From positions 1-32,540 of the forward strand of contig CAMAMB010000021.1 of the NCBI GenBank assembly GCA_945836755.1: DNA of 32,540 bases, read 5' to 3'. Numbering within the stretch: the first letter of the stretch is position 1; every line of letters starts with the position of its first letter. The position numbers and the translations under genes are program-made. Origin of the DNA: an uncultured Bacteroidales bacterium. Lineage in GTDB: Bacteria > Bacteroidota > Bacteroidia > Bacteroidales > Bacteroidaceae. Shown here one piece after another: positions 1 through 32,540 of the stretch. The notes under the pieces are model-generated. The model had not been told where the DNA came from. It was given only the letters and a program-made list of their open reading frames with translations, and ran no database searches.

Positions 1-59
1 GCATCGGCATCAACTTCTCCTCACATACGGGAAACATCGAGGAGTATATCGTGAAATAG
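1..59 (+). CDS. C-terminal end of an unidentified protein (partial)
   Basis: A frame open from the window edge (first full codon at 3) ends at TAG 57-59 and encodes about 18 residues ending in GNIEEYIVK. The composition looks like real protein and the stop is followed by about 200 bases without a convincing frame and then the trpS promoter, so this is probably the 3' end of an upstream gene. The fragment is too short to name a family. Bases 60-215 hold only a short direct repeat (CCGGACAC twice). Confidence 0.45.
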   Translation, partial: IGINFSSHTGNIEEYIVK

Positions 60-215
60 ACACCGAGCACAACTTACTCGTCCATGAAAGCATCACCAGT
101 TTACCCAAGCCGGACACGAGCCAACAACCGGACACAAGGCTGGGTACAAGGGCTAAGAGAACCCTCCTCGTACAAATAAAATTGTAAGAATAGAACCCAC
201 CATATATTATATCAC

Positions 216-223
216 TACCTTTG
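216..223 (+). promoter_or_regulatory. Putative Bacteroidetes -7 box for trpS
   Basis: TACCTTTG matches the TAnnTTTG -7 consensus of the Bacteroidetes primary sigma factor and lies 35 bases before the trpS start. No clear TTG -33 element is seen at the usual distance. Confidence 0.5.
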
Positions 224-258
224 CAGATAAATCCCATAAAGATAGACAGACAACCCGA

Positions 259-1353
259 ATGGCACAAGATAAAATCATACTCACTGGCGATCGCCCGACA
301 GGGCGTCTTCACATTGGTCACTATGTAGGCTCGCTGAAACGTCGCGTAGAACTACAAAACGAGGGCGACTTCAAGAAGATGTTTGTCTTCATAGCCGATG
401 CTCAGGCACTGACAGACAACATTGATAATCCAGAGAAGGTACGTCAGAACGTCATCGAGGTGGCACTTGACTACCTTGCCGCAGGTCTTAACCCCGACAA
501 GATTACCATCTTCATACAGAGCCAGATACCTGAACTCTGCGAACTATCTTTCTACTTCATGGACCTTGTAACTGTCAGCCGCCTGCAACGAAATCCTACG
601 GTGAAGACAGAAATCGGCATGCGTGGCTTTGAGTCGAGCATACCGGTAGGGTTCTTCACCTATCCCGTCTCACAAGCTGCTGACATCTGCGCATTCAAGG
701 CTACCACTGTGCCGGCAGGCGAGGACCAGAAGCCGATGATAGAACAAGCCACGGAGATAGCCCGACGCTTCAATCACATTTATGGCGAAACCCTTATCGA
801 GCCTAACATCCTGCTTCCTCAGAACGAGGTGTGCTGCCGTCTCCCGGGGATAGACGGGAAGGCCAAGATGTCGAAGAGCCTCGGCAACTGCATCTATCTG
901 GCAGAAACAGCCAAGGAGGTAAAACAAAAGGTCATGTCTATGTACACCGATCCGCTGCATATACATGTGGAAGACCCCGGTCACTTGGAAGGGAACACTG
1001 TGTTCACCTACCTCGATGCGTTCTGCAAACCTGACCACTTCGCTGCCTACTGGCCCGATTACCAGAACCTTGACGAGGTGAAGGAGCACTATCAACAAGG
1101 GGGACTGGGCGACATGAAAGTGAAGAAGTTTCTCAACAACATCTTACAGGAAGAGCTGGAACCCATTCGCATCCGCCGCGCAGAATTTGAGAAAGACATC
1201 CCGGCCGTCTATGACATGCTCAAGAAGGGATGCGAAGAAGCTCGCGAAGTGGCTGCACAGACCTTAGACGAGGTTCGGCGTGCCATGAAAATCAACTACT
1301 TTGACGATGCAGCTCTCATTTCCGAACAGGCCCGACGTTTTGCAACCAAATAG
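259..1353 (+). CDS. trpS: Tryptophan--tRNA ligase
   Basis: Class I aminoacyl-tRNA synthetase that charges tRNA-Trp with tryptophan using ATP in the cytoplasm. The 364-residue protein has the HIGH signature at residues 18-21 (within [11 protein letters not shown]) and the KMSKS loop at residues 203-207 ([11 protein letters not shown]). Both are in the expected order and at the expected distance for a bacterial TrpRS of about 330-370 residues. The ATG at 259 puts the HIGH motif close to the N-terminus, as the family requires. It is preceded by a -7-like box at 216-223 and followed by a long hairpin at 1395-1457, so it is probably transcribed alone. By eye its base composition is less GC-rich than genes after 3.4 kb. 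Confidence 0.97.
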
Positions 1354-1394
1354 GTGGAGTCTTATTAGCTGCTGACAAAGTCATAGATATACAT

Positions 1395-1457
1395 AAGCAT
1401 ATCCTGCACCACCGGCCCCTCGGCTCACACTGAGGGAACAGAGTGCAGGATATGCTT
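1395..1457 (+). terminator. Cruciform-like terminator after trpS
   Basis: A perfect 15-bp inverted repeat (arms 1395-1409 and 1443-1457, starting AAGCATATCC) encloses a 33-base loop. The loop itself contains a 5-bp hairpin (CCCTC 1417-1421 with GAGGG 1432-1436). The right arm ends in a T-containing run (CTTTCTATTATT). It lies 41 bases after the trpS stop, in the convergent gap with the permease gene. Confidence 0.75.
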
Positions 1458-1560
1458 TCTATTATTGCTGTCTGGTCAGAATGTTGAAAGCAGGAGGGGC
1501 GTGTTTACGAAGGATGTATGCTACAATAAATGTTCCGGACAGTCAGCACTTCCTATAAAC

Positions 1561-1590
1561 CACTCGCTCCCTGCAAACGGAGACAGAGTG
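1561..1590 (-). terminator. Possible weak terminator of the permease gene
   Basis: An interrupted hairpin pairs CACTC (1561-1565) and CTCC (1567-1570) with GGAG (1579-1582) and GAGTG (1586-1590), with unequal bulges. It lies about 40 bases beyond the stop of the minus-strand permease. There is no clear U-tract. Confidence 0.3.
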
Positions 1591-1631
1591 AGAGTAGCAG
1601 CCTTCATGTGAAGGACACAGGGAGGAACAGC

Positions 1632-2915
1632 CTAATACTCCTTGACATTGAAGCCCACACGACGTACAGCAGCCACGACATCGGCCGCAGTATGTTTACC
1701 CATCACTACAGCCTGACGCTTGGAAAGATGGACAGTCACTTGTTCAACACCCTTGACTGAACGTATAGCATTCTCCACCGTACGCTGACAATGGCTACAC
1801 TCCATACCGTCGACCACATAAATGACAGTTGGAAGATCCGTTGTAACAATTGCCCTCTTGCCCATAAAAAACAAACGTGTGGACACGAGCAAGAGTAATA
1901 GCACAGCGGAACATACGTAGGAAAAGAGGGAGGCATGGCAATCGCTACAGGCCATCTGCATGGAAGCGGGAGGGATAAACCAGGCTGATGGGAGGAGGTA
2001 ATCAATGACAAGGCCGAAGCCCATAGCCCCCACCACAATGGCACCAAGGTAAACCAAGGCAGAACGACGACCCATCTCCTTAGATATCAATGCAAAAGAT
2101 GCGAAGTTGGCTGCAGGTCCGGCCATGAGAAGCACAAGGGCCGTACCGGGAGAGAGCCCCTTCAACATGAGCGATAAAGCGATGGGGATTGAACCGGTAG
2201 CACACACATACATGGGGATCGCCACCAATAAGACCGCCACCATCGACAGCAGGGGACAGTCCTTAAAGACAGCAAGGCTGTCGGCCGGTACATACACCGT
2301 AATAAGTGAGGCTATAAGTAGTCCCATCACCAACCAGCCGCCAATGCTTTGAAGCAACTCAACAAAGCCATACCTCAAGGCATCTATACATCTTTGCTTC
2401 ACGGAAGATGCTACCTCATCTCGCGCTGCTTCCTCATTGACTATAGAAGCACAGTCGCAAAAACCAGACGCTTCTGAAACCACGGAAGGCGAAGCTACTG
2501 CAGGAAGAGATGATTGTCTCTCTGTGCGTCCCACTGCCATCCCACCTACAAGAGCCGTAACCAGAGCTGCAAGCGGACGCACTATGGCAAAAGCTGGACC
2601 AAGAAGCGACCAGGTGGCAGCTATACTATCAACGCCCGTCTGCGGTGTAGCTATCAGAAAGGATGAGGTAGCAGCCTTTGACGCGCCACTCCGACGAAGC
2701 CCTATGGCTGTAGGCAACACCCCACAAGAACAAAGGGGGAGAGGGATGCCAAACAGGGCTGCCTTGACTACAGAGTTCAATCCCGTGCCACTAAGGTGAC
2801 GAGTCAATGACCGGGTGGGAACAAAAGCATGGAGGAGGCCAGCGATAAGGAAGCCCAAGAGAATATAAGGCGACATCTCATTGAGCATATAGAGAAGAGC
2901 ATAAAGAATATCCAT
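1632..2915 (-). CDS. SO_0444-type Cu/Zn efflux permease with C-terminal HMA domain
   Basis: Predicted inner-membrane metal exporter of the DUF318/YraQ-like permease group, close to proteins named SO_0444 family Cu/Zn efflux transporters. About 427 residues. The N-terminal half has hydrophobic segments and the conserved PLCSCG stretch near residue 62, followed by ATPQTGVDS. A cysteine-containing soluble loop separates it from a second membrane half. The last ~65 residues form a heavy-metal-associated domain with the metal-binding motif GMECSHC near residue 370. A longer frame opens at 2960, but its ATG lies upstream of the -7 box at 2942-2949, so the ATG at 2915 (MDILYALL) is preferred. Efflux of Cu or Zn is inferred from the family. 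The substrate is not shown by the sequence. Confidence 0.85.
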   Translation of the reverse strand: MDILYALLYMLNEMSPYILLGFLIAGLLHAFVPTRSLTRHLSGTGLNSVVKAALFGIPLPLCSCGVLPTAIGLRRSGASKAATSSFLIATPQTGVDSIAATWSLLGPAFAIVRPLAALVTALVGGMAVGRTERQSSLPAVASPSVVSEASGFCDCASIVNEEAARDEVASSVKQRCIDALRYGFVELLQSIGGWLVMGLLIASLITVYVPADSLAVFKDCPLLSMVAVLLVAIPMYVCATGSIPIALSLMLKGLSPGTALVLLMAGPAANFASFALISKEMGRRSALVYLGAIVVGAMGFGLVIDYLLPSAWFIPPASMQMACSDCHASLFSYVCSAVLLLLLVSTRLFFMGKRAIVTTDLPTVIYVVDGMECSHCQRTVENAIRSVKGVEQVTVHLSKRQAVVMGKHTAADVVAAVRRVGFNVKEY

Positions 2916-2941
2916 AGATACAATATGTATAAATAGCCAGG

Positions 2942-2949
2942 CAAAAGTA
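2942..2949 (-). promoter_or_regulatory. -7 box of the permease gene
   Basis: On the minus strand this reads TACTTTTG, matching TAnnTTTG. It lies 27 bases upstream of the ATG at 2915 and decides that start over the one at 2960. Confidence 0.6.
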
Positions 2950-3151
2950 CAACTTCTCACTCACTTGCCGAGCCATGGCTCTTGTTTCTTATAGGTTCTT
3001 TGGCAATAAAGGTCTGAAAGAGTATCATAGAAAGTTCAGAACTCACGCCCCACATCCACTTCCACAATATTGGTAATTTCCTCCGCAACATGTGTAACAT
3101 GGATTACCGGGGATGGCTGTTATTTTGCGCCTTGAAAGATACTTACAGATT

Positions 3152-3442
3152 ATGGACAATAAAGAGACTTCACGCCGCCTGGCCATCAAGTAAATGGGCG
3201 GAGCAGCATTAGCCACGCTGATGGGTGGCGTCAACCTCCAATTAAAAACGAAGATACCGCCATGCGATAAGAAACTATCTACGACTCTCCGGCCAGACGC
3301 CTACGCAGTATCGCAAAGCGTCGTGAGGTGTCGTGATGAAGCCTTGCCGGCTCAACCGCCCTGTGCTCAGCCTCGTCGTCCCTCCTACACGGAAGAAGGG
3401 TGCGCCTCGGTCGTATGGCCGGGACGCACCCTTCTCGTATGA
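3152..3442 (+). pseudogene. Remnant of a Tat-exported protein gene
   Basis: From ATG 3152 the frame reads MDNKETSRRLAIK, then a TAA (3191-3193), then immediately in the same frame MGGAALATLMGG. Ignoring the stop, this is a textbook twin-arginine signal peptide: a polar N-region with SRR plus a hydrophobic Gly/Ala-rich stretch. After about residue 35 the frame stays open to 3442 but no longer looks like protein, and its end overlaps the terminator at 3394-3435. A TATTTTG box (3121-3127) lies about 25 bases before the ATG. Most likely a decayed gene of which only the signal-peptide end is recognisable. The parent family cannot be named. Confidence 0.5.
3394..3435 (-). terminator. Terminator of the glycosidase gene
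   Basis: Perfect 11-bp inverted repeat (3394-3404 with 3425-3435, AGAAGGGTGCG) around a 20-base loop, 38 bases beyond the stop of the minus-strand glycosidase. No strong U-tract. Confidence 0.65.
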
Positions 3443-3472
3443 TATATAGGTGTCAGAGACGCTGCGAAGGGC

Positions 3473-6400
3473 TTATCTCACCACCTTCTTGCGGTCGCGG
3501 ATGTAGACGCCGCTCGCAGGGGCTTTGTCAAGGCGTCGGCCGGAGAGGTCGTAGTACACAGGCTTGGCAGCCGTGGTCTGCATAGTCTCATGAATGGCTG
3601 AGGGCTCATTGAGGACGCGCAAGGTGGCATCGATGATGGCGCCGCGATTGAATAAGAAACCATTATAGCCGTAGCAGTCGCCGTTGGCGGCTATCTGCCC
3701 ACCGGGATCCACACTGTTCCAGTCCATCTTGAAACGAATGCGATAGTCACCGGCCTCGGCGGGTGCGGTGAAAGGCGGGCAGTACATCGTGTTACGGGTG
3801 CCGCCACTGAGGGCAGTGCCTGCTGAGTTCTGGCCTGCGAGGTCGTTGTCGAAGCTGCCGGTGTAGAAGCTGTATGTCATGAGTTCGGTGCCGGTCTGGT
3901 CAAGCTCGCCCTCGCGGAAAGAGAACTGCTGGCTATGGTCGAGGTCGATGTAGACGTAGGCATTGGTCCAACCGCCGATGCGGTCGAAGGTCACCTGCAC
4001 GCTTTCACCTTTCACGCAGGAGATGAGGGCCGACTCGTCGACCGACTTGTCTACGTAGGGGCGGCGCTCGTTCTCAGCTATAACGAGCTGGGTGGTGGCA
4101 GAAGAGGTGGCGAAGGTGATGCTCTTGACGTAACGGTCGTCACTGACGGGGTCGGCGTCCTTATCAAAGTTGAGAGCGTAGGGTTCGAGGGGCTTGGGCA
4201 CAACGGCGATGGTGACAGAGGCACTTACTCCGGAGCCGTCGGTGGCGGTGGCGGTTATCACGGCCTCTCCCTCAGCTTTGGCCAAGATGAATCCGCCCGA
4301 CACGGTAGCCACGTCCTCATTGCTGCTGCTCCAGACTATGGCGGGGAAGGAGGCCTCGGCAGGGGCTACGGTGGCGATGGCTGCGAGCGAGTTGCCCACA
4401 TACATCTCGGTGGCGTTCTGCTCGGTGGCGATGGTGAGTGAAGCCACGGGCACTGCCGTAGCTGCGGCATCGAGGCCGTCGAAGCCGTATACGCTGCTGC
4501 CGGGGAGGGTGACGGTGAGTGAAGCGTCTATGTCGATAGCCTGTCCTTCGGTCAGCCCTTCGAGGGGCAGCTGCTCGCCAAACGACTTACGCAGCACGAT
4601 GCTGCCGTTGACGTTGGCCGGAATGTTGAGTGCCTCGCGCAGGGTGAAGGTATAGGTCTGGGCGTCGTTAGCGCCGTTGCGCAGGGCGAGTGTGGCCTTT
4701 GTGCCGTTCCATGAAGCCCATCCGTAGACTTGTGCGGCACTGCCTGTCCAGGGGTTGCCACCCACCCAGTGGGCGTCGGGCAGCACGTCGGCATTGCGCT
4801 TCTGCCACTTGATACACTCGGCGAGGTCTGCCCAGAGACGGCCCTTCTCGATGGAGTTCATGAGGGCGTAGTCGTTGTAGAGTTCTACCATGCCTGAGCC
4901 ACAGAGGAAGGCACAGCGCAGCTCGCGACGTACGGCCTCGTAGGTCATGTTGCTGCTCACGTTGCCGAAGCGGCTGAGTATGAAGCCGTGGGTCATGAGG
5001 GTATTGATGGGGCAGATGGGCGAGTTGGTCACATAGTTCTGATAGACGAGGCGGTCGCGGTAGGTAATCCAGTTCTCGCGGTCTATGGAGTTGTTGCCTA
5101 TGGTGCCGTAGTCGTTCTCCTGTCGCCAGGTTGCGTCGGTGTAGTGATACCAGAAGGGGCTTGCCCAGGTGCCTACCGTGGTGTTGAAGAAGATGTCGCG
5201 CTTCAGTTCCTCACGCACGTAGCGCTCTAAGCGGATGATGCCTTCGGCGTTCTCGTTACCTGTATCGCCGTCGTCGGGGCCTACGGCCGAGAACTTGGCC
5301 GAGATGCCGTCGAACTTGAAGAAGCGGAAGTCGCCTTGGTTCTTGGTCAGGTTGTGTGCAGCGGTCTTGAAGGTGGTATAGTAGGCGGGGTTGGAAAGCA
5401 CCATGCCTCCCTTGTTTGCCCAGTAGTTGCGGCGGTAATTACCGCTGGTGCCATAGCCACCCACGGGGCCGAGCCATGCACCGGCGCCGGCGCCCATTTC
5501 CTCGGCGAGGGCACAGATATCACGCATCTCGTTGGGGAAGCCGGCATGGAAGGTCCATGTGCCGTAGTTGTCCCAGCCGTCGTCAATGACGAAGCTCTGC
5601 GGACCTACGCCGTAGCGGTCGTAGAAATCGGTCTTCCAGTGGTTGAGCACGTCGAGCACTTGCTCGGCCGACATGTTGCCGGTGGGGTCGGCGGCGTTGT
5701 TGCGATTGATATTAAGCTCGTACCAGGAGATATAGGCGGGGTTAGGTCTCCAGGGCACTGCGCGTTCTCTCTCAGAGTAGGCGAGGAAGGAGCGGCGCTT
5801 CTGCGACTTGTGTATGTTGGTCTCGGCCTCGGTGCCGTCCTGTGCGATGAGGCCCACCACGGAGCTAATCTTCCACGTGTCGCCTCCAGGCAGCCAGGCG
5901 TTGCGGCTCCAGCGTCCCTGAATGGTTACCACGTCGGTGTTGATGACTACGCCGGGTTTCGGGGTGTAGATCTGGGTGGTGAGGGTGCTCACTGCGTTGA
6001 TGGCTTCGTGCATGTTCTCCACGAGCACGCGCACTTTGAAAGTGCCGTCGTTGGGGGCTATGAAGGTGTAGCTGTTGTCGGTGTGGGCGGTGCCCGTGTA
6101 GCCCACATGGTAGTCGCTGGCCACCACGTCGTTATTGGCGTCGAGCAGGTCGATACCGCCGATGTAGAGCTTGTTGTTGCCGCTCACATACTTGAGGAGG
6201 GCCACCACTTTCTGTCCCTTCTCGAGGGTGACGTCTGTCTGCTCCACGGCGTAGACGTTGGGGTATCCTGCGCCGGTGGCCTCGGTCACACGGTTGGGCA
6301 CAGCGCTTGATGCCACCTGCGTCCATGCTGCTGCTTCTATGCGCTGGGCGTCGAGGGTGGTGGTCAGGTCGTAGAGGTCTTCGCTGTCGGCGGCGTCGCC

Positions 6401-7753
6401 TACGGTGTTATACCCCACGGGGTTTTCGAGACCGGCGAAGATTTTGTTGCTCATGAGCACAGCGCCACGGGTATTGCCTACGACGGCGGGGGTAGAGCCT
6501 GCCTCGGCGGCGTTGACGTTGTAGATCATGGGTATGACGTTGAACATGTCGATGCTGTCGGCGGCAATGAGTTCGAGCTCGGTGCGCAGGTAGTGGCTGC
6601 CGTCACGCAGCACGGCCTTCCATATCACCTCGAGCGTGCGGCCCTTATATACATAGGAGTAGGCTGCTGCGAGCATGCGGCCGTTGTTGTGTTCGGCGCC
6701 GCCCACGGCATTGGGGTCGCCTTCGAGCATGGTGGAGGCATAGCTGTTAAGGGTCATGGCCGAGGCGGGCACATTGTCGCCGTTGCCGAAGGCTATGGTG
6801 AAGGGCTCTGTGCCGGGCTCGAGGTTCATGGCCTTGCTTCCGGCGAAGTAGATGCCACTGCCATCCATGATGAAGGAGGCTGCCAGCACGTTGTTGTAGA
6901 GGGTGTAGACATCGCCCACATGCTCTACCTTGGCCTCACCCACAGCGTCCTGCTGACCGGGATAGACCACGGGGCGGGTGTAGGCGGCCACGGCGGCCTG
7001 GGTCACGTTGTCGAAGTAGCGCACAGTCACTTGGCCGTCCACGTCGTTGACCGAGGTCACGGCGAACTTGCCTTCCTGCACGGGCACATTGATGAGGCTG
7101 CGGCTCAGGCGGGCATCGCTGACGTAGGTGTCGCCGTCGGCCAACTGGGTGTCGCCGATGGTAACCTTGACGCCCGCGGGCAGGCTGAAGCGGTAGCTGT
7201 AAGCGGTTTGTTCCACCTCGGTAAAGGTCCAGCGGCTGCCTGCGTCGGCGGCGCCGTTGTCTTGCCAGAGGCCGAGGGTCACATCGCCGTCGACGGGGTT
7301 GTTATTGCCTATGCCGGTAAACCAGTTGAGGTACTTGCCGGCCACTCCCGTGGAGTTGTAGGGGGCAATGCTGTAGAGGTCGCCGCTGTAGTTGTCGAGC
7401 TTGAAGTAGGCGCCTTCCACCTTCTCGTCGTTGAGGGTGACGAAGCCCGTCTTGTTGGAGTAGCTGCCGGCCTTCTCGTAGCCCAGCCACTTCTTGTCGC
7501 GGTAACTGTAAATGTAGTAGGTGTTGTCCAACCCGTCCACTGCATAAAATGCAAAGTAGCCGTAATTGTCGGCTGTCTGTGTGGGCGAGGTGCGAGCGGT
7601 GGCAAAGTAGTTGTTGCCACTCTTCATGGTGTAGAGATGCTCAGGCACAGCCCCCGGGTCGGTGGGGGGGGTAGTGGATGCCTGGATCTTGTCTGCCATG
7701 ACCTGCTGCGTAAAGCAGCACAGCAGACCCAGTAGAGTAAGAAGTTTGTTCAT
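3473..7753 (-). CDS. Large secreted GH27/GH36-like (clan GH-D) glycosidase with Ig-like, GEVED-like and sorting domains
   Basis: 1426-residue exported multidomain enzyme. Signal peptide at residues 1-20 (to VMADK). Residues ~35-180 are a β-rich, possibly lectin-like region, ~190-415 a β-sandwich as in GH36, ~470-600 a carbohydrate-binding-like β insert. The (β/α)8 barrel at ~670-965 has DDGW (724-727), FKFDGI with the likely nucleophile Asp815, and WRQENDYG with Asp881 as likely acid/base. A bacterial Ig-like (Big_2) domain is at ~1100-1183, a GEVED-like domain at ~1205-1385 (YIDLDHSQQFSFREGE), and the tail from ~1399 (YYDLSGRRL...GVYIRDRKKVV) resembles Prevotella C-terminal sorting tails. 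Clan GH-D enzymes act on α-galactosides or α-N-acetylgalactosaminides. The substrate here is not determined. Surface location is inferred from the signal peptide and tail. It lies 90 bases after argF', with no convincing promoter between. Confidence 0.8.
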   Translation of the reverse strand: MNKLLTLLGLLCCFTQQVMADKIQASTTPPTDPGAVPEHLYTMKSGNNYFATARTSPTQTADNYGYFAFYAVDGLDNTYYIYSYRDKKWLGYEKAGSYSNKTGFVTLNDEKVEGAYFKLDNYSGDLYSIAPYNSTGVAGKYLNWFTGIGNNNPVDGDVTLGLWQDNGAADAGSRWTFTEVEQTAYSYRFSLPAGVKVTIGDTQLADGDTYVSDARLSRSLINVPVQEGKFAVTSVNDVDGQVTVRYFDNVTQAAVAAYTRPVVYPGQQDAVGEAKVEHVGDVYTLYNNVLAASFIMDGSGIYFAGSKAMNLEPGTEPFTIAFGNGDNVPASAMTLNSYASTMLEGDPNAVGGAEHNNGRMLAAAYSYVYKGRTLEVIWKAVLRDGSHYLRTELELIAADSIDMFNVIPMIYNVNAAEAGSTPAVVGNTRGAVLMSNKIFAGLENPVGYNTVGDAADSEDLYDLTTTLDAQRIEAAAWTQVASSAVPNRVTEATGAGYPNVYAVEQTDVTLEKGQKVVALLKYVSGNNKLYIGGIDLLDANNDVVASDYHVGYTGTAHTDNSYTFIAPNDGTFKVRVLVENMHEAINAVSTLTTQIYTPKPGVVINTDVVTIQGRWSRNAWLPGGDTWKISSVVGLIAQDGTEAETNIHKSQKRRSFLAYSERERAVPWRPNPAYISWYELNINRNNAADPTGNMSAEQVLDVLNHWKTDFYDRYGVGPQSFVIDDGWDNYGTWTFHAGFPNEMRDICALAEEMGAGAGAWLGPVGGYGTSGNYRRNYWANKGGMVLSNPAYYTTFKTAAHNLTKNQGDFRFFKFDGISAKFSAVGPDDGDTGNENAEGIIRLERYVREELKRDIFFNTTVGTWASPFWYHYTDATWRQENDYGTIGNNSIDRENWITYRDRLVYQNYVTNSPICPINTLMTHGFILSRFGNVSSNMTYEAVRRELRCAFLCGSGMVELYNDYALMNSIEKGRLWADLAECIKWQKRNADVLPDAHWVGGNPWTGSAAQVYGWASWNGTKATLALRNGANDAQTYTFTLREALNIPANVNGSIVLRKSFGEQLPLEGLTEGQAIDIDASLTVTLPGSSVYGFDGLDAAATAVPVASLTIATEQNATEMYVGNSLAAIATVAPAEASFPAIVWSSSNEDVATVSGGFILAKAEGEAVITATATDGSGVSASVTIAVVPKPLEPYALNFDKDADPVSDDRYVKSITFATSSATTQLVIAENERRPYVDKSVDESALISCVKGESVQVTFDRIGGWTNAYVYIDLDHSQQFSFREGELDQTGTELMTYSFYTGSFDNDLAGQNSAGTALSGGTRNTMYCPPFTAPAEAGDYRIRFKMDWNSVDPGGQIAANGDCYGYNGFLFNRGAIIDATLRVLNEPSAIHETMQTTAAKPVYYDLSGRRLDKAPASGVYIRDRKKVVR

Positions 7754-7843
7754 AGTATATAAAATGAATAAAAATAAGGGTTACAAGCAGAGGGCGCTGC
7801 CGCCACGTCGCTGCCCGGGGGCTGCGGCGCACGAGGCGCGGGA

Positions 7844-8806
7844 TCAGAGGCTCTCGAGCATTCGCTTGATGACGACGGTGGCCGATATTTCGCGGTTGGC
7901 GGCTTCGGGAATGACGAGCGAGCGGGGTGACTCTATGACGTCGTCGGTCACAATCATGTTGCGCCTTACTGGCAGGCAGTGCATGAAGGCGGCGTCGTTG
8001 GTCAGTGCCATCTTGGCGGCATCGACGGTCCAGTCCATGTCTTTCGAGAGCACTTTTCCGTAGTCAGCGGGGTTGGTCACACCGGGGCAGCTCCAGTTTT
8101 TGGCATAGACGAAGTCGGCACCCTCAAAGGCGCGGCGCTGGTCATACTCCACGCGGGCGTCTCCCACAAAGAGGGGATCGAGCTCGTAGCCTTCGGGGTG
8201 AGTGACCACGAGGTCGACATCGGCAGCCCGCATCCACTCGGCGAAGCTGTTGGGCACAGCCTGAGGCAGGGCGCGGGGATGGGGCGCCCAGGTAAGCACC
8301 ACCTTGGGGCGGGGCTTGCGCTTGTGCTCCTCGATGGTGATGAGGTCGGCGAAAGCCTGCAGGGGGTGGGCGGTGGCGCTCTCCATGGAGAAGACGGGGC
8401 GTCCGCTGTAACGGATGAACTGCGAGAGAATATTTTCGGCATAGTCGGCGTCGCGGTCGGTGAGGCCGGCGAAGGTGCGCACGCCGATGAGGTCGCAGTA
8501 TTGTGCCATGACGGGCACAGCCTCGAGCAGGTGTTCGCTCTTGTCGCCGTCCATGACCACGCCGCGCTCCGTCTCGAGTTTCCAGGCGCCCTGGTTGACG
8601 TCGAGCACCACCACGTCGAGGCCGAGGTTACGCGCTGCCTTCTGGGTGGAGAGGCGTGTGCGCAGCGAGTTGTTGAAGAAGATGAGGAGGGCGGTCTTGT
8701 GGCGGCCCAGGGCCTCGTAGCGATAGCGGTCCTGCTTGATGGCAGCGGCTTCGCTGAGGGCGAGGTCGAGCGGCCCTATGTCGGCGGCGTGAAGGAAGGT
8801 GTGCAT
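7844..8806 (-). CDS. argF': N-succinyl-L-ornithine carbamoyltransferase
   Basis: Cytoplasmic transcarbamylase of the succinylated arginine pathway used by Bacteroides: carbamoyl phosphate plus N2-succinyl-L-ornithine gives N-succinylcitrulline. 320 residues, normal length. Carbamoyl-phosphate binding motif SLRTR at 47-51 (FFNNSLRTRLST), HPLQ at 147-150 and HCLP beginning at His276. The long stretches WKLETERGVVMDGD and NSFAEWM fit the Bacteroides-type enzyme rather than ordinary ArgF. Residue 90, the position that separates acetyl- from succinylornithine enzymes (Glu versus Pro), is Ser here (DGDKSEH). A promoter lies at 8894-8926. The ~90-base leader holds small GC-rich hairpins (CCGTGC 8839-8844 with GCACGG 8849-8854). 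No other arg genes are nearby. Confidence 0.92.
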   Translation of the reverse strand: MHTFLHAADIGPLDLALSEAAAIKQDRYRYEALGRHKTALLIFFNNSLRTRLSTQKAARNLGLDVVVLDVNQGAWKLETERGVVMDGDKSEHLLEAVPVMAQYCDLIGVRTFAGLTDRDADYAENILSQFIRYSGRPVFSMESATAHPLQAFADLITIEEHKRKPRPKVVLTWAPHPRALPQAVPNSFAEWMRAADVDLVVTHPEGYELDPLFVGDARVEYDQRRAFEGADFVYAKNWSCPGVTNPADYGKVLSKDMDWTVDAAKMALTNDAAFMHCLPVRRNMIVTDDVIESPRSLVIPEAANREISATVVIKRMLESL

Positions 8807-8893
8807 GTGGCAGTCGGTCTGAAGGGGTTAGTGAGGACGCCGTGCGGCTGCACGGACGCCGGCAGGGAGGCAGACGCTCTCCCTGTGGTGCGA

Positions 8894-8926
8894 CAAAAGT
8901 ACGTAAAATATTTGATTAACTGTCAA
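8894..8926 (-). promoter_or_regulatory. Promoter of argF'
   Basis: Minus strand shows TTG (8924-8926, within TTGACA), 22 bases, then TACTTTTG (8894-8901). This fits the Bacteroidetes -33/-7 promoter pattern with slightly wide spacing. It lies about 88 bases upstream of the start codon. Confidence 0.65.
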
Positions 8927-9095
8927 CGGCTGGCCGATACGTCTGAAATATATCTTTTCGCCCCGGCCACCGTCGCGTCAAGAGGGTAGCGTACCGGCAT
9001 GAAGCGTGGGCCTATGGCGGGCAGCCCGGGCGACCTTGTGGTCGTGGTCACGAAGCGGACAACCGACGACCCACCGCTCCGGCCCGTTGCCACGA

Positions 9096-9249
9096 GGGGT
9101 TTTGCCGTTCTCGGAAGCCTTCGCGCGAGTAACATTGGGGCGGATGTCACCTTGCTTTCGGGCGGATGCCACCTTGCTTTCGGCCCAATGCAACCTTGCA
9201 TTCGGGCAGATTTCACTCTCGCGGATGCTTCCAGAAACGGCAAATCCCC
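9096..9249. repeat. Palindromic element, copy 1: four 22-bp units between inverted arms
   Basis: Four consecutive 22-bp units occupy 9133-9154, 9155-9176, 9177-9198 and 9199-9220. Each begins CATT or CTTT followed by a GC-rich core; the first three end in CCTTG. Flanking arms are imperfect inverted repeats: of the first 35 bases of the left arm (from GGGG at 9096), about 28 match the reverse complement of the right arm (ending CCCC at 9249). The left arm contains CCTTCGCGCGAGT. A second copy is at 26815-26934. The element sits between the divergent promoters of argF' and the TlpA-like gene. Frames open across it in several phases, but none looks like protein. GCCACG occurs on both sides (9089-9094 and 9255-9260), a weak hint of a target duplication. 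Confidence 0.8.
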
Positions 9250-9333
9250 TTCGCGCCACGGAAAGAGGGGCTCGCAACCACAGACCGCGTGCTTCTGCCC
9301 ACCAAAAACTTAGGCCGCACGAAAAGAATGTTG

Positions 9334-9341
9334 TACTTTTG
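9334..9341 (+). promoter_or_regulatory. -7 box upstream of the TlpA-like gene
   Basis: TACTTTTG matches the -7 consensus exactly and lies 80 bases before the ATG at 9422. It is the only clear promoter before the eight-gene run ending at 17753. No TTG element is obvious upstream. Confidence 0.6.
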
Positions 9342-9421
9342 CTTCGCCGTGGGCAGAACCGTCACATGACCGGCCGGTCCACCTGCGGCCACACGTAAAC
9401 CCTTTCTCCACGTACACCATT

Positions 9422-9997
9422 ATGAAAAAGATCATCCTCCTCTTTGCGGCCACCCTGCTGACCGCCACCACGAGTTGCGGCAAGCAGCCCTCAACCCGCC
9501 CGCAGACCGACGCCGCCGAGCAGCCCGCCACAACCGCCGACGCCGCTCCCTCCGTCATCAAGACCCTCCCCATCAGCCTCCAAGGCAAAGACATCGTCGA
9601 CGCCATAGGCAAAGAGTTCAAGGGCAAGGTCGTCGTCATCGACTTCTGGGCCACCTGGTGCGGCCCGTGCCGCTTAGCCATGAAGCAGATACACGACATC
9701 AAGGACGGTCTCATGGCCAAAGGTTGCGAGTTTGTCTACATAGCCGGCGAAAACTCGCCCCAGGAAGACTGGGAACAGATGGTGAAGACCATCGCAGGCA
9801 CTCACTACCGTCTGACCGCTGCCCAGTGGGACAGCGTCATACGCACCCTCGGCATTCCCGGCATACCCTCGTACATGATATTAGGCAAGGACGGCAACGC
9901 CGTATGGGACAACTTCAAGACAGGCGGCTACCCCGGCAGCGACGTATTGCAAAATCAGGCCGAAGTGGCCCTGACCAAGAAGGCCGCCACCAAATAG
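9422..9997 (+). CDS. TlpA-like thioredoxin-fold lipoprotein
   Basis: Predicted exported lipoprotein with thiol-disulfide oxidoreductase activity. 191 residues. A type II signal peptide ends at the lipobox TTSC with lipidated Cys19, followed by a Thr/Ala/Pro-rich linker. The thioredoxin-like domain runs from ~55 to the end and has the active site WCGPC (Cys80 and Cys83) in the typical context DFWATWCGPCR, plus a cis-Pro region at GIPGIPSY. This is the TlpA/ResA/DsbE group, which reduces or transfers disulfides in the cell envelope. The partner cannot be read from the sequence. It is the first gene of the run, and mnmA starts 18 bases after its stop. Confidence 0.88.
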   Translation: MKKIILLFAATLLTATTSCGKQPSTRPQTDAAEQPATTADAAPSVIKTLPISLQGKDIVDAIGKEFKGKVVVIDFWATWCGPCRLAMKQIHDIKDGLMAKGCEFVYIAGENSPQEDWEQMVKTIAGTHYRLTAAQWDSVIRTLGIPGIPSYMILGKDGNAVWDNFKTGGYPGSDVLQNQAEVALTKKAATK

Positions 9998-10015
9998 CCC
10001 TCAACGCGCCGCTCC

Positions 10016-11206
10016 ATGTCTCAGTCATCCCTTCCCCCTTCACCGCGCCCCCGCATCCTTGTAGCCATGTCGGGCGGCATCGACAGTTCCGCCGTCTGCC
10101 TCATGCTTCAGGCCGAGGGCTACGAAGTGGTGGGCATGACCATGCGCGTCTTTGACCTGCCCGGCCACTTTGAGCCCGCCGCCCTGAGCGGTTGCGACGA
10201 AGCCACCCTGCGCAGCGGACGGCTGCCCGGCGAGCCCGCCTTCATAAAGAGCGCCAAAGCCCTGGCCGACAGGCTCGGCATAGCCCACTATGTGGCCGAC
10301 GTGCGCGAGGAGTTTCGCCGCGACGTGGTGAGCCACTTCATCGACGAGTACGCCTCGGGGCGCACCCCCAACCCCTGCGTGCGCTGTAACCGCCACTTCA
10401 AGTTTCGCCTCATGGCCGAGTACGCCGACCGCCTAAGCTGTCCCCTGATGGCCACGGGCCACTACGTACAGACGGAGACCGACGCTGAAGGACACGTCTA
10501 CCTGCTGCGCGGAGCCGACGCCGCCAAGGACCAGAGCTACTTTCTATGGCGAGTGCCGCAGGAGGTGCTGCGTCGCTGCCGCTTCCCCTTGGGAGGCATG
10601 CACAAGACCGAAGTGCGCCGCTACTTGGCCGCTCGAGGCTATGAGGCCAAGGCCGGCGGCAAAGAGTCGATGGAGGTCTGCTTCGTAGAAGGCGACTACC
10701 GCGACTTCCTGGAGCAGCACGCCGCAGCCCGCATGAAAGCCGTCGACGGCGGTGCCTTCGTCGACACGGCCGGCCGGCAGTTGGGCTGCCACCGCGGCGT
10801 GCCCTTCTACACCGTGGGCCAGCGCAAGGGCCTCGGCATAGCCCTCGGCACACCCGCCTACGTGGTGCGCCTCAACGCCGCGAAGAACACCGTAGTCTTG
10901 AGCACGAAGGCCGACCTGCTCGCGAGCGCCTTCTTCGTGAGCGACGCCACCTTTGTCAGCCCCCGCGACGGGGTGGGACAGACAGACCTCACGGTGCGCA
11001 TACGTTACCACAGCGACCCGGTGGCCTGCCGCGTCGAGCCCTTAGACGACGGCCGTCTGCTGGTGCGCACGCCGCGACCCGTAAGTGCCGTCACACCGGG
11101 TCAGAGCGCAGTGTTCTACGTGGGCAACCGCCTGGTTGGCGGCGCTGTGATAGACAGCCAGCGCGGCATCGGCCTCTACACCACACCGGCCAATCACGAA
11201 GGCTGA
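10016..11206 (+). CDS. mnmA: tRNA-specific 2-thiouridylase MnmA
   Basis: Makes 2-thiouridine at wobble position 34 of tRNAs for Lys, Glu and Gln, using ATP and a persulfide sulfur donor. 396 residues, slightly longer than the E. coli enzyme. The N-terminal PP-loop is SGGIDS at 19-24. The catalytic pair is Cys121 (in NPCVRCNR) and Cys222 (in SMEVCF), matching Cys102 and Cys199 of E. coli MnmA. GQRKGLG begins the C-terminal β-barrel part. The ATG at 10016 keeps the PP-loop at the normal distance from the N-terminus. Bacteroidetes often carry two MnmA paralogues, so this may be one of two. Probably co-transcribed with the lipoprotein gene 18 bases upstream. Confidence 0.95.
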   Translation: MSQSSLPPSPRPRILVAMSGGIDSSAVCLMLQAEGYEVVGMTMRVFDLPGHFEPAALSGCDEATLRSGRLPGEPAFIKSAKALADRLGIAHYVADVREEFRRDVVSHFIDEYASGRTPNPCVRCNRHFKFRLMAEYADRLSCPLMATGHYVQTETDAEGHVYLLRGADAAKDQSYFLWRVPQEVLRRCRFPLGGMHKTEVRRYLAARGYEAKAGGKESMEVCFVEGDYRDFLEQHAAARMKAVDGGAFVDTAGRQLGCHRGVPFYTVGQRKGLGIALGTPAYVVRLNAAKNTVVLSTKADLLASAFFVSDATFVSPRDGVGQTDLTVRIRYHSDPVACRVEPLDDGRLLVRTPRPVSAVTPGQSAVFYVGNRLVGGAVIDSQRGIGLYTTPANHEG

Positions 11207-11281
11207 GCGCCACGACCCGCCCTCCTCATCACAGCCGGCCCTCCCGATAGAAATATACACACCACCTCCCCTACCCCGCTT

Positions 11282-12814
11282 ATGCTTCTCCTCAGTCATC
11301 TACGCGCCCATCTGCGCATACTGCTGTTCACCCTCGGACTGCCGGCAGGCAGCACCATGCCCATGACCCTCGCCGCCCAAGAGGTAGCGGCGAACGGGCA
11401 GAAAGACTGCTATCGCGTCTACCTTACCGACAAGAAAGGCTGCGGCTACAAGACCGGACGGCCCGAAGCCTTCCTCTCGCCCAAAGCCATAGAGCGCCGG
11501 CGACGCTACGGCCTGAAAGTGGACCACCACGACCTGCCGCTCACCCCGGCATACCTCGACAGCCTGCGCCACATGGGGCTGACCGTCCGCCTCGTGAGCA
11601 AGTGGAACAATACCGCCGTCGTAGAAGTGGGCGACACCGCACTCCTCGCCCCGCTGCGCCGCCTGCCCTTCGTGAAGGACGTGTGCCTCGTCTGGCAACA
11701 GCCACCAACCATGACACCCGGCAGCCACAAGCTGACGAGCGACGAGGCCAATGCCCTGCGTCATAATCTGGTGAAGCCCTTCGGGGCTGCCGACAGCCTC
11801 TACGCCGCAGGCGACAGCACCCTGCTGTGCTTCCTGAAGTCCATCAAGCAGGAGGATTACGACCACCTCGCCCCCAAGCCCCAAGCCCACTACATGGGCC
11901 TGGGCCACCACCAGGCCGCCATGCTCGGCGTAGACGCCATGCACAAACAGGGATACACGGGCCGCGGCGTGACCATAGCCGTGATGGACGCGGGCTTCTT
12001 CAACGCCGACATCATACCGGGCCTGCAAGAGGTCAACGTATTGGGCACACGCAACTACGTAACCCCGGGCCGCTCCGTCTACGAGGCCGACGACCACGGC
12101 ATGAATGTGCTCTCCTGCATAGCAGCCCGGTCGCCCCACCGCCTCGTGGGCACGGCTCCCGACGCCGCCTTCTACCTGCTCGTAACCGAGGACACGCGCT
12201 CGGAGCAGATGATAGAGGAAGACAACTGGTGTGCGGCCCTCGAATATGCCGACAGCTTAGGCTGCGACATAGTGACCTCGTCGTTAGGATATACCCACTT
12301 CGACCACAAAGACATGAAGCTGACCTACGCCATGCTCGACGGACGCACCCACCTCAACAGCCGCAGCGCCTCGCTGGCTGCCTCACGCGGCCTGCTCGTG
12401 GTCAACAGCGCCGGCAACGCGGGCAGCAAACGCTGGAAGAAGATAGGCATCCCGGCAGACGCCCCCGACATACTGACCGTAGGCGCCGTGGACAGCACGG
12501 GCGTCAACACCGACTTCAGCTCGGTGGGCCACACAGCCGACGGCCGCATCAAGCCAGACGTCATGGCCATGGGCGAAGACGTATATGTATACGACATCAC
12601 CGGCCTCATCACCCGCGTCAGCGGCACATCCTTCTCCTGCCCCCTCACATGCGGCGCCGCAGCCTGCCTCATGCAGGCCTTCCCCGACAAACGCCCCACC
12701 GACCTCATCGACGCCCTGCGGCGCACCGCCTCACGCGCTGACCACCCTGACAACATCTATGGTTACGGCCTGCCTGACCTGACGAAGGCAGCCGAGATGC
12801 TCCGCAAAAAATGA
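11282..12814 (+). CDS. Subtilisin-like serine protease (peptidase S8), exported
   Basis: 510-residue protease with the complete S8 triad in order: Asp236 (AVMDAGF), His272 (DDHGMNV) and Ser450 (SGTSFSCP), plus the oxyanion Asn region NSAGNAG. Residues ~40-200 form a propeptide-like domain (YRVYLTDKKG, then SPKAIERRRR) common before Bacteroidetes S8 domains. The N-terminus has a hydrophobic stretch ending near TLAAQE that fits a signal peptide. The first ATG (11282) includes it, but a shorter start at 11357 (MPMTLAAQ) would destroy it. No C-terminal sorting tail is seen. It starts 75 bases after mnmA, and its stop overlaps the xseA start (ATGA at 12811-12814), which implies translational coupling. 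Substrates unknown. Confidence 0.88.
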   Translation: MLLLSHLRAHLRILLFTLGLPAGSTMPMTLAAQEVAANGQKDCYRVYLTDKKGCGYKTGRPEAFLSPKAIERRRRYGLKVDHHDLPLTPAYLDSLRHMGLTVRLVSKWNNTAVVEVGDTALLAPLRRLPFVKDVCLVWQQPPTMTPGSHKLTSDEANALRHNLVKPFGAADSLYAAGDSTLLCFLKSIKQEDYDHLAPKPQAHYMGLGHHQAAMLGVDAMHKQGYTGRGVTIAVMDAGFFNADIIPGLQEVNVLGTRNYVTPGRSVYEADDHGMNVLSCIAARSPHRLVGTAPDAAFYLLVTEDTRSEQMIEEDNWCAALEYADSLGCDIVTSSLGYTHFDHKDMKLTYAMLDGRTHLNSRSASLAASRGLLVVNSAGNAGSKRWKKIGIPADAPDILTVGAVDSTGVNTDFSSVGHTADGRIKPDVMAMGEDVYVYDITGLITRVSGTSFSCPLTCGAAACLMQAFPDKRPTDLIDALRRTASRADHPDNIYGYGLPDLTKAAEMLRKK

Positions 12815-14307
12815 TAGATCCCTTTACCGACGACCTCGCCCCTACCCCGGAGACCGGCCTGACCTATGACGACACCACGAAAACGGCCACCACACAGACC
12901 GTCTACACGCTCCGCCAGCTCAACGCCTTGGTGGAGGGCGTGCTCAGCCATGCCTTCCCCCACAGCTACTGGCTGACAGCCGAGGTGAGCGAACTGAGAG
13001 TGGCTGCCAACGGCCACTGCTATCTCACCTTCATCGAGAAAGCCGGGAAAGGCGGCAGCCTCGTGGCCAAAGCCAACGCCATGGTCTGGGCCGCGCAGTG
13101 GCCGGTCATCGCACGCAAATTCCGCAAAGTCACAGGCGTCAACCCCGCCGCCGGCATGAAGGTGATGGTGCTGGCAGAGATTACCTTCCACTCGCTGTAC
13201 GGCTACTCGCTCCGCCTCTGCGACATAGAACCCACCTACACCCTGGGCGACGTGGCCCGACGCCGCCGCGAAATCATCGACGCCCTCGAGAGCGACGGCG
13301 TGATAGACCTCAACAGGCAACTCACCCTGCCGAGACTCATCACCCGTGTAGCCATCATCTCCAGCCCAACGGCCGCAGGCTACGAGGACTTCTGCCAGCA
13401 ACTGCGCGAGTCGGGCTACCACTTCACCACCAAGCTCTTCGCCGCCATCATGCAGGGCGAGAGAGTGGAACAGAGCATCATCGACGCCCTGGACACCATC
13501 GCAGCCGAACAGGACGACTGGGACGTAGTGGTCATCATACGCGGCGGAGGCGCCACCAGCGACCTGCAAGGCTTCGACTCCTACGAGCTGGGCACCAACG
13601 TGGCGCAGTTTCCACTGCCCATACTCACCGGCATAGGCCACGAGCGCGACGACACTGTGCTCGACCTCGTGGCACACCGCCGGCTGAAGACGCCCACAGC
13701 GGTGGCGGCCTTCCTCATAGAAAACCGCGACAACGAAGCCGGCCACCTGCTTCAACTCAGGCAGCGCCTGCATGCAGCCACTCAACAACGGCTCAACCTC
13801 ATGGAGGGAAAGCTGCGACGCTGCCGGCAACGCCTGGACCTCAGCACCCGTAACGTCGTACAGCAGGCTGCATACACCCTCGCCCACTCGGCAGACAAGC
13901 TGCGCACCCTCGCACACAGCAGCCTGCAACTCGAACGCCACCGACTGCGACATCGCCACGACAGACTGGCCACCAACACACGCAACGCCCTCATCACACC
14001 GCGCCACGACTGCGCACATCTGCATCAGCGCCTGCACGCAGCCACGGCCCGCAGGCTGAAACAGGCGCGGCAACACACCGAACATACAGCCCAACTCATC
14101 AGGATGAACAACCCGGAACGCATCTTGAGCATGGGCTTCAGCCTGACAGTCTGCAACGGACAACGCATAGGCATCAACGACACCGTCAGACCCGGCGACA
14201 CCCTCACCACAAGGCTGGCAGGAGGACGCACACTCACCAGCACCGTGACCCACACCGAGACAGTGAAGACCATAAACGACGCCGACACCACACCAACCCA
14301 CGCATAA
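12811..14307 (+). CDS. xseA: Exodeoxyribonuclease VII large subunit
   Basis: Catalytic subunit of exonuclease VII, which degrades single-stranded DNA from either end to short oligonucleotides together with XseB. 498 residues, longer than the ~450 of E. coli. An acidic N-terminal extension of ~30 residues precedes the OB-fold (YTLRQLNALVEGVL...YWLTAEVSEL). The nuclease core contains ISSPTAAGYEDF, IIRGGGATSDLQGFDS and GIGHERDDTVLDLVAH. The long Arg/Gln/His-rich C-terminal part is coiled-coil, then MGFSLTVCNG and RPGDTLTTRLAGG close the protein. It overlaps the protease gene by 4 bases, and xseB starts 14 bases downstream. Confidence 0.96.
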   Translation: MIDPFTDDLAPTPETGLTYDDTTKTATTQTVYTLRQLNALVEGVLSHAFPHSYWLTAEVSELRVAANGHCYLTFIEKAGKGGSLVAKANAMVWAAQWPVIARKFRKVTGVNPAAGMKVMVLAEITFHSLYGYSLRLCDIEPTYTLGDVARRRREIIDALESDGVIDLNRQLTLPRLITRVAIISSPTAAGYEDFCQQLRESGYHFTTKLFAAIMQGERVEQSIIDALDTIAAEQDDWDVVVIIRGGGATSDLQGFDSYELGTNVAQFPLPILTGIGHERDDTVLDLVAHRRLKTPTAVAAFLIENRDNEAGHLLQLRQRLHAATQQRLNLMEGKLRRCRQRLDLSTRNVVQQAAYTLAHSADKLRTLAHSSLQLERHRLRHRHDRLATNTRNALITPRHDCAHLHQRLHAATARRLKQARQHTEHTAQLIRMNNPERILSMGFSLTVCNGQRIGINDTVRPGDTLTTRLAGGRTLTSTVTHTETVKTINDADTTPTHA

Positions 14308-14321
14308 AACACTCCATACAC

Positions 14322-14522
14322 ATGACGCCCAAGACGCTCACCTACGAAAAGGCCATCAAACGCCTCGACGAAATAGCCACCATGCTCGAAGAGGGAACCG
14401 TGGAGCTCGACAAGCTCACCAACTACCTCGAAGAAGCTCATCGACTGCTGGACTTCTGCCGCCAACGTATAGACAAGGTGCAAACCGACGTAGAAAAAAT
14501 ACTCTCCGACCCTACCCAATAG
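14322..14522 (+). CDS. xseB: Exodeoxyribonuclease VII small subunit
   Basis: Small helical subunit that binds the coiled-coil arm of XseA and is needed for exonuclease VII activity. 66 residues, within the usual range of 60-85. The family signature is clear: [18 protein letters not shown], then [19 protein letters not shown]. It sits directly after xseA and 7 bases before trmB, so it is surely in the same transcript. Confidence 0.95.
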
Positions 14523-14529
14523 CCCCATC

Positions 14530-15303
14530 ATGAGCAAGAACAAACTGGCCAAGTTTGCCGACATGGCCACTTACCCCCACGTGTTCCAGGAACCCGACTA
14601 CCACACCACGCAGCCCTTCGCCCTGCGCGGCAAATGGCGCACGGACTTCTTCAAAAACGACCACCCCATCGTGCTCGAGCTGGGCTGCGGACGCGGAGAG
14701 TACAGCGTGGGGCTGGCACGCCTCTTCCCCGAGAAGAACTTCATCGGCATTGACATCAAAGGGGCACGAATGTGGCACGGCGCTACCGACAGCCTCCACG
14801 AAGGCCTGAAGAACGTGGCCTTCCTGCGCACCCACATCGAATTTATTGACCGCTTCTTCGGCGCCGACGAGGTGGACGAAATCTGGCTCACCTTCTCCGA
14901 CCCACAAATGAAGAAGGCCACAAAACGCCTTACCAGCTCCCACTTCCTGAAACGTTACCGCCACTTCCTCAAAGACGGCGGGCTCGTACACCTCAAGACC
15001 GACAGCCCCTTTCTCTACACCTACACGTCGCTACTGGCTGAGGCCAACAGCCTGCCCGTAGCCTTCAAGACCGACGACCTATACCACACCCTGCGCGCAG
15101 AGGAAGATCCCACGGTGAAAAGCATTCTCGGCATACAGACCTACTACGAGCAACAATGGATAGCACGCGGCTTCACCATCAAATACATCAAGATGGCCCT
15201 GCCCGCACAGGGAGAACTCGTAGAACCCGACGTGGAAATAGAACTCGACGACTACCGCAGCTACCACCGCACCAAGCGCTCCGGACTCACGGTGAGCAAA
15301 TGA
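14530..15303 (+). CDS. trmB: tRNA (guanine-N7)-methyltransferase
   Basis: Methylates N7 of G46 in the variable loop of tRNAs using S-adenosylmethionine. 257 residues. The SAM-binding motif I is [10 protein letters not shown] (Glu50-Gly56), followed by [13 protein letters not shown]. The TrmB signature [15 protein letters not shown] corresponds to the FPDPWPKKRH region of E. coli but is altered here, as in other Bacteroidetes TrmB proteins. [13 protein letters not shown] follows. Seven bases separate it from xseB. A 133-base gap with an AT-rich stretch (TTATAATATATATA, 15370-15383) precedes the next gene and may contain a promoter. Confidence 0.93.
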
Positions 15304-15436
15304 CGCAGACCGGCCCACGCCCCCACCCCTTGGAGGCCGTCAGCCACACAAGCACCGCAACCTACACCTTATAATATATATAGGAACCCTCCCGTCACAT
15401 CCACGGCATACACCGCCGCACTTTCCCCTTACCAAC

Positions 15437-16537
15437 ATGACCCTATACCCAAAGCTCATTACCGACGCCCTCGCCACCGTGCGCTACCCGGGCACGGGCA
15501 AGAACCTCATAGAAGCCGAAATGCTGGAGGACGACCTCCGCATAGACGGCATGCACGTCAGCTTCTCCCTCCTCTTTGAGAAAAGCACCGACCCCTTCAT
15601 CAAGTCGGTGGTCAAAGCCGCCGAGGCTGCCATCCACACCTTCGTGGATAAGGCGGTCGACGTACAGATAGCCACCAAATTTACCCAGGCACAGCGCCCC
15701 GAACCCGGCAAAATGCTGCCCGGGGTGAGAAACGTCATCGCCGTCAGCTCCGGCAAGGGCGGCGTGGGCAAGAGCACGGTGGCCGCCAACCTCGCCGTGG
15801 CACTCGCCCGCCTCGGCCATAGGGTAGGACTGCTCGACGCCGACATCTTCGGCCCCTCCATGCCCAAGATGTTCCACATGGAGGAGGAACGTATCTTCGC
15901 CGAGCAGAAAGACGGCCGCCAGTTGCTCATACCGGCCCTCAAATACGGCGTCAAGATGCTCAGCATAGGCTTCTTCGTCAACCCCGATACGGCCACCCTC
16001 TGGCGCGGCGGCATGGCCTCCAACGCACTCAAGCAACTCATAGCCGACACCGACTGGGGAGAACTGGACTACTTTATCCTCGACACGCCGCCGGGCACCT
16101 CAGACATCCACCTCACCCTGCTACAAAACCTGGCCATCACCGGAGCCGTCATCGTATCCACCCCACAAGCCGTGGCCCTGGCTGACGCCCGAAAGGGCAT
16201 AGACATGTACCGCAACGAGAAGGTGAACGTGCCCATCCTCGGCCTCGTGGAAAACATGGCGTGGTTTACCCCGGCCGAACTGCCCGACGCCAAGTATTAC
16301 ATCTTCGGCAAAGGCGGCGTGCAGCGCCTGGCAAAGGAAATGGACCTGCCTCTGCTCGGGCAGATACCCTTGGTGCAGAGCATCTGCGAGAGCGGCGACG
16401 AAGGCGAACCCGCGGCGCTGAAGGAAGACACGCCTACGGCACACGCCTTCATCACCCTGGCCGCACAAGTGGCAGAGGCTACCGCAAAACGCAATGCAGA
16501 ACTGCCTGCCACAAGCATCGTCGAAATGACCAAGTAA
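15437..16537 (+). CDS. Mrp/ApbC-family P-loop ATPase (iron-sulfur carrier type)
   Basis: 366-residue member of the Mrp/NBP35 family, which binds and transfers iron-sulfur clusters in other organisms. An N-terminal DUF59/MIP18-like domain (~1-85) precedes the deviant Walker A GKGGVGKST at 106-114. LLDADIFGPSMPKMF and LDTPPGTSDIHLTLLQ follow as Walker B/switch regions. In E. coli Mrp a CxxC pair follows the ENM segment and bridges the cluster. Here the corresponding stretch is ENMAWFTPAELPDAKYY with no cysteine. The cluster-carrier role is therefore family knowledge rather than something this sequence proves. The DUF2027-Smr gene starts 25 bases downstream. Confidence 0.88.
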   Translation: MTLYPKLITDALATVRYPGTGKNLIEAEMLEDDLRIDGMHVSFSLLFEKSTDPFIKSVVKAAEAAIHTFVDKAVDVQIATKFTQAQRPEPGKMLPGVRNVIAVSSGKGGVGKSTVAANLAVALARLGHRVGLLDADIFGPSMPKMFHMEEERIFAEQKDGRQLLIPALKYGVKMLSIGFFVNPDTATLWRGGMASNALKQLIADTDWGELDYFILDTPPGTSDIHLTLLQNLAITGAVIVSTPQAVALADARKGIDMYRNEKVNVPILGLVENMAWFTPAELPDAKYYIFGKGGVQRLAKEMDLPLLGQIPLVQSICESGDEGEPAALKEDTPTAHAFITLAAQVAEATAKRNAELPATSIVEMTK

Positions 16538-16562
16538 AACCTTAGACACGTCACTCAACCAC

Positions 16563-17753
16563 ATGATAAAAATTGGAGACAAGGTGCGCTTCCTCAACGA
16601 CGTAGGAGGCGGCATCGTCAGCGGCTTCGTAGACAAGAACACCTGCCTCGTACAAGACGAGGACGGCTTCGACATACCCACCCTCATCAAGGACGTAGTG
16701 GCCGTAAGCACTGACGACTACAACATCAGCAAGGTGGCCAAAGCTGCCATACAGCAAAACACACCGTCCACGGCCGGCGCCACACATACCTCCGTCAAAG
16801 CGGCCCTCGCACACGACGACGACCAGGACGAAGAACGGGAAACAGACCTGGCCGAGGCTTCCATCACCTATCGCCCGCAACCTCAACAACGACGCGGCGC
16901 CGAACAGCTGAACCTCTACTTAGGCTTCGTACCACAGGGAAACGTGGCCGACGTGGCCACACGGTTTGAAGCCTTTCTCATCAACGACTGCAACTACCAC
17001 CTGCGCTACCTCATCCTCAGTTCAGAGGACACCGCTGCCACCATACGCTTCGAAGGCGAAATCACACCCAACACCAAGACCCTCCTCGACACCTTCAGCC
17101 GCAACGAGCTGGCTGCATGGGAGAAGCTCATCGTACAGACACTGGCCTACAAGCCACAACAGTCGTTCCTGCCCAAGCCCCCGATGGCCGTGGGGCTGCG
17201 CCCTGACTGCACGCGCTTTTACAAGCCGGCCTGCTTTGCCAAGACGCCCTTCTTCACTACTCCCGCTCTCCTCATCGACATAGTGAGGGACGACCGACCT
17301 GCACGTACCCTCTTCGTCAACGCCGAAGAACTCAACGCCACCATCACCGAGAACCAAGGCCACAGCACCCAGGCCACGGCTGAACCCGGCAAGGAAGCCC
17401 GGCAGGCCCTCAAAGAAAAACTCCGCCACGAACAGCAGCCCGCGCAAGCCACCCCACAACGCGACCCTAAGGCCCCGCTCGAAGTAGACCTACACGCCTC
17501 GGAACTGCTCGACACCATGGTGGGCCTCTCAGCGAAGGACATTCTCGACTATCAGTTGAAAGTGTTTCACGAAGCCATGCAACAGGCCCTCCCGCACAAG
17601 GGGAAACGCCTCGTCTTCATCCACGGCAAAGGCAACGGCGTCTTGCGAAACGCCATCGTCGTGGCGCTCCGCACACGCTACAAGCAGTGTCGCTTCCAAG
17701 ATGCCAGCTTCCGCGAATATGGCTTCGGAGCGACCCTCGTCACCATCGGATAA
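16563..17753 (+). CDS. DUF2027 and Smr domain protein
   Basis: 396-residue protein of a Bacteroidetes family. The N-terminal ~60 residues (KIGDKVRFLNDVGGGIVSGF) resemble a small β-barrel. The central DUF2027 region begins at LNLYLGFVPQGN, and a Gln/Ala-rich linker leads to a C-terminal Smr domain. That domain shows VDLHASELLDTM and the loop HGKGNGVLRNAI, ending FGATLVTIG. Smr domains occur in MutS2 and in ribosome-collision nucleases such as SmrB, so a role in RNA or DNA handling is possible. There is no MutS part here and the function is unproven. It is the last gene of the run that starts at 9422. No hairpin is obvious before the rpmH promoter. Confidence 0.85.
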   Translation: MIKIGDKVRFLNDVGGGIVSGFVDKNTCLVQDEDGFDIPTLIKDVVAVSTDDYNISKVAKAAIQQNTPSTAGATHTSVKAALAHDDDQDEERETDLAEASITYRPQPQQRRGAEQLNLYLGFVPQGNVADVATRFEAFLINDCNYHLRYLILSSEDTAATIRFEGEITPNTKTLLDTFSRNELAAWEKLIVQTLAYKPQQSFLPKPPMAVGLRPDCTRFYKPACFAKTPFFTTPALLIDIVRDDRPARTLFVNAEELNATITENQGHSTQATAEPGKEARQALKEKLRHEQQPAQATPQRDPKAPLEVDLHASELLDTMVGLSAKDILDYQLKVFHEAMQQALPHKGKRLVFIHGKGNGVLRNAIVVALRTRYKQCRFQDASFREYGFGATLVTIG

Positions 17754-17850
17754 ACGCCCGCAACCGGCAAGCAACCACGCCCAACCATGGGCCAAAGCCT
17801 CAAAGTTGCTGCCTCACCACGCAACACCTTAACTTTTACACGCTAAGGTA

Positions 17851-17881
17851 TTGGCCATTCAAAAAGATATATCTATCTTTG
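17851..17881 (+). promoter_or_regulatory. Promoter of rpmH
   Basis: TTG (17851-17853), 20 bases, then TATCTTTG (17874-17881). This is the clearest -33/-7 Bacteroidetes promoter in the window. It lies about 78 bases before the rpmH ATG. Confidence 0.8.
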
Positions 17882-17959
17882 CACCCGCTTCTAAGAGGCA
17901 AGGCCAAAAGCCACCCCGCCGAAGGCACATCCTGAAACAAAAAAACTATACATATCGTC

Positions 17960-18118
17960 ATGAAAAGAACATTCCAACCCCACAACCGTAAGAGAAACAA
18001 CAAGCACGGCTTCCGCCAGCGCATGCTTACCGCCAATGGACGCCGCGTTTTGGCCGCCCGTCGCGCCAAGGGTCGCAAGAAGCTGACCGTCTCTGACGAA
18101 GTTCACGGCAAGAACTAA
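17960..18118 (+). CDS. rpmH: 50S ribosomal protein L34
   Basis: A 52-residue basic protein starting [20 protein letters not shown] and continuing with [20 protein letters not shown], the highly conserved L34 sequence. It is a component of the large ribosomal subunit. Length is slightly above the usual 44-50 because of a short tail (SDEVHGKN), as in other Bacteroidetes. ATG 17960 is the only possible start. It has its own promoter (17851-17881) and a 16-bp hairpin terminator (18147-18188), so it is a single-gene unit. No dnaA or rnpA lies next to it, unlike in many other bacteria. Confidence 0.97.
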
Positions 18119-18146
18119 TTGCCTCGAGCAATTCAGCCGCCGAAGG

Positions 18147-18188
18147 AAAGTGAGAATGAGCTACACTCCACAAGCTCGTTCTCACTTT
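18147..18188 (+). terminator. Terminator of rpmH
   Basis: A 16-bp stem (18147-18162 with 18173-18188) with one G-U pair and a 10-base loop. The arms begin AAAGTGAGAA and end TTCTCACTTT. It lies 29 bases after the rpmH stop. Bases 18189-18342 show nothing further. Confidence 0.8.
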
Positions 18189-18342
18189 CTGCATATACCT
18201 ACGAGCAACGACAGGCCCTGCCCATCCCGCAGAGCAAGCGCTGCATGCCTGCAAGTGACCCTTTTGAGGCAAATAATGAAGTGAGGTCTGCCCACAGCCC
18301 ACAAATGGCCGTATACAGGCAGCAGGATTAAGAGATTTGTTA

Positions 18343-18350
18343 TATTTTTG
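18343..18350 (+). promoter_or_regulatory. -7 box of the PASTA-ddl gene cluster
   Basis: TATTTTTG, inside TTATATTTTTGCGCC, a typical Bacteroidetes -7 region. It lies ~160 bases before the chosen start of the PASTA gene, implying a long leader. It argues against a start at the ATG at 18348, which would overlap the box. Confidence 0.6.
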
Positions 18351-18509
18351 CGCCAGGTAGCAAAGGCTGCAAGCCCTCACGCTGTAGCTCCGAGCCACAA
18401 AGGCACCGACGCCCCTATCCACCCCCACACCCCACTGCCGGGCGTCAGCCTCACAGCCATCGCCGCCCGACCGGCCCACATCTTACTCTCTCCCCCGTAC
18501 GTTGCCCAT

Positions 18510-19196
18510 ATGTCCACCTTCTTCCAAAAACTGTTTAGCCGCATCGTCGTCTTCAACTGCCTCGGCGTTGTCGTGGCGGGCATAGTCATCGTCGTGGCGG
18601 CACTCTTCGCCATCGACAGCTACACCCACCACGGCAAAGAAGTAATCATGCCCAACCTCATCGGGCTGAGCGAAAGCAACGCCACAAGCAAGTTGGAAGC
18701 CATGGGGCTACGCTACGAAGTAGCCGACACAGGGTACGTGCAACGCGCCGCCGCAGGCAGCATCCTCGAACAAAGCATCGCAGCCGGCGAGCATATAAAG
18801 GTAGGGCGCATCATCACCCTCACCATCAACGCCGACGGCCCTCGCAAGATAGCCCTGCCCGACATAGCCGACAACTGCTCGCGCCGAGAGGCCGAAGACC
18901 GCCTACGCGTCTTAGGCTTCAAGCTGGCCAAGACCGAATACATAGTAGGTGACCCCGAGTGGGTCTATCAGGTAAAAGTGGGCGGTAAGGTCATCATGCC
19001 CGGCACACGCATCTCCGTCAACTCGCCCATCACCCTCGTGGTAGGTACAGGCGGACAGGAAGAAGAGTATAACGGCAACGACAGCTTAGACTACATCCTC
19101 AACTCGCTCACCCCGGAGGAGGAAGGCGGCGAAGACGTAGACCACTCCGGTGACGGCATGAGCTCCACGCCCCATGCCTCTACCCAACCACTCTAA
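18510..19196 (+). CDS. Membrane-anchored PASTA-domain protein
   Basis: 228 residues with one membrane segment at ~12-36 and an extracytoplasmic part of two PASTA domains, recognised by MPNLIGLSESNATSKLEAMGL and ALPDIADNCSRREAEDRLRVLGF. An acidic tail follows (EEEGGEDVD). PASTA domains bind peptidoglycan fragments in Ser/Thr kinases and penicillin-binding proteins. Here there is no kinase or transpeptidase domain. The position upstream of ddl supports a cell-wall link, but the function is inferred. A longer frame starts at 18348, but its extra 54 residues are Pro/His/Ala-rich, overlap the promoter and do not look like protein, so MSTFFQKL at 18510 is chosen. Confidence 0.85.
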   Translation: MSTFFQKLFSRIVVFNCLGVVVAGIVIVVAALFAIDSYTHHGKEVIMPNLIGLSESNATSKLEAMGLRYEVADTGYVQRAAAGSILEQSIAAGEHIKVGRIITLTINADGPRKIALPDIADNCSRREAEDRLRVLGFKLAKTEYIVGDPEWVYQVKVGGKVIMPGTRISVNSPITLVVGTGGQEEEYNGNDSLDYILNSLTPEEEGGEDVDHSGDGMSSTPHASTQPL

Positions 19197-19209
19197 CCCT
19201 TTCACCGAC

Positions 19210-20355
19210 ATGACGCCTACCCGCCCCGCCACTCCCGACCATCTCCCCTCAGACGACTATGCGCCCACCGACGCGCTTGCCGCAGAGTGGCCCGACGATG
19301 ACACCTTCACCGAAGAAGGTGAAGCCACTGACGAGGAAGACGGCGCCGGCCTATACGAACACTACCGCGTCGTGGCCGATAAAGGGCAGCAGCTACTGCG
19401 CGTCGACAAGTTCCTCATCGACCATCTGAAGGACACCTCTCGCAACAGGATACAGCAAGCCGCCCGCGCAGGCTTCATCCACGTCAACGGGCAAGCCGTC
19501 AAGAGCAACTACCGCGTCAAGCCCCGCGACGTCGTGACGCTCCTGCTCGACCGTCCGCGTTACGACAACTCCATCGTGGCCGAAGACATTCCCATCGATG
19601 TGGTCTATGAAGACGCCGACCTACTGGTCATCAACAAGCCCGCCGGCCTTGTTGTCCACCCCGGTTGCGGCAACTACACCGGTACATTGGTCAACGCCAT
19701 CGCCTGGCACGAGCGCCACAACCCCACTTACGACCCCAACGACCCTGCTGTCGGCCTTGTGCACCGTATTGACAAGGACACCTCGGGCCTTTTGGTCATC
19801 GCCAAGACGCCACAGGCCAAGACGAAGCTCGGTCTGCAGTTCTTCCACAAGACTACCCGCCGCCGCTACAACGCGCTGGTATGGGGCAACTTCCAAGAAG
19901 ACGAAGGGCGCATAGAGGGCAACATTGCCCGCGACCCTCACGATCGTCTCCAGATGGGCGTCTTCGACCCCGCCTCAGGCATCGGGAAACACGCCGTGAC
20001 GCACTACAAGGTGCTGCGACGCTACGGCTATGTCACGCTCGTGGAGTGCATCCTCGAGACCGGGCGCACACACCAGATCAGGGCCCACATGAAACACATC
20101 GGCCACCCGCTCTTCAACGACGCACGCTACGGCGGCGACCACATACTGCGCGGCCAGCAGAGCAGCAAGTACCAAGCCTTCATCCGCCACTGTTTCGACC
20201 TCTGTCCGCGCCAGGCACTCCACGCCAAGACGCTGGGCTTCTGTCATCCCACCACCGGCGAAGAGATGGACTTCACTTCTGAGCTCGCCGCCGACTTCCG
20301 CGCGCTCCTCGACAAGTGGGACACGTACATCGCAGCGGCCGAAGCGCAGCCCTAA
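19210..20355 (+). CDS. RluD-type ribosomal large-subunit pseudouridine synthase
   Basis: Converts uridines to pseudouridine in 23S rRNA (RluA/RluD family). About 381 residues. An acidic ~45-residue N-terminal extension precedes an S4 RNA-binding domain (RVDKFLIDHLKDTSRNRIQQ). The catalytic domain contains HRIDKDTSGLLV with the catalytic Asp188, and the late motif ETGRTHQIRAHM. An upstream ATG at 19174 would overlap the PASTA gene by 23 bases. The one at 19210 leaves a 13-base gap and loses nothing conserved. Which uridine positions are modified cannot be read from the sequence. It is followed by ddl after 46 bases. Confidence 0.93.
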   Translation: MTPTRPATPDHLPSDDYAPTDALAAEWPDDDTFTEEGEATDEEDGAGLYEHYRVVADKGQQLLRVDKFLIDHLKDTSRNRIQQAARAGFIHVNGQAVKSNYRVKPRDVVTLLLDRPRYDNSIVAEDIPIDVVYEDADLLVINKPAGLVVHPGCGNYTGTLVNAIAWHERHNPTYDPNDPAVGLVHRIDKDTSGLLVIAKTPQAKTKLGLQFFHKTTRRRYNALVWGNFQEDEGRIEGNIARDPHDRLQMGVFDPASGIGKHAVTHYKVLRRYGYVTLVECILETGRTHQIRAHMKHIGHPLFNDARYGGDHILRGQQSSKYQAFIRHCFDLCPRQALHAKTLGFCHPTTGEEMDFTSELAADFRALLDKWDTYIAAAEAQP

Positions 20356-20401
20356 AACCTTTCAAACCTCCACGACATCCCATTCAACCAATCATCTGAT
20401 A

Positions 20402-21391
20402 ATGAAACGTACCATTGCCATCGTGGCAGGAGGCGATTCCTCCGAGCACGACGTGTCTCTCCGCTCCGCAGAAGGCATCGCGTCGTTTATGAACAAAGAC
20501 AAGTACGACTGCTACATCGTTGAGATAAAGGCAGGCAACTGGACCGTATACTACGGCGACGAGAATTGCCACGTCGACCGCAACGACTTCTCTTTCACGG
20601 CCTCCGACGGCCGTCATGAGTTTGACTTTGCCTATATCACTATCCACGGCACACCGGGCGAGAATGGCATCATGCAGGGTTACTTCGACCTCGTCGGCAT
20701 CCCCTACTCCACGAGCGACGTCCTGGTGGAGGCCCTGACCTTCAACAAGTATGCCCTCAACAACTATCTCCGCTCTTGCGCCGAGGTCAACGTGTCCGAC
20801 TCCCTCCTCGTGCGCCGCGGCGAGCCGCTGCCCTCGCCCGAAACCGTGGTCGAGCGATTGGGGCTGCCCTGCTTCGTCAAGCCCAACGCCGGCGGCAGCA
20901 GCTTCGGCGTCACCAAGGTCAAGCAAACCGACGACCTGCTCACGGCCATAGACAAGGCCATGATGGAGAGCGACGAGGTCATGATTGAGAAGCTCATGAC
21001 CGGCACTGAAATCACCTGCGGCTGCTACCGACGCTTAGACGGAGAGATTGTCACCTTCCCCATCACCGAGGTGGTTACTTCCCAAGAATTCTTCGACTAC
21101 GACGCCAAGTACAACGGTAAGGTTCAGGAAATCACCCCTGCCCGCATCGCTCCCGCCACCGCCGAGCGCGTCAGCCAAATGACGAAGCACATCTACCACC
21201 GCTTAGGCTGCTACGGCATCATCCGCATCGACTACATCCTCAGCGGCGAGAAGGGCAACGAGCAAATCAACATGCTCGAAATCAACACCACCCCCGGCAT
21301 GACCACCACGAGTTTCATACCTCAGCAGGTACGCGCTGCCGGCCTCTGCATGGCCGACGTACTCAGCGACATCATCGAGGGACGCCTCTAA
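20402..21391 (+). CDS. ddl: D-alanine--D-alanine ligase
   Basis: ATP-grasp enzyme making D-Ala-D-Ala for peptidoglycan precursors in the cytoplasm. 329 residues, normal length. Motifs: GGDSSEHDVSLRSA at the N-terminus, HGTPGENGIMQGYF, the glycine-rich loop GGSSFGVTKV, and the metal- and product-binding end MLEINTTPGMTTTSF. The ATG at 20402 gives the conserved MKRTIAIVAGG start. It is third in the unit that begins with the PASTA protein, a sensible pairing of a wall-binding protein with a precursor enzyme. Confidence 0.96.
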   Translation: MKRTIAIVAGGDSSEHDVSLRSAEGIASFMNKDKYDCYIVEIKAGNWTVYYGDENCHVDRNDFSFTASDGRHEFDFAYITIHGTPGENGIMQGYFDLVGIPYSTSDVLVEALTFNKYALNNYLRSCAEVNVSDSLLVRRGEPLPSPETVVERLGLPCFVKPNAGGSSFGVTKVKQTDDLLTAIDKAMMESDEVMIEKLMTGTEITCGCYRRLDGEIVTFPITEVVTSQEFFDYDAKYNGKVQEITPARIAPATAERVSQMTKHIYHRLGCYGIIRIDYILSGEKGNEQINMLEINTTPGMTTTSFIPQQVRAAGLCMADVLSDIIEGRL

Positions 21392-21429
21392 ATGCTCCCC
21401 CCCCTTATCTAACCCTTCACTCTGTCTCC

Positions 21430-22587
21430 ATGAACCTTCACGACTTCGACGCCATACGTCCCTACCAGCCTGAGGAGCTGCCCGCTGTCTTCGACCGCCT
21501 GCTTGCCAACGACGGCTTCGTAGACATCGTGCGGTCTTACTATCCTGACGTCCCTTTAGAAGCCCTCAAGCAGAAGCTCTACGCCTGCCCCGACAACCTC
21601 AGCGTACAGATCACTTTCTTCGCCCCGCTCCTCCGCCAGCTGCTCGCCAGGTGCAGCAAGGGGTGCAGCCTCGATGCCACGACCATCACCCCTGAGGCAC
21701 GCCGCGAGGGCAGCTTCACCTTCATCTCCAACCACCGCGACATCGTGCTCGACAGCGCCTTCCTCGCTGTCATGCTCATAGAAAACGGCTTCCGCACCAC
21801 CGTAGAAATTGCCATCGGCGACAACCTCCTCATCTACCCCTGGATCGAAGACCTCGTGCGCGTCAACAAGTCGTTCATCGTGCAGCGCTCCGTCTCCATG
21901 CGTGAGATGCTGGCCTCCTCCAAGCGCATGAGCGACTACATGCACTTTGCCCTGGCTGAGAAGCGGGAAAACATCTGGATAGCCCAGCGCGAGGGCCGCG
22001 CCAAGGATTCCAACGACCTCACCCAGGAGTCCGTGCTCAAGATGATGGCCATGGGTGGAGAGGGCAATGCCTTCGAGCGCATCCAGGCCATGAACCTGGT
22101 GCCCTTGGCCATCTCCTACGAGTTTGACCCCTGCGACTACTTGAAGGCCCAAGAGTTTCAGCAGAAGCGCGACGATGCCTCCTTCAAGAAGAGCCCGGCC
22201 GACGACCTGCGAAACATGCAGACCGGCATCTTCGGCTACAAGGGGCGCATCACCTACCGCACCGCCACGCCCGTCAACGAGTGGCTCGACGAGCTCCGCA
22301 GCCTTCCCAAGGCTGAGTTCTTCAAGGCCCTGGCCCTCCGCATAGACCGAGGCATCCACAGCTGCTACGAGCTCTATCCGGCCAACTACATAGCCTTCGA
22401 CCTGCTACACGGCAGCCAGGCTGAGAGCGACCACTATACAGCCGACGACCTCGCAGCCTTCACCGCCTACTTAGACAGCCGCATCGAGATGGTCAACCTT
22501 CCCCGTAAGGACGTCGCCTTCCTGCGCGAACGCATGCTGACCATGTACGCCAACCCTCTCATCAACCATCGCAAGGCGCTGGCATAA
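21430..22587 (+). CDS. Glycerolipid acyltransferase-like protein
   Basis: 385-residue protein of the PlsB/PlsC-like acyltransferase superfamily. The active-site block is FISNHRDIVLDSAF, with His102 and an Asp at 104 and 108. The spacing differs from classical HX4D, a variant that I recall from Bacteroidetes homologues. Further family features are IGDNLLIYPWIEDLVRVNKSF and IAQREGRAKDSNDLT, which corresponds to the substrate-phosphate region. It probably acylates glycerol-3-phosphate, lysophosphatidate or an amino-lipid at the inner membrane. The acceptor is not certain. It lies 38 bases after ddl. Confidence 0.78.
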   Translation: MNLHDFDAIRPYQPEELPAVFDRLLANDGFVDIVRSYYPDVPLEALKQKLYACPDNLSVQITFFAPLLRQLLARCSKGCSLDATTITPEARREGSFTFISNHRDIVLDSAFLAVMLIENGFRTTVEIAIGDNLLIYPWIEDLVRVNKSFIVQRSVSMREMLASSKRMSDYMHFALAEKRENIWIAQREGRAKDSNDLTQESVLKMMAMGGEGNAFERIQAMNLVPLAISYEFDPCDYLKAQEFQQKRDDASFKKSPADDLRNMQTGIFGYKGRITYRTATPVNEWLDELRSLPKAEFFKALALRIDRGIHSCYELYPANYIAFDLLHGSQAESDHYTADDLAAFTAYLDSRIEMVNLPRKDVAFLRERMLTMYANPLINHRKALA

Positions 22588-22626
22588 GCCGCTCCCCCGC
22601 GCAGCCATAGCCTTTCAGCCCTTACA

Positions 22627-23292
22627 ATGAACCTCTCACGCCTTCAGTCGTGGCTACTGGCCACGGGGCTCTGCCTCTGCGCCGTCGTCTTCCTCGCTGC
22701 CTGCCGGGAAGACGACGGCTCTTGGTCGCCACCCTACCGCCAAGACTTTGCCGACCTGACCACCGACGCCACAGGCGCAGCCTCTGCCATGGTGCTCGAC
22801 ACCGACGCCCGCCTCTCGCTCACCTCACCCGTCACGGGCCTGCGCCCCGACACCGTCTACCGCATACGCGCCCTCTACACCGACGAGGGCAACGGCCACG
22901 CCCATCTTACCGACTTCGTGCCGCTCCTGGCCTTAGACGTCAGACAGCTCGCTGCCCACTTGGTGAAAGCCGACCCTCTCGAGCCGGTCAGCTGCACCCG
23001 CAGCGGCCACTACCTTAACCTCTGCCTCAGCCTGCGCGGCACCAACGAGGGCATCCATGCCTTTGGCTGCCACCAGACCGACTACGTGCGCCACGACGAC
23101 GGCAGCCGCACCCTACACGCCTTACTTGTACACCACCAGAACAACGACCCAGCCCACTACAGCCGCCCCGTCTATCTCAGCATACGCCTCAGCCCCTTGG
23201 CCGACCTGCTCCAAAGCGGCCGCGACAGCATGGCCCTCCACATCGTCTCCTTCAACGGCGAACGCGTCTACCGCTTCGCCTACACCGAATAG
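22627..23292 (+). CDS. NigD-like lipoprotein
   Basis: 221-residue predicted lipoprotein. The signal peptide ends with lipobox LAAC and lipidated Cys26, followed by an acidic REDDGSW stretch. The rest is β-rich, with an OB-like first half (LRPDTVYRIRALYTDEG) and a second half ending VSFNGERVYRFAY, which fits the NigD-like family of Bacteroidales. NigD proteins were named from a bacteriocin cluster, but most members have no known function. No bacteriocin genes are present here. It lies 39 bases after the acyltransferase and 38 before the DUF2156 gene. The family call is by pattern and could be wrong. Confidence 0.65.
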   Translation: MNLSRLQSWLLATGLCLCAVVFLAACREDDGSWSPPYRQDFADLTTDATGAASAMVLDTDARLSLTSPVTGLRPDTVYRIRALYTDEGNGHAHLTDFVPLLALDVRQLAAHLVKADPLEPVSCTRSGHYLNLCLSLRGTNEGIHAFGCHQTDYVRHDDGSRTLHALLVHHQNNDPAHYSRPVYLSIRLSPLADLLQSGRDSMALHIVSFNGERVYRFAYTE

Positions 23293-23330
23293 CACACCCC
23301 CCACACGGAGCCACATACACGCCTCACTCC

Positions 23331-24251
23331 ATGACGCTCCACTTCCACCCCCTCTCTCTCGCTGACCAGCACGACATTCGCAGCCGCGTCTCCACCACAG
23401 AGTGCCGCAACTGCGACCTCAACTTCGTCAACCTCTATGCCTGGCGCTTTCTCTACGACACAGAGGTGGCCTTCACCGATGCTCATCTGCTCTTCCGCTT
23501 CCGCGCCGACGGCCACTTAGCCTATCTGCCGCCCGTAGGGCCTTATCCCTGTCCCGACGTGCTGACGGCCCTCATGGCCGACGCTGCGGCCCACGATGCC
23601 CCCTTCCTCATGCTCGGAGCCTGCGAAGCCATCGTCGAGGCCATCCATGCCTCCCTCCCCGACCACTTCTACGCCAAGGCCGACCGGGCCTTCTCCGACT
23701 ACCTCTACAGCCGCGAGCAGTTCGCCACCTTCGGCGGCAAGAAACTGCAGGCCAAGCGCAACTTTGTCAACCGCTTCACCCGGCAGTTTCCCGACTACGA
23801 GTTCGTGCCCCTCACTGCCTCGCTCATGCCCGAGTGCCTCGCCCTCGACGAGCGATGGACGGCTCAGAAGACAGCCGACGCGTCGGAGGCCGGACGCTAC
23901 ACCTACGAGGCCGAACGCCAAGCATTGCAGCGCGTAGCCGAATGCTGGGACGAGCTCGAAGTGACCGGCGCAGCCCTGAGGGTCGACGGCTGCGTGGTGG
24001 CCTTCACCTATGGCGCCCCCATCAACCACGACACCTTCGACATCTGCGCCGAAAAAGCCGACACGCGCTACGAGGGGGCTTTCGCCACCATGGCCCGCGA
24101 CTTCGCCCGAAGCCTTCCCCCACAGTACGTCCTGCTCAACCGCGAAGAGGACCTCGGCATAGAGGGGCTCAGACAGTCTAAGCTCTCCTACCGCCCCGTC
24201 CGCCTCCTCGACAAGTATACACTCATGACCAAGCACCCCCTGGGTTGCTAA
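23331..24251 (+). CDS. DUF2156 family protein (GNAT-like fold)
   Basis: 306 residues. The N-terminal pattern CRNCDLNFVNLYAWRF and the central block KLQAKRNFVNRFTRQFPDY are hallmarks of DUF2156, also known as phosphatidylglycerol lysyltransferase C-terminal-like. The ending NREEDLGIEGLRQSKLSY RP is also typical. These proteins fold as a pair of GNAT-like domains, and some relatives transfer aminoacyl groups from tRNA to lipids. There is no membrane part here, so it is a soluble stand-alone member. The substrate is unknown. It is followed after 48 bases by another GNAT protein, and the two may act together. Confidence 0.85.
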   Translation: MTLHFHPLSLADQHDIRSRVSTTECRNCDLNFVNLYAWRFLYDTEVAFTDAHLLFRFRADGHLAYLPPVGPYPCPDVLTALMADAAAHDAPFLMLGACEAIVEAIHASLPDHFYAKADRAFSDYLYSREQFATFGGKKLQAKRNFVNRFTRQFPDYEFVPLTASLMPECLALDERWTAQKTADASEAGRYTYEAERQALQRVAECWDELEVTGAALRVDGCVVAFTYGAPINHDTFDICAEKADTRYEGAFATMARDFARSLPPQYVLLNREEDLGIEGLRQSKLSYRPVRLLDKYTLMTKHPLGC

Positions 24252-24299
24252 GTTTCCACCCTTTCTCCTCAACCATACCCCGCCGTCAACTACCGCCCC

Positions 24300-25349
24300 A
24301 TGCTTTATTCTCCCGACGAAATCAAGGAACAGACACGCCGGCTATGGCGCACCTGCTTTCACGACACCGACGACTTCATAGACATCTACTTCAACGAGAA
24401 ATACTCCCACGACACCAACCTCACCATACGCCACGAAGGCCGCGTCGTGGCCGCCACGCAGCTCCTGCCTTACCGCCTCACCTTCTACGGCATGGTCACA
24501 CGCATGGGCTACATATCCGGCCTCGCCACCCTGCCTGAGTATCGGCGCAAGGGCTATGCCGCCAACCTCCTCCACGAAGCCCACCGACGGCTATACCGCC
24601 AGGGCGCTACACTCGCCATGCTCATTCCCGGCGACGACGACCTGCGCCATTTCTACGAGAAGCCGCAAAACGGGGCCTACTGGACGTCCAACTATCGCCG
24701 CGTCATGCCCATCGACATCAGCGAGGACGGACCTACCGACAAGATAGAGGTGACGCGGCCCGACGAATGGCACAGCAGCCTCTACGTCTTTTACCGTCAG
24801 CTCACCCGCCAACTGCCCTTCATGGTCCACCCTTCCGAGGACGACTTCTTTGCGGCCCTTGAAGCCGTCGACCTTGAAGGCGACAACGGCTATACGCTCG
24901 TGGCCCGCCGCAAGGGACGCCTCGTGGGGCTCTGCGTAGCCGTGAAAGAGGCTGACGGACGTGTATACATCCGCACCCTGGCCATCAACGAAGCCTGCGT
25001 GCGCGCAGCCTTTGTCAAGTATCTCTGCCAGGCCTGCCACACCGACTGCGTCTATCGCCGCTACGTCGTGCCCGGCGCCACCAAGGATGTCACGCCCTAC
25101 GCCATGGCACGCGTCATCAACGTCGAGCGCTTCCTCTCTCTCGTAGCCACTCCCAATCCTGACTTCCAGCTACACATAGGCATCGACGGCGACATGCACA
25201 TACCCGAAAACAACGGCTACTACCTCGTCCAAGGCGGGCGCGTGCAACTCACCGACAAGAAGCCTGACAGCATCATCACTCCCGGCGGACTGGCGGCCAT
25301 GTTCATGGCGGCCCAGCCCATGGTCATCGACCTCATGCTCGACGAATGA
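24300..25349 (+). CDS. GNAT family N-acetyltransferase (Eis-like, two-part)
   Basis: 349 residues. The N-terminal GNAT domain has the acetyl-CoA-binding pyrophosphate loop RRKGYAANLL, preceded by GYISGLATLPEY, as in Eis-like enzymes. A second, degenerate GNAT-like part spans ~155-230. A C-terminal ~100-residue region (DVTPYAMARVINVERFL...DGDMHIPENNGYYLV) resembles the sterol-carrier-like domain of Eis proteins. It presumably acetylates an amine. The acceptor is unknown. It lies 48 bases after the DUF2156 gene and 43 before the phytase-like gene. Confidence 0.85.
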   Translation: MLYSPDEIKEQTRRLWRTCFHDTDDFIDIYFNEKYSHDTNLTIRHEGRVVAATQLLPYRLTFYGMVTRMGYISGLATLPEYRRKGYAANLLHEAHRRLYRQGATLAMLIPGDDDLRHFYEKPQNGAYWTSNYRRVMPIDISEDGPTDKIEVTRPDEWHSSLYVFYRQLTRQLPFMVHPSEDDFFAALEAVDLEGDNGYTLVARRKGRLVGLCVAVKEADGRVYIRTLAINEACVRAAFVKYLCQACHTDCVYRRYVVPGATKDVTPYAMARVINVERFLSLVATPNPDFQLHIGIDGDMHIPENNGYYLVQGGRVQLTDKKPDSIITPGGLAAMFMAAQPMVIDLMLDE

Positions 25350-25392
25350 CGGACCGCAAGCCGCCGCCCTCCACTCACCCTACCCTCCTCTC

Positions 25393-26475
25393 ATGACACA
25401 TCTGCGCTTCCTCCTCCCCGGCCTGCTGTCAGCCCTCTGTCTGATGCTCGGCCCCATGGCCCACGCCCAGACAGCGCTCGCGCTCAAGCAGCGCTCCCTC
25501 GCCCACTGGCACATAGGCACAGCCCAGTATAGCGGCATCACCCCCCTCGGCGACGGCCGCTACGCCGTGGTCAGCGACAAAGAGCCCACCGACGGCTTCT
25601 TCATCTTCCGCATTGCACAAAGCCCCCTCACGGGTGAAGTGACCGACGTCGCCTTAGAAGGCTTCAAGGGCAACAAGCAGCCCAAGGTCGACGCCGCCGG
25701 CATCAGCATACGCGACTGTGAGGGAGTGGTCTACGTGCCGGCCTTCTCCACCCTCTTCATCAGCGGCGAGGGCGACCAGCAAATACTGGAATACGACCTC
25801 GAAGGGCAACCCACCGGACGCAAACTGGCTGTGCCTCAGTGTTTCGCCCTCGACAGCATCTACCACAACTATGGCTTCGAAGCCTTGGGATACAGGGCAG
25901 AGACAGGCCGCTTCTGGACCACCACCGAGAGCACGCTACGGGCTGACGGACCGGCGGCCTCGCCCTCACACCCCGGCGTGCGCAACCTGCTGCGCCTACA
26001 GAGCTTCGACCACAGCCTGGCACCCGCCGGACAGTATGCCTATCGCATGGACCGCGGCGAAACCGAAAAGCTGGGCTCGCCCTACATCTACGGAGTGCCC
26101 TGCCTCACCGCCCTGCCCGACGGACGCTTGCTCATACTCGAACGCGAGGCCAACATCAAAGGCGGATACTTGGGCAGCACCTGCCGCTGCAAGCTCTTCC
26201 TCGTCGACCCCACACAGAGCGCACAGATCGACGCCTCCACCCGCCTCGACACCCTCGACCCTAACCTATTCATGGTCAAGAAACTACTGGCTGAGTGGAC
26301 CACAAAGGTCAAGCTCAGCAGCATGGACTTTGCCAACTACGAAGCCATGTGCCTGGGCCGCACGCTCGACGACGGACGCCGCACCCTGCTCCTGCTCAAC
26401 GACTCGCAAGGGGGCTACAGCAAGGGGCCCTTCAGCCTGAAGGACTACATCAAGGTGGTGCTCTTAGGCGAATGA
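25393..26475 (+). CDS. Exported phytase-like (esterase-like activity of phytase) protein
   Basis: 360 residues with a clear signal peptide (LLPGLLSALCLMLGPMAHAQ, cleavage after AHAQ). The mature part matches the family called esterase-like activity of phytase, a β-propeller. Characteristic segments are SGITPLGDGRYAVVSDKE, DCEGVVYVP, NYGFEALGY and NYEAMCLGRTLDDGRRTLLLLNDSQ. It probably acts in the periplasm as a phosphoesterase or sugar-phosphate hydrolase. The activity is family inference only. It is the last gene of the cluster, with a 15-bp hairpin 45 bases after its stop. Confidence 0.85.
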   Translation: MTHLRFLLPGLLSALCLMLGPMAHAQTALALKQRSLAHWHIGTAQYSGITPLGDGRYAVVSDKEPTDGFFIFRIAQSPLTGEVTDVALEGFKGNKQPKVDAAGISIRDCEGVVYVPAFSTLFISGEGDQQILEYDLEGQPTGRKLAVPQCFALDSIYHNYGFEALGYRAETGRFWTTTESTLRADGPAASPSHPGVRNLLRLQSFDHSLAPAGQYAYRMDRGETEKLGSPYIYGVPCLTALPDGRLLILEREANIKGGYLGSTCRCKLFLVDPTQSAQIDASTRLDTLDPNLFMVKKLLAEWTTKVKLSSMDFANYEAMCLGRTLDDGRRTLLLLNDSQGGYSKGPFSLKDYIKVVLLGE

Positions 26476-26520
26476 CCCCACCGCCGGCCCGTAGCTTCCA
26501 CATAGGGCTCCCTTTCTCAC

Positions 26521-26558
26521 AGCAGGCTCACCCACACCGCCCCGTGGGTGAGCCTGCT
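26521..26558 (+). terminator. Strong hairpin ending the PASTA-ddl cluster
   Basis: Perfect 15-bp stem (26521-26535 with 26544-26558, AGCAGGCTCACCCAC) and an 8-base loop, with no U-tract. It lies 45 bases after the phytase-like stop. Bases 26559-26714 show nothing clear except GCTTCTGAGAAC at 26591-26602, identical to the right end of the element at 26815-26934. Confidence 0.8.
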
Positions 26559-26714
26559 TGGCATACGGCCCGGAGACAGGCTCGGCCGCCGCTTCTGAGA
26601 ACCGTCGCTCCATGCCCTCGCCGCGCGGCCGTTCCCGGCCCTCACGACAAGGCTTCGCGGCATGACGCCCCACGCCCCGGACAAATTCGGAAGCCACCGC
26701 GCCGTGCCCAACTA

Positions 26715-26819
26715 CCTCTCCATCATGGTTGGCAACCTACAAGCCATGCGCAAAAGTTCCCAGACCATGCACAGAAGGCATCCCGCCGTTATCTGAAGGC
26801 GGCGCGCCATGTGTAGAAG
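26715..26819. repeat. Degenerate 21-bp tandem array (five units)
   Basis: Five consecutive 21-bp units at 26715-26735, 26736-26756, 26757-26777, 26778-26798 and 26799-26819. On the minus strand they begin TTGCCAACCATG, CTTTTGCGCATGG, CTTCTGTGCATGG, CTTCAGATAACGG and CTTCTACACATGG, giving a rough consensus CTTCTGCGCATGG. The last unit overlaps the left arm of the palindromic element by 5 bases. The array lies in the convergent gap between the phytase-like gene and gpmI. Confidence 0.65.
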
Positions 26820-26934
26820 CCTTCGCGCGAGTAACATTGGGACGGATGTCACCTTGCTTTCGGGCGGATGCAAGGTGGCATTCGGCCCAATGCAACCTGA
26901 CATTGGGCCGAATGTCACTCGCGCGAATGCTTCT
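26815..26934. repeat. Palindromic element, copy 2: four 22-bp units between inverted arms
   Basis: Same element as 9096-9249. Units at 26835-26856, 26857-26878, 26879-26900 and 26901-26922 are 22 bp each. The heads of units 3 and 4, CATTCGGCCCAATG and CATTGGGCCGAATG, are exact reverse complements. Arms: AGAAGCCTTCGCGCGAGT from 26815 and ACTCGCGCGAATGCTTCT ending at 26934, which match as inverted repeats except for one base. The first two units are nearly identical to copy 1. The element lies between convergent genes, each with its own terminator. Confidence 0.85.
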
Positions 26935-26937
26935 GAG

Positions 26938-27012
26938 AACGGCGAGGGGGCTTGCGGAAACGGCAAGGAGGGTTGCGGAAACGGCGAGGGGGCTTGCGGA
27001 AACGGTGGAGAG
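26938..27012. repeat. 21-bp tandem array (3.6 units)
   Basis: Units at 26938-26958, 26959-26979 and 26980-27000, then a 12-base partial unit. Units 1 and 3 are identical (AACGGCGAGGGGGC..., ending TTGCGGA). Unit 2 differs at three positions. It starts 4 bases after the palindromic element, so 26715-27012 is one compound block. Confidence 0.85.
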
Positions 27013-27087
27013 GCATCTGTCATTGCCGCCCCAGGCTGAAAGCAGGACGCGCGGCTACGGCGCAGCGGGCAGAGGCACTGCACAATA

Positions 27088-27120
27088 AAGGCCCTGCCAT
27101 CGGAGCGACGGCAGGGCCTT
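27088..27120 (-). terminator. Rho-independent terminator of gpmI
   Basis: Perfect 11-bp stem (27088-27098 with 27110-27120, AAGGCCCTGCC) with an 11-base loop. On the minus strand it is followed by TTATTG, a short T-rich run. It lies 45 bases after the gpmI stop. Confidence 0.85.
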
Positions 27121-27165
27121 GTGGGAGATACGGGGCGGCAGCGCGCGGGGCGCACCGACGGGGAA

Positions 27166-28701
27166 TTAGTCTTCGATGAGGTTGTGACCGGTCATTTCGG
27201 CGGGCTGCTCCAATCCCATAATGTGGAGGATGGAGGGAGCGACGTCGGCCAGCACGCCGTCCTTCACCTTGGCGGCCTTGTTGTCGGTCACATAGATGAA
27301 GGGCACGGGGTTGAGGGAGTGGGCGGTGTTGGGACTGCCGTCGGTGTTGACGGCATTGTCGGCGTTGCCGTGGTCTGCAATGATGATGGTCTCGTAGCCG
27401 GTGGCGTTGGCCGCGGTGACCACTTCATTGACGCACTGGTCGACTGCCTTAACGGCTTTCTCAATGGCTTCGTATACGCCGGTGTGGCCCACCATGTCGC
27501 CGTTGGCAAAATTTACTACGATGAAGTCGTACTTGTCTTGCTTGATGGCTTCGACGAGCTTGTCTTTCACTTCGTAGGCCGACATCTCGGGCTGGAGGTC
27601 ATAGGTGGCCACCTTGGGTGAAGCCACGAGAATGCGCTCTTCGCCCTCGTAAGGTGTTTCGCGGCCGCCGTTGAAGAAGAAGGTGACGTGGGCGTATTTC
27701 TCTGTCTCGGCTGTGTGAAGCTGCTTGAGGCCCTTGGCGGCAAGGTATTCGCCGAGGGTGTTCTGCACATTCTCTTTGGGGAAGAGGATGTGTACACCGG
27801 TGAAGGAGGCGTCGTAGGGGGTCATGCAGAAGTATTGCAGGCCGGGAATGGTGTGCATGCCTTCAGCCTCCATGTCCTGCTGGGTGAGCACGACGGTGAG
27901 CTCCTTGGCGCGGTCGTTGCGGTAGTTGAAGAAGATAACCACGTCGCCCTCGCCGATACGGCCGTCGACGTTGGCATTGACGAGGGGCTCCATGAATTCG
28001 TCGGTGTTCTTGTGCTCCTCAGAGTCGGTGTCGTAGCAGCTCTGCACGCCTTCGACCATGTCGGTCACGGCTCGGCCCTTGCCCTCGACGAGAAGGTCGT
28101 AAGCCACCTTTACTCGGTTCCAGCGCTTGTCGCGGTCCATGGCGTAGAAACGGCCGATGATGGAGGCGATGCTTGCTCCGTTGGCGTCGCAGACCTTCTG
28201 GAGGTCGGCCACGAAGCCCTTACCGCTCTTGGGGTCGGTGTCGCGGCCGTCCATGAAGCAGTGGACGAAGGTGGAACCGGCTATGCCGTACTCCTTGGCT
28301 ATTTCGACGAGCTTGAAGAGGTGGTCGAGCGAGGAGTGGACGCCGCCGGTGGAGGTGAGGCCCATGAGGTGGAGTTTCTTGCCGTGCTCCTTGGCATAAG
28401 TGTAAGCGGCCACGACTTCAGGGTTTTGCATGATGGAGCCGTCGGCACAGGCGCGGTTAATCTTGACGAGGTCTTGATAGACGATGCGGCCGGCGCCGAT
28501 GTTGAGGTGACCCACCTCGGAGTTGCCCATCTGGCCGTCGGGAAGTCCTACATTCTCGCCGCAGGCCAGGAGATGGGAGTGAGGATAGGTGGCGGCAAGG
28601 TGGTCCATGAAGGGTGTAGGTGTGGAGAAGATGACGTCGCTCTTGGTGTGGTTGCCAATGCCCCAACCATCGAGGATCATGAGGAGTGCTTTCTTTGACA
28701 T
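27166..28701 (-). CDS. gpmI: 2,3-bisphosphoglycerate-independent phosphoglycerate mutase
   Basis: Interconverts 3- and 2-phosphoglycerate in glycolysis. Alkaline-phosphatase superfamily enzyme with two manganese ions. 511 residues, the usual length. The N-terminal metal site is ILDGWG (Asp11), the phosphorylated nucleophile is Ser61 in [25 protein letters not shown] and [12 protein letters not shown] belong to the transferase domain, and DHGNADN near residue 443 gives the second metal site. A longer frame starts at 28767, but [14 protein letters not shown] at 28701 is the conserved N-terminus. The terminator of the DUF349 gene lies upstream, so gpmI should have its own promoter in 28702-28825. 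I see no clear -7 box there. Confidence 0.97.
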
Positions 28702-28825
28702 GGGTATGTAAACGTGTAAAAGGATTTGACTGATATGGGGGAGCGGGCGGGAATTGTCAGACGGCAAGGGGGCTGCCGGCCTGACGCTTGGAACGCTGCC
28801 CCGGAGCAGGGAGGGGGAGATGAAG

Positions 28826-28855
28826 GCACGGGGTCGCTACATGACGACCCCGTGC
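28826..28855 (-). terminator. Terminator of the DUF349 gene
   Basis: Perfect 11-bp stem (28826-28836 with 28845-28855, GCACGGGGTCG) and an 8-base loop, 11 bases after the stop of the minus-strand DUF349 gene. No U-tract. Confidence 0.75.
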
Positions 28856-28866
28856 GGTTGATAGGA

Positions 28867-30825
28867 TTAGGAGGCTTGCTCGGCCTTGATCTGTTCGGCC
28901 ACAGCCTTTAGCTTCTCTGCGATTTCGCTGAGGTCTTGCTTGAGGCGCTCGACCTTCTTCTCGATGTCTGCTACCAGGGAGTTGCCTTTCTTGGACGAGG
29001 AGCGGAAGAAGGTGAGATTGGTCTCGTAGTTGGTGATTTCCTGCTTCTTGGCGTCGTAGGCATTCTGGAGCTTGGTATACTCTCGGGTGAGTTCAGAGCC
29101 TTCTTTCTCGGCGGTCTTCTTACGGAAGTTGTCGAGGCGGCGACGGCCTGCGCTCTGGTGGAGAGCATCGTAGATGGTGTCGCACACTTCGCGGTAGCGG
29201 CGATACATCTTTTCCTTTTTATTATAAGGCACGTGGCCTATCTCGGCCCAACGGGCCTGGAGGGCGCGCACGGCGGCGAGCTGGTCGTCGGCGGGGTTCT
29301 CGGCAATCTGTTGCAGCTCGGCGATGACAGCCTTCTTGAGCTCGAGATTAGCTTCCTCCTCCTGACGCTGGCCTGCCGTGGCCTGGTTTTTCTGCTCGAA
29401 GAAGTAGTTGCAGGCTTCGTTGAAGCGTTTCCAGATGGCGTCAGAGACTTTGTGGGGCACGGGGCCTATGCTCTTCCACTCCTTCTGGAGCTCGACGAAC
29501 TTATTGGTGGTGACGCCCCAATCGGTGCTGTCTTTCAGCTCCTCGGCGCGCTCTACAAGGACATTCTTGGCGGCGAGGTTGGCGGCAAGCTTCTCGCGGT
29601 TGGACTTAAAGAAGGCCGTCTTGGCTTGGAAGAAGCGGTCGCAGGCTGTACGGAAGCGTTCAAAGATTTCGTTGTTGACCTTGCGGGGCGTAAAGCCGAT
29701 GGTCTTCCACTCGGTCTGGAGGGCGATGACTTCCTTGGTGGCCTGTTCCCACGCATTGTAGGAAGTATAGGCGTCGAGGTCGATGGCCTCGGCCTTGATG
29801 CAAAGCTCTGTCTTCTTCTGGAGATTTTCTTCTTCGCGGGCCTTGAGGCTCTCGAAGTGCTCCTGGTGGCGTTTGTTGACGAGGGTGGAAGCCTCTTTGA
29901 AGCGTTTCCAGATGTCCTCGCGCAGGTCTTTGGCCACGGGGCCGGTCTCACGGAACTCCTGGTGCAGCTTTTGCAACTGGTGGAAGGCGGAGATGACGTC
30001 CTCTACGTCGGCCAGCTTCTCGGCGGCCTCACAGAGCTTTGTCTTCAACTCGAGGTTTTTCTTGAAGTCGTAGGCGCGCATCTCGTGGTTGAGGCGGAGC
30101 TGGTCGTAGAACTGCTCCACGTAAAGCTGGTAATTCTTCCAGAGCTCAGTGGCATTCTCGGCGGGGACAAGCTTTATCTCCTTCCACTCAGCCTGTAGCT
30201 TCTTAACTTCGTCGTAACCCTTGTCGGCTGTGTCGGGAGAGGCGGCGAGCTCTTTGAGACGCTCGATGATGGCCTGCTTGCGCTGAAGATTTTGCTGCTT
30301 CTCTGCTTCTATCTGCTGCGCGGCCTGGTTGCGTAGCTCCTTGATGAGGCTGTACTGGGCCTTGAACTCTTCTTCTAAGGGGTCGGGGGCGGGCACAAAT
30401 TGCTCGGCCTCTCCGCCCTGGGCTATAAAGGCTTCGCGGGCAGCAAGAGTCTCGGCCCCGCGGAAGCGATAATAGAGCATCTTGAGCTTCTCTAACTCCT
30501 GGCGCTCAACGTGCTCCTTGTTATAAACAATGTCTTTAAGGCGAGCGAGCACTTCTTCCTTGGAGGAAAATTCAGGCTGCTCGGCGGCTGCCTCGGGCTG
30601 CTCTTCTGCAGTCTCAGGCTGCTCTTCAGCAGTCTCAGGCTGCTCTTCAGCGGCTTCGGGCTCTGCAAGCACGGGCTGTTGAGGCTCTGCCTCGACGGCA
30701 GATACGTCTGCGCCAGCTTCAGGCTGACCACATTGGGGCTCTTCTGCACTCACCTGAAGGGGTGCAGCTTCGGAGGCAGCGGTAGAAGCGTCTGCCACTC
30801 CGGTTAAAATCTTTGTTTCGTCCAT
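28867..30825 (-). CDS. DUF349 repeat protein
   Basis: 652-residue, strongly helical and charged protein. The first ~110 residues are acidic and Gln/Pro/Glu-rich, with a repeated EEQPETA heptad encoded by the 21-bp array at 30577-30660. The rest holds about five DUF349 repeats, each with the pattern W-K-x-I-G-x-x-P or similar: EWKEIKLVP, EFRETGPV, EWKTIGFTP, EWKSIGPVP and RWAEIGHVP. The C-terminal ~100 residues are coiled coil (EKKVERLKQDLSEIAEKL). The function of DUF349 is not known to me. Proteins of this kind are widespread in Bacteroidetes. A longer frame from 30897 adds 24 unlike residues, and MDETKIL at 30825 is preferred. Confidence 0.88.
   Translation of the reverse strand: MDETKILTGVADASTAASEAAPLQVSAEEPQCGQPEAGADVSAVEAEPQQPVLAEPEAAEEQPETAEEQPETAEEQPEAAAEQPEFSSKEEVLARLKDIVYNKEHVERQELEKLKMLYYRFRGAETLAAREAFIAQGGEAEQFVPAPDPLEEEFKAQYSLIKELRNQAAQQIEAEKQQNLQRKQAIIERLKELAASPDTADKGYDEVKKLQAEWKEIKLVPAENATELWKNYQLYVEQFYDQLRLNHEMRAYDFKKNLELKTKLCEAAEKLADVEDVISAFHQLQKLHQEFRETGPVAKDLREDIWKRFKEASTLVNKRHQEHFESLKAREEENLQKKTELCIKAEAIDLDAYTSYNAWEQATKEVIALQTEWKTIGFTPRKVNNEIFERFRTACDRFFQAKTAFFKSNREKLAANLAAKNVLVERAEELKDSTDWGVTTNKFVELQKEWKSIGPVPHKVSDAIWKRFNEACNYFFEQKNQATAGQRQEEEANLELKKAVIAELQQIAENPADDQLAAVRALQARWAEIGHVPYNKKEKMYRRYREVCDTIYDALHQSAGRRRLDNFRKKTAEKEGSELTREYTKLQNAYDAKKQEITNYETNLTFFRSSSKKGNSLVADIEKKVERLKQDLSEIAEKLKAVAEQIKAEQAS
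30577..30660. repeat. In-frame 21-bp tandem repeat inside the DUF349 gene
   Basis: Four units of exactly 21 bp (30577-30597, 30598-30618, 30619-30639, 30640-30660), each starting CTGCTC on the plus strand. The middle two differ at one base. They encode the heptads AEEQPET and AEEQPEA. A change in unit number would keep the frame. Confidence 0.85.
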
Positions 30826-30906
30826 GATAAGGGATTGGATGAGGATCAACGTCGACTTACGAACAACGCGGAGGCTTCTGCGAGCCGGCACGTGCATAAA
30901 TCAGGG

Positions 30907-30914
30907 CAAATAAA
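30907..30914 (-). promoter_or_regulatory. Possible -7 box of the DUF349 gene
   Basis: Minus strand TTTATTTG differs from TAnnTTTG at one position and lies ~82 bases before the ATG at 30825. No -33 element is obvious. Confidence 0.3.
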
Positions 30915-30960
30915 ATGCTTTTCAGTGTGATAGCCAAGCGTTTTGGCAAAAAACTTCATG

Positions 30961-31086
30961 CTCCGGGGCCTCGCCCGGCTACTGAGAGGCTTCACCCGAC
31001 CGCTCCGGGGCTTCACCTGGCTACTCTGGGGCCTCGCCCGGCTACTCTGGGGCTGCACCTGGCTACTCTGGGGCTGCACCTGGCAG
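30961..31086. repeat. 21-bp tandem array (six units)
   Basis: Six consecutive 21-bp units from 30961 to 31086, each beginning CTCTGGGGC or a close variant and mostly ending GGCTA. The last two units differ only at the final base. The array lies between the corA terminator and the DUF349 promoter region, about 135 bases upstream of the DUF349 start. Heptad frames are open through it but look like no known protein. Confidence 0.85.
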
Positions 31087-31141
31087 CCCGGGGCGGGACG
31101 GCGAAGGCGCGGGAGTATGGTCCGGGTACATATACGAAGAA

Positions 31142-31170
31142 GCCGAAGCCTCGGGAGGGGCGGCTTCGGC
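31142..31170 (-). terminator. Terminator of the CorA-type gene
   Basis: Perfect 9-bp stem (GCCGAAGCC 31142-31150 with GGCTTCGGC 31162-31170), 11-base loop, followed on the minus strand by TTCTTCG. It lies 20 bases after the stop of the CorA-type gene. Confidence 0.7.
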
Positions 31171-31190
31171 ATTGTCAGTTACAGGGGATG

Positions 31191-32117
31191 CTATATCCAT
31201 GTCTTGCGGCGGAAGAGCCAGTAGAAGAGGCCGGTCACCACGACGGAGAGGACTATGACCACGGGAAAGCCCCACCACGAAGCCTCCATGCCATTGATGA
31301 GGTTCATGCCGAAGATGCTGGCAATGAGCGTGGGGAACATGAGGATAATGCTCACGCTGGTCATCTGCTTCATGACGCCGGCCATGTTGTTGTTGATGAT
31401 GCTGGCGTAGGTCTCCATGGTGGAGTCGAGGATGTTGGTATATATATTGGTGGTTTCCCTGGCCTGGTTCATCTCGATAGTGACATCTTCGATGAGATCG
31501 GCGTCAAGCTCGTCGACGGGCAGCTTAAACTTGAGCTTTGAGAGGAGTGTCTCGTTGCCGCGAATGGAAGTAATGAAGTAGGTCAGGCTATCCTGCAAGC
31601 GCGAAAGGCCGATAAGGTCTTCGTTGCTGATCTTGCCATCCAGGTTTCGCTTGGCCTCTTCGAGGAGGATGCTTATCTGTTTGAGGCGTTTCAGATACCA
31701 TACGGCTGAGGAGAGGAATAGGCGGAAGACGAGGTCGACGGAGTCGGTAAATCCCTGATTGCGTTTCTGCTGATACGAGACGAAGTCTATCATCATGTTG
31801 GTCTCATAGTTGCAGACGGTGATGCAGATGCCCTTGTTCAGGATTATACCCATGGGGATAGTGGTATGGGGCGTGCGGCTGGCCACCTCCTTGACGTAGG
31901 GTATGCGTAGTATGATGAGCGACCATCCTTCGTCGTACTCGTAGCGGGAACGCTCGTCCTTGTCTCGAATGTCGTCCAAGAAATAGTCGGGCACTTTGAG
32001 CTCGTCAATGAGAAAGTGCTCGTCGTCAGGGGTAGGGCAAGTGACTTGTGTCCAGCAGTCGGGCTGCCAGTCTTCGAGGGTGCGCAGAGTCTTGTTATAG
32101 TCCCAGTAGGTACGCAT
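31191..32117 (-). CDS. CorA-type divalent cation transporter
   Basis: 308-residue inner-membrane channel of the CorA/2-TM-GxN family, which conducts Mg2+ and in some members Co2+, Ni2+ or Zn2+. A cytoplasmic N-terminal domain of ~240 residues is followed by a long helix, the first membrane segment (SVSIILMFPTLIASIFGMN) with the signature Gly270-Met271-Asn272, and a second segment (FPVVIVLSVVVTGLFYWLF) ending in basic residues (RRKTWI). The loop after GMN is NGMEASWW instead of the GMNxxxMPE of E. coli CorA, so ion selectivity may differ. ATG 32117 gives MRTYWDYNK. The ~125-base leader carries a CGCTC-GGGC-GAGCG hairpin (32150-32163) and another at 32224-32241 (CAGTTT/AAACTG). I cannot show that they regulate. 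Confidence 0.92.
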   Translation of the reverse strand: MRTYWDYNKTLRTLEDWQPDCWTQVTCPTPDDEHFLIDELKVPDYFLDDIRDKDERSRYEYDEGWSLIILRIPYVKEVASRTPHTTIPMGIILNKGICITVCNYETNMMIDFVSYQQKRNQGFTDSVDLVFRLFLSSAVWYLKRLKQISILLEEAKRNLDGKISNEDLIGLSRLQDSLTYFITSIRGNETLLSKLKFKLPVDELDADLIEDVTIEMNQARETTNIYTNILDSTMETYASIINNNMAGVMKQMTSVSIILMFPTLIASIFGMNLINGMEASWWGFPVVIVLSVVVTGLFYWLFRRKTWI

Positions 32118-32245
32118 GGCCTTGCTGTCAAACGGGGGTGGATAAATGGCGCTCGGGCGAGCGGCGGGCTGAACACTTGATGCGGCTGGCGGGCTACGAC
32201 GACCGTTGCCGCGGAGAGGGGGACAGTTTGTGTAAAAACTGCGCG

Positions 32246-32253
32246 CAAAAGTA
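32246..32253 (-). promoter_or_regulatory. -7 box of the CorA-type gene
   Basis: Minus strand TACTTTTG, an exact TAnnTTTG match, 129 bases upstream of the ATG. Bases 32254-32456, upstream of it, show nothing assignable. Confidence 0.55.
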
Positions 32254-32456
32254 AAAAACTATTTCTTGCCTGCGGCTATGTGCTCGCTATTTTTTGGTGT
32301 TTGTGGGCTGCATAACATGTTTTTTGCATGCGGCGGGGCCGTGGCGGGGCTCTTTCGGCGGCCGGGACCAATAGAACGGAAGGCCCGCGCATCCCTGCGA
32401 AGACCTTCCAACAGATGTATAGAGAGAGAACAAATAATCTTGGTGTGGGGCGTCGG

Positions 32457-32540
32457 CCTTGCAGCCTTCAGCCCGGGGCATGTGGTAATCGCTCAATGCC
32501 TTGCGGTAATTGCTCAGCGCCTTGCAGCCTTCAGCCCGGG
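32457..32540. repeat. 21-bp tandem array cut by the window end
   Basis: Four 21-bp units. The first (32457-32477) and fourth (32520-32540), starting CCTTGCAGCCTTCAG, are identical. The second and third (32478-32498, 32499-32519) share GGTAAT.GCTCA and match at about 14 of 21 positions. The identical units are 63 bases apart, exactly three periods. The array may continue beyond the window. Confidence 0.7.

Follow-up and report, generated by a model that had tools for sequence, protein, structure and literature searches.

What does a four-part, near-symmetric repeat between two genes do in a bacterial chromosome: does it fold as a hairpin, or does it present a symmetric set of sites to a protein? 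The question is raised by an element in the 32,540-nucleotide stretch analyzed here (the window), which belongs to the draft assembly of an uncultured Bacteroidales bacterium (G000; 2.25 Mb, 94 contigs, 85% complete). We refer to the repeat family of this element as family A. The element, its neighbors and the other copy in the window (copy 1) are as follows.

25393-26475, plus strand: left flanking gene, no NCBIfam match
26785..26828, plus strand: left arm, two 21-bp-spaced units of GCCGTTTCTAGAAGCCTTCGC type, weaker outward
26829..26920, plus strand: 92-bp core, GAGTRA..TCACTC, gap-free in 22 copies
26835..26848, plus strand: unit 1, CATTGGGACGGATG, 22-bp spacing
26857..26870, plus strand: unit 2, CTTTCGGGCGGATG, 22-bp spacing
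26879..26892, plus strand: unit 3, CATTCGGCCCAATG, 22-bp spacing
26901..26914, plus strand: unit 4, CATTGGGCCGAATG, the reverse complement of unit 3
26921..27005, minus strand: right arm, 21-bp units of GCCGTTTCTAGAAGCCTTCGC type inverted, running into a AACGGCGAGGGGGCTTGCGGA tandem run
27166-28767, minus strand: right flanking gene pgm, 2,3-bisphosphoglycerate-independent phosphoglycerate mutase
9127..9218, plus strand: core of copy 1, same family, with arms at about 9104-9126 and 9219-9241

The four-unit element and its copies

The initial annotation had reported four 22-bp units, arms matching as an 18-base inverted repeat with one mismatch, and heads of units 3 and 4 that are exact reverse complements. 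Sequence comparison bore out all three, the outer arms being AGAAGCCTTCGCGCGAGT (26815-26832) and ACTCGCGCGAATGCTTCT (26917-26934). The inverted symmetry continues outward to span 26785-26964, where the arms are 87 nt long and 71% complementary. In the window element, heads 3 and 4 and linker 2 alone passed a dyad test requiring at least 5 of 7 pairs; by a hand count heads 1 and 2 reach 4 of 7 pairs and are thus weaker as dyads. Units 1 and 2 had been described as nearly identical to copy 1 and units 3 and 4 as more different. With one, zero, one and five base differences in units 1 to 4, this holds for units 1, 2 and 4, whereas unit 3 is no further from copy 1 than unit 1 is. Linker 2 of the window element is the exact reverse complement of linker 2 in copy 1. 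The two copies do lie in unlike gene contexts, as had been noted, copy 1 being between divergent genes and the window element between convergent ones.

A BLAST search of the own assembly at E values up to 10 gave 55 matches on both strands, which resolve into 22 places (E 1.9e-94 to 2.1e-10) plus short matches below 37 bits, so the element is not a product of chance. The motif CATTSGGSCSAATG, with at most one mismatch, gave 83 strand-matches (40 and 43) against 2 for the reversed control; this count takes a palindromic site on both strands, and a few of the 83 lie outside family A. No match at E 0.001 came from the 60 other genomes searched, which include 36 of the same genus, and family A is found so far only in its own assembly, one of 61 genomes. 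Exact degenerate patterns had no match in the genome_contigs and viral_contigs collections, and a scan of the phages collection gave none either, own-genome records possibly having been left out of all three. Comparison of the phosphoglycerate mutase places Prevotellamassilia timonensis (90%) and Prevotella sp. MGM2 (87%) nearest among named records, together with Bacteroidales or Alloprevotella MAGs. Placement along contigs was neither significantly even nor clustered: five adjacent pairs lie 17.5-27.5 kb apart against 3.6 expected (P for at least five pairs 0.27; P for a minimum spacing of at least 17 kb 0.077; some contig sizes interpolated).

When oriented and compared without gaps, all 22 copies keep four 22-bp units, and a MAFFT alignment of the 22 runs to 118 columns with zero gaps. 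The initial annotation had named a lack of four-unit structure in other genomic copies as grounds for rejecting its idea; with 22 of 22 keeping that structure, the idea stands. The earlier observation of a four-unit element is confirmed, and the element is part of a larger family. Each copy has, in order, GAGTRA (one has CAGTAA), four heads of 14 bp joined by linkers of 8 bp at a constant 22-bp spacing, and TCACTC or one of its variants. The head is dyad-symmetric at its invariant positions (CATnnGnnCnnATG), and the linker is a weak dyad, nnASSTnn. Outside the core stand 21-bp units, GCCGTTTCTAGAAGCCTTCGC on the left and its inverse on the right, facing inward. Mean information content per column falls from about 1.5 bits in the core to 1.0-1.2 and then 0.5-0.7 over the next 21-bp steps, and to about 0.2 or less beyond. 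Allowing up to three mismatches, the own assembly has the arm 21-mer at 10 places, each of them next to a core.

Conservation within the units is strongly positional. Across 88 units T3, G6 and A12 are invariant and C9 is kept in 87, while positions 5, 8 and 10 are highly variable, mostly G versus C. For phases 3, 6, 9, 12, 17 and 20, which were picked after seeing the position counts, 21 of 24 columns are invariant, compared with 33 of the 86 columns in the core (P about 7e-9). Autocorrelation of column entropy, which involves no choice of phase, is best at lags 11 and 22 (0.53 and 0.52). Mirror symmetry of conservation about the element axis (0.36) is not special, as the value is 0.38 for an axis 1.5 bp away. 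The invariant positions could partly come from homogenization between units.

Folding, gene context and transposition

RNA folding of both strands, proposed as a check in the initial annotation, gave very stable folds (z -9.4 and -9.0), and folding as DNA gave z -8.7. Strong folding is expected from a structural RNA, and specifically from a transcribed hairpin acting as a terminator, RNA stabilizer or RNase III substrate; extreme folding energies are also what a near-palindrome would give anyway. Comparison of the copies lent the hairpin reading no support. Pairing between the arms amounts to 74.6% of cells against a shuffle mean of 75.0, with 401 of 500 shuffles at least as high, so that compensatory changes are no more frequent than in shuffles. 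Of the 57 column pairs, ten fail to pair in 15 to 20 of the 22 copies, covariation within units lies below all 500 shuffles, and the RNAalifold consensus, no better than -8.3 kcal/mol, has one pair among 23 in which both sides have changed. As the paired columns lack covariation, a selected hairpin is unlikely despite the extreme folding scores.

Gene context bears on a transcribed hairpin from both sides. The 22 copies stand in 10 convergent, 7 tandem and 4 divergent contexts, with one at a contig edge. Convergent pairs are enriched around them (10 of 21 versus 18 of 95 copy-free intergenic regions of at least 350 bp from sampled stretches; Fisher P 0.01), a point in favor of the transcribed hairpin, but the element occurs in divergent and tandem contexts too. 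By eye, the sequence between the end of each flanking gene and the element contains a hairpin (26521-26558 and 27089-27121), but a consensus scan of 26400-27300 found no terminator-like or promoter-like site, and the window has no Rfam family at gathering score. Taken with the comparison of copies, these results make a transcribed hairpin improbable. A structured RNA family was likewise rejected, since compensatory base changes were lacking and the window has no Rfam match. No gene was predicted over any of the 22 cores by a home-made codon-usage gene-calling script; mechanical open reading frames overlap the window element with scores too low to be called genes.

A second possibility is that the element is simply a MITE, that is, what is left of a non-autonomous transposon, bounded by terminal inverted repeats, dispersed in trans and without a function for the host, with a fixed length that reflects common descent. 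It is dispersed, intergenic and present in one of 61 genomes, and it has inverted ends: GAAGC starts 17 of 22 copies and GCTTC ends 19 of 22, at a constant distance from the core. Compared copies of a different element in a related genome (G083, see below) are likewise equal in length, with near-perfect inverted ends. Against this, we found no target-site duplication (mean 1.73 versus 1.47 for shuffled partners), a feature which is not obligatory for every MITE. The ends are not sharp, as conservation fades over the 21-bp units, and conservation recurs periodically in every unit instead of being concentrated at the ends. Among the BLAST matches in the 85%-complete own assembly, none away from the 22 cores exceeds 37 bits, so that no longer element with family A arms, such as an autonomous parent, is seen among these matches. 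We regard a plain MITE as possible, though rather doubtful.

Candidate protein sites and known systems

Of the two readings in the initial annotation, the hairpin was not supported by the comparison of copies, while a symmetric set of protein sites fits the invariant dyad positions, the fixed spacing and the absence of indels. The reading that we prefer, with a confidence that leaves it about as open to doubt as to belief, is that of a MITE- or REP-like dispersed element whose functional part may be a series of putative protein sites with dyad symmetry, all on the same side of the helix. Four units of a 14-bp head and an 8-bp linker, about two helical turns apart and flanked by weaker inward-facing 21-bp units, would be read by a putative dimeric DNA-binding protein contacting T3 and G6 in each half-site. 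Fixed dyad contacts at one or two helical turns with freer bases between them are the pattern that cooperative dimer binding along one face would be expected to leave. The role of such binding might be architecture or insulation between genes, and copies may have spread by a MITE-like or gene-conversion route helped from elsewhere.

Phased arrays of binding sites are familiar from plasmids, among them the 11-bp repeats of R1 parC, the 20-bp repeats of pSK41 and the 22-bp iterons of R6K. Like family A, such partition and iteron arrays space their sites by one or two helical turns along one face. They differ in being plasmid loci close to the gene for their binding protein, whereas family A has about 22 copies.

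The closest published case that we have seen is BrickBuilt, a MITE/minisatellite of Porphyromonas gingivalis that is exclusively intergenic, with 19 copies in ATCC 33277, a 23-nt tandem unit repeated 1 to 22.8 times and long predicted stem-loops (PMC4596501). The short terminal inverted repeats in its leader and tail resemble those of ISPg1 and ISPg9, and its authors report no BLASTn match outside the species (PMC4596501). Compared by description and not by sequence, family A is similar in its Bacteroidales host, intergenic location and unit size, and differs in having exactly four units, a 22-bp period and no leader or tail that we could see. Symmetric arms of fading units, which family A has, are undescribed in the part of PMC4596501 drawn on here.

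In being short, dispersed, intergenic palindromes of mixed orientation, family A copies also resemble the REP/BIME elements associated with RAYT transposases (see also PMC2817692), as far as these are covered in the sections used of PMC3733652; CGTC-type REP repeats are reported in Bacteroidetes (PMC3733652). They are unlike REP/BIME elements in their fixed 22-bp spacing and in having no fixed GTAG or CGTC tag. The RAYT domain Y1_Tnp (PF01797) had no match in the 85%-complete own assembly, while the control was positive in 5 of 14 genomes, and the family A consensus has neither tag at its ends. GTAG/CTAC occurs in 4 of 22 cores (13 of 22 with 45-bp arms added) and CGTC/GACG in 4 of 22 cores; the window element carries GTAG in its arm at 26813-26816. 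With no PF01797 match and no fixed end tag, membership of family A in the REP/RAYT system is unsupported. No description of an element of this class appeared among the matches listed in open-licence literature, at the level of titles and the beginnings of abstracts, or in the passages around search terms in PMC12306157 (a 2025 REP survey), PMC10969869 (a 2024 MITE review) and PMC5771137 (P. gingivalis repeats).

Arrays of similar period in the same genome and in relatives

Family A is not the only array of this period in its genome. Among intergenic tandem arrays in sampled stretches of the own assembly, 60 of 99 have a period of 21 or 22, comprising 41 of 58 in stretches with family A (its copies included) and 19 of 41 in stretches without it. 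Three further families were distinguished.

L154:583-722, L155:8197-8314, L156:17967-18150, L189:1869-1986 and other loci: family B, ATGTACAT palindromes every 22 bp exactly, with A- or T-run linkers
L152:11066-11786, L158:10945-11690 and L165:15287-15732 (intergenic; Tandem Repeats Finder): family C, 22-bp arrays with a TTTCGGCCGAAA-type unit
L164:13551-13601, L161:10565-10636 and L153:13545-13574: family D, 21-bp units, GGAATGCTTCC-type palindromes

Three-unit windows of family B occur 334 times per strand in the own assembly and in none of 57 other genomes of the genus. A backward-pattern control in the own genome gave 234 matches; because family B units contain the reversed motif, this control is uninformative and yields no background estimate. 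Of 25 runs of at least three units in the sampled stretches, ten have exactly six. GTAG is present in the units. The exact 12-mer of family C was found at two places in the sampled stretches, and family D resembles the arms of family A and also adjoins family B arrays. Several contig ends fall inside family B arrays (the starts of L160, L164, L168, L169 and L185, the end of L181, and both ends of G000:C3 and G000:C5), which suggests that these arrays broke the assembly there; contig breaks in such assemblies may be explained by arrays of this kind.

A further explanation is that replication slippage, together with snap-back template switching at palindromes, produced the arrays as a by-product without function. 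Tandem and inverted organization do occur together, and linker centers are found in both orientations, as CC or GG in family A and as runs of A or of T in family B. Of the differences in the cores, 43% are complementary changes, compared with 34-36% for those in the far flanks; in family B linkers the share over the inner 8 bp is 56%, a figure that has no flank control. Slippage leaves unexplained, however, the dispersal, the four gap-free units in 22 of 22 copies and the invariant positions, and we consider it very improbable as an account of the element.

Arrays in related genomes also bear on the protein-site reading. These genomes were sampled in stretches, and the copy numbers given for G082, G083 and G016 are minimum values or were tallied by hand. 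Among intergenic tandem arrays, those of period 21 or 22 make up 8 of 8 in G016, 17 of 23 in G008, 4 of 8 in G015 and 3 of 11 in G017, and 36 of 83 in 80 pooled named loci. By contrast, the complete relative G004 has none among 53, although seven of these fall on or near multiples (42 and 65, for example), and two stretches of E. coli (100 kb) hold no array. Arrays of 7 bp (13) and 14 bp (9) are also common in the pooled relatives, where some of those counted at 21 bp may thus be heptamer repeats. The units differ between most genomes, a CCATGGGATGG type being common to G015 and G017.

A 21- or 22-bp array lies just downstream of the mutase gene in 6 of 80 named loci (L072, L089, L098, L113, L127 and L146). 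Of six regions that were read, L098, L089 and L146 showed inverted arms around a tandem center, L072 and L127 were less alike, and the nearest relative, L070, had no such array there. The L146 region, from another species, has nested inverted arms rich in CCCCTCCCC around its 22-bp array (L146:7640-8050). The L098 array is dispersed in its genome, G082, at no fewer than seven places plus one weak match; by eye, its copies have differing numbers of central units, which shows that four units are not a general rule. The L089 element is dispersed in G083 at 38 or more places (40 of 53 candidates scored), and nine distinct loci (ten loci, two with identical flanks) align gap-free over 107 bases. 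Four G083 loci have dyads at about 22, 32.5, 43, 53.5, 75.5 and 86, that is, in steps of about 10.5 bp with one missing; exceptions are L253, without the dyad at 32.5, and L256, with an extra one at 54.5. The third of four head positions is degenerate in the four G083 loci. G016 holds another dispersed element at a minimum of about 40 places (40 of 171 candidates scored), with none in seven other genomes among the matches listed.

Dyad spacing was compared with a shuffle of non-overlapping dinucleotide blocks, which is only roughly dinucleotide-preserving. A strict test on perfect 12-bp palindromes showed no phasing in eight sets, except for three pairs at 21.0 in the pooled relatives, and the relaxed dyad rule behind the following counts was chosen after it. 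The 80 pooled loci peak at 21.0 (10 versus 0.6 expected) and 10.5 (9 versus 0.8), with half-turn bins near expectation (7 versus 3.8 at 15-16.5 bp; 6 versus 5.3 at 26-28 bp). With family A masked, G000 has spacings of 22 (16 versus 0.4) and 44 (16 versus 0.6), its 11-bp spacing being gone (3 versus 2.3 at 10-11.5 bp). G016 peaks at 10.5 (6 versus 0.2) and G008 and G015 at 21 (4 versus 0.0 each). The signal is weak in G017 (3 versus 1.0 at 20.5-22.5 bp), absent in E. coli (0 versus 0.6) and, in G004, a broad excess without an exact peak (15 versus 5.0 at 20.5-22.5 bp).

Similar spacing with different sequence in relatives suggests candidate docking sites for a DNA-binding protein. As the sites differ between species, no single protein with one specificity would read them all. 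We tentatively propose, as a possibility short of likely, that relatives of Alloprevotella and Prevotellamassilia may carry chromosome-wide intergenic dyad arrays whose geometry (10.5-11 or 21-22 bp) is kept while the sequence is replaced between species, as in eukaryotic satellite DNA. The reader would be a putative fast-evolving dimeric architectural protein co-evolving with its sites. Short dispersed intergenic repeats are often classed as inert REP or MITE debris; what is kept here, in several species with different sequences, is helix-matched spacing together with dyad positions. If a protein reads the arrays, they would form an unrecognized layer of chromosome organization in gut Bacteroidales, and shifting one unit by half a turn is predicted to abolish binding.

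The window also contains 21-bp and 63-bp tandem repeats at 30572-30662 and 30961-31084, the former inside a predicted reading frame (28867-30897, minus strand). These are probably unrelated to the element, 21 being a multiple of three there.
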